Shown here piece by piece: positions 1 to 64,000 of a stretch of 64,000 nucleotides of DNA; the first letter of the stretch is position 1; every line of letters starts with the position of its first letter. The stretch is from Streptomyces chrestomyceticus JCM 4735. Lineage in GTDB: Bacteria > Actinomycetota > Actinomycetes > Streptomycetales > Streptomycetaceae. The stretch is from NCBI RefSeq assembly GCF_003865135.1, contig NZ_BHZC01000001.1:6076001-6140000 (forward strand). Reading direction: 5' to 3'. The position numbers and the translations under genes are program-made. The notes under the pieces were generated by a model that saw nothing but the letters and a program-made list of their open reading frames with translations, ran no database searches and was not told the DNA's origin.

Positions 1-2
1 AC

Positions 3-1673
3 CGCATCGCGCAGGCCGTCGGCATCCCGCACGACAGCCCGGACCGAGTCAAGTCGGGCCTGCAGTACGCGCTCTCGCAGTCCACCGACCAAGGGCACTG
101 CTACCTCCCGGAAGAAGAGCTGATCGCCGCGGCGGTCAAGCTGCTCCAGGTCGACACGGGGCTGGTCATCGACTGTCTGGGGGAGCTGGCGGACGACCCG
201 GAGGGAGTGATCCGCGAGACCGTGCCGTCGCCGGAAGGCGGCAACCCCATAAAGGCCATCTATCTCGTCCCGTTCCACCGGGCCGAAACCTCTCTCGCGG
301 CGCAGCTCCTGCGGCTGTTGCGGACGCAGGAGGACCGGATGCCGTCGTTCCGGACCGTGGCGTGGGACAGGGCGCTTTCCTGGCTGGCCAACCGTACGGG
401 AGCCACGCTGGCGCCCGAGCAGGAGGCCGCCGTACGGCTGGCGCTCACCGAGAAGGTCTCCGTGCTCACCGGCGGGCCCGGCTGCGGCAAGTCCTTCACG
501 GTCCGCTCGATCGTCGAGCTGGCCCGCGCGAAGAAGGCCAAGGTGGTGCTCGCGGCCCCGACGGGCCGGGCCGCCAAGCGGCTCGCGGAGCTCACCGGCG
601 CCGAGGCGTCCACCGTGCACCGGCTGCTAGAGCTCAAACCGGGCGGGGACGCCGCGTACGACCGGGACCGGCCGCTCGACGCCGACCTGGTGGTGGTCGA
701 CGAGGCGTCCATGCTGGACCTGCTGCTGGCCAACAAGCTCATCAAGGCGGTGCCGCCGGGCGCCCACCTCCTCCTGGTGGGTGACGTGGACCAGCTTCCT
801 TCGGTGGGGGCGGGTGAGGTGCTGCGGGATCTGCTCGCCGAGAACTGCCCGGTCCCGGCCGTACGGCTGACCCGGATCTTCCGCCAGGCCCAGCACTCCG
901 GGGTGGTCACCAACGCCCACCGCATCAACGAGGGCGCCCTGCCGATCGTCGAGGGGATGCACGACTTCTACCTCTTCGCCGAGGAGGACTCCGAGGAGGC
1001 CGGACGAGTCACGGTCGACGTGGTCGCGCGCCGGATCCCCGCGAAGTTCGGTCTGGACCCGCGGCGGGACGTCCAGGTGCTCACCCCCATGCACCGCGGT
1101 CCGGCCGGTGCCGGCACGCTGAACGGTCTCCTCCAGCAGGCCCTCACCCCGGCCCGGCCCGATGCGCCGGAGCGGCGCTCCGGAGGCCGGGTGTTCCGGG
1201 TGGGCGACAAGGTGACGCAGATTCGCAACAACTACGAGAAGGGGCACAGCGGCGTCTTCAACGGCACGGTCGGCGTCGTCATCAAGATCCACCGGGACGA
1301 GCAGTGGCTGACGGTGCTCACGGACGAGGACGAGGAGATCTCGTACGATTTCGACGAGCTGGACGAGCTGGCGCACGCCTACGCGGTGACCATTCACCGT
1401 TCCCAGGGCAGCGAGTATCCGGCGGTGGTGATTCCGGTCACCACCGGCGCGTGGATGATGCTCCAGCGGAACCTGCTCTACACGGCCGTCACGCGGGCGA
1501 AACAGCTGGTGGTGCTGGTCGGCTCGCGCAAGGCTTTGGGGCAGGCTGTACGCACCGTATCCGCGGGTCGGAGGTGGACCGCGCTGCGCTACCGACTCGT
1601 CGGTGCGGTGCGTGGTCACCTCTTCCCCAATCGGGGCGAAGGGGAGCAGGATGGGCAGCTGGAGCGGCACTGA
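3..1673 (+). CDS. recD2: RecD2-type ATP-dependent DNA helicase (5' truncated by window edge)
   Basis: C-terminal part of a RecD-like superfamily 1B helicase that unwinds DNA 5'-3' in repair; the reading frame is open to the left edge, so the start is missing. Visible in order: the tail of the helix-hairpin-helix region, then Walker A (GGPGCGKS, bases 471-494), Walker B (VVVDEAS, near 690), the RIFRQAQ motif (about 875), and the C-terminal UvrD-like motifs YAVTIHRSQGSEYP (about 1380-1420) and LLYTAVTRAK (about 1470-1503). The HHH-containing upstream part and absence of RecB/RecC neighbours point to the RecBC-independent RecD2 type. Stop is TGA at 1671-1673. Family call is firm; the cellular role is inferred from the family. 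Confidence 0.92.
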   Translation, partial: RIAQAVGIPHDSPDRVKSGLQYALSQSTDQGHCYLPEEELIAAAVKLLQVDTGLVIDCLGELADDPEGVIRETVPSPEGGNPIKAIYLVPFHRAETSLAAQLLRLLRTQEDRMPSFRTVAWDRALSWLANRTGATLAPEQEAAVRLALTEKVSVLTGGPGCGKSFTVRSIVELARAKKAKVVLAAPTGRAAKRLAELTGAEASTVHRLLELKPGGDAAYDRDRPLDADLVVVDEASMLDLLLANKLIKAVPPGAHLLLVGDVDQLPSVGAGEVLRDLLAENCPVPAVRLTRIFRQAQHSGVVTNAHRINEGALPIVEGMHDFYLFAEEDSEEAGRVTVDVVARRIPAKFGLDPRRDVQVLTPMHRGPAGAGTLNGLLQQALTPARPDAPERRSGGRVFRVGDKVTQIRNNYEKGHSGVFNGTVGVVIKIHRDEQWLTVLTDEDEEISYDFDELDELAHAYAVTIHRSQGSEYPAVVIPVTTGAWMMLQRNLLYTAVTRAKQLVVLVGSRKALGQAVRTVSAGRRWTALRYRLVGAVRGHLFPNRGEGEQDGQLERH

Positions 1674-1788
1674 GTGCCGCCTACGGGCCCTATGGCCGAC
1701 CCCGAGTGCACAGCCAAGGTCCAAATGGGGGAAGGTATAGGCAGTCAGGGCACCTCGAAGAAGAGGCACAACGTCGGTGAGGGATGAC

Positions 1789-3078
1789 GTGAGCGACAAC
1801 TCTGTAGTACTGCGTTACGGGGACGGCGAATACAGCTACCCGGTCGTCGACAGCAGCGTCGGCGACAAGGGCTTCGACATCTCGAAGCTGCGCGCCCAGA
1901 CCGGTCTGGTGACCCTGGATTCCGGTTACGGCAACACTGCCGCGTACAAATCCGCGATCACCTATCTGGACGGTGAGAACGGGGTTCTTCGGTACCGCGG
2001 CTACCCGATCGAGCAGCTCGCAGAGCGCAGCACGTTCGTCGAGACCGCCTACCTGCTGATCAACGGTGAGCTGCCCACCGTCGACCAGCTGGCGACCTTC
2101 AAGCAGGACATCACCTATCACACCCTGCTGCACGAGGACGTCAAGCGGTTCTTCGACGGCTTCCCGCGGGACGCCCACCCGATGGCGATGCTGTCCTCCG
2201 TAGTCAGCGCGCTGTCGACGTTCTACCAGGACAGCCACAACCCGTTCGACGAGCGGCAGCGCCACATCTCGACGATCCGGTTGCTGGCCAAGCTCCCGAC
2301 GATCGCTGCGTACGCGTACAAGAAGTCGGTCGGCCACCCGGTGGTCTACCCGCGCAACGACCTCGGCTACGTCGAGAACTTCCTGCGCATGACCTTCTCG
2401 GTGCCGGCCGCCGAGTACGACCTCGACCCGGTCGTGGTCAGCGCTCTGGACAAGCTGCTCATCCTGCACGCGGACCACGAGCAGAACTGCTCGACCTCCA
2501 CCGTGCGCCTGGTCGGCTCCTCGCAGGCGAACCTGTTCGCCTCGATCTCGGCCGGCATCAACGCGCTGTGGGGCCCGCTGCACGGCGGCGCCAACCAGTC
2601 GGTGCTGGAGATGCTGGAGGGCATCCAGCGCGACGGCGGTGACGTCGACGCCTTCATCCGCAAGGTGAAGAACAAGGAAGACGGCGTGAAGCTCATGGGC
2701 TTCGGGCACCGCGTCTACAAGAACTTCGACCCCCGGGCGAAGATCATCAAGGCGGCGGCGCACGACGTCCTCTCGGCGCTCGGCAAGTCCGACGAGCTGC
2801 TGGACATCGCGCTCAAGCTGGAGGAGCACGCGCTCTCCGACGACTACTTCGTCTCGCGCAAGCTCTACCCGAACGTGGACTTCTACACCGGTCTGATCTA
2901 CCGGGCCATGGGCTTCCCGACCGAGATGTTCACCGTGCTGTTCGCGCTCGGCCGGCTGCCCGGCTGGATCGCCCAGTGGCACGAGATGATCAAGGAACCG
3001 GGTTCCCGTATCGGTCGCCCGCGCCAGATCTACACCGGAGTCGTCGAGCGCGACTTCGTCCCGGTCGAGGAGCGCTGA
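1789..3078 (+). CDS. gltA: Citrate synthase
   Basis: Condenses oxaloacetate with acetyl-CoA in the first TCA-cycle step (cytoplasm). 429 aa from the GTG at 1789; this start is preferred to the in-frame GTG at 1777 because GAGGGA lies about 5 bases ahead of it and the product then begins MSDNSVVLRYGDGEY, as in other Streptomyces. Catalytic residues sit where expected for the type II (hexameric, E. coli-like) enzyme: His265 in LHGGANQS, His307 in GFGHRVYK and Asp364 in NVDFYTG. Monocistronic in appearance: recD2 ends 115 bp upstream and a strong hairpin follows the stop. Confidence 0.97.
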   Translation: MSDNSVVLRYGDGEYSYPVVDSSVGDKGFDISKLRAQTGLVTLDSGYGNTAAYKSAITYLDGENGVLRYRGYPIEQLAERSTFVETAYLLINGELPTVDQLATFKQDITYHTLLHEDVKRFFDGFPRDAHPMAMLSSVVSALSTFYQDSHNPFDERQRHISTIRLLAKLPTIAAYAYKKSVGHPVVYPRNDLGYVENFLRMTFSVPAAEYDLDPVVVSALDKLLILHADHEQNCSTSTVRLVGSSQANLFASISAGINALWGPLHGGANQSVLEMLEGIQRDGGDVDAFIRKVKNKEDGVKLMGFGHRVYKNFDPRAKIIKAAAHDVLSALGKSDELLDIALKLEEHALSDDYFVSRKLYPNVDFYTGLIYRAMGFPTEMFTVLFALGRLPGWIAQWHEMIKEPGSRIGRPRQIYTGVVERDFVPVEER

Positions 3079-3152
3079 GCGACTCCGTCCGCCGGGACAG
3101 CTGCTGACCGGCCGGCCGCCCGAGTGGCGGCCCGGGCCGGTCCGTCCAGCAG

Positions 3153-3203
3153 AAAGCGCCCCGCCTCCAGATCCCCCCACGGGTCCGGAGCGCGGGGCGC
3201 TTC
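3153..3203 (+). terminator. Rho-independent-type terminator after citrate synthase
   Basis: A perfect 11-bp stem (AAGCGCCCCGC at 3154-3164 with GCGGGGCGCTT at 3192-3202) is extended inward by a second stem (CTCC...GGAG), about 75 bp after the gltA stop. It is followed by a short pyrimidine run (TTCCCTTGTT) rather than a true U-tract, as is usual in streptomycetes. Confidence 0.75.
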
Positions 3204-3422
3204 CCTTGTTCCCCGGGTCGGATTCCCCCCACGGGATCCGTCCGGGCGCTTCAGGGTGGTGCCCGCGATCTGCCGGGACGCGCACGTACGGGAGGGCCGC
3301 TCAAAGCTCCCCGGGCACGTCGCCCCGGCCACGCGTTGCCGGGCGAAGTCCCCCAAGACCAGCCTGGCCGTTGCGGTACAGGCCCCGCCGAGGTGCCTGC
3401 ACCGCACTGTTAGACTCGCGAC

Positions 3423-3521
3423 CCCCCACAATGGTTACGTTCCAAGCGGTGTGATCTGGGTCTCTTGCCATAACTGGGCGAATGCGGTCAAGGGCCTCGA
3501 TCTGCAGATCGAGGCCCTTCC
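3423..3521 (+). ncRNA. Candidate small RNA downstream of citrate synthase (scr2736-like)
   Basis: The stretch between gltA and copA holds a plausible -10 (TAGACT, 3411-3416), about 70 bases without a credible coding frame, and then a perfect palindrome followed by CCGTAT. That gives a transcript of about 100 nt starting near 3423. From memory, an intergenic sRNA named scr2736 is reported next to the citrate synthase gene SCO2736 of S. coelicolor; I infer the same locus here from position only. No good -35 is visible at 16-18 bp spacing. Ends are estimates. Confidence 0.5.
3490..3519. terminator. Perfect 30-bp palindrome, likely bidirectional terminator
   Basis: AAGGGCCTCGATC-TGCA-GATCGAGGCCCTT is self-complementary over all 30 bases. 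It lies between the putative sRNA (plus strand) and the end of copA (minus strand, stop at 3588), so it could terminate both transcripts. Confidence 0.75.
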
Positions 3522-3587
3522 GTATGGGTGTTGTGTCAGTTGTAGGGAAGTTGTGAAGGCGAAAAAAGTCCGCGCCGCGCGCATCCG

Positions 3588-5912
3588 TCAGCGGAAGTGC
3601 CGCAACCGGAGGCTGTTGCTGACCACGAAGACCGACGAGAAGGCCATCGCCGCCCCCGCGATCATCGGATTGAGCAGGCCGGCCACCGCCAGCGGAACGG
3701 CCGCGACGTTGTAGCCGAAGGCCCAGAAGAGATTTCCCTTGATCGTGGCGAGTGTCCGGCGGGCCAGCCGGATGGCGTCCGGGGCGACCCGCAGATCGCC
3801 GCGTACGAGGGTCAGGTCCCCCGCCTCGATGGCCGCGTCCGTACCGGTTCCCATCGCCAGACCCAGGTCGGCGGCGGCCAGGGCGGCCGCGTCGTTGACG
3901 CCGTCGCCGACCATCGCCACGCTGCGGCCCTCGCCGCGGAGCCGCTCGACCACCGCGACCTTGTCCTCGGGCAGCACCTCTGCGATCACCTCGTCGATGC
4001 CCACCTCGGCCGCCACGGCGTCGGCCACCGCCTGGTTGTCCCCCGTCAGTAGTACCGGCGACAACCCCAGCCCGCGCAGTCGGCGCACCGCCTCGGCGCT
4101 GCCCTCCTTGACGGTGTCGGCAACGGACAGCAGGCCGCGTGGCTGCCCGCCCCAGGCGACGAGGACGGCGGTCCGCCCCGCGGCCTCGGCGGCGTCCCTG
4201 GCGGCGCTCAGCGCCTCCGGAAGGACCCCGGACGCCGTCCCGCCGTCCGGGTCCTCGCGCAGCAGCCGCTCGCGCCCGACGAGGACGCGACGGTTTTGCA
4301 CCACGCCGCGCACGCCGAGGCCCGCCACGTTCTCGAAGTGTTCCGGCTCCGGGAGCGTGCCCAGGCGCTCACGCGCCCCCTCGGCGACAGTGCGCGCGAT
4401 CGGATGTTCCGAGGCGTGTTCCAGCGCTCCGGCCAGACGCAACAGCTCGTCCTCCGTGACACCCGGCGCCGGCACGGCCTCGTACAGGCTCATCCGTCCC
4501 GTGGTCACCGTGCCCGTCTTGTCCAGTACGACGGTGTCGATGCGGCGGGTGGACTCCAGGGCCTCGGGACCTTTGATGAGGATGCCGAGCTGGGCGCCTC
4601 GGCCCGTACCGACCATCAGGGCGGTGGGCGTCGCGAGGCCGAGAGCGCAGGGACAGGCGATGACCAGTACGGCGACGGCCGCCGTGAACGACGCGGTCGC
4701 GTCGCCGGTCGCCAACAGCCACCCGGCCAGAGTGCCGAGCGCCACCAGCAGCACGACAGGGACGAAGACAGCGGAGACGCGGTCGGCGAGCCGCTGCACC
4801 TCGGCCTTGCCGCTCTGCGCGTCCTCGACCAGAGCGGCCATGCGCGCCAGCCGCGTGTCGCCGCCGACCCGGATGGCTTCGACCACCAGCCGGCCGCTGG
4901 TGTTCACCGTCGCACCCGTCACGCTGTCACCGGGGGCCACATCGACGGGCACCGATTCGCCGGTCAGCATCGAAGCGTCCACGGCGGAAGAGCCCTCCAG
5001 GACCGTTCCGTCCGTGGCGACCTTCTCTCCGGGGCGTACGACGAACCGGTCACCGACGGCCAACTGCTCCACCAGGACGCGCACCTCGCGTCCGCCCCGC
5101 AGCACCACCACGTCCTTCGCGCCCAGCTCCATCAGCGCCCGCAACGCTGCGCCCGCCTTCCGCTTGGAACGCGCCTCCAGATAGCGGCCGAGCAGCAGAA
5201 ACGCCGTCACTCCGGCCGCCGCCTCCAGGTAGATTGCCGAGGAGCCCTCCGTACGGGCCACCGTGAAGTCGAAACCGTGCCGCATGCCGGGCATCCCCGC
5301 GTCGCCGAAGAACAGCGCCCACACGGACCAACCGAAGGCGGCGAGCGTCCCGAGAGACACCAGGGTGTCCATCGTGGCGGCCCCGTGCCGCAGGTTCGTC
5401 CAGGCGGCCCGGTGGAAGGGGTACGCGCCCCAAACCACGACGGGCGCGGCCAGCGTCAGGCACAGCCACTGCCAGTTCTCGAACTGGAGCGAGGGAATCA
5501 TCGACAGCAGGACGACAGGGGCGGCCAGCGCGGCGGAGACGATGAGCCGTTGGCGCAGCCCGGCCAGTTCCCGGTCGGGGGAGCCCGCGCGAGAGTCGGA
5601 GCCGTCCTCAGTGGTGGGCGGGGTGGCGGCGCCCTGGCCGGAAGCGCCGGCTGAGGTGGGCGCCGACGGATTCGCGGGTGCGGCAGGCGCGGGCCGCTGC
5701 GCGGTGTAGCCCGTCTTCTCGACTGTCGCGATCAGATCGTCGACCGAGACGCCGTCGCCGTACTCGACGTGTGCCTTTTCGGTGGCGAAGTTGACGGTGG
5801 CGCTCACGCCCGGCATCCGGTTGAGCTTCTTCTCCACGCGAGCCGCGCACGAGGCGCAGGTCATGCCGCCGATGGCGAGCTCGACCCGCGCCTGTGCGGA
5901 CGTACCGGTCAT
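3588..5912 (-). CDS. copA: Copper-translocating P1B-type ATPase
   Basis: Membrane pump exporting Cu(I) at the cost of ATP. 774 aa. Order: heavy-metal-associated domain with CxxC at 19-22 (GMTCASC), a Pro/Ala-rich linker (about 75-115), eight expected membrane helices, actuator TGES motif, the CPC ion-transport motif at 420-422, phosphorylated Asp464 in DKTGT, HP motif (SEHPIA) and GDGVND at 669-674. The start at 5912 puts the gene 5 bp after the copZ stop; longer readings upstream run through copZ in another frame. It forms an operon with copZ under the CsoR-like operator at 6331-6347. Confidence 0.96.
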
Positions 5913-5917
5913 CGGGC

Positions 5918-6214
5918 TCAGGCCGCCAGGCCTTCGAGTTCGTAGCCGGCCTCGTCCACCGCCGCGCGCACGGTCGCCTCGTCGAGCGGCGCCTTGGAGG
6001 CGACGGTCACCAGGCCGGTGGCGGCGGACGCCTGCACCGAGTGCACGCCCGGAATCTCGGAGATCTCGGCGGAGACGGCGCCCTCGCAGTGACCGCAGGT
6101 CATGCCGCTCACCTTGTAGGTGGCGGTGACATCGCCCACCTGGACGTCGGTGGCCCCGGAGTTGCAGGAGCCCTCGGGGGAGCAGCAGGAGCCGTTGGTC
6201 TGTTCGGCAGTCAT
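5918..6214 (-). CDS. copZ: Copper chaperone, heavy-metal-associated domain protein
   Basis: Small cytoplasmic Cu(I) carrier, 98 aa, delivering copper to CopA and/or to the CsoR regulator. The HMA domain with GMTCGHC lies in the second third; an extra Cys-rich N-terminus (SCCSPEGSC) precedes it and may bind metal as well. Start at 6214 is backed by AGGAGA 8 bases upstream; an in-frame ATG at 6265 lacks such a site. First gene of the copZA operon; the CsoR-like box is about 115 bp upstream. Confidence 0.93.
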
Positions 6215-6330
6215 GGGTTTCTCCTTGGTGCGTGTGGTCGCCGTGCTCGAAGTTTTCACTGACATGCACGAGTGGTGCGGGAATTCCGGAGTCCCGAGAG
6301 TCCCCGGTGCTTCCCGACGACCACGACTCT

Positions 6331-6347
6331 ATACCCCTAGGGGGTAT
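6331..6347. promoter_or_regulatory. CsoR-like operator upstream of copZA
   Basis: ATACCCCTAGGGGGTAT is a near-perfect dyad. It matches the GC-tract-flanked-by-TA form (TAnACCC...GGGTnTA) described for CsoR boxes in Streptomyces, from memory. CsoR releases DNA when loaded with Cu(I), so the operon would be copper-induced. No csoR gene lies in the window. Confidence 0.7.
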
Positions 6348-6778
6348 GGATGCCAGGTGTGCATCCGCACTGAGGGGGGAGGGGAAGAGGTGGCACGATC
6401 TTCGGTGAGCTGCGGGGATGCCTGGTTGCGTGGCGTTCTGGTGGTCCCGTACGGTCCGGGTTGCTCTGCGGGTGCGGTGACGGGTGCTGCTCCAGTGGGT
6501 TCCGGGGACTTCCTGTGGGTGGGCGTTGCGGCGTGTCGTTCGTTGTGCTGCCCAGGGGCGGCAGCGGAGAACTGGGGGGCGGGGCGTCGGCGTGTCCCGG
6601 CATTCGCCGTACTCGTCGTATCCGTCGAATCCGTGGGGTCGGCCGAGTTTGCCGCGCTTGCTGTCTCTGCGTGTACGCGATGGTGCACGGACTGGCGTGT
6701 TGACCGGCGAGCTGGAAGGGGTGCTCGGTCGGCCTGCGGCGTGGGGCCGTTATGCCCGTTGTGGTAGAAAAGCGGCTT
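6348..6778. other. Intergenic stretch without a supported gene
   Basis: About 430 bp between the CsoR-like box and the antiporter. Open frames exist on both strands but show G/C-driven composition, no ribosome site and no recognisable domain. Short CCGT/TCGT-rich direct repeats occur near 6600-6640. A TTGACC at 6700-6705 could be a -35 for the antiporter, but no convincing -10 follows. Confidence 0.4.
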
Positions 6779-7999
6779 ATGTCGCAGTCCGCAACGCTCG
6801 TATTGATCATGGCGATCGCCGTGGCCGCTCCGCTCCTCGCATACGGCCTCGGCCGCTGGCTGCCCGTACCCCTGGTCATCTTCGAGATCCTGCTGGGCAT
6901 CCTGATCGGCCCGGACGTCCTGGGCTGGGCGCACTCCGGTGAGGTCATCAACGCCCTCTCCGACCTCGGGCTGGCCACCTTGATGTTCATCGCCGGGTAC
7001 GAGATCGAGTTCGCCAAGGTCCGCGGCGACACCCTCAAGCGCGCCGGGTACGCATGGATCGTCGCACTCGCACTCGGCCTGGCCGTCGCGCTCGGATTCG
7101 CCGCCGGCGACTTCTCCAAGGCGATCGTGGTCGGTACCGCGCTCACCAGTACGGCGCTCGGTACCGTCCTGCCCGTACTGCGCGACTCCGGCGACCTGGG
7201 AACCCGCTTCGGATCGGTGATGCTGGCCACCGGCGCGGTCGGCGAGTTCGGGCCGATCATCGCGATGGCGCTGCTGCTCAGCGGGCGCGACCCCGGCGAA
7301 TCGACCATCCTGCTCTTCGTCTTCGCCCTGCTGACTGCCGGTGCCGTCTACTGGGCCCTGAAGCCCAGCCCCCTGTGGTTCTACCGGATCATCGCCCGCA
7401 CGCTGCACAGCAGCGGCCAGTTCGCCATCCGGCTGTTCGTCCTGCTGCTGGCCGTGATGCTCGGCATCTCGCAGGTGTTCGGGCTGGACATCCTGCTGGG
7501 CGCGTTCGCGGCCGGGATCATCATGCGACTCGTCCTGCATGAGGCCGCGCCGGACAGCAGCCAGGAAATTCTCGGGCGGCTGGAGGCGATGGGCTTCGGC
7601 TTCCTGGTGCCGCTGTTCTTCATCGTCACCGGCATCGAGTTCGACCTGTCGTCCCTCTTCGAGAACGGACGCTCACTCCTGCTGCTCCCGCTCTTCCTCG
7701 TGCTGCTGCTCGTCGTGCGTGGACTGCCGCTCGTCCTGCTCGCGCCGCGCGACCTGGGCCGCAAGGACCGTGCCGCGCTGATGCTGTACGGGTCGACGGC
7801 GCTGCCCCTGGTGGTCGCGATCACCACGATCGGTCAGGACAGCGGTGTACTCGACGCCGGCGAGGCAGCAGCCATGGTGGGGGCGGCGATGATCTCCGTG
7901 CTGGTCTTCCCGCTGGTGGCCATGCGGCTGCGCGCGGGCGCGGAAGGGCTGGCGCCGATCCCGGAAGGGCCGCGGAAGGGGGCGTCGGAGTCCTGGTGA
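6779..7999 (+). CDS. Cation/proton antiporter (CPA2 / KefB-type)
   Basis: Integral membrane Na+(K+)/H+ exchanger, 406 aa, about 12-13 hydrophobic helices from residue 5 to 390. The conserved N-terminal block (VPLVIFEILLGILIGP, then LATLMFIAGYEIEF) and a C-terminal helix bundle match the Na_H_Exchanger fold. There is no TrkA-N or RCK domain, so it is the short form. Start ATG at 6779 is preferred over ATG 6752 because hydrophobic sequence begins at once, but neither has a strong ribosome site. Converges with iolG at 8068. Substrate ion cannot be told from sequence. Confidence 0.85.
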   Translation: MSQSATLVLIMAIAVAAPLLAYGLGRWLPVPLVIFEILLGILIGPDVLGWAHSGEVINALSDLGLATLMFIAGYEIEFAKVRGDTLKRAGYAWIVALALGLAVALGFAAGDFSKAIVVGTALTSTALGTVLPVLRDSGDLGTRFGSVMLATGAVGEFGPIIAMALLLSGRDPGESTILLFVFALLTAGAVYWALKPSPLWFYRIIARTLHSSGQFAIRLFVLLLAVMLGISQVFGLDILLGAFAAGIIMRLVLHEAAPDSSQEILGRLEAMGFGFLVPLFFIVTGIEFDLSSLFENGRSLLLLPLFLVLLLVVRGLPLVLLAPRDLGRKDRAALMLYGSTALPLVVAITTIGQDSGVLDAGEAAAMVGAAMISVLVFPLVAMRLRAGAEGLAPIPEGPRKGASESW

Positions 8000-8067
8000 G
8001 CGGGAGGCCGTTCAGTTCACTCCGCGCTTTCCGAGAGGCGCGCGACGTCGGGTCCGTAGGTACCCGC

Positions 8068-9078
8068 TTATTCTGCGGCGGTGCGCGCATCCGCGACTCT
8101 CATCGGTTCGCCCGTGCGGCGGGAGCGGTCGCACGCCTCGGCGACGTACAGCGCCTCCAGGGCCTCGGCAGGTGAACACAGGCTCTCCGTGCGGCCGGCG
8201 GCCACGTCCACGAAGGCGCCCAGCTCGGTGATGTACGCGTCGCGGAAACGTTCAATGAACGTCGTGTACGGGGCGGACTGCTGCCAGGAGACGTGTGGTT
8301 CGGCGCTCGGCAGCGGGGCCCGGTCGTCGAGCCCGACGATGCGTGCGCCCTTGGAGCCGCACACTTCCAGGCGGACGTCGTGCCCCGCGCCGTTGTAGCG
8401 GGTTGCGGTGACTGTGGCCAGCGTGTCGTCGTCGAAGCGCAGTAGGGCGGCGCAGGTGTCCACGTCGTCGCCGTCGGTGAAGCAGGGGTCGCCGCGATTG
8501 GCGCCTTGCGCGTACACGGAGACGATTTCGCGGCCGGTGAGCCAGCGCAGGATGTCGAAGTCGTGGATGCTGCAGTCGCGAAAGAGTCCGCCGGACGAGG
8601 GGATGAACGCCGCGGGCGGCGGCGACTGGTCGCTGGTGCAGGCGCGGAGTGTGTGGATCCAGCCGAGGTCGCCGGACCGCAGGGCCTCCCGGGCGGCTCT
8701 GTAGCCGCGGTCGAAGCGCCGTTGGAAACCGATCTGTACGGGGACGCTGCCGGCGTCGGAACGTTTGACTACGTCAAGGGTGCCTGCGACGTCCAGTGCC
8801 ACCGGCTTCTCGCAGAAGACCGGCACCTCTGCGTCCAGGGCCTGGTGGATCAGTTCGGCGTGCGCGCTCGTCGCGGCGGCAATCACCACGCCGTCCAGGC
8901 CCTCCGCGTACAACCGGGGGAGGGATTCGGCTGCCTCGGTACCAAGGGTGTCCGCGAGTACGCGTGCGCGGGCCGCGTCGGCATCGGCGACGACGATGCG
9001 GTCCACGCCGGGGAGGGACTTCAGGGTCTCGGCGTGGAACGCTCCGATGCGTCCGGTGCCGATCAGGCCGATCTTCAT
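8068..9078 (-). CDS. iolG: Gfo/Idh/MocA oxidoreductase, inositol 2-dehydrogenase-like (first copy)
   Basis: NAD(P)-dependent oxidation of myo-inositol (or a related polyol) to the 2-keto form. 336 aa; Rossmann motif GTGRIG at 7-12, catalytic Lys in EKPVALD (near 95) and the Asp/His pair in DCSIHDFD (near 170-177), the arrangement of inositol dehydrogenases. Start at 9078 has AGGAG 8 bases upstream. It lies at the left end of the inositol region, and its upstream DNA carries a dyad (9230-9245) whose core recurs at the iol divergent promoter. Substrate could also be scyllo- or D-chiro-inositol. Confidence 0.85.
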   Translation of the reverse strand: MKIGLIGTGRIGAFHAETLKSLPGVDRIVVADADAARARVLADTLGTEAAESLPRLYAEGLDGVVIAAATSAHAELIHQALDAEVPVFCEKPVALDVAGTLDVVKRSDAGSVPVQIGFQRRFDRGYRAAREALRSGDLGWIHTLRACTSDQSPPPAAFIPSSGGLFRDCSIHDFDILRWLTGREIVSVYAQGANRGDPCFTDGDDVDTCAALLRFDDDTLATVTATRYNGAGHDVRLEVCGSKGARIVGLDDRAPLPSAEPHVSWQQSAPYTTFIERFRDAYITELGAFVDVAAGRTESLCSPAEALEALYVAEACDRSRRTGEPMRVADARTAAE

Positions 9079-9228
9079 GTGCCAGCTCCTGTCGTCTGGG
9101 TGGACGGCGGCCGTTTGCGGAACCGTTTCTTCACGGCGCTCGGGGGATGAGGCTCTGGGAGTGAGCGGCTTGAGGCTTGGGGCTTCAGTCGCTTGCGTGC
9201 ACCGAAGCTCCGCTGCAGCGTGCATGTA

Positions 9229-9245
9229 ATGACATACTGATGTCA
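9229..9245. promoter_or_regulatory. Dyad operator candidate upstream of iolG
   Basis: TGACAT-ACTG-ATGTCA is a perfect 6+6 inverted repeat about 150 bp before the iolG start. ATGACATACTGA here matches ATGACATACGGA at 14785-14796 in the iol divergent promoter at 11 of 12 bases, which suggests a shared regulator. Confidence 0.5.
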
Positions 9246-9298
9246 ACCCCTGGAGGCGGGTGCGCGGGGGCTCTGACGGCTGAGTGGCGAGGCGGTTC

Positions 9299-10249
9299 TT
9301 ACGGCTTCGCGTGACGTTCGTCGGCGTTCTTCCCGGCGGCGGCGATATCGCGGTCGACTGCGCGCAGAAGAGTGAGGAGCATCCCGTTGAGTGGAGTACG
9401 GATGCCGTGGCGTTCCCCGGCACGTACCACCGCGCCCGTGATGTGCTCATGCTCCAAAGGGCGGCCGGCCAGGCGGTCGTAGAGCATCGACGAGCCGCCG
9501 TCCGGCGGGACCATGCCGTACATCGCCAGGACGCGGTCGATGTCGGCGTCGTGAACGTCCGCGCCCTCGGCCCGCGCGACCGTGGCCGCTTCGCTCAGGA
9601 TGTCCCGGGCGAGGGCGGCCATGCCGGGGTCGGTGAAGATGCCCATGCGCTGCTGGAGGAGGGCGGTGAGCGGGTTGGCCGCGAGGTTGGTGAGGAGTTT
9701 CTGCCAGGAGACCGTCGTGAAGTCCGGGGTGGGTACGACCTTGAGGCGGCCGGCGGTGAGGAGGCCGGCGAGGCGGGTGGCCAACGGCCCTTCGGGCACG
9801 TGGATCTCGTTGCCCGCGTAGTGCCTGACCCGGCCGGGAGCGGTGCATTCGGCCGATGCGTAGATGACCGCGGGCAGGATGTCCGTACCGTCGGGGACGT
9901 GCGGGGCCACGCGTTCGGTGTGGTCGATGCCGTTCTGGAGTACGGCGACGACCGTGCCGGAGCGGCAGAGTCGGCGCAGCCAGCCGGCGGCGCCGGCGGT
10001 GTCCTGGGCCTTGGTGGCCAGGAAAACCCAGTCCGCGGGCTCGGCCGTCTGCGGATCGACGGCGAAGCGTACGGGGGCGTCGATGACCTCGCCGTCCGTT
10101 TGGAGGACGAGCCGGTCCACCGGCGTGCGCAGGCACAAAGTGACGTCGTGCCCGGCCAGGAGGGTCAGTGCTGCCACGAATCCGCCGATCGCGCCGCCAC
10201 CGATCACAGCGATGCGAACAGGCTCGGCCGGTACGGGTGTGGGCGGCAT
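9299..10249 (-). CDS. 2-dehydropantoate 2-reductase family (ApbA/PanE)
   Basis: Likely NADPH-dependent reductase of ketopantoate-like 2-keto acids, 316 aa. N-terminal nucleotide-binding motif VIGGGAIGG (about 14-22), the LATKAQDT segment and NGIDH near residue 110, and a C-terminal all-helical domain with QKLLTNLAANPLTAL (catalytic Lys). True pantothenate PanE and diverged paralogues share these features. Here it lies between inositol genes, so its physiological substrate is uncertain. The ATG at 10249 has no strong ribosome site. Confidence 0.8.
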   Translation of the reverse strand: MPPTPVPAEPVRIAVIGGGAIGGFVAALTLLAGHDVTLCLRTPVDRLVLQTDGEVIDAPVRFAVDPQTAEPADWVFLATKAQDTAGAAGWLRRLCRSGTVVAVLQNGIDHTERVAPHVPDGTDILPAVIYASAECTAPGRVRHYAGNEIHVPEGPLATRLAGLLTAGRLKVVPTPDFTTVSWQKLLTNLAANPLTALLQQRMGIFTDPGMAALARDILSEAATVARAEGADVHDADIDRVLAMYGMVPPDGGSSMLYDRLAGRPLEHEHITGAVVRAGERHGIRTPLNGMLLTLLRAVDRDIAAAGKNADERHAKP

Positions 10250-10285
10250 GCGCCGAGCGTAACGCCGCCGTGGGCGGGTTGCGGA

Positions 10286-10312
10286 GGCCCCGCGCGAAGA
10301 TTGCGCGGGGCC
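10286..10312 (-). terminator. Hairpin terminator after small HTH gene
   Basis: GGCCCCGCGC-GAAGATT-GCGCGGGGCC, a perfect 10-bp stem with a 7-nt loop, sits 13 bp beyond the stop of the minus-strand HTH gene and just upstream of the panE-like start. Confidence 0.65.
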
Positions 10313-10325
10313 TGGGGAGGGGGCG

Positions 10326-10529
10326 TCAGTCCTTGTCGCGGCGCCCGCCGTGTCCGGGGCGCTGGGCGACCCAGGTGCGGATGGTGTCGGCGAACCAGTA
10401 CGGTCTGCCGCCTTCCACGAGGTCCGGTGGCGGGAGTAGCCCGTGTTTCCGGTAGGACCGCACGGTGTCGGGTTGGACTCGGATGTGTGCGGCGATCTCC
10501 TTGTACGACCAGAGTCTGCGGTCGGTCAT
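10326..10529 (-). CDS. Small helix-turn-helix (MerR/AlpA-type) DNA-binding protein
   Basis: 67 aa; the segment WSYKEIAAHIRVQPDTVRSY is a winged-helix/HTH_17-type reading head, followed by GLLPPPDLVEGGRPYWF and a conserved TIRTWVAQRPG end. Start at 10529 has GGGAGG upstream. Such proteins are annotated as excisionase-like or AlpA-like, but no integrase or attachment site is nearby, so it more likely acts as a small regulator. Function otherwise unknown. Confidence 0.75.
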   Translation of the reverse strand: MTDRRLWSYKEIAAHIRVQPDTVRSYRKHGLLPPPDLVEGGRPYWFADTIRTWVAQRPGHGGRRDKD

Positions 10530-10726
10530 CTGTCTCGCACCTCCCTCAGCCGCGCGCAGTGACGGCCCGGGGGAGCCGACGGAAGAACTGCGCGCGGTTT
10601 GGTGATCACTCAGCCTGTGCCCGGTGAACGACATCAGGTGAGGAGGGGCGAGGGCCTGTTGATCGGCTGTGACGGAAGACCTGCGTAATGGTGACAGCCG
10701 TGACGAACGGGGTATCGCTGTCATGG

Positions 10727-10804
10727 GATGGAGAAGGGGAGGGGCGGGGGGCGGGGGTCCTGAGGCGGAGAGAGGGAGAGGGGTGGGGTGAGGAGGGGGA
10801 GGGG
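10727..10804 (+). repeat. Polypurine (G/A) tract
   Basis: Almost uninterrupted G/A-rich low-complexity sequence on the plus strand between the HTH gene and the end of the MFS gene. No coding sense; it could form unusual DNA or RNA structure or act at the 3' end of the minus-strand MFS transcript. Confidence 0.5.
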
Positions 10805-10816
10805 CGCTGCTGATCC

Positions 10817-12358
10817 TCATTCCTCCGTACTGTTGCTCACTTCCTCGGGCCCGCCCCCGCGGCCTGTCCTGCGCAGTTCGTGCTCCAGGTCCTCCAGGGC
10901 CATGCCCTTGGTCTCCGGGGCGTACCGCTTGCAGAAGAGCAGGGACAGTACGCACATCAGGCCGAAGAGCCAGAAGGTGGTGCTCGCGCCCGCCGCGTCG
11001 AGGAGTACGGGGAACACCAGCGCCACCGTGAAGTTGGCCAGCCACATCACGAACACCGCCGCGCCCATGGCCAGTCCGCGCACCGTCAGCGGAAACATTT
11101 CAGCGAGCAGCAGCCAGACACCGGTGTTCAAGGTCGCCTGCATGAAACCCATGTAGAGGACCATGAGGCCGAGGACGAGGTAGCTGACCCCGGTGGACTT
11201 CGGGAGGTGGAAGGAAGTCCCCAGTAGGACCAGTGAGACGGTCATACTTGAAAGGCCAGTGAGCAGCATCGGTCGTCGTCCGACCTTGTCGATCAGCGAC
11301 ATGCCGATCGCGGTGGCGATGACGGAGACGGCGCCGACCGCGATGGTGGCCGTGATCGCGGCGTTGGTGCCCAGGCCCGTGGACGCAAGGATCTTCGGCG
11401 CGAAGTAGATGACCGCGTTGACGCCGGTGATCTGCTGGACGATCGCCAGTCCGACGCCGACGAGCAGGATGCGCCGTACCCATGGCGTACGCAGTTCCCG
11501 CCAGACGCCGCGCCGCGCGTCGGCCTCCAGGGCGCGGGCCTGGCCGATGCGAGCCAGTTCCCCGTCGGCTTCCTCGGCGGGCAGGGTGCGCAGCAGAACT
11601 TTCGCGGCCTGCTCCGTACGTCCCTGGCTGATGTACCAGCGGGGAGTGTCCGGCAGGAAGAACAGCCCGATGAACAGGGCGACGGCCGGTAGCGCCGCCA
11701 GGCCCAGCATCCAGCGCCAAGCTTCCCACCGGGCGAGCACCGCATTGATCAGGTACGCCAGTAGCTGCCCACTGACGATCATGAGGGAGTTGAAGGAGAC
11801 CAGTCGGCCCCGGATGTGCGGCGGTGCGATCTCCGAGAGGTACAGCGGTGTGATCACCGAGGCGCTGCCCACAGCGAGACCGAGTGCGAAGCGCGCCACG
11901 ACCATGAAGGCGACGGTGGGGGCGAGCGCCACGGCCACGGCACCGCCGATGAACACCGCGCCCGCCCACAGCAGCGCGGCGCGCCGCCCCAGCTTGTCCG
12001 ACGTGCGCCCGCCTGCCAGCGACCCGAACGCCGCGCCGATCAGCAGTGCGCTGGTGATGATGCCTTCACCGAGTGAGGTGAGGCCGAAGTGCGTCTCCAT
12101 GAAGGGGAGCGCACCGGAGACGACGCCGGTGTCGTAACCGAAGAGGGCGCCGCCGAGAGCGGCGATGGCAGCGATACCGATGATGAAGCGCTTGGCGTTG
12201 CGAGGGGTGGGAGGGAGCAAGGAGGGGTGGGAGGGAAGCGATGAGTGGGAGGTGTGAGGTGTGGAGGGGGTGTTGGGTACGGGAGTTGTGGACGGTGTGG
12301 ACGGTGTGGAGGAGGGAGAGGGCGTACGAGGTGTGGGGTGACGGCTGGGTGCGGCCAT
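10817..12358 (-). CDS. Sugar/inositol:H+ symporter (MFS, sugar porter family)
   Basis: Secondary transporter, 513 aa with 12 membrane helices from about residue 55. Family signatures: GYDTGVVSGALPF in helix 1, GGRTSDKLGRRAAL between helices 2 and 3, RFALGLAVGSASVITPLYLSEIAPPHIRGRL, and PDTPRWYISQGR before the central loop; C-terminal PETKG. In this neighbourhood the likely substrate is myo-inositol (IolT-like), but xylose or glucose cannot be excluded. Odd: a Ser/Thr/Pro-rich N-terminal tail of about 50 residues. GGAG lies about 10 bases ahead of the chosen start. Confidence 0.88.
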   Translation of the reverse strand: MAAPSRHPTPRTPSPSSTPSTPSTTPVPNTPSTPHTSHSSLPSHPSLLPPTPRNAKRFIIGIAAIAALGGALFGYDTGVVSGALPFMETHFGLTSLGEGIITSALLIGAAFGSLAGGRTSDKLGRRAALLWAGAVFIGGAVAVALAPTVAFMVVARFALGLAVGSASVITPLYLSEIAPPHIRGRLVSFNSLMIVSGQLLAYLINAVLARWEAWRWMLGLAALPAVALFIGLFFLPDTPRWYISQGRTEQAAKVLLRTLPAEEADGELARIGQARALEADARRGVWRELRTPWVRRILLVGVGLAIVQQITGVNAVIYFAPKILASTGLGTNAAITATIAVGAVSVIATAIGMSLIDKVGRRPMLLTGLSSMTVSLVLLGTSFHLPKSTGVSYLVLGLMVLYMGFMQATLNTGVWLLLAEMFPLTVRGLAMGAAVFVMWLANFTVALVFPVLLDAAGASTTFWLFGLMCVLSLLFCKRYAPETKGMALEDLEHELRRTGRGGGPEEVSNSTEE

Positions 12359-12695
12359 GGGCAGCCGCTCCAGTTCTTCTTTTTGACGTAGACCTTTGAC
12401 CTTTCGGCCGGTGATGCGGGCCGCGTCGTTATTCGAGGGCAGGCCGGAACGTGCGCTGTGGCGTGCGGCGGCGCGGCGCGTGGACCTGCGGTGGGTGGCG
12501 AGACGGGTGGGACGTGCGGGGCGTGCGGGTGGGGCGTGCGTGGGGCGCGAACTGCGGCGTCCGGCGCCGCTCAAGCCGTAACACGAAGTGACGCGCCGGC
12601 CACGACGCGAGGCGGCGCGCCGACCGCGGCAATACGCGACGGCGCGCCGCTACACCAAGAACGGCGACACGGACGGGGAGGAAACCGATCGCACC
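12359..12695. other. Intergenic stretch upstream of the transporter, no supported gene
   Basis: About 340 bp. It contains a tandem GACCTTT-GACCTTT direct repeat (12391-12404) just upstream of the transporter start, possibly a control site, and a G/C-rich remainder with GCGCGCC-type words. Frames open here lack ribosome sites and domain sense. Confidence 0.35.
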
Positions 12696-13718
12696 TCAGC
12701 GATACAGCGCAGGCCGCTCGCCCAGCTCGACCTCGACACGTTCGCCGGTGGCCTGGGCGCGTACACCCGCTGCGCACACCGCGGCCGCCGCGTAGCCGTC
12801 CCAGCAGCTCGGGCCCTCGACCGCGCCGCGCCGCGTGGCGTCCACCCAGCGCTGCACCTGCCGGTCGTACGCCTCCTCGAAGCGTTCCACGAACCCAGGG
12901 GTGATCGAGCCGCCCCATTTTCCGGCCGCGTTGACGAACACGCCGCGGTCGTCGCCGATCCGCGCGGTGCCGCCTTCGCAGACCGCCTCGCAACTGACCT
13001 GGTAGCCGAAGCCGCAGTTGACGAACAGTTCGGTGTCGACGAGCTGCCCGGCGGCGGTCTCGAAGAGGATGAGCTGCGGGTCGCTGAGGCCGTCGGGCGC
13101 GTTGCCGAGGGGCGTCGGGCGGAGTACGCGGACGGCGGTGATCTCCTCGTCCAGCAGCCAGCGCGTCACGTCGATCTCGTGGACGGCCGAGTCGTGGATC
13201 ATCATGGCGTTGGTGAAGCCGGGGGGTGTGCCGGCGTTGCGGTGCTTGTTGTGCAGCATCAGCGGACGGCCGTACGCGCCCTGGTCGAGCAGCGACTTGA
13301 GTTTGAGGTAGTCGGCGTCGTACCGGCGCATGAAACCGACCTGTACCCGCCGGTGGCCCAGCCGCTGTTCGGCCTCCAGGACGCGCAGCGCGGAGACCGG
13401 ATCCGGGGTGAGCGGCTTCTCGCACAGCACCGGCAGGTCGCGCGCGAACGCGGCGAGCAGCGCGTCCTCGTGGGCCGCGCCCGGCGAGGCGATCAGTACG
13501 GCGTCGACGTCCGGGTCCGCCATGGCGGCCGCCGGTTCGGTGTAGGGCGTGCAGCCCTCGACGGCGTCGGCGACGCGCTTCACCCGGTCCGCGTCGATGT
13601 CGACGACCGCCGCCACCCGTGCTCCGCTGATGACGTCGCTGATACGGCGTACGTGGTCGGCACCCATGCGGCCGGTGCCGATGACGGCCACGCCGAGCGT
13701 TCCGTGCTGCTGGCTCAT
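12696..13718 (-). CDS. iolG: Gfo/Idh/MocA oxidoreductase, inositol 2-dehydrogenase-like (second copy)
   Basis: 340 aa; Rossmann motif VIGTGRMG (about 11-18), catalytic EKPLTPD, and [15 protein letters not shown] carrying the conserved Asp/His. It resembles actinobacterial inositol dehydrogenases closely and is distinct from the copy at 8068-9078. Ribosome site GAGGAG ahead of the ATG at 13718. It lies 33 bp after the TIM-barrel gene on the same strand, so the two form an operon reading away from the iol divergent promoter; the transporter, 340 bp further on, may be part of it or separate. Confidence 0.88.
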
Positions 13719-13751
13719 CTCGTGGTACTCCTCGCTCCGTACGGACGGGAC

Positions 13752-14672
13752 TCAGGCGCCGCAGGAGCGCAGGAAGCGGCGGGTGCGCTGCGCGATGGGC
13801 AAGGGCTGGTCGGCGGGACAGGGGTACATGTCCTGTTCGACGATGGCGAAGAGGTCGACGTCCAGGTCCTGGGCGGCCTCCAGGACGGGCGGCAGCGCCG
13901 GGACGCCCAGCGGCGGTTCGCACATCACGCCCTGCCGGACCGCTGGCCCGAAGGGCGTGCCCTTCGCGACGACGTCCGCGAGGATCTCCGGGTCGACCTG
14001 CTTGAGGTGGAGGTAGCCGATCCGCTCGCCGTACGTCTTGATGAGCTTGACGTTGTCGCCGCCGCAGTACGCGTAGTGCCCGGTGTCCAGACACAGGCTG
14101 ACCAGGGAGGAGTCGGTTCCGTCGAGGAAGCGTTCGACGTGTTCCTCGGTGTCGATGTGGGTGTCGGCGTGCGGGTGCACGACGATGTCCAGGCCGAACT
14201 CCTCCCGTACGCGCCTGCCCAGCCGTTCCATGCCGCTGTTCAGGTGGTGCCACTGCTCGGTGGTGAGTTCGCGCGGCTCCAGTTCTTCCGCGGTCTTGTC
14301 GTCGCGCCAGAAGGACGGGATGACCACCAGGTGCCGGGCGTCCATCGCCCGGGTGAGGGTGGCGACTTCGCTGACGTGCGCCCAGGTCTTGTCCCATACG
14401 TCCGGGCCGTGGTGCAGCGAGGTGAAGATCGTGCCGGCGGAGACCTTCAGGTCGCGCCGGGCGAGTTCCGCGTGGAGGACGGCGGGGTCGGTGGGCAGGT
14501 AGCCGTAGGGCCCGAGTTCGATCCATTCGTACTGGGCCTCGGCGACCTCGTCCAGAAAGCGCTGCCACGGGACCTGCTGCTCGTCGTCGGCAAACCAGAC
14601 GCCCCACGAGTCGGGGGCCGATCCGATGCGCAGACGGTCCAGAACGCGCGGGACGGCAGGGGGAACGGACAT
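13752..14672 (-). CDS. iolE: TIM-barrel sugar isomerase/epimerase, probable inosose dehydratase
   Basis: 306 aa, AP endonuclease 2-like barrel. Begins RIGSAPDSWGVWF; metal-binding positions appear in DIVVHPHADTHID (His/Asp), CLDTGHYAYCGGD and YLHLKQVD, the Glu/Asp/His set of IolE-type enzymes. In the pathway it would dehydrate 2-keto-myo-inositol to the diketo intermediate. No other gene in the window can supply this step. An IolH/IolI-like isomerase role is the alternative. Start at 14672 has GAGGAG; first gene of the minus-strand operon. Confidence 0.8.
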   Translation of the reverse strand: MSVPPAVPRVLDRLRIGSAPDSWGVWFADDEQQVPWQRFLDEVAEAQYEWIELGPYGYLPTDPAVLHAELARRDLKVSAGTIFTSLHHGPDVWDKTWAHVSEVATLTRAMDARHLVVIPSFWRDDKTAEELEPRELTTEQWHHLNSGMERLGRRVREEFGLDIVVHPHADTHIDTEEHVERFLDGTDSSLVSLCLDTGHYAYCGGDNVKLIKTYGERIGYLHLKQVDPEILADVVAKGTPFGPAVRQGVMCEPPLGVPALPPVLEAAQDLDVDLFAIVEQDMYPCPADQPLPIAQRTRRFLRSCGA

Positions 14673-14769
14673 GCTCGGCTCTCCTCTCACCGGTCGCCGG
14701 TGACCGGGAGGCGCGGGGCTGGGTCGTGGGCTGTGTTGTGGGGCACAGCCTCCATCCCGGTCCGGGGAG

Positions 14770-14796
14770 TGTCAAGACTTCGTCATGACATACGGA
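14770..14796 (-). promoter_or_regulatory. Minus-strand iol promoter region and operator candidate
   Basis: On the minus strand TTGACA (14775-14770) follows GAAGTC, mirroring the plus-strand AAAGTATTGACA, but no good -10 is seen 17-18 bp on. Next to it lies ATGACATACGGA (14785-14796), shared with the dyad before iolG at 9229. ACTTTGT near 14804-14810 is the reverse complement of ACAAAGT near 14873-14879, bracketing the divergent region. Confidence 0.5.
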
Positions 14797-14880
14797 CTTA
14801 AGGACTTTGTGGTGGGAGGTGCGGCGGGACGGCGCCATCCGCCCGCCTCCTGGTCGACGTCAGAATGTAAGGACAAAGTA

Positions 14881-14910
14881 TTGACAGGGTCTCGGGCGCC
14901 CGGTTAGACC
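14881..14910 (+). promoter_or_regulatory. Promoter of iolC operon
   Basis: Consensus TTGACA (14881-14886), an 18-bp spacer and TAGACC (14905-14910) form a vegetative sigma-type promoter with expected start near 14917, 24 bp before the iolC ATG. ACAAAGTA abuts the -35, so a repressor there would block it. Confidence 0.75.
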
Positions 14911-14940
14911 TGTGCTCAGTGACGAACCGGAGGGGCGCGC

Positions 14941-15957
14941 ATGACCGAGCCGCGGCAGACCGCAGAGACCGGCCCGTACGACCTGATCGCCATGGGCCGC
15001 ATCGGAGTGGACATCTACCCGTTGCAGACGGGCGTTCCGCTTCCCCAGGTCGAGACGTTCGGGAAGTTCCTCGGCGGTTCGGCCACCAACGTCGCGGTCG
15101 CCGCCGCCCGTCTGGGGCGGCGTACGGCGGTCATCAGCCGCACCGGCCGCGACCCCTTCGGCGACTACGTCCACCAGGCGCTCCGCGAATTCGGCGTGGA
15201 CGACCGCTGGGTGACACCCGTCGCGGAGCACCCGACGCCCGTCACCTTCTGCGAGATCTTCCCGCCGGACGACTTCCCGCTCTACTTCTACCGTCGCCCC
15301 AAGGCGCCCGACCTGGTCATCCACCCCGAAGAGTTGGACCGGGGCGCCGTGCGGGCCGCCCGCATCTTCTGGATGACCGGCACCGGCTTGTGCGAGGAGC
15401 CGAGCCGTACGGCCACCCTCGCCGCGCTGGAAGCACGCGCCAAGGCGGGGACCACCGTCTTCGACCTGGACTGGCGGCCGATGTTCTGGGGCGGTGAGGG
15501 AGGAGCGTCCGGTGCTGGCGGAGTCACCGGCGCGGCGGCGATGGAACGGGCGCGCCCGTACTACGAGGCCGCGCTCGCCCACGCGACGGTCGCGGTCGGC
15601 AACATCGACGAGGCCGAGGTCGCCACCGGTGTCCGTGAACCGAAGCGGTGCGCGCAGGCGTTGCTGGACATGGGCGTCGAACTGGCCGTCGTCAAACAGG
15701 GGTCCAAGGGCGTGCTGGCCGTGCATCGCGACGGCCGTACCGCCGAGGTGCCGCCCACTCCCGTCGAAGTCGTCAACGGCCTGGGAGCCGGTGACTCTTT
15801 CGGGGGAGCGTTGTGTCACGGGCTGCTGTCCGGGTGGGAGCTGGAGCCGATGATGCGGTACGCCAACGCCGCCGGGGCGATCGTCGCGTCCCGGCTGGCC
15901 TGTTCGTCCGCCATGCCGACGTGTGCCGAGGTGGAGGAGTTTCTCGCGGCTCGGTGA
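14941..15957 (+). CDS. iolC: 5-dehydro-2-deoxygluconokinase (PfkB family)
   Basis: ATP-dependent phosphorylation of 2-deoxy-5-keto-gluconate in inositol breakdown. 338 aa; PfkB signature 1 near FLGGSATNVAVAAARLG (about 43-59) and signature 2 NGLGAGDSFGGAL with catalytic Asp285. The AIGR-type N-terminus (LIAMGRIGVDIYPLQ) is characteristic of IolC rather than of generic ribokinases. GGAGG 9 bases ahead of the ATG. First gene of the plus-strand operon from the promoter at 14881. Confidence 0.93.
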   Translation: MTEPRQTAETGPYDLIAMGRIGVDIYPLQTGVPLPQVETFGKFLGGSATNVAVAAARLGRRTAVISRTGRDPFGDYVHQALREFGVDDRWVTPVAEHPTPVTFCEIFPPDDFPLYFYRRPKAPDLVIHPEELDRGAVRAARIFWMTGTGLCEEPSRTATLAALEARAKAGTTVFDLDWRPMFWGGEGGASGAGGVTGAAAMERARPYYEAALAHATVAVGNIDEAEVATGVREPKRCAQALLDMGVELAVVKQGSKGVLAVHRDGRTAEVPPTPVEVVNGLGAGDSFGGALCHGLLSGWELEPMMRYANAAGAIVASRLACSSAMPTCAEVEEFLAAR

Positions 15958-16160
15958 GCGGTGCGGGCGGTTGTCGTACGGCCGGCCGCCTGAGTTCCGG
16001 CCGGCCCGACTCGACCCGGCCCGGTGTCACCGGACCCCGCCCCGCTGAAGATTCGGCAGAGGGCCCGGCCGAACGCCCCGAGGCCGGACCGACACCCCGC
16101 CCGAACACCCCGCCCGGCGGCCCCCGTACGAACCCGTCCCACCAGAAGGTGAGAACCGCC

Positions 16161-17054
16161 TTGACCACTCGGATCTGCGACATCGTGACGCTGCGGGCCC
16201 GGAACCCGAAAGCCGTCGCCCAGGCCGCGGCGCGCCGGACCCGCCGCCCCCTGATCGGCGACAGCGGCCGGTTGATGATCATCGCGGCCGACCACCCGGC
16301 GCGGGGCGCCCTCGCCGTCGGCGACCGCAAGCTGGCCATGGCCAACCGCCTCGACCTCCTGGAGCGCCTGTGCCTCGCACTGTCGCGACCCGGTGTGGAC
16401 GGCGTGCTCGCCACCGCCGACATCCTGGAGGACCTGCTCCTGCTCGGCGCCCTCGAAGGCAAGGTCGTGATGGGCTCCATGAACCGCGGCGGCATCGCCG
16501 GAGCCTCCTTCGAGATGGACGACCGGTTCACCGGCCACCGTCCGCAGGACATCGCCCGGTTCCGGTTCGACGCCGGCAAGCTGCTGCTGCGCATCGACTA
16601 CGGGGACCCCGGCTCGCTGGCCACTCTGGAGTCCTCGGCCCGCGCCATAGACGCCATGGCCGAACGGGAGCTGCCCACTTTTGTCGAACCGTTTCTCTCC
16701 CGGCGGGTGGACGGAAACGTCCGCAACGATCTGAGCGCCGAGGCCGTCACGAAGGCCGTCGCCATCGCTTCCGGCTTGGGCGGCACCTCCGCGTACACGT
16801 GGTTGAAGCTGCCGGTCACCGACGATCCGGACGACATGGCGCAGGTCTGCGAGACCTCGACGCTGCCGACGGTGCTGCTCGGCGGCGACATCAAGGACAG
16901 CGCCGAGGGCCAGGAAGCGGCGTACGAGAAGTGGCGCAAGGCGCTGCGCCTGCCGAGCGTGCAGGGGCTGGTGGCGGGCCGTTCGCTGCTCTACCCGGCG
17001 GACGGGGACGTGACGGCGGCGGTGGACACCGCCGTATCTCTGCTTCGGCGATGA
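16161..17054 (+). CDS. Class I aldolase-like (beta/alpha)8 protein of the iol operon
   Basis: 297 aa. Corresponds to the deoxyribose-phosphate aldolase-like/Cgl0159 family found in actinobacterial inositol clusters, proposed to cleave 5-dehydro-2-deoxygluconate-6-phosphate into dihydroxyacetone phosphate and malonate semialdehyde in place of IolJ. Visible: LIIAADHPARG-like loop (MIIAADHPARG), MGSMNRGG, and the probable Schiff-base Lys in YTWLKLPV. No upstream ATG/GTG with a ribosome site fits; TTG at 16161 is preceded by AAGGTGAG at good spacing, so it is chosen. The 203 bp before it are G/C-rich and appear non-coding. The exact reaction is inferred from context. Confidence 0.8.
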   Translation: MTTRICDIVTLRARNPKAVAQAAARRTRRPLIGDSGRLMIIAADHPARGALAVGDRKLAMANRLDLLERLCLALSRPGVDGVLATADILEDLLLLGALEGKVVMGSMNRGGIAGASFEMDDRFTGHRPQDIARFRFDAGKLLLRIDYGDPGSLATLESSARAIDAMAERELPTFVEPFLSRRVDGNVRNDLSAEAVTKAVAIASGLGGTSAYTWLKLPVTDDPDDMAQVCETSTLPTVLLGGDIKDSAEGQEAAYEKWRKALRLPSVQGLVAGRSLLYPADGDVTAAVDTAVSLLRR

Positions 17055-17147
17055 CCGGACGTCGGCGACGACCGCGTGCCGGCGATGACCGCATGTCGGC
17101 GATGACCGCGACCCGGCGATGACCGTGGTCCGGCTGCGACCACGGTG
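17046..17147 (+). repeat. 17-bp tandem repeat across the aldolase stop codon
   Basis: Five consecutive units of exactly 17 bp (type CGGCGATGACCGCATGT) run from 17046 to 17130, followed by a degraded sixth to 17147. The first unit supplies the aldolase TGA stop (17052-17054). Because 17 is not a multiple of 3, the repeat sits in non-coding sequence before iolB. Confidence 0.85.
17122..17146 (+). terminator. Hairpin between aldolase gene and iolB (attenuator or terminator candidate)
   Basis: ACCGTGGTC-CGGCTGC-GACCACGGT forms a perfect 9-bp stem, 33 bp before the iolB start. No T-run follows, so an RNA-stability or partial-attenuation role is as likely as termination. Confidence 0.4.
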
Positions 17148-17178
17148 ACTGTCAGTGGTGAGGAGGAAACTTACAGCC

Positions 17179-18267
17179 ATGACGACTGAGCTGCGCAACA
17201 CCGAGTTCCACATCAGGGCTCGCGACGGGGCCGATGAGCACGGGCCGTACGAGTTGAACATCGACCCGGGCAGCGATCCGGGCGTGGACCCGGGCGCCGA
17301 CCCGGACCGGGCGGGCCACGGGGACACACCCCTGCGATACGCCTCCCTGCGCATCCTCCGACTACCGCCCGGCGGAAGCCATACGTTCACCACCGGCGAC
17401 AGCGAGTGGATCGTGCTGCCCCTGAACGGCGGCTGTACGGTCGCGGTCGGCGGCGACAGCGACCCGCCCTTCGAACTGGTCGGTCGCAAGGACGTGTTCA
17501 GCGGCGTCACCGACTTCGCGTACGTACCGCGGGATGCCGAGGTGCGGATCAGCAGCGCCGCCGGCGGCCGGTTCGCGCTGACGGGTGCCCGGTGCTCGCG
17601 CCGCTTGCCCGCGCGTCACGGTCCCGCGAGCGGCGTGCCCGTGGAACTGCGCGGTACGGGCAACTGCTCACGTCAGGTCAACAATTTCGGCGCGGCCGGT
17701 GTCTTCGCGTGCGACCGGCTCATCGCCGTGGAGGTGCTCACGCCCGGCGGCAACTGGTCCTCGTACCCGCCCCACAAACACGACGAGTGCCGGCCGGGGG
17801 AGGAGAGCGAGCTGGAGGAGATCTACTACTTCGAGATCGCTCCTGCCCACGGTTCCGCGGGACTCGGCTATCAGCGCGTCACCCCTTCCGCCACCTCTTC
17901 CGGGAACGGGCGCGGTACGGACGTACTCGCCGAGGTCCGTAGCGGCGACGCCGTGCTGATCCCCGACGGCTGGCACGGCCCGTCCATCGCCGTACCCGGG
18001 CACACCATGTACTACCTCAACGTCATGGCCGGGCCGGGGGAGGAGCGTGCCTGGCTGATCTGCGACCACCCGGACCACGGCTGGATCCGCGACACTTGGC
18101 CCGACCAGCCCGTCGACCCCCGCCTGCCGCTGTACGAAGCCCCGGAAGCCGACCCGCGTCCGTCCCTGAACGAGACCGCCGAAGCCGACCCCCGCCCGTC
18201 CCTGAACGACGCCCCGGACGCCGACCCGGAAGCCCACCCCGAGGACCCCGAGGGAGACGCACGATGA
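17179..18267 (+). CDS. iolB: 5-deoxy-glucuronate isomerase
   Basis: Isomerises 5-deoxy-glucuronate to 2-deoxy-5-keto-gluconate. 362 aa, a bicupin: metal-ligand motif YPPHKHDE near residue 195 and the C-terminal cupin through YYLNVMAGPGEERAW. AGGAGG lies 13 bases ahead of the ATG at 17179; an in-frame GTG at 17155 is less likely. Odd: after the normal end (DHPDHGWIRDTW) an acidic Pro-rich tail of about 40 residues carries two EADPRPSLN repeats. The stop overlaps the iolD start (ATGA). Confidence 0.92.
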   Translation: MTTELRNTEFHIRARDGADEHGPYELNIDPGSDPGVDPGADPDRAGHGDTPLRYASLRILRLPPGGSHTFTTGDSEWIVLPLNGGCTVAVGGDSDPPFELVGRKDVFSGVTDFAYVPRDAEVRISSAAGGRFALTGARCSRRLPARHGPASGVPVELRGTGNCSRQVNNFGAAGVFACDRLIAVEVLTPGGNWSSYPPHKHDECRPGEESELEEIYYFEIAPAHGSAGLGYQRVTPSATSSGNGRGTDVLAEVRSGDAVLIPDGWHGPSIAVPGHTMYYLNVMAGPGEERAWLICDHPDHGWIRDTWPDQPVDPRLPLYEAPEADPRPSLNETAEADPRPSLNDAPDADPEAHPEDPEGDAR

Positions 18268-20174
18268 CCACTCGACGCCTGACGGTGGCGCAGGCCCTGG
18301 TCACCTTTCTGGCCCACCAGTACACGGAGCGGGACGCCGCCGCGGCTCCCGATGGCCGGGCCGGCGCGTCCGCCAGACACCGTCTCATCAGCGCCTGCTG
18401 GGGCATCTTCGGACACGGCAACGTGGCCGGGGTGGGCCAGGCCCTTCTGGAGGCCGGCCCGGAGAGCATGCCCTACTTCCAGGGCCGCAACGAGCAGGCC
18501 ATGGTGCACGCCGCGGTCGGCTACGCCCGCCAGCGCGACCGCCTCTCCGCACACGCCGTCACGACCTCCATCGGCCCCGGCGCCACCAACCTCGTCACCG
18601 GCGCGGCCCTCGCCACGGTCAACCGCCTCCCGGTGCTTCTGCTGCCCGGCGACACCTTCGCCACCCGCCCCGCCGACCCCGTCCTCCAGCAGCTCGAAGT
18701 CCCGTACGCGGGCGATGTGTCCGTCAACGACGTCCTGCGCCCGGTGTCCCGCTACTTCGACCGCGTCACCCGCCCCGAAGCGCTGATCCCGGCCGCCCTC
18801 CAGGCGATGCGGGTGCTCGCCGACCCCGTGGAGACCGGCGCCGTCACGCTCGCGCTGCCGCAGGACGTGCAGGCCGAGGCGTACGACTGGCCCGAGGAGT
18901 TCTTCGCCGACCGGGTGTGGCGGGTGCCCCGGTCCGCGCCCGACGCCGCCGCGCTGGCCGAAGCCGTACGGGCGGTGCGCGCCGCCGAACGGCCGTTGAT
19001 CATCGCGGGCGGCGGCGTCCACCACAGCGAGGCCGAGGACGCCCTGCGCGCCCTCGCCGACGCCACCGGCATCCCCGTCGCCTCCACCCAGGCCGGCAAG
19101 GGCTCACTGCGCCACGACCACCCGGCCGACGTGGGCGGCATCGGCCACACCGGCACCGCCACGGCCGACGCGCTGGCCGCCCGCGCCGATCTCGTCCTCG
19201 GTGTCGGCACCCGCTACACGGACTTCACCACCGCCTCCGCCACCCTCTTCGCCGCCCCCGGCGTCCGCTTCGTCAACCTGAACATCGCGTCCTTCGACGC
19301 CCACAAGCTCGCCGCGACCTCGCTGGTCGCCGACGCCCGCACCGGCCTCGAAGCGCTCACCGAGGCCCTGTCCGGACACCGCGTCCCGCAGGCGTACGAG
19401 GCGGAGTACGGCGCCGCCAAGGCCCGCTGGGAATCCCTCGTCGACGCCGCTTACGCCGCGCCCGACGACTCCGCGCGCCCCTCCCAGACCCAGGTGCTCG
19501 GCGCGCTGGACGCCGCCGTCGGCGCCCAGGACGTGATCATCAACGCGGCCGGTTCGCTCCCCGGTGACCTGCACAAACTCTGGCGGGCCCGCTCCCGCCG
19601 CCAGTACCACCTCGAATACGGCTACTCCTGCATGGGCTACGAGATCCCCGCCGCCATCGGGGTACGGCTGGCCGCGCCCGACCGGCCCGTGTGGGCGCTG
19701 GTCGGCGACGGTACGTATCTGATGATGCCCACCGAGATCGTCACCGCGGTCCAGGAAGGCATCAACATCAACATCGTGCTCGTCCAGAACCACGGGTACG
19801 CCTCCATCGGCGGCCTGTCCGAGCAGACCGGCGGCGAGCGCTTCGGCACCGCGTACCGCTACCGCGCCACCGACGCCTCCTACACGGGCGACCCGCTGCC
19901 CGTGGACCTGGCCGCCAACGCCGCCTCCCTGGGGATGCACGTCCTCCGCGCCGCGACCGTCGGTGACCTGCGCGCCGCGCTCGCCGCGGCCCGCGCCGAC
20001 GAGCGCCCCACATGTGTCTATGTCGAGACCGCAACGGCCGACACTGTGCCGGGCGCGCCCGAGGCCCAAGCCTGGTGGGATGTCCCTGTGGCTGAGATCG
20101 CGACGCGTCCGGCGGCGGTCGAGGCCCGTAAGGACTACGACCGGCACGTCACCGCGCGCCGCCGCCATCTCTGA
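18264..20174 (+). CDS. iolD: 3D-(3,5/4)-trihydroxycyclohexane-1,2-dione acylhydrolase (ThDP-dependent)
   Basis: Hydrolytic ring opening of the diketo-inositol intermediate to 5-deoxy-glucuronate. 636 aa, usual for IolD. Catalytic-type Glu77 in GRNEQAMVHAA, central TPP-enzyme domain (PLIIAGGGVHHSEA), and the ThDP/Mg motif GDG at 481-483 running to NIVLVQNHGYASIGG. The ATG at 18264 shares ATGA with the iolB stop, which indicates translational coupling, and GGGAGA precedes it. Confidence 0.95.
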   Translation: MTTRRLTVAQALVTFLAHQYTERDAAAAPDGRAGASARHRLISACWGIFGHGNVAGVGQALLEAGPESMPYFQGRNEQAMVHAAVGYARQRDRLSAHAVTTSIGPGATNLVTGAALATVNRLPVLLLPGDTFATRPADPVLQQLEVPYAGDVSVNDVLRPVSRYFDRVTRPEALIPAALQAMRVLADPVETGAVTLALPQDVQAEAYDWPEEFFADRVWRVPRSAPDAAALAEAVRAVRAAERPLIIAGGGVHHSEAEDALRALADATGIPVASTQAGKGSLRHDHPADVGGIGHTGTATADALAARADLVLGVGTRYTDFTTASATLFAAPGVRFVNLNIASFDAHKLAATSLVADARTGLEALTEALSGHRVPQAYEAEYGAAKARWESLVDAAYAAPDDSARPSQTQVLGALDAAVGAQDVIINAAGSLPGDLHKLWRARSRRQYHLEYGYSCMGYEIPAAIGVRLAAPDRPVWALVGDGTYLMMPTEIVTAVQEGININIVLVQNHGYASIGGLSEQTGGERFGTAYRYRATDASYTGDPLPVDLAANAASLGMHVLRAATVGDLRAALAAARADERPTCVYVETATADTVPGAPEAQAWWDVPVAEIATRPAAVEARKDYDRHVTARRRHL

Positions 20175-20304
20175 ACCACGCTCCCCGCAGACCTGAACAG
20201 ACCCCCGGACCACCACCCGCCCCCGCCGCCCACTGAACGACCACCGCCCCCGACCGCCCCCGTCACGGCACCCGCTCCCCGCCGTCACCCAGAAAGGCTC
20301 CCGC

Positions 20305-21798
20305 ATGAAGACCGTCAACCACTGGATCGGCGGCAAGCCCGCCGAGGGCGTGTCCGGCTCGTTCGGCCCGGTCTACAACCCCGCGACCGGCGCCCAGGAG
20401 AAGCAGGTCGCCTTCGCCTCCCTGGACGAGGTGGACACGGCCGTCGCCGCCGCCAAGGAGGCGTTCCGCACCTGGGGCACCAGCTCGCTGGCCCAGCGCA
20501 CGGCCGTGCTGTTCGCCTACCGCGAGCTGATCGACGCGCACCGCGAGGAGCTGGCCGCGCTGATCACCGCCGAGCACGGCAAGGTGCACAGCGACGCGCT
20601 GGGCGAGGTCGCCCGCGGTCTGGAGATCGTCGAGCTGGCCTGCGGCATCCCGCAGCAGCTCAAGGGCGAGCTGTCCACCCAGGTCTCCACCCGTGTGGAC
20701 GTGGCCGCGATCCGCCAGTCCCTCGGCGTCGTCGCCGGCATCACGCCGTTCAACTTCCCGGCGATGGTGCCGATGTGGATGTTCCCGCTCGCCATCGCCT
20801 GCGGCAACACCTTCGTCCTCAAGCCCAGCGAGAAGGTGCCGTCCGCGGCCCTCAAGCTGGCCGAGCTGGCCGCCGAGGCGGGCCTGCCGGACGGCGTGCT
20901 GAACGTCGTCAACGGCGACAAGGTCGCGGTGGACCGCATCCTGGAGCACCCGGACATCGCCGCCGTCTCCTTCGTCGGCTCCACCCCTGTCGCCCGCTAC
21001 ATCCACTCCACGGGTACGGCCAACGGCAAGCGCGTCCAGGCCCTCGGCGGCGCCAAGAACCACATGCTGGTCCTGCCGGACGCCGACCTGGACCTCGCCG
21101 CGGACTCCGCGATCAACGCCGCGTACGGTTCGGCCGGCGAGCGCTGCATGGCGGTCTCCGTCGTGGTGGCCGTCGGCGAGACCGCCGACCCGCTGATCGA
21201 GAAGATCAAGGAGCGGGCCGCCGCGCTGACCATCGGCCCCGGTGACGACCCGGCCTCCGAGATGGGCCCGCTCATCACCAAGGCGCACCGTGACAAGGTC
21301 GCCTCGTACGTGTCCGGTGCCGCGGCCCAGGGCGCGGCCGTCGTCGTCGACGGTACGGACTTCACGGTCCCCGGCCACGAGAACGGCCACTGGATCGGCG
21401 TCTCGCTGCTCGACCACGTCACGCCCGAGATGGACGCGTACTGCGACGAGATCTTCGGCCCGGTGCTGTCCGTCGTCCGGGTGGACACCTACGACGCGGC
21501 GATCTCGCTCATGAACTCCTCGCCCTGGGGCAACGGCACCGCCATCTTCACCCGGGACGGCGGCGCGGCCCGCCGCTTCCAGTTGGAGGTCGAGGCCGGC
21601 ATGGTCGGCGTGAACGTGCCGATCCCGGTGCCGGTCGGCTACCACTCCTTCGGCGGCTGGAAGGACTCCCTCTTCGGCGACCACCACATCTACGGCAACG
21701 ACGGCGTGCACTTCTACACCCGCGGCAAGGTCGTCACCACCCGCTGGCCGGACCCGTCCGACGGCGGCATCAACCTGGGCTTCCCCAGCAACCACTGA
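20305..21798 (+). CDS. mmsA: CoA-acylating methylmalonate-semialdehyde dehydrogenase
   Basis: Converts malonate semialdehyde (IolA activity) or methylmalonate semialdehyde to acetyl-/propionyl-CoA with NAD+. 497 aa; N-terminal HWIGGK, cofactor region ITPFNFPAMVPMWMFP and LKPSEKVPSAAL, FVGSTPVARYIH, active-site Cys281 in GSAGERCMAVS. The general-base Glu of ordinary aldehyde dehydrogenases is absent, as in this CoA-dependent subfamily. AGAAAGG precedes the ATG. It closes the inositol pathway; also usable in valine catabolism. Confidence 0.95.
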   Translation: MKTVNHWIGGKPAEGVSGSFGPVYNPATGAQEKQVAFASLDEVDTAVAAAKEAFRTWGTSSLAQRTAVLFAYRELIDAHREELAALITAEHGKVHSDALGEVARGLEIVELACGIPQQLKGELSTQVSTRVDVAAIRQSLGVVAGITPFNFPAMVPMWMFPLAIACGNTFVLKPSEKVPSAALKLAELAAEAGLPDGVLNVVNGDKVAVDRILEHPDIAAVSFVGSTPVARYIHSTGTANGKRVQALGGAKNHMLVLPDADLDLAADSAINAAYGSAGERCMAVSVVVAVGETADPLIEKIKERAAALTIGPGDDPASEMGPLITKAHRDKVASYVSGAAAQGAAVVVDGTDFTVPGHENGHWIGVSLLDHVTPEMDAYCDEIFGPVLSVVRVDTYDAAISLMNSSPWGNGTAIFTRDGGAARRFQLEVEAGMVGVNVPIPVPVGYHSFGGWKDSLFGDHHIYGNDGVHFYTRGKVVTTRWPDPSDGGINLGFPSNH

Positions 21799-21986
21799 CA
21801 TCGGCGGGCATCCGCGGGGGCGCGTGGTGCGGGTGGCGCATAGTAGGTCCGCGGGCGCGCCCTATGCGAAGGGCCGGGGCGCCAGGGGCCGGAAGGGCCC
21901 GTGGCGTCCCGCCGCTCCCCGCCGTCGCGGAAAACCCGTCGTAATACCGGGGAACCGTTCTGGCCGGATGACGCATGATGCTGCGT

Positions 21987-22052
21987 ATGAATGACGAACA
22001 ACAGCCCACAGGAGCCGTGGAGATGCAGCGTGCCGCGGCAGGTGCTCCATGA
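21987..22052 (+). CDS. Possible 21-residue leader ORF coupled to GNAT gene
   Basis: ATG at 21987 opens a 22-codon frame whose TGA (22050-22052) overlaps the ATG of the acetyltransferase gene at 22049 (ATGA). The peptide (MNDEQQPTGAVEMQRAAAGAP) has no known motif and the start lacks a strong ribosome site. It may be a translational-coupling leader or chance. Confidence 0.25.
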   Translation: MNDEQQPTGAVEMQRAAAGAP

Positions 22053-22528
22053 CGAGGGCCCCGGTGATCCGCCACGCGGTCCGTACGGACCTGGCGGACG
22101 TGGTCGCGCTGGCCGCGGAACACGCCGCGTACGAACGGTCCGCGCCGCCCGCCCCCGACCTGGAGGAGCGGCTCGCGGACGCGCTCTTCGGGCCGCGGCC
22201 GCAGTGGCTGCGCTGCCTGGTCGCCGAACTGTCCGGCGGCGAACTCGCCGGGTACGCCACCTGCTCGACGGCCTTCGACACCTGGCAGGGCCGCGAGTAC
22301 CTGAACCTGGACTGCCTCTACCTGCGCGCCGAGCACCGCGGACTCGGGCTTGGCGCCCTGCTGGTCGAGGCGGTCATCGGCCAGGGCAAGGCGCTGGGCG
22401 TCGCGGAGATGCAGTGGAACACGCCCGACTGGAACGCGGGAGCGATCCGCTTCTACGACCGGTTCGGCGCGACCCGCAAGGACAAGAAACGTTTCACGCT
22501 GGCACTGGAGACGGGCGGCAGAAGCTGA
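22049..22528 (+). CDS. GNAT-family N-acetyltransferase
   Basis: 159 aa acyl-CoA-dependent acetyltransferase of unknown substrate. The fold is clear from YLNLDCLYLRAEHRGLGLGALLVEAVI (acetyl-CoA loop RGLGLG) and the C-terminal WNTPDWNAGAIRFYDRFGA. It resembles the diamine/aminoglycoside-like 'spermidine acetyltransferase' branch only in general. Converges with the flavoprotein gene at 22556. Confidence 0.85.
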   Translation: MTRAPVIRHAVRTDLADVVALAAEHAAYERSAPPAPDLEERLADALFGPRPQWLRCLVAELSGGELAGYATCSTAFDTWQGREYLNLDCLYLRAEHRGLGLGALLVEAVIGQGKALGVAEMQWNTPDWNAGAIRFYDRFGATRKDKKRFTLALETGGRS

Positions 22529-22555
22529 GAGCGGGGGCCGGCGGGCTGCCGGCTC

Positions 22556-23797
22556 TCACCTCTTGCTGCCCGCCGTGGCGCTGGCCAGGTAGGACTCGGC
22601 GAGCGCCGCCGTCATCAGCCAGTCGTGGAAGTCCGCCGGATCGGCGTACCCGTTGACGAAACGGTGCGCCACGGCGGGGTGTTCGGCGGCGGCCACAAGC
22701 AGCCGCTGCACATGCTGCGGCAGCGGTTCCAGCATCAGGTTCGTGAACTCCGTGACCTGCCGGGCGTGCCGCCAGAACGCGGCGAAGGCCGACCGCATCC
22801 ACTCCGGATCGAAGGGCGCTCCGCCGCGCTCCAGAATCATCTCCAGGTAGACGGCCGCGCCGCGGGCCGCGGTGTTCGAGCCCTGGCCGGTGATCGGGTC
22901 GTTGGTCACGACCGCGTCCGCCATGCCCAGCACGTACGTGTCCGGCGCGACCTCGGCCACCGGATGCCGGACGACGGGGGTGACCGCGCCGTACAGCGTC
23001 GCGCCCGCGTCCGTGGGCACGGCGTCCTTGCACAGCTCGTACTCCCCGGGCGTATACGTACGCAGCAGCCCCAGCGCGCGGGACACACAACTGTCCGGCG
23101 ACGGCTGGTCGTGCCAGCAGTCGAACGGCCCGCCCGGCAGCGCCTCGAACAGCACGGTGCCGCAGGGCCCGCCCGTCGTGAGCGCCGGCAGCACGAAGAC
23201 CTCGCCGGCCCCGGCCACCGCGTTGATCCGCGCCTGCGGCTCCGGTTCGCCGGCCGGCGCCACGATGCCGCGCACGTACACGCAGGCCAGCGTGCGCTGC
23301 GGCCGGTCGAAGGGGCAGTACAGCGGATTGCGGGCGAAGATCCGGGTGAGGTCGCCGCGCCCGGAGGCGACGATCGTCAGATCGTGTTCGGCGGCGAGCG
23401 CGGGCAGCAGGGCGGGGGTGACGGAGCCGTACCGGACCCGGCCGCCCCTGGCCTCGTACAGACCGAGCCAGCCGGCCGTCTTCACCCGCTGGTCGACGGA
23501 GTGCGGCGGCTCGTCGAACTGCCCGGTGAAGGTCAGCGCGGACTTCCCGGGCGGATCCCACACCGTCACGCGCAGCGTACTCACGCCGGGCGCGGTCGCG
23601 TCCCAGAGATTGAGCCCGGCGGCGCGCTCCAGGCGCCGCGCCGGACCGAACATGAGCTGCGTCGACATCACCCGCCCGGCGCGCACTTCCTGCGCCGTAC
23701 GGTCGGTGACCAGCGTGACGTCGTAGTCCGCGGCAAGGAGAGCCAGGGCGAGATGCAGCCCCGCCTGCCCAGCGCCGACGATGGCGATCCTGCGCAT
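22556..23797 (-). CDS. Styrene/indole monooxygenase StyA-like flavoprotein
   Basis: 413 aa single-component FAD-binding protein. N-terminal GAGQAG (8-13) at the start of a Rossmann fold, then a StyA-type substrate domain: MFGPARRLERAAGL, TLRVTVWDPPG, FDEPPHSVDQRVK, and AVVTNDPITGQGSNTA late in the protein, the FAD-contact motif. Members epoxidise or hydroxylate aromatics using reduced FAD from a partner reductase (StyB). No such reductase is encoded nearby, so the electron donor must come from elsewhere. Start at 23797 is the only early Met; preceded by GGGAGGC. Confidence 0.8.
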   Translation of the reverse strand: MRRIAIVGAGQAGLHLALALLAADYDVTLVTDRTAQEVRAGRVMSTQLMFGPARRLERAAGLNLWDATAPGVSTLRVTVWDPPGKSALTFTGQFDEPPHSVDQRVKTAGWLGLYEARGGRVRYGSVTPALLPALAAEHDLTIVASGRGDLTRIFARNPLYCPFDRPQRTLACVYVRGIVAPAGEPEPQARINAVAGAGEVFVLPALTTGGPCGTVLFEALPGGPFDCWHDQPSPDSCVSRALGLLRTYTPGEYELCKDAVPTDAGATLYGAVTPVVRHPVAEVAPDTYVLGMADAVVTNDPITGQGSNTAARGAAVYLEMILERGGAPFDPEWMRSAFAAFWRHARQVTEFTNLMLEPLPQHVQRLLVAAAEHPAVAHRFVNGYADPADFHDWLMTAALAESYLASATAGSKR

Positions 23798-24007
23798 TGC
23801 TGCCTCCCCTGGGCCGACCCGGCCCGCCCCACATCGTCTTTTGTAGCGGCGGGGTGGTGCGGTGTACAGAGGGCCACAGGGCGCACGGGCGCGTCGCGCG
23901 TACTACGGGCGCGGTACGTGCGGCGGCGGCCGTACTGCCGGAGGAGGTGTACGGGTTCGCCCCGGCGGCTCGGTGGCCCGCGGCGGAACGTCCTTAGGAT
24001 TCACCGT

Positions 24008-26947
24008 ATGACTTTCCGACTCCGCGGACGACGGCTGTACGCGACGGCGGCCGTGCTGGCCGTACTTGCCGGGTCAGGCACGTGGGCGGCCGTGGCCGCG
24101 GACGACCCGCCCGCCGTGCACCGGGAGGACCGGACGTTCGCCATGCCCGAGAGCGCCGGGGGCGCCGACGGGAGCGGTGGCGGGGATAGCGGCAAGGGGA
24201 CCGGCGGGGGCGAGACGGGCGGTTCCGGGGAGGGCAAGGTCCGTATCGACGCGTCCTTCTTCACCGCGGGCGGTACCGGCCGCCGTCCCGCCGTCCTCCT
24301 CGGGCACGGCTTCGGCGGCAGCAAGGAGTCGGTACGCGGCCAGGCCGAGCAGCTCGCGCGGGACGGGTACGCCGTGCTGACCTGGTCGGCGCGCGGCTTC
24401 GGCAGGTCCACCGGAAAGATCGGGCTCAACGACCCGGACCGGGAGGTGGCCGACGTCCGCCGGCTGGTCGACTGGCTGGCGAAGCGTCCCGAGGTACGGC
24501 TCGACGGCGCGGGCGACCCACGGGTCGGCGTGGCCGGAGGCTCGTACGGAGGAGCGATCGCGCTGCTGGCGGCGGGCTACGACAAGCGTGTCGACGCGAT
24601 CGCCCCGCAGATCACGTACTGGAACCTGGCCGACGCGCTCTTTCCCAACGGCGTCTTCAAGAAGCTGTGGGCCGGGATGTTTTTCTCCACGGGGTCGGTC
24701 GGTGCGGCCGAGGGGAGTGAGGGATCTGGGGCGGCTGGGACGACGGGGGGCTCGGGAGGCGGCAGCGGCGGTGGTGCCGGTGGCGATGCGGGTACCGGTG
24801 CCGGCTCAGGTTCCGGTGCCGGATCGGGCGCCGGTGGCAGTGGGAAGTCAGCCGAGGAAGCCGCGCCCCCGCCTCAGGACAGCACCGACGGATGCGGCCG
24901 GTTCGAGCGGCAGTTGTGCGAGATGTACGAGCGGGTCGCCGTCTCCGGCAAGCCCGACGCCGCCGCCCGCGCACTCCTCGCAGCACGCAGCCCCTCCGCC
25001 GTCGCGGACCGGATCAAGGTTCCGACGCTCCTGATGCAGGGCAGAACCGATTCACTCTTCCCGCTCGGCCAGGCCGACGCGATGTACCGGGCACTCCGCG
25101 AGAACGGCGCCCCCGTCTCCGTCGACTGGCTCGCCGGCGGACACGACGGCGGCGACCGCGAGACCGGCCGTCTCGCCGACCGTACGAAGGCGTGGTTCGA
25201 CCGCTATCTGAAGGACGAGAGGGACGCCGACACCGGGCCTGCGTTCCGCGTCAGCCGCGGCGGGGCGGTGGACTCCACCAACGGCGCCGCCCGGCTGCGC
25301 GGCGCGAGCGGCGACCGCTACCCCGGCCTGGACAACGATCCGCAGCCCGTCCGCCTGACCGGCCGCGAACAGCGGTTCGCCAATCCGGCCGGGGCGAGCC
25401 CGCCGTCCATCTCCACGGTGCCCGGCGTCGGCGCGCTCAACAGCCTCTCCAGTGTCGGCGCCGGTCTCTCCCTCGACTCCCCGGGCCAGTACGCCCGTTT
25501 CGAGTCGCAGCCGCTCCGGGACCCGCTACGCGTCACCGGCGCGCCGACCGCCCGCGTACGCATCGGTTCCACCAGCGACGACGCGGTGCTCTTCGCCAAG
25601 GTGTACGACATCGGGCCGAACGGCAGCAGCCGGCCGGTGCTGCCCGCCGGGCTCGCCGAGCCGTACCGCATCACCGGCGCCAAAGCCGGCAAGAGCGTCG
25701 AACTGCGGATGCCGGCCATCGACCATGAGTTCGCGGCCGGACACCGGCTGCGCCTGGTGCTCTCCTCGACGGACCTCGCGTACGCCTCGCCCGCCGAGCC
25801 CGCCACATACACCGCCTCGCTCGAAGGCGGAAGCGGCGAAGGCGGGAGCGGCGAAGGCAGCGGCGTCCTGAACGTGCCGACCGCGCCCGCCGTCAAGAGT
25901 GCGGCGGCCCCGCTGCCTGCGTGGACCTGGGCGCTGCCCGCCGCGGGCGCGGTCGTCGCCGTACTGCTCCTGCTCGTAGGGCGGCGACGGGCCGCGGCCG
26001 GCGCACCCGACCCGGACCTGGCGGACGTACCGCTGCAGATCACCGGCCTGAGCAAGCGGTACGCCAAGTCCGCCGACCGCTACGCCGTACGGGACCTCTC
26101 CTTCCGCGTCGAGAAGGGCCAGGTGCTCGGGCTGCTCGGGCCGAACGGCGCGGGCAAGACCACCACCTTGCGGATGCTCATGGGCCTGATCGGGCCGGAC
26201 GCCGGGGAGATCCGGGTCTTCGGGCACGCGATCCGGCCCGGCGCGCCGGTGCTGTCGCGGGTCGGCGCGTTCGTCGAGGGCGCCGGTTTCCTGCCGCATT
26301 TGTCCGGACGCGCCAATCTGGACCTGTACTGGCAGGCCACCGGGCGCCCGGCCGAGGACGCGCACATCGACGAGGCGCTGGAGATCGCCGGGCTGGGCGA
26401 CGCGTTGCAGCGCGCGGTACGCACGTACTCCCAGGGGATGCGGCAGCGCCTGGCCATCGCCCAGGCCATGCTGGGCCTTCCGGACCTGCTCATCCTGGAC
26501 GAACCGACCAACGGGCTAGACCCGCCGCAGATCCGCGAGATGCGGGACGTGATGATCCGGTACGCGGCCGGTGGTCGCACCGTGATCGTCTCCAGTCATC
26601 TGCTGGCCGAGGTCGAGCAGACCTGTACGCATCTGGTCGTCATGGACCGTGGCCAGCTCGTCCAGGCGGGGCCCGTCGCCGACATCGTCGGTACCGGCGA
26701 CACCCTGCTCGTCGGTGTGGAGGGCGGCGAACCGCTGTCCGACGTCCTCCTGGACAAGGTGGCCGCGCTGCCCGGCATCGCGGCGGCCGTCCGGGCCGAC
26801 GAGGGCATGCTCGTCACGCTCGACGGCACGACGAGCACCTCGCGCCTGCTGCCCGAACTGCTCCGGCTGGAGATCCCGGTGGCCCGCATCGGCCCCCACC
26901 GGCGCCTGGAAGACGCCTTCCTCACCATGATCGGAGGTGACCGGTGA
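24008..26947 (+). CDS. Fused secreted alpha/beta-hydrolase and cytoplasmic ABC transporter ATPase
   Basis: 979 aa, three parts. (1) N-terminal membrane anchor/signal (about 9-30), then a CocE/X-Pro dipeptidyl-peptidase-type hydrolase: LLGHGFGGSKE, nucleophile Ser179 in GGSYGGA, Asp in MQGRTDS and His in LAGGHDGGD; a Gly/Ser-rich insert (about 238-282) interrupts it, and the X-Pro C-terminal jelly-roll follows (about 450-625). (2) One membrane helix (about 640-660) ending in GRRRAA. (3) ABC ATPase: Walker A GPNGAGKT at 711-718, signature YSQGMRQ near 807 (SQGM in place of SGG), Walker B LLILDEPTN. Topology implies hydrolase outside, ATPase inside. The stop overlaps the permease start (GTGA). 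Natural substrate unknown; export or sensing linked to peptide/ester hydrolysis is a guess. Confidence 0.9.
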   Translation: MTFRLRGRRLYATAAVLAVLAGSGTWAAVAADDPPAVHREDRTFAMPESAGGADGSGGGDSGKGTGGGETGGSGEGKVRIDASFFTAGGTGRRPAVLLGHGFGGSKESVRGQAEQLARDGYAVLTWSARGFGRSTGKIGLNDPDREVADVRRLVDWLAKRPEVRLDGAGDPRVGVAGGSYGGAIALLAAGYDKRVDAIAPQITYWNLADALFPNGVFKKLWAGMFFSTGSVGAAEGSEGSGAAGTTGGSGGGSGGGAGGDAGTGAGSGSGAGSGAGGSGKSAEEAAPPPQDSTDGCGRFERQLCEMYERVAVSGKPDAAARALLAARSPSAVADRIKVPTLLMQGRTDSLFPLGQADAMYRALRENGAPVSVDWLAGGHDGGDRETGRLADRTKAWFDRYLKDERDADTGPAFRVSRGGAVDSTNGAARLRGASGDRYPGLDNDPQPVRLTGREQRFANPAGASPPSISTVPGVGALNSLSSVGAGLSLDSPGQYARFESQPLRDPLRVTGAPTARVRIGSTSDDAVLFAKVYDIGPNGSSRPVLPAGLAEPYRITGAKAGKSVELRMPAIDHEFAAGHRLRLVLSSTDLAYASPAEPATYTASLEGGSGEGGSGEGSGVLNVPTAPAVKSAAAPLPAWTWALPAAGAVVAVLLLLVGRRRAAAGAPDPDLADVPLQITGLSKRYAKSADRYAVRDLSFRVEKGQVLGLLGPNGAGKTTTLRMLMGLIGPDAGEIRVFGHAIRPGAPVLSRVGAFVEGAGFLPHLSGRANLDLYWQATGRPAEDAHIDEALEIAGLGDALQRAVRTYSQGMRQRLAIAQAMLGLPDLLILDEPTNGLDPPQIREMRDVMIRYAAGGRTVIVSSHLLAEVEQTCTHLVVMDRGQLVQAGPVADIVGTGDTLLVGVEGGEPLSDVLLDKVAALPGIAAAVRADEGMLVTLDGTTSTSRLLPELLRLEIPVARIGPHRRLEDAFLTMIGGDR

Positions 26948-27936
26948 CCCCCGTCACCGAGCCCGGCAACGACGGGCAGCCCGCGCGCTCCGGTGGAACC
27001 GCGCCCTCCGGCGGGCCCACGCTCGCCGACGAGCCCGCGCGCGCCAGTGGTTCCACGCTCTCCGGCGGGCCCGCGGGCTCGTCCGTGTCCGGCGCGCCGC
27101 ACGCTCCCGGTTACCGTCCGCGCCGGACCCTGCCGCTGCGCGTCGAGGCGATGCGGCAGCTCAGACGGCGCCGCACGCTGGTCATCGGCGCGATCCTGGC
27201 GGTACTGCCGTTCGTCCTGGTCGCGGCCTTCGCGATCGGCGGCGAACCGGGCGGCCGCAACAACCGGATCACCCTGATGGACACCGCGACCGCCTCCGGC
27301 GCCAACTTCACCGCGACCGTCCTGTTCGTCTCGGCGGGCTTTCTGCTCGTCGTCCCCGTGGCGCTGTTCTGCGGGGACACGGTCGCCTCCGAGGCGAGCT
27401 GGTCCTCGCTGCGCTATCTGCTCGCGGCGCCCGTCCCGCGCACCCGGCTGCTGCTGAGCAAACTCACCGTCGCCCTGGTCTTCAGTGCGGCGGCGATGGT
27501 GCTGCTGCCGCTGGTCGCCCTCGGCGTCGGAACCGCCGCGTACGGATGGGGACCGCTGCAACTGCCGACCGGAGGCGCGCTCGCCGCCGGTGACGCGCTG
27601 CCCCGCCTCGCGCTCGCCGTCGCGTACATCTTCGTCAGCCAGCTCGTCACGGCGGCCCTCGCCTTCTGGCTCTCCACGGTGACGGACGCGCCGCTGGGCG
27701 CGGTCGGCGGCGCGGTCGGCCTGACCATCGTCGGCAATGTGCTGGACCAGGTCACCGCCCTGGACCAGTGGCGCGACTTCCTGCCGGCGCACTGGCAGTT
27801 CGCCTGGGCCGACGCGCTCCAGCCGCAGCTCGACGGTACGGGCATGCTCCAGGGGGCGTCGGTCTCCGTGGCGTACGCGCTGGTGCTGTTCGCGCTGGCG
27901 TTCCGGGGGTTCGGGAAGAAGGACATCGTGTCGTAG
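26944..27936 (+). CDS. ABC-2 type transporter permease
   Basis: 330 aa membrane partner of the preceding hydrolase-ATPase fusion; GTG start at 26944 overlaps its TGA. A Ser/Gly/Pro-rich N-terminal tail of about 55 residues precedes six predicted helices; conserved segments include GDTVASEASWSSLRYLLAAPVPRTRLLLSKL, typical of ABC-2/YwaF-like permeases with the ATPase-contact helix. The pair forms a half-size exporter, presumably homodimeric. Confidence 0.87.
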   Translation: MTPVTEPGNDGQPARSGGTAPSGGPTLADEPARASGSTLSGGPAGSSVSGAPHAPGYRPRRTLPLRVEAMRQLRRRRTLVIGAILAVLPFVLVAAFAIGGEPGGRNNRITLMDTATASGANFTATVLFVSAGFLLVVPVALFCGDTVASEASWSSLRYLLAAPVPRTRLLLSKLTVALVFSAAAMVLLPLVALGVGTAAYGWGPLQLPTGGALAAGDALPRLALAVAYIFVSQLVTAALAFWLSTVTDAPLGAVGGAVGLTIVGNVLDQVTALDQWRDFLPAHWQFAWADALQPQLDGTGMLQGASVSVAYALVLFALAFRGFGKKDIVS

Positions 27937-28076
27937 CGGGCGGGGGCTGGACGGCTCGTTGCTCCAGTCGGGTGGTGGACGGGAAAGCCCGCAACCATCC
28001 CGGGCTCCCGGCTGTCTCAGTCGGTGAAGACCGGCAATGCGCACATAGGACAGAAGTCGGAAGTCGAGGACATCTC

Positions 28077-28634
28077 ATGCCCCGTCACGCTTCGCGCACC
28101 ACCGCCACCGGCACTGCCACCGGTGCGGCCTCCAGCACCGCCCCTGCCGCTACCGCCACTGTCATCGCCATCGCGACCGCCGTGGCCCTCACCCTTACCG
28201 TGGCGCCCGCCGCCTCCGCCACTCCTGCGGCCGCCACCCCGGCCGCTTCCGCCCAGGACGCTTCCGTACAGCAGCAGTCCCGGGCGGACCTGCGTACCGA
28301 CCCGAACGGCCGCTACACCGCCGAAGAGATCCGCCGCTTCCTGGTCTCCTTCTACGGAAAGCACGGCCCCAGCGCCTGGGCGCGCGAACACCAGGTCTCC
28401 GCCGAGCTCAAGAAGAAGGCAGCCGAGACGCCCGACTACGACCTGCTGCTGTGCGCTCAGAACACACCGCGCGACATCTCCGTGGGCAAGGTCACCACCG
28501 CCCAGTCCGCACGCGTCGGCTGGGCGACCATCACCACGTACTGGAGCGGGAACCGCAGGGAGAACTTCACCGCGTACGTGGACCTGGACGCTAAGCAGCC
28601 CATCGCCTTGCTGGACGTGGCCTGCTCGGTGTGA
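28077..28634 (+). CDS. Small secreted protein of unknown function
   Basis: 185 aa. A long Ala/Thr-rich signal peptide (charged start, hydrophobic core about 28-50, cleavage likely near ASA) is followed by a 110-residue mature region with FLVSFYGKHGPSAWAREHQVS and a late Cys pair (LLCAQN; DVACSV) that could be disulfide-bonded. I do not recognise a named family. GAGGA precedes the ATG at 28077. Stands alone between the ABC pair and a convergent esterase gene. Confidence 0.75.
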   Translation: MPRHASRTTATGTATGAASSTAPAATATVIAIATAVALTLTVAPAASATPAAATPAASAQDASVQQQSRADLRTDPNGRYTAEEIRRFLVSFYGKHGPSAWAREHQVSAELKKKAAETPDYDLLLCAQNTPRDISVGKVTTAQSARVGWATITTYWSGNRRENFTAYVDLDAKQPIALLDVACSV

Positions 28635-28737
28635 GAAGCGGCTGAGGCGCGGCCCCGGGGCGCGAGGGCGGGGCGCGAGGAGGAGGGGACGCGATGCCGT
28701 GGGTCGGACGGGACCTGTGCGTGGGGAGGGGCGGACG

Positions 28738-29757
28738 TTACTCCGCCGGCCCCTGCATATGGGCGCTGACCCACTGCATCGTGCCTTCGCCCATGCCCTT
28801 CACATAGGTGTCGGCGCCGTGCATACCGCCGGCCACCGTCTGCAGCCGCGTCTTGACCGGGCCGCGTCCGTAGCGCGCGATGAACTTCCTGACCTTCGGC
28901 ACGACCGTGGCTTCCTTGGAGCCGTCCTGGAAGGCCAGATAGACGTCGGGCCCGCCCTTGGCGATCAGCCGCTGGGCCAGGACCTCGGGGTTGTTCTCCC
29001 GCTCCTCCTTGGCGTGCCCGCGCCACAGCGGTGAGTCCGGCACGATGTCCGGGCCGCTCGGTATCGCGGCCTTGAACGTCTCCGGGTGCTGCAGGACGTT
29101 CTTCAGCGCGGCGAAACCGCCGGACGAGGAACCCATGATCGCCCAGCCGTCCCGGCCCTTGAGCGTACGGAAGTTCTGCCGGACGAAGTCGGGCACGTCC
29201 TCGTTCAGCCAGGTGCCCATCTTCGGCTGGCCGGGTATGTCGCTGGCGTCGTAGTACTGCTTGGCGTTGGGGTTGAGCACCGGCATCACGACGATGAAGG
29301 GCAGGCTCTTGCCCTCCTTCGACCACTGCGCCAGATTCTCCTCCAGCTTCAGGTCGCCGCCGATCCAGTAATTGACCGGGTAGCCCTCGGCGCCGGGCAG
29401 CGCCATCAGGACCGGGAACCCCTTGTCCGCGTTCTTCTTCTCGTAGTACTCCGGCGGCGCCCATACCCACACCTTCCCGGTGAACCCGGACTTCGGGCCG
29501 TGGTATGTGGCCACCCCGATCGGGGTGTCGTCCCCGGCGCCGCCGACCTTGCGCTGCTCCTTGAAGCTGATCGGGTCGGTCGGCATCTGGGCGAGCGACG
29601 CCCGGCCCGGCCGCTCGGCGCCGTGCGAACCGGACCCCTGGGCGTCACCGAACCGCACCGGGGTGTCGTCGGATCCGCCCGAGCTGCAGCCGGCGGTGGC
29701 GGCGAGAGCGGCCAGGGTGGTCAGGACGACCACTGGGGGGAGAAGGGTCTTGCGCAC
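28738..29757 (-). CDS. Lipoprotein esterase (putative esterase / Esterase D-like alpha/beta hydrolase)
   Basis: 339 aa from GTG at 29757, supported by AAGGAG 9 bases upstream. Lipoprotein signal with lipobox TAGC around residue 21, then an alpha/beta hydrolase of the putative-esterase family: PVLMALPGAEGYPVNYWIGG, nucleophile Ser211 in GSSSGGFAAL, and the His in GGMHGADTY near the C-terminus. Likely membrane-anchored and active at the cell surface on esters. Similar architecture to mycolyl-transferase-related actinobacterial esterases; substrate unknown. Confidence 0.85.
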   Translation of the reverse strand: MRKTLLPPVVVLTTLAALAATAGCSSGGSDDTPVRFGDAQGSGSHGAERPGRASLAQMPTDPISFKEQRKVGGAGDDTPIGVATYHGPKSGFTGKVWVWAPPEYYEKKNADKGFPVLMALPGAEGYPVNYWIGGDLKLEENLAQWSKEGKSLPFIVVMPVLNPNAKQYYDASDIPGQPKMGTWLNEDVPDFVRQNFRTLKGRDGWAIMGSSSGGFAALKNVLQHPETFKAAIPSGPDIVPDSPLWRGHAKEERENNPEVLAQRLIAKGGPDVYLAFQDGSKEATVVPKVRKFIARYGRGPVKTRLQTVAGGMHGADTYVKGMGEGTMQWVSAHMQGPAE

Positions 29758-30080
29758 GGGGAATTCTCCTTGCTGAGCGGGCCGGAGGGCGTCCGGCTGA
29801 CGAGCAAGAGGGTGCGGCCGGCACCGGGGTTTCCCTTCCCGGCGGTCGTGTTGCCCACGCGGATCGGGACCGTCGGCGAGACACGTCTGTGACCTGCGCG
29901 GTTTACCCGCCACAGAAACCGCCTTTACGGTGATTTTCTCGGCGAATCGTCGGGCGGGGCGCTGATGCGGGCGGTCGGCCCGGCCCCTGCGTCAACCCGT
30001 CCGAGTTCCCGCCGCAACCCGTCCACAAACCGGCCCAGATCATTCCGTTTCGGCGCTTCCGAGTACGTATTCTCGGGGGC
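29758..30080. other. Divergent intergenic region, no gene
   Basis: 323 bp between the esterase (minus) and FUSC (plus) starts; it should hold both promoters. GCGGTTT (29898-29904) and AAACCGC (29916-29922) form an inverted repeat, a possible operator. No clear -35/-10 pair found. Confidence 0.4.
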
Positions 30081-32336
30081 ATGACCTGGTCGCGAGCGCT
30101 GAAGAAGACCGCCCGCTCCGGGCTGACCATCGAGAAGGCCAAGCTCACCCCGCTGATCGCGATCCGCGGCTCGGTCGGTGTCGCGATCGTCATCGGCCTG
30201 TGCCTCTATCTCGGCAACCCGGCCCTCGCGGTCTCGTCGGCCTTCGGCGCGTTCGCCGCCGGCATCGCCACCTTCCAGCGCAGTTGGCGGCCCCGGCCCG
30301 TACTGGCCCTCGCGGTCGCGGGCGGCCTCTCCGTCTCCACCTTCCTCGGCTACCTGGCCGCCTCGCACATCGTCGGCTTCCTGGTCCTGCTCTCCCTGTG
30401 GACCTTCCTGGCCGGCCTGGCCTGGTCGGTCGGGCCGGTGTCCGGACTGGTCGGCACCCAGACCGTCTCGGTCATGCTCGTCACCGTCACGCTGCCGACC
30501 TCGATCCTCGGCGCCCTGGAGCACGCGGCCATCATCGCGTTCGGCGGGTTCGTCCAGGCCGCGCTGATCGTGCTCTTTCCCGTACGGCCATGGGGTGTGC
30601 AGCGCGACGCGCTCGCCGACGCGCTGGCCGCCGAAGCGGACTACGCGCGCCGGCTGCGGCACGACCCGGTGGCCCCCTTCGACCCGCAGCCCCTGATGGA
30701 CGCGCGCCTCGCCTCCGCCGTGACCCCGCGTCAGGCCAAGCGCCGTCCCGTCCAACTGCACGGCCCCCGGGCGCTGGCCGAGCAGGTCAGGCCGGTGCTG
30801 GCGTCGCTCGCCGACCCGGTCGTCGGCGCGCCCGTGGAAGGGCCCGAACGCGACCGGGCGCGCGAACTGCTCGGCGCGGCCGCCACCGTGCTGGACGCCG
30901 TCGCCACCGCCATCCGGCGCGGCAAGCCCGTACGCCTGCCGCCCGAGGCGATGGCCACCCTCGAAATGCCGCAGGACGGTGACGGGCCGCGGCTGACCGG
31001 TGCCGCCCGCCGCTCCGCGCTGCGGCTGATCTCGCTGCTCGCCGACGCCGTGGAGTTCACCGACGAGCCCGTCCAGGCCACCCGGCCCACCACCGAGGCG
31101 GAGCGCGGGCATCTGCTGCGCCCGAGTGTGCCGAAGCTGGTGCCGGTGGCGCTGCGTGCCGTGCGCCGTGAGATCCGCTGGTCCTCGCACATCTTCCGGC
31201 ACGCGCTGCGCGTCAGCGCGGTGGCCGCCGCGGGGTACCTCATCGGCCAGGCGCTGCCCTTCGGCCACGGGTACTGGGCGCCGCTGGCCTCGGTGATGGT
31301 GATGCGGCCCGACTTCGGGCAGACGTACTCGCGCGGCGTCGCACGGTTCATCGGCACCCTGGTCGGCGTCGCGGTGGGCGGCGCGATCATGGGCCTCACC
31401 CACCCGAACCTGTACGTCAGCGCGGCGCTGGCGGTCGTGTGCGTCCTGGCGATGTACCTGCTGATGCGTACGGGAGTGTCGGTGACCTCGGCGTGCGTCG
31501 CCGCGTACGTCGTCTTCCTGCTCGGCATCGCGGGCGCCGGCTGGGAACAGACCGTCCAGGAACGGGTCGTCCTCACCCTCCTGGGCGGCCTGCTGGCCAT
31601 GCTGTCCTACGCGCTCTTCCCCGCCTGGGAGACGCCGCGGCTGCGCGAACGGCTGGCCCAGTGGCTGGAGGCCAACGGCCGGTACGCCATCGCCGTCTTC
31701 GACAGCTACGCGCGGCCCGCCGAACGCCGTCCCCGCCAGGTCCGCGAAGCCCTCCTGGACGCCCGCGCGGCCCGCGCCGCCTGGGAGGAGAGCGAGGCGC
31801 GCGCCGAGAAGGAGCCGGTGCGCCACCGCGGACTGTCGTTGAGCGCGGCGGCGTCGGCTCAGTCCGCCTTGTCCACGATGGGCCGGGTGACGATGATTCT
31901 GGAAGCGCACCTTCCGGACAAGGACGCGGAACCTTCACCGGGGGCCCAGACGTTCACCGAAGAGCTGCGCGAGTCCCTGCCGCGCGCGGTCGACGCCGTA
32001 CGGGAGCGGCGCGACCTGGACTGGAGCGCGTTGCGCGCCGTATGGGAGGAGTGGGCCGCGCAGTCCGAGACCCGAGGCGTCGCGCTGCGCGGCGCCGAAC
32101 TGCTCCTGGACGCGCTGGACGACCTGGCCGAGGCCCTGTCCCGCGGCCCCGGCGGCAGGAACCGGGCGACGCGGGGAGCAGGGGACACGGGAGGGACGCG
32201 GAGAGTGGGAGACACGGGAGGAACGCGGAAAGTGACGGACACCGGAGGGAGACGGGAAGTGGGGGACACGGGAGGCGCGAGGGCGGTGCGGGAGAACGGC
32301 GGGCCGGGCGTCTCGCGGACGTCGGCGTCGGGCTGA
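30081..32336 (+). CDS. FUSC-family membrane protein (aromatic-acid exporter-like)
   Basis: 751 aa. Two hydrophobic blocks of about six helices each (residues about 30-165 and 380-515), the second being the FUSC domain (GHGYWAPLASVMVMRPDFGQTYSRGVARFIGTLVG); a cytoplasmic region lies between and another after. Family members (AaeB, YccS, plant ALMT-like) move small organic anions. Odd: the last 50 residues carry four tandem 9-residue repeats (GDTGGTRRV type). The in-frame ATG at 30081 begins directly with a conserved basic TM-proximal segment; no competing start. Confidence 0.85.
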   Translation: MTWSRALKKTARSGLTIEKAKLTPLIAIRGSVGVAIVIGLCLYLGNPALAVSSAFGAFAAGIATFQRSWRPRPVLALAVAGGLSVSTFLGYLAASHIVGFLVLLSLWTFLAGLAWSVGPVSGLVGTQTVSVMLVTVTLPTSILGALEHAAIIAFGGFVQAALIVLFPVRPWGVQRDALADALAAEADYARRLRHDPVAPFDPQPLMDARLASAVTPRQAKRRPVQLHGPRALAEQVRPVLASLADPVVGAPVEGPERDRARELLGAAATVLDAVATAIRRGKPVRLPPEAMATLEMPQDGDGPRLTGAARRSALRLISLLADAVEFTDEPVQATRPTTEAERGHLLRPSVPKLVPVALRAVRREIRWSSHIFRHALRVSAVAAAGYLIGQALPFGHGYWAPLASVMVMRPDFGQTYSRGVARFIGTLVGVAVGGAIMGLTHPNLYVSAALAVVCVLAMYLLMRTGVSVTSACVAAYVVFLLGIAGAGWEQTVQERVVLTLLGGLLAMLSYALFPAWETPRLRERLAQWLEANGRYAIAVFDSYARPAERRPRQVREALLDARAARAAWEESEARAEKEPVRHRGLSLSAAASAQSALSTMGRVTMILEAHLPDKDAEPSPGAQTFTEELRESLPRAVDAVRERRDLDWSALRAVWEEWAAQSETRGVALRGAELLLDALDDLAEALSRGPGGRNRATRGAGDTGGTRRVGDTGGTRKVTDTGGRREVGDTGGARAVRENGGPGVSRTSASG
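32181..32288 (+). repeat. Four 27-bp tandem repeats inside the FUSC gene
   Basis: Four in-frame 27-bp units encode GDTGGTRRV, GDTGGTRKV, TDTGGRREV and GDTGGARAV at the extreme C-terminus of the membrane protein. Confidence 0.85.
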
Positions 32337-32423
32337 ACGCGTCGGGCATCCCTCGGTGCGCCGAACCGCTCGGCGCCACCCGGAACCATTCGGCACCGCC
32401 TGTAGTCTTGATAATTGCCCGCA

Positions 32424-32435
32424 AATGGCGCCATT
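32424..32435. promoter_or_regulatory. Palindrome AATGGCGCCATT upstream of mbl
   Basis: Perfect 12-bp palindrome within a partly symmetric context (GCCCGCAAATGGCGCCATTGGCG), about 150 bp before the actin-like gene. Possible operator; no family assignment. Confidence 0.35.
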
Positions 32436-32581
32436 GGCGAGCTTGATGAGCGTGACGAGTTCGGTGGACCTCACCGCCCGAGCGGCTCAGCGAGCCATCC
32501 GTGCCGCCCGGGGGCGCGATGTTCGAGGACCCTGCGCGCGGGGCCCTGTCGTCCAGTCGAGAGAGAGCAAGCGAACCTCCC

Positions 32582-33661
32582 ATGGCGTCCAGCACTTCGT
32601 CCGGTACGTACGACATAGGCATCGACCTGGGCACCGCCAACACCCTGGTCTACTCACGCGGCAAGGGCGTCGTCCTGAACGAGCCGTCCGTCGTCGCCGT
32701 GAACGCGGCCGGCGAGGTGATCGCCGTCGGGTCGGAGGCCAAGCGCACCATCGGCCGCACCCCGTCCGGCATCACCGCGATGCGCCCGCTCCAGGAGGGG
32801 GTGATCGCCGACTTCGACGCGGCCGAACAGATGCTGCGCGCCCTGATGAAGAAGGCGCTGCCCACCCGCCGCTTCTCCAAGCCGCGGGTCGTGATCTGCG
32901 TGCCGTCCGGCATCACCGGCGTCGAGCGGCGGGCCGTGATCGACTCGGCGCGCAGCGCGGGCGCCCGTGAGGTGCATCTGATCGAGGAGCCGATGGCGGC
33001 GGCGATCGGCGCCGGTCTGCCGGTGGCCGAGCCGGTCGGCTGCATGGTGGTGGACATCGGCGGCGGCACGACCGAGGTGGCCGTCGTCTCGATGGGCGGC
33101 ATCGTCACCGCCCAGTCGGTACGGGTCGCGGGTGACGCGCTGGACGCGGCGATCATGTCGTACGTGAAGAAGAAGCACTCGCTGGCGATCGGCGAGCGCA
33201 CCGCCGAGGACATCAAGATCGCGATCGGTTCGGCGGCCTGGACCCCGGTCGACGTGGACGAGGAGGGCGAGCCCGAGCGCCGCACGTCCTACACCGTACG
33301 TGGCCGGGACCACGTCAGCGGGCTGCCGCGGATCCAGGAGATCACCGAGGAGGAGATCCGCTCGGCACTCGCCGAACCGGTGGAGGCGATCGTCCAGGCC
33401 GTACGCCGCACGCTCGACGAGTGCCCGCCCGAGCTGTCCGGCGACATCATCGAGCACGGCATCGCGCTCACCGGCGGCGGCGCGCTGCTGCGCGGCCTCA
33501 GCCAGCGGCTGCGCCAGGAGACGGGCGTACCGGTGGTGGTCGCCGACGACCCGCTGGACTGTGTGGTCAACGGTACGGGCCGGTGCGTCGACGAATTCGC
33601 CTCGTTGCAGGGGCTGCTGGCCGGAGCGATGGAGCAGCCGCGCAAGGCCGTACGGCTCTGA
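32582..33661 (+). CDS. mbl: MreB/Mbl-type bacterial actin
   Basis: 359 aa actin-like ATPase: phosphate-1 loop IDLGTANTLVY near residue 14, phosphate-2 VVDIGGGTTEVAVVSMGG, adenosine motif TGGGALLRGL, plus the typical EEPMAAAIGAGLPV. Streptomyces carry MreB and Mbl-like paralogues that act in spore-wall synthesis. This gene is not followed by mreC/mreD, which suits Mbl rather than mreB, so that symbol is used with reserve. ATG at 32582 begins MASSTSSGTYDIG; the in-frame ATG at 32501 would add a non-conserved 27-residue lead. Confidence 0.88.
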   Translation: MASSTSSGTYDIGIDLGTANTLVYSRGKGVVLNEPSVVAVNAAGEVIAVGSEAKRTIGRTPSGITAMRPLQEGVIADFDAAEQMLRALMKKALPTRRFSKPRVVICVPSGITGVERRAVIDSARSAGAREVHLIEEPMAAAIGAGLPVAEPVGCMVVDIGGGTTEVAVVSMGGIVTAQSVRVAGDALDAAIMSYVKKKHSLAIGERTAEDIKIAIGSAAWTPVDVDEEGEPERRTSYTVRGRDHVSGLPRIQEITEEEIRSALAEPVEAIVQAVRRTLDECPPELSGDIIEHGIALTGGGALLRGLSQRLRQETGVPVVVADDPLDCVVNGTGRCVDEFASLQGLLAGAMEQPRKAVRL

Positions 33662-33875
33662 GGCGCGCGGCGTCGTGCCGAACCGGCCGGGCCCGCTTCC
33701 CGTCCGTCCCCCGCCGGAAGCCGCCGACGTGCGGTAACCCCTGGAACGGGTGAAGATGATTGCGCCGGCTGCGAGGCCGGTCGCGGTGAGTCACCGTTCA
33801 CCCTGGAGGAACGATCATGCCGAACCGGTTGGCGCTCATGATCGACACGGGGCCGGTTGCGGGAAGCCGGTTCCC

Positions 33876-34400
33876 ATGCTGAACGCGAAGGTCTTCCATC
33901 CGGCCGAACGGGTGCGGACGGGCGCGGTCCCGCAACGCCGCTGGGCCGTGGCACATGCCCGATTCACAGCCGAGGACGGTGAATGCGCCGTGGCAACCGG
34001 CGGACAGCACGAGCCCCGGGACAGCGGGCCCAGGCCGTACATTGCGGTGGTTCTCATGGAGTCGCCGGGCAGGGGTGGCGGCGGATCGCCGGGCGAGGGT
34101 GGCGGCGGATCACTGGGTGAGCGTGGCGGCGACCCGTTGTACGAGGAGAGCGTGCTGCTCGTGTACGCGACGGACGAGGCGGACGCACGGCACCGGGCCG
34201 AGCGGCGAGCCCGCTCCCGGGAGGCGAGCTACCTCAATGACCGGGGCGAGACCGTGTCCTGGTGCTTCAAGTGTGTGGTGGACGTGAGCGCGGCGCTGGA
34301 CGAAGACCTGACACAGGACGCCGATCTGTACGCACGGCACTTCCGCGACTACGCGGCCTACGAACGCTTCGAACCGCTGCTGTCGGGCGAAGAACTCTGA
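33876..34400 (+). CDS. DUF4288-domain protein with Gly-rich insert
   Basis: 174 aa from the ATG at 33876. The C-terminal 110 residues match the DUF4288 pattern: PYIAVVLMES, then LYEESVLLVYATDEADARHRAERR, ETVSWCFKCVVDV and DLYARHFRDYAAYERFEPLL. A 24-residue Gly/Ser insert (three 24-bp DNA units, 34062-34133) splits the first strand from the rest. The start is uncertain: GGAAG precedes 33876, but the N-terminal 50 residues are not obviously conserved and a GTG at 33990 is also in frame. Biological role unknown. Confidence 0.65.
   Translation: MLNAKVFHPAERVRTGAVPQRRWAVAHARFTAEDGECAVATGGQHEPRDSGPRPYIAVVLMESPGRGGGGSPGEGGGGSLGERGGDPLYEESVLLVYATDEADARHRAERRARSREASYLNDRGETVSWCFKCVVDVSAALDEDLTQDADLYARHFRDYAAYERFEPLLSGEEL
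34062..34133 (+). repeat. Three 24-bp tandem repeats inside DUF4288 gene
   Basis: Units encode SPGRGGGG, SPGEGGGG and SLGERGGD, a natural flexible-linker-like insertion within a conserved domain. Confidence 0.85.
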
Positions 34401-34780
34401 CCGGACGCGGATGCCGGACGGACCGGATACGGACGCCGGACGGAAAGCGCCGACGTCGCACGGCGGGTAACGGGAAATCGGTGACGGCCGGAGCCCGTTC
34501 ACCTTGAATCCAAAGGCGATCCGGCTCAAGGCCACCGGTTCTTCATCCGCTTGTCGCGGCACGCACTCCACCGCCGACCACTCCGGCGGAGTGCGCGGAT
34601 CCGCCTGCGGAAGCCGAGGAGTGACCTGGCGTCAGTCCTTGATCAAAGGCGGTTATGCTACTACCGGCCCAGTGTATGAAGGCAGTTACCGCAGGTACCT
34701 CTGTGGCGGCGCCGAACGGGGAGCTGGGGCCCGCTAGACGTCCTGTGATCTGTCGATGTTTTGAGGGTTTTAGGGTGCAG
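34401..34780. other. Intergenic leader of the conservon operon
   Basis: 380 bp, no supported gene. The first 60 bp hold CGGACGC/CCGGACG direct repeats. A TATGCT (34654-34659) with GTCAGT 17 bp upstream is a weak promoter candidate for cvnA. Confidence 0.35.
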
Positions 34781-36748
34781 ATGGTTCGAGAAGGATCGTC
34801 GCCCGAGGGGCCGCGTCCTGCCTCGGTTCTCGCGTGGATACTGCCCGCCGCGGCGACCGCCGTGGCCGCGGCGGTCGCCGCAGTGACGGTTCCCCCGCAG
34901 GCGACCACGCCGGTGGTGTGGATCGGTGCGGTCGCCACCGTGGCGGTCGCGCTGGTCACCGGCGAGGTCACCCGTCGCGGCCGGGCGCTCGCCGCGCTCC
35001 GCGCGCAGGCCGCGGCGCAGCAGGCGGCGCTGGGCCGGCAGGAGGCCGAGACCGTACGGCTGGCCGAGGAACTGCTCCCCGAGGTGGTGGCCCGGCTCGG
35101 CCGCGGCGAGTTCCCCGAGGACGTGCACGCGGCGATCACCGAGGAGGTGACGCGGCAGGGGCGGGAGTCGGGGCTGACGCCCGAGTTCACCGCGGCGCAC
35201 CAGGCGGTGCTGCGCTCCGTCCTCGACGCCGTCGTCGCCGAGGAGGACCTGCGCGAGTCCGCGCAGCGCGCCTTCGTGAACATCGCCCGCCGCGTGCAGG
35301 CGATCGTCCACCAACAGGCGCAGGAACTGCGGGACATGGAGGACCGGCACGGCCAGTCCCCGGAGGTCTTCGGCGATCTTCTGCGCCTTGACCACGGTAC
35401 GGCGCTGATCGGCCGGCTCGCCGACTCCATCGCCGTGCTCGGTGGCGCGCGCCCGGGCCGTCAGTGGAGCCGCGCGGTCCCGCTGTTCAGCGTGTTGCGT
35501 GGCGCGATGTCGCGAATAATCGACTATCAGCGCGTCGAGTTGCACTCCGTTTCGGAGGTCGCGGTCGTCGGCACCGCCGTCGAGCCGCTGATCCACGCGC
35601 TCGCCGAGCTGCTCGACAACGCCACCCGCTACTCCCCGCCGCAGACCCGCGTGCACCTGACCGCCGTGGAGGTGCAGTCCGGTATCGCCGTGGAGATCGA
35701 GGACGGCGGTGTCAGCATGAGCGAGGAGGCCCGTGCGCGGGCCGAGCGGATGCTCCAGCAGGCGCAGCAGGGCATCGACGTCAACGACCTGGGGGAGACC
35801 CCGCGGCTGGGCCTCGCCGTGGTCGGCCGACTGGCGCAGGCGTACAACTTCCATGTGTCGCTGCGGCCTTCCGCGTACGGCGGTGTCCGCGCGGTGCTGA
35901 TCGTTCCGCAGGACCTGATCACCACCGCCGCGGCGACCGGCCGGGCGCACGGCATCGGCGCGTCCTCGGGCCCGCGTACGGCCCGTACGGAGCGCCGCGA
36001 GGTGAACGCGGCCCCGCAGGCCACCGGCCCCCGGCACGCCGCCGCGACCCCGGCCGTACCGCCCGCCCCCGCTCCGGCCGCGTCCCGGAACGCGGCTCCG
36101 GCCGCGCCGTCCGTACCCGGGGTGTCCGCGCCCGCCGCCGCGGCGGCGCCCCCGCAGTTCCGGGACGATGTCCGGGAGGAGACCCAGGATGACCTCCCTC
36201 TCGTGACCGAGCGGACCGCCAACGGGCTGCCGCAGCGGCGCCGCAAGTCCCGTGTCACCGCGCCCGTGCCCCCGGCGGCCCCCGGCGCCCACGCGGCGCC
36301 CGCGCCCACGTCTCCCGCCGCCGGGACGGAGGAGGCCGCGCCGGTACAGCCCGGTATGTGGCTCGCCGCGTTCCAGAGCGGTCTGTCCGGCGAGAGCGGG
36401 TCGGGTGCGTCGGGACAGTCGCAGCCGCAGGCGCAGTCGTCCCGAGGGCAGCAAGCCCCGGCGTCTGCCCATGCCCAGGCTCAGCCGCACGCCCAAGCCC
36501 AACCTCACGCCCAGCCTCAGCCTCAGCCGAACCACGACCAGTACGGCCGGCCGGACCAGGGCCAGTACGGTCAGCCGGCCGACGGCCGACAAGGTCAGCC
36601 GGCCCAGTGGGGCGGGACCGCCGAGCGTCCCGGACCGGATGCCGGCTGGGTCGGCCACCCGGGCCCGGGCGCCGGTACGGGGACTTCAGTCAGTGCCGCA
36701 AGTGCAGCCAGTGAGAAGAGTGACGAGTCGTCGGAAAAGAGTGAGTAG
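34781..36748 (+). CDS. cvnA: Conservon sensor-like histidine kinase (CvnA)
   Basis: 655 aa. Two close N-terminal membrane helices (about 13-60), a coiled-coil-like linker, a dimerisation helix (AFVNIARRVQAIVHQQAQELRDMEDRH) and a HATPase domain with N-box ELLDNATRYSPP and GLAVVGRLAQ. The C-terminal 240 residues are Ala/Pro/Gln-rich with AQAQPHAQ repeats and presumably disordered. It is the first gene of a four-gene conservon encoding a membrane-linked G-protein signalling complex known only from actinomycetes. ATG 34781 chosen; GTG 34775 is equally near GGG-rich sequence. Confidence 0.93.
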   Translation: MVREGSSPEGPRPASVLAWILPAAATAVAAAVAAVTVPPQATTPVVWIGAVATVAVALVTGEVTRRGRALAALRAQAAAQQAALGRQEAETVRLAEELLPEVVARLGRGEFPEDVHAAITEEVTRQGRESGLTPEFTAAHQAVLRSVLDAVVAEEDLRESAQRAFVNIARRVQAIVHQQAQELRDMEDRHGQSPEVFGDLLRLDHGTALIGRLADSIAVLGGARPGRQWSRAVPLFSVLRGAMSRIIDYQRVELHSVSEVAVVGTAVEPLIHALAELLDNATRYSPPQTRVHLTAVEVQSGIAVEIEDGGVSMSEEARARAERMLQQAQQGIDVNDLGETPRLGLAVVGRLAQAYNFHVSLRPSAYGGVRAVLIVPQDLITTAAATGRAHGIGASSGPRTARTERREVNAAPQATGPRHAAATPAVPPAPAPAASRNAAPAAPSVPGVSAPAAAAAPPQFRDDVREETQDDLPLVTERTANGLPQRRRKSRVTAPVPPAAPGAHAAPAPTSPAAGTEEAAPVQPGMWLAAFQSGLSGESGSGASGQSQPQAQSSRGQQAPASAHAQAQPHAQAQPHAQPQPQPNHDQYGRPDQGQYGQPADGRQGQPAQWGGTAERPGPDAGWVGHPGPGAGTGTSVSAASAASEKSDESSEKSE

Positions 36749-36750
36749 CC

Positions 36751-37158
36751 ATGATTCAGCACCGGCCCAACATGGACTGGATGCTCAAGGATCTCGCGGA
36801 GAGCGTTCCGCAGACCCGTCACGTGGTCGTGCTGTCCTCGGACGGCCTGCGCATGGCCCAGTACGGTACGGAGACCGATACCGCCGACCGTCTGGCGGCG
36901 GCCTGTGCCGGACTGCAGAGTCTGGCGGGCGCGGTGTCCGCGGAGTTCCCGCACAGCGACGGCCGGATGCGCATGGTCGTGATCGAACTGGACGGTGGCT
37001 TCTTCTACTTGATGGCGGCGGGCGCCGGCGCGTACCTCGCCGTCCTGGCCGATGAGGGTGTGGACGCCGGGCTGATAGGTCAGCGGATGCGGGACCTGGT
37101 GGCCCGTATCGGCGAGCACCTCAGCAGCCCACCGCGCCACGACGGACAGGACGCATGA
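36751..37158 (+). CDS. cvnB: Conservon roadblock/LC7 protein (CvnB)
   Basis: 135 aa roadblock/LC7 domain protein, a presumptive GTPase-activating or scaffolding partner of CvnD. Conserved: LDWMLKDLAE-like start (MDWMLKDLAES), HVVVLSSDGL, AAACAGLQSL and VIELDGGFFYLMAAGAGAYLAV. Starts 2 bp after the cvnA stop, so tightly coupled. Confidence 0.93.
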   Translation: MIQHRPNMDWMLKDLAESVPQTRHVVVLSSDGLRMAQYGTETDTADRLAAACAGLQSLAGAVSAEFPHSDGRMRMVVIELDGGFFYLMAAGAGAYLAVLADEGVDAGLIGQRMRDLVARIGEHLSSPPRHDGQDA

Positions 37159-37235
37159 GCGGGCGCAGCGAACGGATCGGCCGGCGGCACGGGCCGCGCG
37201 CGGGTACGGCGGGGCGAAGCGGGGACACGGCATGA
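37155..37235 (+). CDS. Candidate 26-residue ORF linking cvnB and cvnC
   Basis: ATG at 37155 overlaps the cvnB stop (ATGA) and its TGA at 37233-37235 overlaps the cvnC ATG (ATGA). The peptide (MSGRSERIGRRHGPRAGTAG...) is Arg/Gly-rich. Its first 9 bases (ATGAGCGGG) nearly repeat the cvnC start, so it may be a displaced or duplicated start or a coupling ORF. Confidence 0.35.
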   Translation: MSGRSERIGRRHGPRAGTAGRSGDTA

Positions 37236-37594
37236 GCGGAGCGGACCAGGACTGGGAGGAACAGAGCCCCGAGCGGCTCTATGTGATCACCGGTGGGCGC
37301 AGCGGCGCCTCCGGCCACACCACCTCCCTCGACCTGGTCACGCTGATCGTGTCGAAGGCCGGACCGAAGCCGGGGATGCAGCCGGAGCAGGCGTCGATCA
37401 TGCGGCTGTGCCATTCCCCGCTGTCCGTGGCGGAACTCTCCGCCTACCTGCAGTTGCCGGTCAGCGTGGTCACCGTCCTGCTCGGTGACCTGCTGGCCGA
37501 CGGGCGGGTGGTGGCACGCGCGCCCGTACCTCCCGCCCAACTTCCCGACCGTGCCCTTATTGAGGCGGTGATCCATGGACTTCAAAAGCTCTGA
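37232..37594 (+). CDS. cvnC: Conservon DUF742 protein (CvnC)
   Basis: 120 aa DUF742 winged-helix-like protein of the conservon: ERLYVITGGRSG, then LDLVTLIV and PEQASIMRLCHSPLSVAELSAYLQLPVSVVTVLLGDLLADGRV. Proposed to sit in the membrane-associated complex with CvnA/B/D. The end overlaps the cvnD start by 20 bp. Confidence 0.93.
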   Translation: MSGADQDWEEQSPERLYVITGGRSGASGHTTSLDLVTLIVSKAGPKPGMQPEQASIMRLCHSPLSVAELSAYLQLPVSVVTVLLGDLLADGRVVARAPVPPAQLPDRALIEAVIHGLQKL

Positions 37595-38198
37595 AACGCT
37601 CGTCGAGCGCCCCGCCCAGGGGCCGCGGAGCGAGGACGAACTGCCCGAGACGGCCGCCGCCGCGGTCAAGGTCGTGATCGTGGGCGGTTTCGGGGTCGGC
37701 AAGACGACCCTGGTGGGGTCGGTGAGCGAGATCCGCCCGCTGACCACTGAAGAAACGATGACCCAGGCCGGTGTCGGCGTGGACGACATCGTCGGTGTCG
37801 AGCGCAAGACCTCGACGACCGTGGCGATGGACTTCGGCCGCATCAGCCTCAACGACGAACTGGTGCTGTACCTGTTCGGTACGCCGGGCCAGCAGCGCTT
37901 CTGGTTCCTGTGGAACGGGCTGTTCGACGGCGCGCTGGGCGCGGTGGTCCTCATCGACACCCGTCGCCTGGAGGTCAGCTTCGACGTCATCGGCCGCCTG
38001 GAGGAGCGCGGCGTCCCCTTCGTGGTCGCCATCAACTCCTTCCCGGACGCCCCCGTGCACGCCATCGAGGAGATCCGGGGCGCCCTCGACCTGCCCGCCG
38101 AGGTGCCGATCATCGACTGCGACGCCCGGCTGCGTACCTCCAGCCGTGACGTACTGATGACGCTGATGCGGTATCTGCACTCGCTCGCCGGGAACTGA
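37575..38198 (+). CDS. cvnD: Conservon ATP/GTP-binding protein (CvnD)
   Basis: 207 aa small GTPase-like protein: G1 GGFGVGKTT near residue 37, G3-like LYLFGTPGQQRF, and AINSFPDAP in the G4 position. Last gene of the operon; a strong hairpin follows 36 bp on. Confidence 0.93.
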   Translation: MDFKSSETLVERPAQGPRSEDELPETAAAAVKVVIVGGFGVGKTTLVGSVSEIRPLTTEETMTQAGVGVDDIVGVERKTSTTVAMDFGRISLNDELVLYLFGTPGQQRFWFLWNGLFDGALGAVVLIDTRRLEVSFDVIGRLEERGVPFVVAINSFPDAPVHAIEEIRGALDLPAEVPIIDCDARLRTSSRDVLMTLMRYLHSLAGN

Positions 38199-38234
38199 TC
38201 GACCGCAGCCGTCGGCTGGTTGATCGCCGATGTT

Positions 38235-38279
38235 CGTACGCTGGCCGTTCGGAGTTGCTTTCTGAACGGCCAGCGTACG
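38235..38279 (+). terminator. Conservon operon terminator
   Basis: CGTACGCTGGCCGTTC (38235-38250) pairs perfectly with 38264-38279, giving a 16-bp stem and a 13-nt loop just after cvnD. Confidence 0.8.
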
Positions 38280-38470
38280 TATGCGGGGGAGGGGAGGGAA
38301 CGGAGGCGTCCGTTCCCCGTCGCCCGGTACCGCCGCCCCCACCCCCCATGGTGTCGCTGGGTCCCCCCTCAAGTGGGGTGCCGACGCCCTCGTTACCGCC
38401 ACGCTCCGCCCATAGCGTCTGAGCAGCCGAAACATCGGCGAGCAAGCGCACGGCCGGAGGGGTTACGGAA

Positions 38471-39298
38471 ATGATCAGGCTTCGCCCGCGGGACAGCGAA
38501 AGCGGCAGAGCGACGAGGGACGCGGAGCCGCTCCGCACACCCGGTGACGTCGGCGCCGCGTTGACGCTGGAATCCGTGACCCGCAGCTACCGGCGCGGCG
38601 CCAGGACCGTAGCCGCCCTGGACGACGTCAGCGTCACGGTCCCCCGGGGCAGCTTCGTGGCCGTGATGGGACGTTCCGGCTCCGGCAAGACGACGTTCCT
38701 CCAGTGCGCCGCCGGTCTGGACCGGCCGACCTCGGGAACCGTACGCATCGACGGCACCGACCTGTCCCGGATCGGCGAAGCCGCCCTCACCCGGCTCCGC
38801 CGCGAACGCGTCGGCTTCGTCTTCCAGTCGCTCAACCTGGTGCCCTCGCTCTCGGTCGTCGAGAACGCCGCGCTGCCCCTGCTGCTGGGCGGCGAGGCGC
38901 CGGGCAGTGCGGACGTACGGGCGCGAGCGCTGCGCGTCCTGGAGGCGGTCGGGCTGGCGGACCGGGCCGACGATTCTCCGCTGCTGCTCTCCGGCAGGCA
39001 GCAGCAGCGGGTGGCCATCGCCCGCGCGCTGGTCACCGACCCCGCAGTGATCTTCGCGGACGAGCCGACCGGCGCCCTCGACCCGGTCACCGCCAGCGAC
39101 GTACTCACCCTGCTGCGCGGCGCGGTGGACCGCGCGGGGCACACGGTGGTGATGGTCACCCACGACCCGGTCGCCGCCTCCTGGACGGACCGGGCGCTCT
39201 TCATCGACGCCGGGCGCGTCGTCGGCGTACTGGACCAGCCGCAACCCGACGGCGTCGCGCAGGCGATGCAGCGACTGGGCGGAGGCGCGCGGCCATGA
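38471..39298 (+). CDS. ABC transporter ATP-binding protein (MacB/LolD family)
   Basis: 275 aa ATPase of a mechanotransmission-type ABC system. Walker A GRSGSGKTT, Q-loop VFQSLNLVPSLSVVENAALPLLLGG, Walker B VIFADEPTGALDP, His switch VMVTHDP. Odd: the signature reads LSGRQQQ instead of LSGGQQQ. A 35-residue N-terminal extension precedes the domain. GGAGGGG lies ahead of the ATG. The stop overlaps the permease start. Confidence 0.92.
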   Translation: MIRLRPRDSESGRATRDAEPLRTPGDVGAALTLESVTRSYRRGARTVAALDDVSVTVPRGSFVAVMGRSGSGKTTFLQCAAGLDRPTSGTVRIDGTDLSRIGEAALTRLRRERVGFVFQSLNLVPSLSVVENAALPLLLGGEAPGSADVRARALRVLEAVGLADRADDSPLLLSGRQQQRVAIARALVTDPAVIFADEPTGALDPVTASDVLTLLRGAVDRAGHTVVMVTHDPVAASWTDRALFIDAGRVVGVLDQPQPDGVAQAMQRLGGGARP

Positions 39299-42060
39299 CG
39301 TACACGCCCCTCGACAGCCCCGAGACCACGACGTACGCGCCCCACGACAGCCCCGAGCGCCCCGTGCGCTCCCGCCGTACCGCCCGTTTCCTCGCCGCCC
39401 GCTCGCTGAAGCTGCACCGCAAGGCGTGGGCGGCGGTGTTCGCGGTACTGGTGCTCACCTCTCTGGTACTGGGTGGTTTCGCGCTGGCCACGCTGTCCAC
39501 TCTGGCCGGCCACGCGCGCGTGGAGCGTTACGCCGGCGCCGCCGCGGTCGTCACCGGCGACCAGACCACCCGCTACACGGCGGAACTCATGGGCGGCGAG
39601 TCCCACTCGTCCTCGGCGGAGCTGACAGAACGGGTGCGGGTGCCGCGTTCGGTGCTGCCGCGGATCGCGGCCGTGCCGGGTGTACGGGCCGCCGTCGCGG
39701 ACGACGCCTTCCCGGTCGCGATGTCCGCGAAGCCGACCGCCACACGAACTGGCACCCCTGCTCCCACCTCAACTCCCGCTCCCGTCTACGGCCACTCCTG
39801 GCAAGCCGCCGCGCTCGCCCCCTTCACACTGCGCGAAGGGCGCGCCCCCGCCGGCCCCCGGCAGGTGGTCCTCGACGGCAGCCTCGCCGACCGTATGGGC
39901 GTACGTGTGGGCGACGCGATCACGGCACAGTCGCTCGGTGCCCCCGCGACGTACGAGGTCTGCGGCATCGCCGCCCCCAAGGGGCAGGGCGACCGCACCG
40001 GCCTGGACCACCAGGGCGCTGTCTTCTTCACCGACCAGCGCGCGCGGCAACTGGCGGGGCACCCCGGCAGCACCGACGCCATCGGTGTACTCGCCGAACC
40101 CGGAGTGAGCGACGAGCAGATCCACGCCGGAATACGTGCGGCGCTGGCCGGCGCGGAGCCCGCCCGCAGTGTCGGCGCAGGGCAGCGTCACGAGGATGAC
40201 GACACCGGGCTGCGCGTGCTGACCGGCGACAGCCGCGGGGAACCGGAATTCCTCGACGCGGCGCCCAGCCGCTGGGGGCTGCTGCAACTGCTGGCGTCGG
40301 TCTGCGGTCTCGTCGTGATGATCGCCGTACTCGTGGTGGCCGGCACGGTCGCGCAGGCCGTGCACCAGCGTGCCCGCGAGATGGCGCTGCTGCGCGCGGT
40401 CGGTGCCACGCCGGAGCAACTGCGCGCGACGGTGAGCCGGGAGATCCGTACGGTCGCCGTCCTCGCCGCAGTGGTCGGCGCGATCGGCGCGGTACCGGTC
40501 TACGGGCTCCTGCTCCGCCTGCTGCGCAGCCGCGACGCCGTACCCGCGGGCCTCGAACTGCCCACCCCCTGGTGGCTGTACGCGGTACCGCTGCTGACCG
40601 CCGGACTGACCGTCCTCGTGGCGTGGCTCACCGGCACCCTGGCCTGCCGGCGGACCGCCAAGGTGCGCCCCGCGCAGGCGATGGGCGAGGCACAGGGCGA
40701 GCCGGAGCGGCCGGGCCGCGGCCGTACCGTGACCGGACTGGTGATGCTGTTCCTCGGCGTGGCGTCGGCCGGGACGGCGGTGCTCCAGTTCGGCGAGGTG
40801 GCCGCGATGGCCGCGAGCACCGCGGCGGTGACGCTGGTGATCGGGTGCGCGCTGCTCGGCCCCTGGATCGCGCGTGGCGCCCTACGGGTGCTCGGCGCGC
40901 CCGCGCGGCGGTTCGGCGGCGCGGGCGGCTACCTGGCTGCCGCCGCCGCGCAGGCCAACTCGCGTCGGCTGGGCGCCGCGATCACGCCGATCGTGCTGAT
41001 GGTGGCGTTCGTCGCGGTCCAGATGTCGGGCGGCGCGACGCTGGACCGGCAGGGCGGCCGGCAGGGCGAGGAGGCGGTACGTGCCGACTTGGCGGTCACC
41101 ACGGACGGTTCGGGGAGCACGGACGGGCCCGGTATCACGGAGGAGACGGTCGAACGGATCAGCCGGGTGCCGGGAGTGGCGGCCGCTTCGGGGGTGCTGC
41201 ACAGCACGGTCGTCCTGGCGCGCAAGGACTTCGGCGAGCCGCGGCTGGACCGGATGCCGGTCCTGGCGGTCAACCCCGCGGCGATGCCTCGTGTACTGGA
41301 CCCGGGCGTGGTCGAGGGCGACACGGCGAAGCTGGGCCGTGGCACGGTCGCGGTGGGCAAGGACCGGGCGCGGTCGCTCGGGCTCGGCATCGGGTCCGCC
41401 GTCACGCTACGGTACGGCGACGGGGCAAACGTTTCGCTGCGCGTGGCGGCCGTCTACGAACGCTCGCTCGCCCTCGGCGACTTCCTCTTCGCCACCGAGG
41501 AACTGGCGCCCCACATGTCCGCGCCCCTGCACTCCCGCGTCCTGCTCGGCGTCGACGCCCCGGCGGGCCAGGTGCAGGCCGCCGTGCAGCGGGTACTGGC
41601 GGACTCCGCGACGGGCGCGCGCGTCACGCCGCACCCGGCGGGGGAACAGCAGAAGGCCGAGGACCGGGGCGTCGGAGAAGTGATCACCGTGGTCGCGGTG
41701 AGCGTGATCGGCGGCTTCACCGTCATCGCCGTACTCAGCACCCTCACCCTCATCATGGTCGGCCGCCGGCCGGAGATCCAACTACTGCGCCTCGTGGGCG
41801 CGGGACGGCGCCAGATCCGGCGGATGCTGCGCATCGAGGCGGCCGTCGTGGGGCTGACGGGCCTGGTGGTCGGCACGGTGGTCGCGCTGGTGCCACTGGT
41901 CGCGCTCAGCCTGCCGCTGGCCGGGACGCTGCCGTATCTGCCGCCCGTGCAGGCCGGGGTGATCGTGGCGGTGGTGGCGGTGACGGTCGCGGCGGGCATC
42001 CTGCTGCCGATGCGGCCCGCGCTCCGCAAGCGCCATCCGGCGGGCTTCGGGGGGCGCTGA
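39295..42060 (+). CDS. FtsX/MacB-like ABC transporter permease
   Basis: 921 aa; begins at ATG 39295 (ATGA overlap with the ATPase). Layout: N-terminal helix (about 38-60), a large extracytoplasmic domain, FtsX domain 1 with four helices (about 320-450), a helix pair, a second extracytoplasmic domain, and FtsX domain 2 near the C-terminus (VVAVSVIGGFTVIAVLSTLTLIMVG...). Typical of actinobacterial 10-helix permeases that act in export or cell-envelope stress rather than solute import. A terminator hairpin follows. Confidence 0.9.
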   Translation: MTYTPLDSPETTTYAPHDSPERPVRSRRTARFLAARSLKLHRKAWAAVFAVLVLTSLVLGGFALATLSTLAGHARVERYAGAAAVVTGDQTTRYTAELMGGESHSSSAELTERVRVPRSVLPRIAAVPGVRAAVADDAFPVAMSAKPTATRTGTPAPTSTPAPVYGHSWQAAALAPFTLREGRAPAGPRQVVLDGSLADRMGVRVGDAITAQSLGAPATYEVCGIAAPKGQGDRTGLDHQGAVFFTDQRARQLAGHPGSTDAIGVLAEPGVSDEQIHAGIRAALAGAEPARSVGAGQRHEDDDTGLRVLTGDSRGEPEFLDAAPSRWGLLQLLASVCGLVVMIAVLVVAGTVAQAVHQRAREMALLRAVGATPEQLRATVSREIRTVAVLAAVVGAIGAVPVYGLLLRLLRSRDAVPAGLELPTPWWLYAVPLLTAGLTVLVAWLTGTLACRRTAKVRPAQAMGEAQGEPERPGRGRTVTGLVMLFLGVASAGTAVLQFGEVAAMAASTAAVTLVIGCALLGPWIARGALRVLGAPARRFGGAGGYLAAAAAQANSRRLGAAITPIVLMVAFVAVQMSGGATLDRQGGRQGEEAVRADLAVTTDGSGSTDGPGITEETVERISRVPGVAAASGVLHSTVVLARKDFGEPRLDRMPVLAVNPAAMPRVLDPGVVEGDTAKLGRGTVAVGKDRARSLGLGIGSAVTLRYGDGANVSLRVAAVYERSLALGDFLFATEELAPHMSAPLHSRVLLGVDAPAGQVQAAVQRVLADSATGARVTPHPAGEQQKAEDRGVGEVITVVAVSVIGGFTVIAVLSTLTLIMVGRRPEIQLLRLVGAGRRQIRRMLRIEAAVVGLTGLVVGTVVALVPLVALSLPLAGTLPYLPPVQAGVIVAVVAVTVAAGILLPMRPALRKRHPAGFGGR

Positions 42061-42127
42061 GGGCCGCGAGGGGCGGCCGGACAGCGAGGAACAACGCTCG
42101 GGGAACGGCCGGGGCATCAGGAACAGG

Positions 42128-42170
42128 GCGCGAGGGCTGCGGAGCCGGACCGGATCCGTGGCCCTCGCGC
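42128..42170 (+). terminator. Terminator after ABC permease gene
   Basis: GCGCGAGGGC (42128-42137) pairs with GCCCTCGCGC (42161-42170); the loop contains the smaller palindrome CGGATCCG. Confidence 0.6.
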
Positions 42171-42174
42171 CGTT

Positions 42175-42220
42175 CCGTCCGTCCGGCTTCGGTCCGTCCC
42201 CATACCGTCCGTCCGGCTTC
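42175..42220 (+). repeat. Direct repeat CCGTCCGTCCGGCTTC
   Basis: Two 16-bp copies at 42175-42190 and 42205-42220, start-to-start 30 bp, upstream of mbtH. The rest of the 333-bp gap (42061-42393) holds no gene. Confidence 0.6.
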
Positions 42221-42393
42221 CGTCCGTTCTTGCTACCGCCTGGCCCCCGCGCCTCCGAAAGCACCCCGCCTCACCGAACCGCACCAAACCTCCCCAAAAC
42301 CTTCCATTCCCCTCCCTCACGCTTCGGCGTCGCCGCAACCTCACGCATAATCCAATTCTCCACTGGTAACTCCCTCACCGAGAGGCCACTCGC

Positions 42394-42603
42394 ATGACGA
42401 ACCCCTTCGAAGACCCGGAGGCGCAGTACCACGTCCTGACGAACGACGAGAACCAGCACTCGCTGTGGCCCTCGTTCGCGGAGATCCCGGCCGGCTGGCA
42501 GAGCGTGTTCGGCCCGGAGGGCCGGCAGGCGTGCCTGGACTACGTCGAGGAGCACTGGACCGACATGCGGCCGCGCAGCCTGGCGGAGGCCATGGCCGAC
42601 TGA
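42394..42603 (+). CDS. mbtH: MbtH family protein
   Basis: 69 aa, full-length for the family. MbtH-like proteins bind and activate adenylation domains of non-ribosomal peptide synthetases. Diagnostic residues: NPFEDP at the start, [19 protein letters not shown] with the conserved Ser/Leu/Trp-Pro, and [12 protein letters not shown]. No NRPS gene is within the window, so it must serve a synthetase elsewhere. GAGAGG precedes the ATG; it has its own terminator. Confidence 0.95.
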
Positions 42604-42634
42604 GCCTCCGGCCTCCCGCCCTGTCTCATGCGAA

Positions 42635-42664
42635 AGCACCCGCTCCGGTCCCGGAACGGGTGCT
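42635..42664. terminator. Terminator between mbtH and acyltransferase gene
   Basis: AGCACCCGCTCCGG pairs with CCGGAACGGGTGCT (one mismatch in 14 bp, 2-nt loop) and is followed by CTTCGTTTT. With GAAA on the other side it can serve both convergent genes. Confidence 0.75.
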
Positions 42665-42698
42665 CTTCGTTTTCCGACGGCGCGCGGGACGTCCCCCG

Positions 42699-43949
42699 TC
42701 ACACCACCGTCAGCCGCAGTGCGAACGCCGCGAATCCCACCGCCAGCACCCCGGCACACACCCGCTGCCCCCGGGAAATCCCCGTCCACGGCAGCTCCAG
42801 CCGCCGCGCCACCCGGGCGACGAGGACGAGTACGACAGCGAAGAGCGGCAGCCAGGGCAGCCGGGTCGCCATCCAGGCGGCGAAGTCCGGCGCGGTGGTC
42901 AGGCCCTCCACCGTCGTACCGGCGAACGCGGCCGGTACGGCGACGGCCAGCATCGCGGTCTGGTGCCAGCACAGGATCGTCATCGCGGACCGGTTGACGG
43001 CCGTCACCGGAGCCCACAGCGCGGGCCGCCGCAGCAGGGCCGCGATCCGGTCGCGCAGCAGGATCGCCGCGCCCGACTGAGCCGCGGCGAGGGCGATCAC
43101 CAGCAGGGACGGCGGGTGGGAGTTCGTACGGTCCTGGCCGGGGACGCCGACCAGGCTCGCCGGGTAGTGGAAGACGAGGAGCAGCGCCGCGAAAAGGATG
43201 GCGCCGCCGGCGAGCAGCAGCCGGGCGCCGCGCCGGCCGAGCCGTTTCTCGCCCCAGGAGACGCCCAGTTGGTAGCCGAAGAGCCAGCCCGGGATCAGGC
43301 TGATCAGCGTGGCCCAGTACGGGACCGAGTCGGCGTACGGGCCGTAGCGCAGAAAGTCCACGACCGCGACGACCGCCGCCAGGGGGGCCGCCGCCCAGCC
43401 CCCGAGCCGCCGCGAGGCCGCCATGCAGTACGGCGTCAGTGCCGTCACCACCGCGTACACGCCCACGAACCACAAGGGTTGGACGACCAGAGTGGCGGCC
43501 GTGTGCAGCGTCGTGAGGGGAACTCCGGCCGCGTACAGGACAGCGGCCAGCACGGCCCATACGGCGGTGACGCCGACGGCGGGCCGTAGCAACCGGGCCA
43601 GTCGGCCGCGCAGCCAGTCGCCCGGCGTTGTGCCCCGCCCGGTGGCGCGCCGGAAGGACAGAACGGAGGCGTAGCCGCCGACGAGGAAGAAGATGCCCAG
43701 CATCTGGAGCACCCAGGTGATCGGCGCGAGCGGCGCGAAGGTGGAGAGCGGACTCGCGTTGTGCAGCGAGCTGTCGGGGTCGCGGACGAAGCCGCCGACG
43801 AGCCAGTGGCCGGTCGGCACGGCCAACAGGGCCAGCGCCCGCAGCCCGTCGACGGCGCGGTCGCGCTGGGCCACCGGGAGGCGGCCGACCGTGCCCGGCG
43901 GCGGTGAGTGCGGCGGTATGTGCGGACGGGACCGCTCGTCCAGGCTCAT
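42699..43949 (-). CDS. Acyltransferase family 3 membrane protein
   Basis: 416 aa with about ten hydrophobic helices; the opening RDRAVDGLRALALLAVPTGHW holds the conserved Arg/His of the Acyl_transf_3 (OafA/NodX-like) family. Such proteins O-acetylate cell-surface or secondary-metabolite sugars. Start at 43949 gives MSLDERSRPH; only a very close GGAG precedes it, so an upstream in-frame start cannot be excluded. Substrate unknown. Confidence 0.82.
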   Translation of the reverse strand: MSLDERSRPHIPPHSPPPGTVGRLPVAQRDRAVDGLRALALLAVPTGHWLVGGFVRDPDSSLHNASPLSTFAPLAPITWVLQMLGIFFLVGGYASVLSFRRATGRGTTPGDWLRGRLARLLRPAVGVTAVWAVLAAVLYAAGVPLTTLHTAATLVVQPLWFVGVYAVVTALTPYCMAASRRLGGWAAAPLAAVVAVVDFLRYGPYADSVPYWATLISLIPGWLFGYQLGVSWGEKRLGRRGARLLLAGGAILFAALLLVFHYPASLVGVPGQDRTNSHPPSLLVIALAAAQSGAAILLRDRIAALLRRPALWAPVTAVNRSAMTILCWHQTAMLAVAVPAAFAGTTVEGLTTAPDFAAWMATRLPWLPLFAVVLVLVARVARRLELPWTGISRGQRVCAGVLAVGFAAFALRLTVV

Positions 43950-44285
43950 GCTCCGGAACCCGTGCTGACCGTGGCGCTGTCCGAGAAACGCGGCGCGGCA
44001 GCGATCCGTATGGGCGCTTCTTGCGTGGCGGCTTTCCGTATGGAGGCTTTCCGCATGGCAGCTTTCCTCTTCTCGCACACGGTCGGCGCATGGGTGTGCC
44101 ACGGGCCTGCCGGGGGTCCGTCATGAAGGTGATGGGGCGATCGCCCTCCATGCTGGTGCGAGAAGCCGACGGAAACAGTCAGGCCAGAACCCGTATCAGG
44201 GTGGGGCAAACCTCACCACGGACCAGGGGGACAGCACCCTGCGGAGCGGGCCCGCCGTTGTCCGTATCGTTCGCGTCATCAGCTC

Positions 44286-44575
44286 ATGACCGCGAGGACG
44301 TTCGCCGACCTCGCGCCGCTCACCGCCGACCAGCCGCAGGCCGTCTCCGCGGTGGATCCGGGCGAGTCGCTGGTCCTCAAGGGCGGCATCCACGGCGCGT
44401 CCCGTAAGAGGTGCTGGGGGGAGGCGCCCGCGCACATCACCGCGCACGGCGGCATGGGCGGCTCCCGGACACGCCGCTCATCCGGCTCACCGGTTCCGTC
44501 GGCATGGCCGGCGCGGTCATCCGGCATCACAACGGCCGCGAGCGCCGTCGGCTGAAGCGCGAACGGGCGAAGTAG
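44286..44575 (+). pseudogene. Possible frame-broken remnant of a small gene
   Basis: ATG at 44286 opens with a sensible segment (TFADLAPLTADQPQAVSAVDPGESLVLKGGIH split here over two words) and later falls into low-sense Arg/Ser-rich sequence; another frame of the same strand then reads DTPLIRLTGSVGMAGAVI followed by a basic tail and TAG at 44573-44575. The two frames look like one protein joined by a frameshift near 44455-44470. No family recognised. Confidence 0.3.
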
Positions 44576-44654
44576 CGGGCGGCCGTACGGGACAGCCGCG
44601 ACGCCCGAGCGTCCGCGACGGCGGAACCAGGCGGCCTCGACGGCGGACGAGGTG

Positions 44655-44727
44655 CGCCCCCGGCAGGACTCGAACCTGCGGCCAAGTGCTTAGAAGGCAC
44701 CTGCTCTATCCACTGAGCTACGGGGCC
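44655..44727 (-). tRNA. tRNA-Arg (anticodon UCU)
   Basis: Reverse strand folds into a full cloverleaf: D-arm GCTC...GAGC, anticodon arm GGTGC-CTTCTAA-GCACT with anticodon TCT, T-arm GCAGG-TTCGAGT-CCTGC. The acceptor GGCCCCG/CGGGGGC has a G2-G71 mismatch. CCA is not encoded. Reads the rare AGA codon. Confidence 0.93.
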
Positions 44728-44966
44728 AGGTGGTGGGCGTGGATCACACGGGCCGCCGACAAGGATAGGGCTCCGCGTGCCTCGTCCCGGTTGCTTCACC
44801 TCCGTGGCACGTTGTGGAGGTTCGGTGAAGCGGTCCCGATAATCGCAGGCAGGTACGAATTCTGCACCGTTTTTGACGCCTCACGCGTCGGGTGTTGTGC
44901 ACTCGTTATGCCTGAGCCCCTCTGATCGCGACTGCCCCATGCGTCGCTGATCCCGATCTGTACGGG

Positions 44967-44995
44967 TTTACGCGGCGCGCACAGAGGGCTATACG
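44967..44995 (+). promoter_or_regulatory. Promoter candidate for the GTPase operon
   Basis: TTTACG (44967-44972), 17-bp spacer, TATACG (44990-44995); a transcript from about 45002 would have a 30-nt leader before the GTG at 45032. Confidence 0.4.
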
Positions 44996-45031
44996 CTTCA
45001 AAAACCTGCCAAAATTGGGCATTCTGCACGA

Positions 45032-46771
45032 GTGGCAACCTTGGATGTACAACCCCGGCTCCTTGACGTCCTGTCCGCGCTGCGCGACCGCGTCGACGCC
45101 GCGCGCTTCCCGCTGCCACTGCCCGGCGCCGCCCGCGCCCGTCGTACCCGGTCCGAGTTGCTGGACCAGCTCGACGACTATGTGATGCCCCGGCTGCGCG
45201 CTCCTCAGGCCCCGCTGCTCGCGGTCGTCGGCGGATCCACCGGGGCCGGCAAGTCCACGCTCGTCAATTCTCTGGTGGGCCGGCGCGTCAGTGAGGCCGG
45301 CGTACTGCGGCCCACGACACGTACGCCGGTGCTCGTGTGCCACCCCGCCGATCACCACTGGTTCGCGGGGCGGCGGGTGCTGCCGCAGTTCACCCGCGTC
45401 TGGGTGCCCGAGCAGGACGGCCCCGAGGAACTCGACGGGTACGACGACGCATGTGAACGCGAGTGTGAGTACACCTACGAAGGTGAGGGCGAGGAGGAGG
45501 GCGGCGGCGCGCCGGTGAACGCGGCGGGCATGGCGCCCCTGCGTATCGAGACGGAGCCGGCCCTCCCCAGCGGACTGGCCCTCCTGGACGCCCCCGACAT
45601 CGACTCGCTCGTCGCGCGCAACCGGGAGCTGGCCGCCGAGCTGATCTGCGCGGCCGACGTATGGGTACTGGTCACCACCGCCGCCCGGTACGCGGACGCG
45701 GTGCCGTGGCACCTGCTCCGTACGGCCAAGGAGTACGACGTCACCCTCGTCACCGTGCTGGACCGGGTGCCGCACCAGATCGCCACCGACATCTCGGCGC
45801 GGTACGCCGCCCTGCTGACCCGCGCCGGGCTCGGCGACGTACCCCGCTTCACCATCCCCGAGCTGCCCGAGTCGGCGGGCGGCGGCAGCGGTCTGCTGCC
45901 CGCCACGGCGGTGGCGGCACTGCGGCGGTGGCTGGAGCGGCACGCACAGGACCCCGCGGTCCGGAACGCGGCGGCCGCCCGTACCACCGCCGGGGTCCTG
46001 GCCTCGCTGCACTCCCGGATGCCGGCCCTGGCCGGGGCCTCCGCCTCCCAGCACGCCGCCACGCTGCGGCTGGCCGACCAGGTGGAGCAGGCGTACGAGG
46101 AGGCCGCGGCCCGGGTGCGGCGCGAGGTCGAGCAGGGCGAGGTGCTGTCCGGCGACGCCCGCGCCCACTGGCGGGACCACGAACTCGGCGGCCGCCCCGA
46201 CGAACTGCTGGACGCCCTGACCCACGGGCTGACCTCCCTGCTGCGCTGCGCGGTGGAAGAGGCCGACGAGCGGGCCGCCGAGGCGTGGCGTCGGGACCCA
46301 GCGGCGGCGGACGCGGCCCTTACGGAGGTGGCGGATGCCTCGGCCTCGGCCGCCCGCCTGGGGGTCGTCGTAAGGCGGTGGCGGCGCTGCCTGGAGGAAC
46401 TGGCGGAGGAGGGCGTACGGGAAGCGCGCGCGCCACGAGGCGGACGCGCGGCGCGCGGGGCACGGGCCGGGGAGCGCGCGAAGTCGGCCGCCGACCCGGA
46501 GGAGGCCGCGGCGCTGCTGGCCACCACCCTGCTGGGCGGCCGCCGGGCCCGTACAGCAGGCGAGGCCCTCGCCGACCTGCTGGGCGCTCAGGTCGCGGTA
46601 CGGCTGCGGGACCGGGGCGGCCGACTGCTCGACACGTACCTCCAGCGCGCGCTGGACGGCGAACGGGAGCGGCGCCTGACGCCGCTGGAGTCGCTGGGCG
46701 TACGGCCGGACCACCAGGCCGCGCTGATCGCCGCGCTGTCGCTACTGCAGAAGGAGAAGGTGACGCGGTGA
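45032..46771 (+). CDS. Dynamin/YfjP-type GTPase, first of a tandem pair
   Basis: 579 aa from GTG at 45032, no clear ribosome site. Conserved GTPase core: P-loop [17 protein letters not shown] (near residue 68-84), switch [13 protein letters not shown]3 LLDAPDID near residue 185, then a long helical C-terminal region ([13 protein letters not shown] etc.). An acidic insert ([16 protein letters not shown]) sits between switch and G3. Members are annotated ABC transporter or 50S-ribosome-binding GTPase; function unknown, dynamin-like membrane remodelling suspected. The stop overlaps the next GTPase start (GTGA). Confidence 0.85.
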
Positions 46772-49293
46772 CTGCTGGTGTGGGGCGTACGGATGGGGAT
46801 GTGGGCGGGGATGTGAGTGGAGGTGCGGATGGGGTGTACGGCGGTGATGGTGCGCGGCTGGTGGCGGCGGCGGGGGAGCCGGTGACGGCTGCCGACATGC
46901 CGATGGCCGCTGACACGGTGATGTCCGCAGACGCGGCGGAGGCCGCAGGCGCTGGCTCCGCGACCGCCCCGGACGCTTCGGGCGCCCCGGAAGCCCCGGA
47001 GACGGCAGCGCCTCGGCCGGCCCCGGGCCCGGCCGAGGCGCGCACCTCCTGGAACGACGGGCTGATCGCCCGCCGCGCGACGGACGGTACGGATGCGAAG
47101 CCCGTCGCCGAGCGGCGCCACGCCCGCGCCCGGGAAGCGGCGGCGGAGCACCGCGAAGGCAGACAGCCCGAGTGGCGTGAGTGGCCCGAGTGGCTGGAGT
47201 GGGAGGACCGGGACCGGAGTTCTCACCCGGGCGGGGACGGGGACGCGTGGCTGGACGACGGGGACGAGTGGCACCAGCAGCGCGACTGGCAGGAGTGGGA
47301 GGACGAGGGCGACAGCGAACTCGAAGCCGTACTGGCCGTACTCCGGGACCCCGCGGAGCCCGTACAGGAGCCGCGGGGTCGGCGGGGCCGTGCACAGGAG
47401 ACGAGGGAGTGCGCCCCCGACCCACGGACCGCCAAGGGGCTCCGATGCATCAGAGGCACCAGAGAGCGCAAGAACCCCGGAGGCCCCGAGGACCGTGAAG
47501 GCCGCGAAGACCCTGTGGCCCCGGACGGGATCACGTCCCCCCGAGGCCCCAGAGCCTTCAGGGCCTCCAGAGCCCCCGGAGCCCGGCCCACCCCCGGGCA
47601 GCGCCTGCGCCCCCGCCTGGACGCTCTCCGGGAGCTCGTCGGGCTGTCCCGGACGCGCCTGGACGGGGCGACACTGGCCGAGGCGGGACGGGTGCTCGGC
47701 GCGGCGGACGAGCGCTGCCGGCTGTCCGGGGAGCACACCGTCATCGCCGTCGCGGGAGCCACCGGCAGTGGAAAATCGTCCCTGTTCAACGCGCTGGTGG
47801 AGGCGGACCACTCGGACGTGGGGGCGCGCCGGCCGACGACCTCGGAGCCGGTGGCCTGCGTGTGGTCCGGTGGACAGCCGGGCGCGCACGGCCTGCTGGA
47901 CCGGCTCGGAGTACCGGCACGCCGCAGACACGCGCCGGCCGCCGGCTCGGCCACGCTGCCCGGTCTCGTCCTCCTGGACCTGCCCGACCACGACTCGGCC
48001 GCGGCCGGGCACCGTGAGCAGGTCGATCGGATGCTGGCGCTGGTGGACGCGGTGATCTGGGTGGTCGACCCGGAGAAGTACGCGGACGCGGTGCTGCACG
48101 AAAGGTATCTGCGGCCGCTGGCGGGCCACGCCGAGGTCATGTTCGTCGTCCTCAACCAGGTGGACCGGCTGCCGGGGGACGCCGCCGTACAGGTGATCGA
48201 CGATCTGCGGCGGCTGCTCGACGAGGACGGTCTGGCCCTCGGGGAGCACGGCGAACCGGGCGCCGCCGTACTGGCGCTGTCGGCCGCCACAGGGGAGGGC
48301 GTCGGGGACCTGCGGGAGGCGCTCCGCCAGTTCGTCGCGGAGCGCGGCGCGGCGGACCGGCGGCTGACCGCCGACGTGGACGCGGCGGCGGGGCGGCTGT
48401 GGCCGGTGTACGTGTCCGACGGACGGTACGGGCTGACGGAAGCGGCCCGGGAGGAGTTCGAGGACTGGCTCGCCGAGGCGGTCGGCGCCGGGGCGATGGG
48501 CAGTGCGGCGGAACGCGACTGGCTGCGCCACGGGCAGCGGGCCTGCGGCACGCCGTGGCTGCGTCTGAGGCTGCGCGGACGGCGGTCGGGGGCGGCGCGT
48601 GGACGGTCCGGGCGGACGAGTCCGGGACGTACGGGACGGTCCAGACTGTGGCACCGGGACGCGTACCCGGAGGCGTACACGGAGGCGGACGCAGCCGGTG
48701 AAGCGGGCGGCGACGACGCGTACGGCACCGTGAGCGGCTGGGTACCGGTGGACGGGCGGGCCACGGCGCGCCCGCTGGTCGAGCAGGCCGTACGGGCCGT
48801 GGCGGGGGAGGCGTCGGAAGGGCTGCCGGCGCCCTGGGCGCAGGCGGTGCGCGAGGCGGCGTTCCGGGGCGCCGAGGGGCTGCCGGAGGCGCTGGACCGG
48901 GCGGCGGCTGTCGCGGAAGGGGACTTGCGCGCCGGGCCGCTGGTGCGGCCGCGGTGGTGGTCGGTGGCCGCCGTGACGCAGGGGCTGCTGACGATGTTGC
49001 AAGTGGTCGGGGTGTTGTGGCTGCTGGCCGTGGCGGTGGGCGCGGCGGAGGCGGGGGAGTGGCTGTCCGCGCTGCTGGTGACGGTCATCGGGACGACGGG
49101 CGGCCCGGTCCTGTCGTGGGTGTGCGGAGTGTCGGGGCGCGGTGCGGCCCGCCGGTACGGCCAGGAAGCGGAACGCCGGCTGCGTACGGCGGCGGCGGGC
49201 TGCGGCCGTGCCGCGGTGCTGGAACCGGTCGCCGCCGAACTGCTGCGCTACCGGGAGGTGCGGGAGCAGTACGCGGTGGCGGCGGGGTTGTGA
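46768..49293 (+). CDS. Membrane-anchored YfjP-like GTPase with long disordered N-terminus
   Basis: 841 aa, GTG start overlapping the first GTPase stop, with GGAGAAGG upstream. Residues 1-300 are low-complexity: Ala/Gly/Asp first, then a Trp/Glu/Asp-rich stretch (about 130-185) and Pro/Arg/Gly. GTPase domain: P-loop [14 protein letters not shown] from residue 330, [12 protein letters not shown]3 [10 protein letters not shown]4 LNQVDRLP. Two membrane helices near 735-795, then a basic cytoplasmic tail. The coupled genes suggest a heteromeric GTPase pair at the membrane. Confidence 0.85.
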
Positions 49294-49337
49294 GGCGGCG
49301 GAGCGTGCCGAGCGTGGCAGGCCCCCCGTCGGAGTGA

Positions 49338-49357
49338 CGGAGTTGTCCACAACTCCG
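49338..49357. promoter_or_regulatory. DnaA-box-containing palindrome upstream of ssb
   Basis: CGGAGTTGTCCACAACTCCG has 9-bp arms and contains TTGTCCACA (49343-49351), the preferred Streptomyces DnaA box, 115 bp before the single-stranded-DNA-binding protein gene. Confidence 0.55.
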
Positions 49358-49471
49358 CGGTAGCACACAGGCTCCGGCGGGCTCCGGCGAATCCGTGCAG
49401 CATGGGTTCCACGCAGGCCCGGGACCGGGCCGCAGGGCCCGCCGGGGCCCACGACGGGGGAGGCGACGGCC

Positions 49472-50002
49472 ATGTACGAAACGATGGTGACGCTGGTGGG
49501 GAACGCCGCGACAGCGGTGGAGCACCGGCTGACCACGACAGGCGCTTCGGCGGCGCGGTTCCGCCTGGCGACGTCCGCGCGGCGCTGGGACAAGGAGCGC
49601 CGGTGCTGGATCGACGGGGACACGAGCTTCTACACCGTCCGCGCGTGGCGGTCGCTGGCGGACCACGTCGCCGCTTCGGTCTCGCGCGGCGAACCCCTCG
49701 TCGTGCACGGCCGCATGCGGGTGTGGGACCGCGAACTGCCCGAGGAGAAGGGCGGACAGCGGCGGGTCTCGGTCGAGGTGGAGGCCCTGGCCGTCGGACA
49801 CGACCTGTCGCGCGGCACCTCCGCCTTCCGGCGGGTCGACCGGACGAGTGCGCCACCCGCTCCCTCCCTTCCGTCCGCTCCGCCCCATCCGGAGTTCTCG
49901 CCGTCCCCAACGCCCTCGGACGCCGTATCCGGCACCGAACCTGACTGGTCGTCGCCACCCCCGGCACCCCCTCCCGAGGAGGGTGGTATTGCCTCGGCCT
50001 GA
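49472..50002 (+). CDS. ssbB: Single-stranded DNA-binding protein, SsbB-like
   Basis: 176 aa; the first 110 residues form an OB fold (ETMVTLVGNAATAVEHR, RFRLATSARRWDKERRCWIDGDTSFYTV, WRSLADHVAASVSRGEPLVVHGRMR). The C-terminus is Pro/Ser-rich and ends GGIASA, lacking the acidic DDxPF tip that recruits repair/replication partners. That points to the SsbB paralogue, tied to chromosome segregation in sporulating hyphae, rather than to SsbA. GGGGAGG lies ahead of the ATG. Not next to rpsF/rpsR, as SsbA would be. Confidence 0.87.
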   Translation: MYETMVTLVGNAATAVEHRLTTTGASAARFRLATSARRWDKERRCWIDGDTSFYTVRAWRSLADHVAASVSRGEPLVVHGRMRVWDRELPEEKGGQRRVSVEVEALAVGHDLSRGTSAFRRVDRTSAPPAPSLPSAPPHPEFSPSPTPSDAVSGTEPDWSSPPPAPPPEEGGIASA

Positions 50003-50182
50003 GCCTCTCCCGCACCCCTGATGCGCAGTACGCCGGAGAAGCGATCAGTGCCCGGAAAGTCCCGGTGATTTGTCGATATTGCCAGGTCAAGTGGGGTGTA
50101 GTCGGTAACGATTGCGATTCGGATCGCTTATAGGACGGTATTGCGGGGGATCGTGTTGCGCCCGCTCTCTAGGATCCGTCGG

Positions 50183-50202
50183 GTACTCACGAGTACTCAC
50201 GG
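50183..50202 (+). repeat. Two direct 10-bp repeats GTACTCACG(A/G)
   Basis: Tandem copies lie about 90 bp before the surface-protein start; their junction forms GAGTACTC, so a dimeric regulator could bind. A TAGGAT at 50170-50175 just upstream may be the -10. Confidence 0.4.
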
Positions 50203-50291
50203 GGGCTGATGTATTCGGCTGTTGAGTTCTTCGGGTTCATTCCGGCGAGGCAACTCCCCTATCGATCCCGCCTCGCCCAGAGGGGAAATTC

Positions 50292-51689
50292 ATGATTTCA
50301 GTGAAGAGGCGGGGCGCAGCCCGCCTTGCCGCCGCGGTCCTGGCGTCGGGCCTGGCCGCGGCGGGCACGATAGCCACCGCGGGTCCCGCCGCGGCGGACG
50401 ACGCGGCGCCGGTCCACGGCGGCGCCAGTGCGACGCTCGACGGCCTGAAGACCTACGGTCAGGCAGTCCTGCACGCCGACGGCCGCGACCAGCGGATCGG
50501 CGCCGGGCTCTTCGAGATGAAGGTCGACAACGGCGGCACCCTCCAGACGTACTGCATCGACATCGGCACGCCGACACAGCAGATGGCGAAGTACAAGGAG
50601 GTGCCCTGGAGCGCCTCGTCGCTGCACAACAACCCGGACGCCGGCAAGATCCGCTGGATCCTGCAGAACTCCTACCCGCAGGTCAACGACCTGGCCTCGC
50701 TCGCCCAGAAGGCCGGTGCCGGGAGCCTGACCGAGAAGACCGCTGCCGCCGGTACCCAGGTCGCGATCTGGCGCTTCTCCGACCACGTGAAGGTCGACGC
50801 CGTCGACCCCGCGGCCGGGAAGCTCGCCGACTACCTGGAGCAGAAAGCGAAGATCCTCACCGAGCCCGAGGCGTCGCTGAAGCTGGACTCGCCGGCCGTC
50901 TCCGGCAAGTCCGGCAGCAAGCTCGGCCCGGTCACGGTCCACACCAACGCCAACAGCGTCACCGTCTCCCCGGCCGCCGGTACCCCCGCCGGCGTCAAGG
51001 TGGTCGGCGCCGACGGCAAGCCTGTCACCAAAGCGGCCAACGGCACCCAGCTCTTCTTCGACGTGCCCGCCGGCGCGAAGGACGGCGCCACCTCGCTGAC
51101 CGCGCAGGCCGCCACCAAGGTCTCGGTCGGCCGCGCCTTCACCGGCAGCGTCGGCCGCGTCAAGAGCCAGACCATGATCCTGGCCGGCTCCAGCGAGTCC
51201 ACCGCCACCGCGACCGCCACCGCCTCCTGGAAGAAGGCGGGCGCGGCCCCGGCCGTCACCGCGGAGAAGAACTGCTCCAAGAGCGGCGTGGACGTCACCG
51301 CCACCAACAAGGGCGACGCGCCGTTCAAGTTCCAGCTCTCCGGCAAGGAGCACGTGATCGCCCCGGGCAAGTCCGAGACGATCACCGTCCCGGTCGGCGA
51401 GGACCAGGCGTACGAGATCACGATCGCGGGTGAGGCCGGCTTCAAGAAGACCTTCACCGGCGTCCTCGACTGCAAGACCGCCGGCACCACGCCCGGCAAG
51501 CCCTCCTCGCAGCCCAGCCCGGCCTCGGCCGGCGGCACCGGCTCCGGCGGCGGCGCGGGCGGCGACCTCGCCGAGACCGGCTCCAGCAACGCCACCCCGG
51601 TGATCGCGGGCGTCGCGGCCGCGCTGGTCGTCGTCGGCGGCGGCGCGGTCTTCTTCCTCCGCAAGAAGAAGGCGGGCGCCACCTCGTAA
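50292..51689 (+). CDS. Cell-wall-anchored thioester-domain protein with LAETG sorting signal
   Basis: 465 aa surface protein. Signal peptide (about 1-36, ending PAAA-DD), a TQXA/thioester domain in which Cys88 (YCIDIG) and Gln156 (TQVAIW) are placed to form an internal Cys-Gln thioester, a Ser/Gly/Pro linker, sortase motif LAETG at 426-430, a membrane helix and KKK tail. LAxTG is the class E sortase signal in Streptomyces. The thioester could bond covalently to host or hyphal surfaces; partner unknown. GAGGGG precedes the ATG. No sortase gene in the window. Confidence 0.92.
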   Translation: MISVKRRGAARLAAAVLASGLAAAGTIATAGPAAADDAAPVHGGASATLDGLKTYGQAVLHADGRDQRIGAGLFEMKVDNGGTLQTYCIDIGTPTQQMAKYKEVPWSASSLHNNPDAGKIRWILQNSYPQVNDLASLAQKAGAGSLTEKTAAAGTQVAIWRFSDHVKVDAVDPAAGKLADYLEQKAKILTEPEASLKLDSPAVSGKSGSKLGPVTVHTNANSVTVSPAAGTPAGVKVVGADGKPVTKAANGTQLFFDVPAGAKDGATSLTAQAATKVSVGRAFTGSVGRVKSQTMILAGSSESTATATATASWKKAGAAPAVTAEKNCSKSGVDVTATNKGDAPFKFQLSGKEHVIAPGKSETITVPVGEDQAYEITIAGEAGFKKTFTGVLDCKTAGTTPGKPSSQPSPASAGGTGSGGGAGGDLAETGSSNATPVIAGVAAALVVVGGGAVFFLRKKKAGATS

Positions 51690-51988
51690 CCGAGGTACGG
51701 ACGTCACCCCGTAGCTGAGGCACGGACGTCACCCGGGCCCCGGGGCGCGGAAGCTCCCTGGGGCCCGGCGTGACGAGGCGCGCCGCGGCCCCGACCCGGG
51801 TGTGACGAAGCGCGCCCCGGCCCCGGCGTCACACGGCGCGCCCCGGCTCCGGCCGCGGTGCCACACGGCGCCCTGGTTCCGGCCCAGGTGCCACACGGCG
51901 CGTTCCCAGCCCCCGGCGCCACGACGCGCCCCAGCCCCGGCGCCACGGCGCGCCCGGCCCCGCCCGCCCGTGACCGTACGCACACCAC
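51690..51988 (+). repeat. Degenerate GC-rich repeats after surface-protein gene
   Basis: Two copies of a 20-bp unit (GAGGYACGGACGTCACCC type) lie at about 51691-51735. From about 51770 to 51970, imperfect repeats of roughly 28-34 bp recur (CACACGGCGCGCCCCGGCTCCGG type). No supported gene in this 600-bp spacer. Confidence 0.6.
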
Positions 51989-52041
51989 CCACCGCCCTCC
52001 GTGCCCGAGCGAATCCGCTCCTCGGCCACGGAGGGCGGTGG
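51989..52041. terminator. Perfect 15-bp stem hairpin in spacer before ettA
   Basis: CCACCGCCCTCCGTG (51989-52003) pairs exactly with 52027-52041; the loop carries a second CCGAG/CTCGG stem. Confidence 0.65.
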
Positions 52042-52220
52042 CATTCCCGGCTGGGCGGCAGGGCCAGCAGGGCCGGCGGGGATCAAGGGCCCGGGGCCTG
52101 GCACTCACGGCCCGCCTCCCCCGGCCGGTCACCCCGCCCACCACCCTATTCCCCGTCCCCCCGAGGTACTCGTTTCCATCGCGGGCTGGCCGTACGGCAA
52201 GATGGGTGTATCTGCCCTCG

Positions 52221-52259
52221 CGCGGCGGAGCCGCTCATCGGCCCACGCGGCGGAGCCGC
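52221..52259 (+). repeat. Direct repeat CGCGGCGGAGCCGC upstream of ettA
   Basis: Two exact 14-bp copies (52221-52234, 52246-52259), each itself near-palindromic, about 40-75 bp before the ettA start. Confidence 0.6.
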
Positions 52260-52297
52260 ATTGACCATGACAGATCCAGACTGCCGGACGGTTTCTC

Positions 52298-53962
52298 TTG
52301 GCTGAGTACATCTACACGATGCGCAAGACGCGCAAGGCGCACGGCGACAAGGTCATCCTTGACGACGTGACGCTGAGCTTCCTGCCGGGCGCGAAGATCG
52401 GTGTCGTGGGGCCCAACGGCGCCGGCAAGTCGACGGTGCTGAAGATCATGGCCGGTCTTGAGCAGCCGTCGAACGGCGACGCGTTCCTGACCCCCGGCTT
52501 CACCGTCGGGATGCTCCTCCAGGAGCCGCCGCTGGACGAGTCCAAGACCGTCCTGGAGAACGTCCAGGACGGCGCCCGCGAGATCATGGACAAGCTCAGG
52601 CGCTTCAACGAGGTCGCCGAGCTGATGGCGACCGACTACTCCGACGCGCTGATGGAGGAGATGGGCAAGCTCCAGGAGGACCTGGACCACGCCAACGCGT
52701 GGGACCTGGACACCCAGCTCGAGCAGGCCATGGACGCGCTGGGCTGCCCGCCCGGCGACTGGCCGGTCACCAACCTCTCCGGTGGTGAGAAGCGCCGCGT
52801 CGCGCTCTGCAAGCTCCTCCTGGAGGCGCCCGACCTGCTGCTCCTCGACGAGCCCACCAACCACCTGGACGCCGAGTCCGTGCAGTGGCTGGAGCAGCAC
52901 CTCGCCAAGTACGCCGGCACCGTCGTCGCCGTCACCCACGACCGGTACTTCCTCGACAACGTGGCCGAGTGGATCCTGGAGCTCGACCGCGGCCGCGCGA
53001 TCGCCTACGAGGGCAACTACTCCACGTACCTGGACAAGAAGGCCGCCCGCCTGAAGGTCGAGGGCCAGAAGGACGCCAAGCGTGCGAAGCGTCTGAAGGA
53101 AGAGCTGGAGTGGGTCCGTTCCAACGCCAAGGGCCGGCAGGCCAAGTCCAAGTCGCGGCTGACCCGTTACGAGGAGATGGCGGCCGAGGCGGAGAAGACC
53201 CGGAAGCTGGACTTCGAGGAGATCCAGATCCCGCCGGGCCCGCGCCTGGGCAGCGTCGTCGTCGAGGTCGAGCACCTCAACAAGGCGTTCGGCGAGAAGG
53301 TCCTCATCGACGACCTGTCGTTCACCCTCCCGCGCAACGGCATCGTCGGCGTCATCGGCCCGAACGGCGCCGGCAAGACCACGCTGTTCAAGATGATCCA
53401 GGGCCTGGAGGAGCCGGACTCCGGCAGCATCAAGGTCGGCGAGACGGTCAAGATCTCCTACGTCGACCAGACCCGCGCCAACATCGACCCCAAGAAGACG
53501 CTGTGGGCCGTCGTCTCCGACGAGCTGGACTACATCAACGTCGGCCAGGTCGAGATGCCGTCCCGCGCCTATGTGTCGGCGTTCGGCTTCAAGGGCCCGG
53601 ACCAGCAGAAGCCGGCCGGTGTGCTCTCCGGTGGTGAGCGCAACCGCCTGAACCTGGCGCTCACCCTCAAGCAGGGCGGCAACCTGCTGCTCCTCGACGA
53701 GCCGACCAACGACCTCGACGTCGAGACCCTGTCCTCGCTGGAGAACGCGCTGCTGGAGTTCCCCGGCTGCGCCGTGGTCGTCTCCCACGACCGCTGGTTC
53801 CTGGACCGCGTCGCCACGCACATCCTGGCGTACGAGGGCGAGTCCAAGTGGTTCTGGTTCGAGGGCAACTTCGAGTCGTACGAGAAGAACAAGGTCGAGC
53901 GGCTGGGCCCGGACGCGGCCCGTCCGCACCGCGCCACGTACAAGAAGCTCACCCGGGGCTGA
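52298..53962 (+). CDS. ettA: ABC-F protein EttA (energy-dependent translational throttle)
   Basis: 554 aa soluble ABC-F ATPase that gates the ribosomal E site according to ATP/ADP. Two ABC domains: Walker A GPNGAGKS at 38-45 and GPNGAGKT in the second half, signatures LSGGEKRRVALC and LSGGERNRLNLA, Walker B LLLLDEPTNHLD and LLLLDEPTNDLD; the EttA arm and linker (SKSRLTRYEEM) lie between. TTG start at 52298 gives the family-typical MAEYIYTMRKTRKAHG. Confidence 0.95.
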   Translation: MAEYIYTMRKTRKAHGDKVILDDVTLSFLPGAKIGVVGPNGAGKSTVLKIMAGLEQPSNGDAFLTPGFTVGMLLQEPPLDESKTVLENVQDGAREIMDKLRRFNEVAELMATDYSDALMEEMGKLQEDLDHANAWDLDTQLEQAMDALGCPPGDWPVTNLSGGEKRRVALCKLLLEAPDLLLLDEPTNHLDAESVQWLEQHLAKYAGTVVAVTHDRYFLDNVAEWILELDRGRAIAYEGNYSTYLDKKAARLKVEGQKDAKRAKRLKEELEWVRSNAKGRQAKSKSRLTRYEEMAAEAEKTRKLDFEEIQIPPGPRLGSVVVEVEHLNKAFGEKVLIDDLSFTLPRNGIVGVIGPNGAGKTTLFKMIQGLEEPDSGSIKVGETVKISYVDQTRANIDPKKTLWAVVSDELDYINVGQVEMPSRAYVSAFGFKGPDQQKPAGVLSGGERNRLNLALTLKQGGNLLLLDEPTNDLDVETLSSLENALLEFPGCAVVVSHDRWFLDRVATHILAYEGESKWFWFEGNFESYEKNKVERLGPDAARPHRATYKKLTRG

Positions 53963-53967
53963 GCCGC

Positions 53968-54426
53968 GTGCGACACCTGTACTCCTGCCCGCTGCGCTGG
54001 TCCGACATGGATGCTTTCGGCCATGTCAACAACGCGGTGTTCATCCGCTACCTGGAAGAGGCGCGGATCGACTTCATGTGGCGACTGGCGCCGGGCGAGG
54101 GCAGCACGTCCTTCTCCGGCGGGTCCGTGGTGGCCCGCCACGAGATCGACTACGTACGGCCGCTGGTGCACCGGCACGCGCCGGTGACCGTAGAGTCCTG
54201 GGTGACGAAGATAGGCGCCGCGTCGATGACGATCGCCTATGAGATCAAGGACGAGGACACGGTGTACGTCCGTGCCTCGACCGTCGTCGTCCCGTACGAC
54301 TTCGGCGCGGAGCGGCCCCGCCGTATCACCGCCGAGGAGAAGTCCTTCCTCAAGGAATACATGGATGGCGCTGACGGCGCGGACGACGCGGACGGTGCCC
54401 AGCAGGAGGGGGCCGTCGCCGCATGA
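53968..54426 (+). CDS. Acyl-CoA thioesterase (4HBT hotdog)
   Basis: 152 aa from GTG at 53968, 5 bp after ettA. Hotdog thioesterase with WSDMDAFGHVNNAVFIRYLEEARIDF, catalytic Asp in DMDAFGHVNN. Hydrolyses acyl-CoA or similar thioesters; chain preference unknown. Stop overlaps the next start (ATGA). Confidence 0.88.
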   Translation: MRHLYSCPLRWSDMDAFGHVNNAVFIRYLEEARIDFMWRLAPGEGSTSFSGGSVVARHEIDYVRPLVHRHAPVTVESWVTKIGAASMTIAYEIKDEDTVYVRASTVVVPYDFGAERPRRITAEEKSFLKEYMDGADGADDADGAQQEGAVAA

Positions 54427-55238
54427 CGGCGTTGCGCCTGGCCGATGCCGGGGAGGCGGCGGATCTCGCCGCCTTCCTGGCCCGGCTGATCCACTACGAC
54501 CGTGCCGCCGCGGTGCGGTTGCAGACGGGCGGCGGGGTGCTCGCGGTGTTCGGGCGGCCGCCGTCGTTCGAGGTGCTGGCGATCCGTACGGCACGCCTGG
54601 CACCGGCCGCGTCCTCCGGCCCGCAGGCAGCGACCGCGGCCCACGGCCCGCGGACCGGCACGGGAGCCGCTCCCGCCGTCGGCCTCGACCGCACCGTCTC
54701 CGCCGGAGACCTGCTCGAAGGCATCGACGAGTCGACAAACAGCCTGACGCTGCCCGCCGCCGTCACGGGCCCGCCGTGGGCCGGCGTCCTGCCGCCGCGC
54801 GGCGGCTGGCAGCAGATCCCGGGGCTGCCCTCGCCGCAGGCGCTGGGCAGGACCGTCGCACTCGCCGTCGCCGAGTTCCGCGCCCGGGACGAGGCACTGC
54901 CACCGGAACGCCGTACGCGCGCCGAGCGCGACCGCATCGGCCGCGAGATCTGGTCCCGCACCCTGGGCGACACCCACCTGCCGCTGCGCGCCGCGCACGC
55001 CGCGCAGTCCCTGGGTTTCCTGCGCCCTGTCCGGGCCGAAGCGCAAGCCGGCGTCTACGGGCCCGCAGGCGGTGGCCACGGTTCCGTTTCCGGTTCTGCG
55101 GGGTACGGCGCCGCATTGGCGGAACCGCCGGCGCTGACCCTGCTGGCCGCGGGCGGCTGGCTGCGGCTGCGGACGCCGTACGGATCGGTCGCGGTCCGCA
55201 CGGGCGGACCGTCGGCGCTCCCGGTGACGCCCGCCTGA
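54423..55238 (+). CDS. Conserved actinobacterial hypothetical protein
   Basis: 271 aa, coupled to the thioesterase. Readable conserved parts: a helical N-terminus (ADLAAFLARLIHYDRAAAVRLQ), FGRPPSFEVLAIRT, GPPWAGVLPPRGGWQ and a central IGREIWSRTLGDTHLPLRAAHAAQ. No enzymatic motif or membrane helix recognised. Gene pairing with ettA-thioesterase is the only functional clue. Confidence 0.75.
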   Translation: MTALRLADAGEAADLAAFLARLIHYDRAAAVRLQTGGGVLAVFGRPPSFEVLAIRTARLAPAASSGPQAATAAHGPRTGTGAAPAVGLDRTVSAGDLLEGIDESTNSLTLPAAVTGPPWAGVLPPRGGWQQIPGLPSPQALGRTVALAVAEFRARDEALPPERRTRAERDRIGREIWSRTLGDTHLPLRAAHAAQSLGFLRPVRAEAQAGVYGPAGGGHGSVSGSAGYGAALAEPPALTLLAAGGWLRLRTPYGSVAVRTGGPSALPVTPA

Positions 55239-55269
55239 GCCGTCCGCCGGGAGACCCCGTCAGCGCGGT

Positions 55270-55305
55270 GCGGGGCAGGCCCCACGCCCGGCCCCGACGC
55301 CCCGC
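55270..55305. terminator. Weak hairpin between convergent genes
   Basis: GCGGGGC (55270-55276) can pair with GCCCCGC (55299-55305) with internal GGCC pairing, between the hypothetical gene and glbO. Confidence 0.3.
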
Positions 55306-55331
55306 CCGCGACGGCCTGAGCGGCTACGGCA

Positions 55332-55736
55332 TCACTCAGCCGTATTGATCATCGACGCCGCCGCATACGTCAGGTAGTTCCAGAGCTGCGTCTCGTGCTC
55401 GGGGGACAGCTCCAGGGAGTCCACCGCGTCCCGCATGTGCTTGAGCCAGGCGTCATGCGCGGCACGGTCCACGGTGAAGGGCGCGTGCCGCATGCGCAGC
55501 CGCGGGTGGCCACGGCCGTCGCTGTACGTACGGGGCCCGCCCCAGTACTGCATGAGGAAGAGCGCGAGCCGCTCCTCGGCCGGTCCCAGATCCTCCTCCG
55601 GGTACATCGGCCGCAGCAGCGGGTCCTCGGCCACCCCCTGGTAGAAACGGTGCACCAGGCGGCGGAACGTCGGCTCGCCACCGACCTGCTCGTAAAAAGT
55701 CTGTTCCTGAAGCGTGCCGCGCGGAATCTTGTTCAC
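55332..55736 (-). CDS. glbO: Group II truncated haemoglobin
   Basis: 134 aa haem protein. Tyr32 (B10, in HRFYQGVAEDPLL), proximal His84 in RLRMRHAPF and Trp97 (G8) match the HbO class; YWGGPRTYSDGRGHP is diagnostic. Roles in O2/NO/peroxide chemistry. GTG start at 55736. Divergent from the methyltransferase gene 74 bp away. Confidence 0.94.
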   Translation of the reverse strand: MNKIPRGTLQEQTFYEQVGGEPTFRRLVHRFYQGVAEDPLLRPMYPEEDLGPAEERLALFLMQYWGGPRTYSDGRGHPRLRMRHAPFTVDRAAHDAWLKHMRDAVDSLELSPEHETQLWNYLTYAAASMINTAE

Positions 55737-55810
55737 CCGTCCATGGTGTCAGACGACGCGGCGGTGCCGGACTGCTCGGCCGAGGACCCGCGACGTAGGA
55801 CAGTGGAGAC

Positions 55811-56905
55811 ATGAGCGGTACACCGTCCGGTACGGAGCCGGACCACGAGCCGACGGCAGCGGCCCGCGCCGAGCTGATCCGGCAGATCAGAGCGGCTGGC
55901 CATCTGGGAGACCCGCGCTGGCGGGCCGCCTTCGAGGAGGTCCCGCGGCACCTCTTCGTCCCGTACTACTTCGTGGCCACACCCCGCGGCTACCAACGGC
56001 TCTCGGGCTCCGACCCCGATCCCGAGCGGTGGGAACGTTGGCTGGAAGGCGTCTATACCGACGGGGCGCTGGCGACGTACATGCGGGACGGCGAGCTGGT
56101 GTCCACCAGCAGCCAGCCGTCGCTGATGGCGATGATGCTGGAAGAACTGCACGTCGAGGAGGTGGAGGAGGCCAAGGAGACCGAGGAGCAGCCCACGGAC
56201 ACCGGCTGCCGCGTCCTGGAGATCGGTACGGGTTCCGGCTACAACGCCGCCCTGCTCTCTCACCGCCTGGGCGCGGAGCACGTGACCACCATCGACCTGG
56301 ACGAGGAGATCACCGGCCCGGCGCGCGACCGGCTGGCCGCCGCGGGGCACCGTCCCACCGTGGTGACCGGCGACGGCGCCCGGGGCTGCCCGGAACGCGC
56401 ACCGTACGACCGGATCATCGCCACCTGCGCCCTGCCTGCCGTCCCGCCGGCCTGGATCGCGCAGTCCGTCCCGGGAGCCCTGATCCTGGCCCCGCTGGCG
56501 ACCGGCCTGATCGCACTCCGCGTGACGGACCCCGAGGCCGTACGGGCGGAGGGCCGCTTCCTGCCCACCCCCGCCTACTTCGTCCCCCTGCGAACCGGCC
56601 CCGACCCCACCGCACAGCCGCTCCACCCCGACACCCCCGAGCAGTCCGGCCCACCCGCCGTATCCGACGGACACCACCGAAGTCCCCGCCACCGCCTCCC
56701 CCGAGAAGCCCTGCGCGACGACCGCTTCCAATTCCTCCGCAGCCTCACCGCCAACACCCTCACCCCCGAGGAAGCCCACACCCTGTGGCACCGGCAGAAC
56801 CGTCCCCGCCGTGAACGGTTCGGAGTGACCGTGCACGGCGCCTGTCAGTACGCGTGGCTCGATTCCCCGGAGGGCCCGCACCGGTGGGTGCTGCCCGGGA
56901 GCTAA
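55811..56905 (+). CDS. PCMT-like protein-L-isoaspartate methyltransferase family protein
   Basis: 364 aa, longer than Pcm (about 210). Core: RHLFVPYYFVA, TSSSQPSLMAMMLEEL-like segment (here TSSQPSLMAMMLEEL), then SAM motif I VLEIGTGSGYNAALLSHRLGAEHV and VVTGDGARGCPERAPYDRIIATCALPAVP. C-terminal 140 residues are an extra domain found in actinomycete homologues. It may repair isoaspartyl residues or modify a peptide; no lanthipeptide genes nearby. Confidence 0.85.
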   Translation: MSGTPSGTEPDHEPTAAARAELIRQIRAAGHLGDPRWRAAFEEVPRHLFVPYYFVATPRGYQRLSGSDPDPERWERWLEGVYTDGALATYMRDGELVSTSSQPSLMAMMLEELHVEEVEEAKETEEQPTDTGCRVLEIGTGSGYNAALLSHRLGAEHVTTIDLDEEITGPARDRLAAAGHRPTVVTGDGARGCPERAPYDRIIATCALPAVPPAWIAQSVPGALILAPLATGLIALRVTDPEAVRAEGRFLPTPAYFVPLRTGPDPTAQPLHPDTPEQSGPPAVSDGHHRSPRHRLPREALRDDRFQFLRSLTANTLTPEEAHTLWHRQNRPRRERFGVTVHGACQYAWLDSPEGPHRWVLPGS

Positions 56906-56943
56906 AGGGGACGCTGCCCGCGTCGCGCGAGAACGGTGTCCGA

Positions 56944-56995
56944 CAGCAGGAAGCGCCGGCCACAGTGGGTGCACTGTGGCCGGCGCTTCCTGCTG
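56944..56995. terminator. Very strong bidirectional hairpin terminator
   Basis: A perfect 24-bp stem (56944-56967 with 56972-56995) closed by a GGTG loop, followed by CTTTCC, between two convergent genes (stops at 56905 and 57029). Confidence 0.88.
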
Positions 56996-57028
56996 CTTTC
57001 CGGGCCCGCCTACGGGGGCCGTCGTGCG

Positions 57029-58945
57029 TCAGGCCCGGCGGACGGTGATGGTGGTCCAGGCGCCTACGTGAATGCGGTCGCCCTCGTGGAGGGGGGTCGG
57101 TACGTAGGGCTGGATCGGGTCCTCGGCGAGGTTGACGGTGGTGCCGTTGGTGGAGTTCTGGTCGACCACGGCCCAACTGCCGTCGGGCTGCTGGACCAGG
57201 AGGGCGTGCTGGTGCGAGACGCCCGGATCCTCCGGGGGGCGGCCCAGGTCGATGTCCGGGGACTCGCCCGTGCTGTGCCGGCGGCGGCCGATGGCGATCT
57301 GGGTGCCGGTGAGCGGGATCTGCTGCTCGGGGGAGTAGGCGGGCAGGTTCAGGCCGGCCGCCTCCGGGCCGCTGCGGCCCATCATCGCCATGAAGTACTC
57401 GCGGTCGGGGGCGATCGCCACGACCCAGCCGTCACCGACGACCGGCGGTGGTCCGGGCGGGGCGGCGGGCCCCGGTGCGGGCTGGTTCCACTGCTGGTCG
57501 GGCTGCGGTTGCTGGTGCGCGTCCGGCTGCTGCGGCGGCCGGCCGAAGGGGCCGGGCTGCTGCTGCGGTTCGAACGGGGCCGGCGGAGGGCCCTGTTGGG
57601 CGGCTTGCGGGTCGTACGGAGCATGCGGCGGCTGTTGCTGCGGAGGCTGCTGGGGCTCGTACGGGCCCTGCTGCCGAGGCGGGGTAGGCGGGCCCTGCTG
57701 CGGGGGCGGGAAGCCGTAGCCGCCGCCCTGACTGCTCTGGCCGCCCTGGCTGCCTTGGCCGTGGTCCGGGCTGCCCTGCGGACCCGGCTGCGCGGGCGGC
57801 GGGGGCGGGGACTGGGGAGAGGACTGGGAGTTCGGGGGAGGCAGCGGCCAGTCGTCGTCGGCTGCCCGGGGCGGACGCGCCGGGCCGGGCCGGCCGGCGG
57901 GGGCTCCCTGAGGGCCCGGCTGGCCGGTGGGTGCGGGGGCGCCGAACGGTGCGGGCTGCTCCGGCGAACCGAACTGGCCCGACTGGTCGGGCCGGCCGAA
58001 GGGAGCGGGCTGTTCGGGCGAGCCGAACTGGCCGGACTGCTCCGGGGAGAGCGGTTCGGCCGGGCGGTTGATCTGTGACGGGCGGGAGCCCTGGTACTCG
58101 TACTGCTGGGGCGGGGTGGGCGGGCCCTGGTGCGGCGGCGGGAAGCCGTAGCCGCCCTGGGAGCCCGGGCCGCCCTGCGGGGCGGGGGGCGGCGGGGCGT
58201 ACGAGGTGGCCGAGTGCGTCAAGAAGTTGTAGCGGCACTCCTCGCAGAACGGGGCCATCGCCTCGCGCGGCGTACGGCACTGGGGGCACAGTTCCGGCTG
58301 GCCGCCCGGCTGGGGCTGCTGTCCGGGGCCGAAGCCCTGCTGGGGAGGGGGGCCAGGGGTGTTCTGGCCGGGACGAGGGGGCGCCGGGGCCTGGACCGGG
58401 GGCGGGAAGCCGTAGCCGCCTTGGGAGCCCGGGCCGCTCTGACCGCCCTGGGAACCCGGGCCGCCCTGAGGGCCGGGGCCGCTCTGACCGCCGTGGGAAC
58501 CCGGGCCGCCCTGGCCGGCGTGCGGGCCGGGGGCGGGAGCCGGGCCGGGAACCTGGCCCATCGGGCCCTGCGGTGCGGGCGGGGCCTGAGGGGGCGGGGT
58601 CTGCTGGTGCGGGGGCTGCTGGGCCGGGGCCTGGTGCGGCGGCGGGGTCTGCTGAGGCGGCGGGGTCTGGCCGGGGAAGCCCTGCCCGCCCTGGGAAGCG
58701 CCGGGAGTGCCGGGGGTTCCGGAGACGCCGGGAGCGCCGGTGTCGCCGGGGGCTCCGGGGCCGTTCTGGGGGCTCGGGCCGCCCTGCGGAGCGGGCGGCG
58801 GCGGAGCCGGCTGGCCGGCCGGCGGAGTGTTGAGGAATCCCGCGGGCAGGGAGGGCGGCGGGGGAACAGCGCCCGCCATCCGGTGGCCGCACACCTCGCA
58901 CCAGTCTTCGGCCACCGACTGATGGCCGTTCGGGCAGGTCGGCAT
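57029..58945 (-). CDS. FHA-domain protein with zinc ribbons and repetitive P/G/Q linker
   Basis: 638 aa. N-terminal zinc ribbon (CPNGH...CEVCGH, 4-20), a second ribbon (CPQCRTPREAMAPFCEEC, about 225-245), long linkers rich in Pro/Gly/Gln with GYGFPPP seen three times and SGQFGSPEQPAPFG twice, and a C-terminal FHA domain (about 545-636) with GRRR, SHQHALLV and NSTNGT, which binds phospho-Thr. Expected partner of the PknG/PP2C/VWA genes upstream on the same strand. First Met at 58945. Confidence 0.9.
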   Translation of the reverse strand: MPTCPNGHQSVAEDWCEVCGHRMAGAVPPPPSLPAGFLNTPPAGQPAPPPPAPQGGPSPQNGPGAPGDTGAPGVSGTPGTPGASQGGQGFPGQTPPPQQTPPPHQAPAQQPPHQQTPPPQAPPAPQGPMGQVPGPAPAPGPHAGQGGPGSHGGQSGPGPQGGPGSQGGQSGPGSQGGYGFPPPVQAPAPPRPGQNTPGPPPQQGFGPGQQPQPGGQPELCPQCRTPREAMAPFCEECRYNFLTHSATSYAPPPPAPQGGPGSQGGYGFPPPHQGPPTPPQQYEYQGSRPSQINRPAEPLSPEQSGQFGSPEQPAPFGRPDQSGQFGSPEQPAPFGAPAPTGQPGPQGAPAGRPGPARPPRAADDDWPLPPPNSQSSPQSPPPPPAQPGPQGSPDHGQGSQGGQSSQGGGYGFPPPQQGPPTPPRQQGPYEPQQPPQQQPPHAPYDPQAAQQGPPPAPFEPQQQPGPFGRPPQQPDAHQQPQPDQQWNQPAPGPAAPPGPPPVVGDGWVVAIAPDREYFMAMMGRSGPEAAGLNLPAYSPEQQIPLTGTQIAIGRRRHSTGESPDIDLGRPPEDPGVSHQHALLVQQPDGSWAVVDQNSTNGTTVNLAEDPIQPYVPTPLHEGDRIHVGAWTTITVRRA

Positions 58946-58996
58946 GTCGGATCTTCCCCCTCAGTACCGATTGTGTTCGGTAGTACGTCTAGTTTG

Positions 58997-60403
58997 TTAT
59001 TTCTTGACGCGAACTGTCTTGGTCGAGCGCGTTTCGAGCGTCATCTCGTCCGCCTCTGTGACCTTCGCCTTCAGTCGCACAGTACCGGTCGCCGCATCGA
59101 CGACGTCCACCACCTTCGCAAGCAGTTTCGCAGTGTCCTCGTTCCCGGACGCGCTCGCCAGTTGCACGGCCCGGCCCAGCTTCGCCGTGGCGCCGTCCGC
59201 ATCGCCCGACTTGCGGGCATCCAGTCCCTGCTGGATGACCTGGGCCAGTTCGGCCTGTCCCGTGTAGTGGGCGACGTGCGGGTTGATACTGGTCGAAGCG
59301 GACATGTCGTCCGTCCAGATCGCGCGTACGAGCCCCTGGGCGAGCGTCCGCGTGCCGCCGTCGGGCGCGGGCAGGACGAGCGAGATCCGCGCGGCCAGCA
59401 TCTCCTGGCCCACCTCGGCGGCCCGGACCCGTACGCACACGTGGTAGTCGCGGGACTCGTCGCCCCAGGAACCTGTCGGATAGTCGCCGGTCCGCGGGCC
59501 GGATTCGGTACGGCGGCCGGTCAGGTCCTCGACGGCCGGCGCCACCTGCTTCACGAAGGCGACCTGCGCGCCCTGCGGGGTCCACAGCCGCAGGGTGACG
59601 TCCGCCACCTCCTTGCCCATCGCGGCCTCCATCATCCGGGTGAAGTCGGCGGCCAGCCCGGCCGGGTCGGCGACGATGTCGGCCGTGCCGAGCAGCGCCG
59701 AGGCGATGCCGGTGACCTCCTTGACCTCCCAGTCCGTACCGACGCCGCGGGCGTCGCAGGTGAAGCGGCCGGCGCAGGCGTCGAGGGTGGCGCGCAGTTC
59801 CTGGGGCGACTCGTGTTCGTTGCGGCCGTCGGTGAGCAGGATGCCGTGCCGGACGGCGACGTCCGCGTCGGCCAGCAGCCGGTCGGCCAGCCGCAGCCAG
59901 GTGCCGATGGCGGTGCCGCCGCCGGCGCTCAGCTTGCGCAGCGCCTCCTTGGCCTGCGCGCGGGTCGTCGGGCCGGCGGTGGCGAGCCGCCCGCCGCCCG
60001 GGTAGACCTCGGCGGCCTGGTGCGTACCGGCCACCACGGCGAAGGCGACGCCGTCCCGTACGGTGTCGATCGCGGCGGCCGTGGCGTCGCGCGCGTTGCG
60101 CATCTTGGTGGGCGGGTAGTCCATCGAGCCGGAGCAGTCCACCATGATCACGACGGCTGCGTGCGGTGCGCCGCCGTGGGCGCGGGCGGTGCCGGTTCCC
60201 GTTCCGACCCCGACTCCGGCCCCTGCCGCGGTTCCGGCGGGGTCCGTGCCGGCCGCGAAGAGCGGCAGCCCGCCGCTGGTGCCGCCCCCGGTGGCGGTGA
60301 CGGTGACGATGGCGTTCACCTCGCGCCCGCCCTCGGGCAGGTACGCGTTCTGGTACACCTCGGCGGCGAACCTCGGCACGCCGGACTTGGAGAAATTGGC
60401 CAT
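58997..60403 (-). CDS. von Willebrand factor A domain protein
   Basis: 468 aa from 60403 (AGGAG ahead; begins MANFSKSGVPRF). MIDAS motif DCSGS in VVIMVDCSGSMDYPPTKM plus downstream Thr/Asp positions (GGGTAIGTWL, ILLTDGRNEHES). A second half of beta-rich and helical sequence follows, including a TPR-like C-terminal helix pair. Cytoplasmic. Linked genes suggest it is a scaffold or substrate in kinase-phosphatase signalling. Confidence 0.88.
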   Translation of the reverse strand: MANFSKSGVPRFAAEVYQNAYLPEGGREVNAIVTVTATGGGTSGGLPLFAAGTDPAGTAAGAGVGVGTGTGTARAHGGAPHAAVVIMVDCSGSMDYPPTKMRNARDATAAAIDTVRDGVAFAVVAGTHQAAEVYPGGGRLATAGPTTRAQAKEALRKLSAGGGTAIGTWLRLADRLLADADVAVRHGILLTDGRNEHESPQELRATLDACAGRFTCDARGVGTDWEVKEVTGIASALLGTADIVADPAGLAADFTRMMEAAMGKEVADVTLRLWTPQGAQVAFVKQVAPAVEDLTGRRTESGPRTGDYPTGSWGDESRDYHVCVRVRAAEVGQEMLAARISLVLPAPDGGTRTLAQGLVRAIWTDDMSASTSINPHVAHYTGQAELAQVIQQGLDARKSGDADGATAKLGRAVQLASASGNEDTAKLLAKVVDVVDAATGTVRLKAKVTEADEMTLETRSTKTVRVKK

Positions 60404-60655
60404 CTGTTCCGCTCCTTTGTGCCGCCGCGAGGCTCCGCGGCGCAGTCGTCGCGGCGGTGAAGAGACACCTGGGCGGGCGGAAGTCCCCGTGATCATCCCC
60501 CCGTTGGCACCTTGCTCCTGCTGATGAGTACGGTCCGGACGGTTCCGGAGGTGCGGTGGTGGCTGCTGGTACGGGTCAGCCGGGCGGGGCCGGAAGCAGC
60601 ACGGCTTCCGGCCACCGTGGCCGACGAGGGCGGGCGGCGCGCCCCGGGCGGACGC

Positions 60656-61483
60656 TCAGGCCGATCCTGCCCGTCCCGATGGCGCCGGGAACGGCACCAC
60701 CGCCACTGTTACGTTGTCGTGGCCCCCGCCGGCGAGGGCGTGGGCGACCAGGGTCCGTGCGCTGTGCAGCGGCCGGTCGTGCGCGTCCCCCGGCAGCACC
60801 GCGGCCAGTTGCTCCGCGGCCTCCGCGTAGTTCCACAGCCCGTCCGTGCACACCACCACTACACCCGGTCCGTCGGGCTTGAAGGAAGCGGTGTGCGGTT
60901 CCAGTTCGTACGCGTCGGCGCCGAGCCAGCCCGTGATGGCGTGCGCCCGGTCGTCCGCGTACGCCTCCGCCTCCGACATCAGGTTGTTGGCGACCATCTG
61001 CGCCGCCCAGGAGTCGTCCTCGGTGAGGCGGACGGCGGGCGCGCTGCGGTCGTCGGGGACCCAGTACGCGCGGCTGTCGCCGACCCAGCCGATGACGAGC
61101 AGCCCACCGCCGACCACCGCGCCGACGAAGGTGCAGGCGGGAGCGTTCTGCTGGCGGTACGGGTCGTGCTGCTGGGCCTGGTTGGGCGCGGCGGCCAGGG
61201 CGTTGACGGACTTGGCGGCGGCGAGGATCGCGTCGTGCATGGCCCGCTGCGGGTGTGTACCGCCGGGCAGGGCGGCCAGCAGTGACCGCGCGGCGACTCC
61301 GGAGGCGGCGGCGGACGCGTCGTCGGGCCGCGAGGCGGAGGAGACGCCGTCGCAGACGATGGCGAGTACGGCGGGCGAGCCGTCCGGCAGCGTTCCTTCG
61401 GCGACCGCGAAGAAGTCCTCGTTGCGGTGGTGGCGGTGGCCCCGGTCGGTGACCGCCGCCACGCCCGGCAGCTCCCGCTCCAT
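60656..61483 (-). CDS. PP2C-family Ser/Thr phosphatase catalytic domain
   Basis: 275 aa if read from the ATG at 61483 alone. Metal-binding and catalytic motifs: DRGHRHHRNEDFF, IVCDGVSSASRPDD, GWVGDSRAYW, VVCTDGLWNYAE and GGGHDNVTVAVV. No ribosome site precedes this ATG, which supports the view that it is the 3' part of the longer gene 60656-62592. Removes phosphate from Ser/Thr proteins, probably opposing the adjacent PknG-like kinase. Confidence 0.8.
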   Translation of the reverse strand: MERELPGVAAVTDRGHRHHRNEDFFAVAEGTLPDGSPAVLAIVCDGVSSASRPDDASAAASGVAARSLLAALPGGTHPQRAMHDAILAAAKSVNALAAAPNQAQQHDPYRQQNAPACTFVGAVVGGGLLVIGWVGDSRAYWVPDDRSAPAVRLTEDDSWAAQMVANNLMSEAEAYADDRAHAITGWLGADAYELEPHTASFKPDGPGVVVVCTDGLWNYAEAAEQLAAVLPGDAHDRPLHSARTLVAHALAGGGHDNVTVAVVPFPAPSGRAGSA

Positions 61484-62592
61484 GTGGTCGCGTTCGCGTG
61501 GCTGGGCGTGACCGCAGTTCTCGCAGTAACCGTCGCCGGTGACCGTCCCCGCGTGGCAGAGCGCGCAGAGACTGGTGCCTTGGGCGGGGGTTTGGTGTTC
61601 GGGGGAGGAGGGGGTAGGAGTGGCGGGAGAGGTGGGAGAGGTGGGAGTGGCTGGGGGTTGGGCCGGTGGTTCTGCCGGTCCGCCGGGTGCCTGCGGGTGG
61701 GGCGGGCCCGCCGGATCGGCCGGGCCTGTCGAGGCTGCCGGGCCGGTCGGGCCTGCCGGGTCGGAGCCGTTCGCGTCCGCGGAGCGGTCCGCCGCCTCGG
61801 CGGCGAGGTCGTATCCGGCGATACGGGGGTCCGGCGCGCCACCGTGGGAGGCGGCGGCCCGGTGCGCATGCCCCCGTACGGACTACCGGCCGACGGCGGA
61901 ACGCTCGCCTCCGCATGGGGCACCCGGGACTGTGCGTCACCCTGTGCGTGGACCTGCACGCCGACCCCGGCCGGCGCGTGGGCCTGCTGCCCTCCGTGCC
62001 CGTAGCCCGGCGAGACCGGCGGCGGTACGGGGGCGTGCGGGGGGTGTGGAGTGTGCGGAACGTGCGGGGCCTGCGCCGATCCGTTCGTGTGGGTGGAGCC
62101 CGACGCGTACGCGGGGCCGCTGTCGTGCCGGGCTCCCGTACCGTACGACGGGGTCGGTCCGCCGTACGATCCGCCGTACGACGGGGCCGGGACCGGCGCG
62201 GCCACCGGCGGCGGGACGGCTGCCGGCGGCGAGACGGACGGCGGCGACGGCGGTACGGACGACGAGGGCGGCACGGCCGGAGACACCGGAACCTGCCCCG
62301 GAGCCCCCGGAGCCCCCGGCGTCCCGGAAACCCCCGGCCCCCCTTGCCCCACCGCCGCCCCTCCCGCCCCCGGCATCAAGAACGACGCGGGCAGCGCGAC
62401 GGGACCCGGCGGGGCGGCCCCCGTCCCGGGCGCGGGATGTGCCGTGCCGCCCAGCGGGACCGTGGGGCGGTCACCGGCCCCGTCCGGCCCGGTGGGTGCC
62501 ACGACGTCGGCGCCGCAGAATCCGCAGTAGTTGTCCCCCGGTTCGAGCGGCTCGCTGCAGCTCGCACACCGGAACGGCCCTGTCACACCCAT
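60656..62592 (-). pseudogene. Zinc-ribbon PP2C phosphatase gene with apparent frameshift near 61830-61885
   Basis: Taken whole, the gene would start at 62592 (MGVTGPFRCASC, first zinc ribbon CxxC...CGFC), pass a long Pro/Gly/Ser linker, a second zinc ribbon (CALCHAG...YCENCGHAQ, about 61490-61570) and end with the PP2C domain. The 5' and 3' parts are in different minus-strand frames: the catalytic frame has a TAG at about 61886 and no ATG, GTG or TTG between it and 61483, yet it encodes the second ribbon there. So a frameshift, or a sequencing error, lies around 61830-61885. Marked as broken with reserve. Confidence 0.6.
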
Positions 62593-62593
62593 G

Positions 62594-64000
62594 TCACACC
62601 CACGTCCTGGGGCGGAAGCGGTTGGCCCGTTCCACCAGCTCGATCCTTTCCTCGCCGCGCTGCGCCAGCCGGGCGAGCAGTCTGAACGACCGCTCCAGGC
62701 CGAGCCGCAGGCCGCGTTCGTCCAGTGCGCTGCCGAGCAGACCGGGCCGGGCGGCGGCGCCGCCGGAACCGGGGCCGCGGGCCCCGGACGGCAATGTACG
62801 CCCCTGCTGCTCGGCACCGCGGCTACCGGAGAGTACCCAGTCGAGGGCACAGCCCAGCACTTCGGTCGTCAGTTGTTCGCGGCGCTCCGCGTCCAGCCCG
62901 GAGTCCGCCAGCCGCTCGACCTGCCCGGCCGCCGACCGCAGATCCTCCAGCAGTGCGTCGTGGGCGGGACGTTGCCGCAGCCGGGCCCGGACGGCCGCGA
63001 TGCGCGCCGCAGTGTAGTGAATGGAGGACTCCGGTACGGATTCCAGGGTGGCCACGGCCCCGGCCCGGTCGCCGGCCGCCAGCCGTACCCGGGCCAGCCC
63101 GAACGCCGCGCTGACGTAACTGTGGTCGGTGGCCCACACCAGCCGGTAGTACTCCGCCGCGTTGTCCAGTTGCCCCAGCACCTCGGCGCAGACGGCGAGC
63201 GCCAGCTTCGGCGCCGGCTCGCCGGGGAAGGCGTCGTACATCGCGTCGAACGACAGGGCCGCCGTCTCGCGGTCGTCGTTCGTCAGCGCCACCAGGCCGC
63301 GGTACCAGACCACCCGCCAGTCCTCGTCCCAGCCCTGGCCGGGCTCCGTCTCGACGGCGCGCAGTTCGCGCAGGGCCGCCGCGCCGTCCCCCAGCTCCAG
63401 GTGGGCCCGCAGCCTGCGCAGCCGGGTTTCCATGGTGTCGGCGGGGGCCGCGCGCAGGGCGCCGAGCAACTCGGCGGGGGCGGCGGCCAGCAGGCCGGCC
63501 AGGAAACCCGCGTTCGGGTCGGCGGGGTCGACGCGCGGTACGGGCAGGGCGAGGACGGCGAGGCCGGTGTCGAGCGGACGGAGAACGGGCGCGCCGCGCA
63601 CGCTGCCGGGCGTCACGGCCGCCACCCCGGAAGCGCTTCCGACAGCGCTCCCGGCGGACGTGGTGAAGGCAGGCCCGGCCAACGCTTCGGCGCCGCCGCT
63701 CATCGTCTGCGGCCCGGTGGCCGACGTGACTTCGTACGCGACCTGCGCGGGAACAGCGGCCTGCGCGGCTACAGCGGCCTGGGAGGCGCCGGCCGGCTGC
63801 GCGGAGATGCCGGCCGCCGCACCACCGCCCTCACCCGCACGTACACCCGCCCTCACCCCCACACCCCGGGCGCCCCGATCCCGCTGGCCGGACCGACCAC
63901 CACCTGCCTCTTCCGCCCCATCCACCCCTTTCGCCCCACCGGAACCGCACGCCCACCGAGCAGCGACGTGTCCCCCTCCGCGCGCGCCACCACGTCCGTG
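62594..64000 (-). CDS. pknG: PknG-like protein, C-terminal TPR region (5' end beyond window)
   Basis: Reading frame open to the right edge. The last about 300 residues match the tetratricopeptide domain of PknG kinases: ALPVPRVDPADPNAGFLAG, WRVVWYRGLVAL, AMYDAFPGEPAPKLALAVCAE, WATDHSYVSAAFGLARVRLAAGD and SSIHYTAARIAAVRARL. The part near the edge is Gly/Ala-rich; no kinase motif lies inside the window, so whether a kinase domain precedes is not visible. It ends 1 bp before the phosphatase start, forming an operon. Confidence 0.7.
   Translation of the reverse strand, partial: HGRGGARGGGHVAARWACGSGGAKGVDGAEEAGGGRSGQRDRGARGVGVRAGVRAGEGGGAAAGISAQPAGASQAAVAAQAAVPAQVAYEVTSATGPQTMSGGAEALAGPAFTTSAGSAVGSASGVAAVTPGSVRGAPVLRPLDTGLAVLALPVPRVDPADPNAGFLAGLLAAAPAELLGALRAAPADTMETRLRRLRAHLELGDGAAALRELRAVETEPGQGWDEDWRVVWYRGLVALTNDDRETAALSFDAMYDAFPGEPAPKLALAVCAEVLGQLDNAAEYYRLVWATDHSYVSAAFGLARVRLAAGDRAGAVATLESVPESSIHYTAARIAAVRARLRQRPAHDALLEDLRSAAGQVERLADSGLDAERREQLTTEVLGCALDWVLSGSRGAEQQGRTLPSGARGPGSGGAAARPGLLGSALDERGLRLGLERSFRLLARLAQRGEERIELVERANRFRPRTWV

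Follow-up and report, generated by a model that had tools for sequence, protein, structure and literature searches.

In ABC systems of this class the ATPase subunit is as a rule a soluble protein on the cytoplasmic side of the membrane. Within the window, by which we mean the whole stretch of 64,000 nucleotides of Streptomyces chrestomyceticus JCM 4735 DNA that was analysed, one gene encodes such an ATPase on the same chain as a predicted extracytoplasmic hydrolase. Two questions follow: whether the two halves are genuinely joined, and what a hydrolase outside the cell could do for a motor inside it.

The fusion chain and its permease

The initial annotation had described a single chain of 979 residues whose gene overlaps that of an ABC-2 permease. 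Open reading frame, length, start and stop all agree with this, and the GTG start of the permease (26944-26946) overlaps the TGA stop of the fusion gene (26945-26947). An AGGA at 23996-23999 lies ahead of the fusion gene's ATG. Along the chain, an N-terminal signal or anchor helix is followed by a CocE/S15-type serine hydrolase, a membrane helix and a complete ABC ATPase; Pfam places Peptidase_S15 at residues 94-367, PepX_C at 490-600 and ABC_tran at 695-835. The features are collected in Table 1.

Table 1. Features of the fusion gene and the permease gene, in positions of the window
Feature	Positions	Strand	Basis
Fusion gene, 979 aa (secreted hydrolase, membrane helix, ABC ATPase; predicted topology)	24008..26947	+	start ATG 24008
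Hydrophobic helix at the N-terminus (signal peptide or anchor), residues 8-29	24029..24094	+	hydropathy, predicted structure
Extracytoplasmic hydrolase (predicted location), residues 33-626: alpha/beta core and PepX_C beta domain	24104..25885	+	Pfam, predicted structure, PaL lipase alignment
Catalytic Ser179 (G-x-S-Y-G)	24542..24544	+	sequence, alignment
Hypervariable disordered Gly/Ser-rich loop, residues 230-293	24695..24886	+	alignment, predicted structure
Conserved Cys296/Cys304 pair adjoining the loop	24893..24919	+	alignments of relatives
Catalytic Asp348	25049..25051	+	alignment
Catalytic His379	25142..25144	+	alignment
Membrane helix, residues 638-657	25919..25978	+	hydropathy, predicted structure
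ABC ATPase with C-terminal extension, residues 674-979	26027..26944	+	Pfam, alignment, fold comparison
GGAGG, likely ribosome-binding site of the permease, within the 3' end of the fusion gene	26933..26937	+	sequence read
Permease of the ABC-2 kind with type V fold, 330 aa, start overlapping the fusion stop by 4 bases	26944..27936	+	ORF, Pfam, fold comparison

Ahead of its hydropathy peak the N-terminal helix carries four Lys/Arg and no Asp/Glu residues, and an Arg-rich stop-transfer sequence follows the second helix, at the ends of which the confidence of the predicted structure drops. We strongly infer that the hydrolase is outside the cell and the ATPase inside. The proposed layout of outside hydrolase, helix and inside ATPase is supported, as are its ABC-2 permease partner and its conservation in actinobacteria. 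One amendment is needed: two hydrophobic helices were found (residues 8-29 and 638-657), and a 'single membrane helix' is correct only on condition that the first is removed as a signal peptide.

The ATPase half is intact, as had been claimed, with K717 of Walker A, the SxGMxQ signature (S808, G810), the Walker B D831-E832 and the H-loop H864 all kept throughout the 41 family members aligned. By structure comparison its fold resembles NosF and ABCA/ABCG, and the permease fold leads to NosY and ABCG2; NosF and NosY are the ATPase and permease of NosDFY (7o0y). The permease matches the Pfam families ABC2_membrane_2 and ABC2_membrane_4 (53 bits for the former, against 27.2), and a sequence search for its solved relatives returned nothing plausible (three weak, chance-like matches, best E 0.062; none in a second search). 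An ABC-2 permease with a type V fold therefore stands next to the ATPase; export itself is predicted.

Distribution, origin and neighbourhood

The fusion arrangement is real, old and widespread across the actinobacterial phylum. That an error of assembly or annotation joined two genes was considered and rejected, and we give it negligible probability: hydrolase and ATPase lie in one frame at 80 of 80 named loci, and a scan with a model of the junction found the fusion, with its junction continuous, in 105 of 394 genomes of the class, among them 36 of the 40 from Streptomyces. Carriers range from Streptomyces to a 1.35-Mb freshwater acI genome, and the junction matches include genomes of 1.3-1.9 Mb. 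The domains are common to all 120 closest relatives listed, and the permease lies beside the fusion wherever flanks were read (80/80 named loci, 14/14 further genomes and 11/11 in an additional set). In the four remaining genomes of the genus (G171, G563, G667 and G729), every match within an E limit of 1e-30 was to the ATPase side, and no split remnant was seen at that limit; absence of the system from these 4 of 40 implies that it is not essential there.

The initial annotation had offered homologues in separate genes as evidence against a true fusion, and here the outcome is mixed. Separate homologues of each half do exist, as secreted stand-alone hydrolases and as hydrolase-free ATPase and permease pairs. 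Among the stand-alone hydrolases examined, 15 of 16 stop shortly past the strand where the linker of the fusion starts. In the pairs L182, L184 and L185 the ATPase is about 50% identical, and no hydrolase was found among the called genes of the flanking DNA examined. On the other hand, all fused loci that were read keep the permease, and in the hydrolase tree the stand-alone enzymes fall on the opposite side of one branch from the fused ones, a topology consistent with one fusion event (support 80/78). Some ATPase-only proteins (about 300-450 aa) are also present in databases; they lie on long contigs and share more than 80% identity with the ATPase of the fusion (e.g. P0242, P0255); these may be split genes or reflect annotated starts.

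A genome record titled Bacillus sp. AZ43, by its title outside Actinomycetota and flagged as unverified, carries a match that resembles a Blastococcus relative. At several loci within Streptomyces, homologues of the two upstream genes (a TPP enzyme and an aldehyde dehydrogenase) recur near the fusion, which we take as chromosomal synteny.

As a general case, mobile cargo was rejected, since among 72,556 plasmid records there was 1 match to the junction, in Tsukamurella. The same count weighs against a self-protection device, in which toxic esters or amphiphiles would be pumped out and then destroyed outside by the enzyme, as do the vertical-inheritance pattern, the presence in streamlined freshwater genomes and the gene neighbourhood: besides the permease, no neighbour is shared by more than 5 of the 39 loci, and context points to no pathway. 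What speaks for such a role is that the CocE/esterase fold can have broad specificity and that the ATPase resembles drug-efflux ATPases such as DrrA and Rv1218c. Its score with the DrrA daunorubicin-resistance profile TIGR01188 is below the curated cut-off (171.7 bits against 312.45). We regard self-protection as very improbable. Anti-phage defence was also rejected; the three PADLOC matches are all confined to the ATPase region.

The hydrolase among known enzymes and transporters

The full catalytic triad claimed at the outset is borne out: Ser179, Asp348 and His379 do not vary among the 41 family members aligned and are kept in 237 of 237 relatives, a set made up of all 120 of one listing and 117 of the 120 of a second (three of less than 780 aa were excluded). 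GxSY is present in all 33 fused and all 18 stand-alone hydrolase rows. Of the 'X-Pro-peptidase/CocE-type' label, the CocE/S15 part stands. The protein scores 104.2 bits with TIGR00976 (CocE/NonD family hydrolase; curated cut-off 66.3), 75.6 with Peptidase_S15 (gathering score 23), a label that applies at clan level, and 52.4 with PepX_C (22.5), with a fold match spanning residues 34-626, over which it also aligns to PaL lipase. 'X-Pro peptidase', however, is the clan label only; PaL lipase is the nearest fold and cocaine esterase the second, and the structure leans towards an ester rather than a peptide substrate. The enzyme may, as suggested, mature or detoxify an ester or peptide that is exported.

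PaL lipase (PDB 8yzn) and CocE (1ju3) are free enzymes of about 505-575 residues, 20-27% identical to the fusion hydrolase. In the fusion, by contrast, a membrane helix and an ABC ATPase are added after the hydrolase, and a disordered loop is inserted. The latter had been singled out as a 45-residue Gly/Ser insert. A Gly/Ser-rich segment is indeed present, within a 64-residue stretch predicted to be disordered (residues 230-293, pLDDT < 50), but because loop length at this site varies from 5 to 73 residues across 41 aligned members, it is a hypervariable loop rather than a distinct element. The adjoining Cys296 and Cys304 probably form a disulphide.

Other ABC systems also combine a motor with an enzyme. 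PCATs carry both on one chain and process exported cargo, with a cytoplasmic C39 cysteine peptidase and a membrane domain beside the ATPase; neither a C39 peptidase nor an ABC membrane domain is among the 11 Pfam families found here at E up to 0.01. In NosDFY, NosF is a free cytoplasmic subunit; NosD, its extracytoplasmic partner, is a protein of its own and no serine hydrolase. In TC 3.A.1.145 (Myxococcus Q1D520), an ABC-2 system is likewise joined to a hydrolytic enzyme in one polypeptide: a permease of 13 predicted helices is reported to bear a peptidase M1 domain, a zinc peptidase, at its C-terminus (PMC3924187). The fusion differs in that the ATPase, not the permease, bears the enzyme, a serine hydrolase placed at the N-terminus through one helix. 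The Pfam matches of the permease itself (E up to 0.01) are all to ABC2_membrane families. No description of the hydrolase-helix-ATPase architecture was found in the open-licence literature searched.

How outside hydrolysis may be tied to inside ATPase

At the sequence level, domain order, intact catalytic and ATPase residues, an operon-like two-gene layout and deep conservation are established. The mechanism that we somewhat favour is a two-gene ABC-2 (type V) exporter of a hydrophobic compound, whose ATPase subunit carries a tethered CocE/PaL-like serine esterase outside, at the exit. By analogy with type V exporters, the transporter would consist of two copies each of the fusion chain and the permease, with two hydrolase domains on the outer face of the membrane beside the permease exit. 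Powered by ATP hydrolysis, it would move an acylated or ester compound of hydrophobic or amphipathic character across or out of the membrane, and the esterase tethered at the exit would cut this compound as it emerges. Export direction, ester-type substrate and channelling from exit to enzyme are inferred. An ABC system with this fold need not be an exporter; NosDFY works in another way.

Hydrolysis may be mechanically tied to export, as the initial annotation took the layout to imply. Enzyme, membrane helix and ATPase are set apart by spacers whose lengths hardly vary; this fits a fixed geometry and suggests more than a loose tether, but the predicted structure is less certain at the ends of the helix. 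Were the fusion to do no more than hold the enzyme at the membrane 1:1 with the transporter, the two activities would serve one pathway uncoupled and could run independently; we consider this unlikely, though it is the most serious of the rivals to an exit-coupled exporter. Against it also counts that genus genomes lacking the fusion hold no split remnant. In its favour, the stand-alone relatives suggest an enzyme able to work without the transporter and, together with the hydrolase-free pairs, show the parts to be modular. The membrane helix is also less conserved (identity 0.46) than the ATPase (0.77) or the hydrolase core (0.68), and a coupling specific to the helix is therefore not evident.

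The constant spacers and the covalent tie between enzyme and ATPase would equally suit a machine through which no compound crosses, the ATP cycle acting via the permease to switch or position the enzyme against an envelope ester. The model for this is FtsEX, an ABC ATPase system that works with, and switches, extracytoplasmic cell-wall hydrolases. Retention in the 1.3-1.9-Mb genomes, suggestive of an envelope role, argues the same way, as does the likeness to NosDFY, which has an extracytoplasmic partner and supplies the nearest permease fold and one of the nearest ATPases. FtsEX, however, consists of separate proteins, has another type of permease and acts through peptidoglycan hydrolases; here all three Pfam matches of the permease (E up to 0.01) are to ABC2_membrane families, not to FtsX/MacB, and the enzyme is lipase- or esterase-like, with no cell-wall hydrolase domain by Pfam. 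We judge ATP-controlled hydrolysis of this kind improbable, and retain the exit-coupled exporter as the preferred reading.

The family is deeply conserved and joins its motor to an extracellular serine hydrolase in a single polypeptide, with the checked residues of both active sites kept in all 237 relatives. S179 and the Walker B sites make the coupling of outside chemistry to inside ATP directly testable, and the substrate of the fusion may lead to a lipid or ester step in the envelopes of actinobacteria that has gone unrecognised. More speculatively, and with considerable doubt, the fusion could represent a phylum-wide class of ABC machine in which a membrane-spanning ATPase subunit carries an outside enzyme, and ATP-driven movement feeds an acylated or lipid-like ester into the active site or switches the enzyme. 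If so, actinobacteria, even very small free-living ones, would maintain their envelopes with the help of an energised extracellular hydrolase.

A hydrolase and an ABC ATPase in one reading frame

The fused hydrolase-ATPase gene is real. Its frame is open throughout and encodes the single 979-residue chain described in the initial annotation, which scores 104.2 against TIGR00976 (CocE_NonD; cut-off 66.3); among the matches listed, its closest protein relative is a Streptomyces paromomycinus entry (95% over the queried part). The permease overlap reported there is equally present: the permease GTG start and the fusion TGA stop share four bases, and a GGAGG site lies ahead of this start within the 3' end of the fusion gene. 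In the neighbouring putative PF00756 esterase, the N-terminal region appears lipoprotein-like when read by eye.

Features of the fusion gene, its product and the surrounding window
Feature	Position	Strand	Remark
Styrene-monooxygenase-A-like protein (Smoa_sbd)	window 22556-23797	-	divergent from fusion gene, 210 bases between
Fusion gene	window 24008-26947	+	
Peptidase_S15 domain	residues 94-367		Pfam
PepX_C domain	residues 490-600		Pfam
ABC_tran domain	residues 695-835		Pfam
ABC-2 permease gene	window 26944-27936		directly after fusion gene
Second putative esterase, unrelated (PF00756)	window 28741-29913	-	close downstream of fusion gene
FUSC-like (fusaric acid resistance-like) membrane protein	window 30081-32336	+	

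Conservation and distribution

In all 80 loci of a named-genome scan, hydrolase and ATPase shared one frame and were followed by a permease homologue in the same orientation. The set represents the 80 best of 589 confirmed loci and is therefore biased towards true relatives. An assembly or annotation error joining two genes is ruled out by the single frame at all 80. Among the carriers are Streptomyces, Kitasatospora, Streptacidiphilus, Embleya, Geodermatophilaceae, Frankiaceae, Micromonosporaceae, Streptosporangiaceae, Actinomadura, Pseudonocardia and Salsipaludibacter; in one locus (L085) the frame stops early within the ATPase. Likewise, S15, PepX_C and ABC_tran were common to the 120 top-scoring proteins (best 120 of 5027 matches). 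Hydrolase matches (E up to 1e-40) occurred in 15 of 296 phylum genomes and were fused in all 15, with the permease present in 14/14 once the window's own genome was left out; at least one genome (Salsipaludibacter) belongs to both sets. Fusion and permease are thus conserved across actinobacteria, the outcome that the initial annotation named as support.

A model of the PepX_C-helix-ATPase junction, built from 25 rows, matched 105 of 394 class genomes and 36 of 40 genomes of the window's genus (both E up to 1e-55). In a phylum sample, 25/396 genomes matched over the whole junction (E up to 1.3e-72); the following matches, from 8e-49 on, were, among those listed, nearly all to the ATPase side only. 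Junction matches extend to seven genomes of 1.3-1.9 Mb from one family. Strain IMCC25003 encodes a close relative (86% over the queried part); this strain belongs to freshwater acI, and its genome is the smallest of four that range from 1.35 to 1.55 Mb (PMC5301498). Two genomes (G309 and G431) carry two copies each, and one of 72,556 plasmid records carries the fusion. At one locus (L043), an extra ABC ATPase frame (5956-7308) directly precedes the fusion gene. The copy in an unverified record titled Bacillus sp. AZ43 (L103) matches as Blastococcus copies do (45% and 63%), and its organism label is probably wrong.

Sidedness, variable loop and spacers

Four K/R and no D/E precede the N-terminal helix, and an Arg-rich stretch follows the second helix (the next 15 residues hold three K/R and three D/E). 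By the positive-inside rule, these charges would put the hydrolase on the outer and the ATPase on the inner side of the membrane. Two cysteines eight residues apart, the sole ones of the hydrolase domain in most aligned members, are kept in 40 of 41 members and 237/237 relatives; 15 of 18 stand-alone relatives have a like-spaced pair, and both residues are lost jointly in L038 and, by eye, in L040. This pattern is consistent with a disulphide and, by extension, with an extracytoplasmic hydrolase domain; charges and cysteines both support the layout first proposed. A hydropathy scan of the 41 rows gave two segments in 32, three in five, one in three and four in one.

The Gly/Ser insert noted in the hydrolase is a hypervariable surface loop adjoining the cysteine pair, ranging from 5 to 73 residues across 41 aligned members (mean pairwise identity 0.09 in its columns versus 0.68 in the hydrolase core).

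The initial annotation further took the layout to imply that hydrolysis outside is mechanically tied to export inside. Counted on the alignment, which can favour even lengths, 40 of 41 rows have 13 residues between the invariant Pro624 and the helix; the helix segment spans 22 residues in 30 rows and 26 in nine, and 31 rows have 17 residues between helix and ATPase. Because these spacers are near-constant over 43-97% identity, they suggest a fixed geometry. The only moderate conservation of the helix sequence (0.46) and the drop in structure-model confidence at the helix ends speak against tight coupling; our preferred reading is accordingly channelling or co-localisation at the exit, not a demonstrated mechanical link.

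Separate relatives, origin and precedent

That hydrolase and ATPase might always be separate is contradicted by the 80 fused loci, although separate relatives of each half exist. In 18 more distantly related hydrolases (29-38% identity by BLAST; for three, the alignment covers just the first 60%), the frame contains no ATPase, and the flanking DNA covered, short in some cases (e.g. L160), gave no match to ATPase or permease scoring over 45 bits. A hydrophobic segment precedes the hydrolase in 14 of 16 examined. In 15 of these 16, as read from the chain ends, an LxLP/LxVP-type strand lies some 20 residues or fewer from the C-terminus; in the fusion, this strand is followed by linker, helix and ATPase. 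The sixteenth (L150, 4193-6601) ends in an LPNTG-type sorting sequence and is probably cell-wall anchored. The window's own genome encodes a stand-alone hydrolase-half paralogue (L170, 6193-8940; 32% identity), likewise with a hydrophobic segment ahead.

Since one branch (support 80/78) parts 32 fused from 18 stand-alone rows in the hydrolase tree, a single fusion event is the simplest reading, if not a proven one; 78% of 200 bootstrap trees have a single change between the two states. In the fused systems, hydrolase, ATPase and permease co-diverge (r 0.87-0.90; 231 pairs, 22 loci), as would be expected under vertical inheritance. Hydrolase-free two-gene pairs were also found (about 50% identity for the ATPase, 36% for the permease). 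Within the window's own genome, the ATPase has its nearest paralogue at L171 (4565-7861; 42%); together with its permease, this paralogue lies behind a DUF2092 protein, and the pair is possibly another envelope lipid exporter. A few ATPase-only database proteins of >80% identity on long contigs (e.g. P0242, P0255 and P0257), in a list where many other entries are marked partial, may reflect genuine splits, frameshifts or annotation starts; they leave the overall picture unchanged.

Family sequences are public, annotated generically as 'alpha/beta fold hydrolase' or 'ABC-2 type transport system ATP-binding protein', and we found no paper on this architecture in the open-licence literature searched. 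In kind, the closest published relative that we found joins an ABC-2 permease to a peptidase M1 domain (TC 3.A.1.145; PMC3924187). The parts of the fusion are ordinary; their joining is unusual and conserved.
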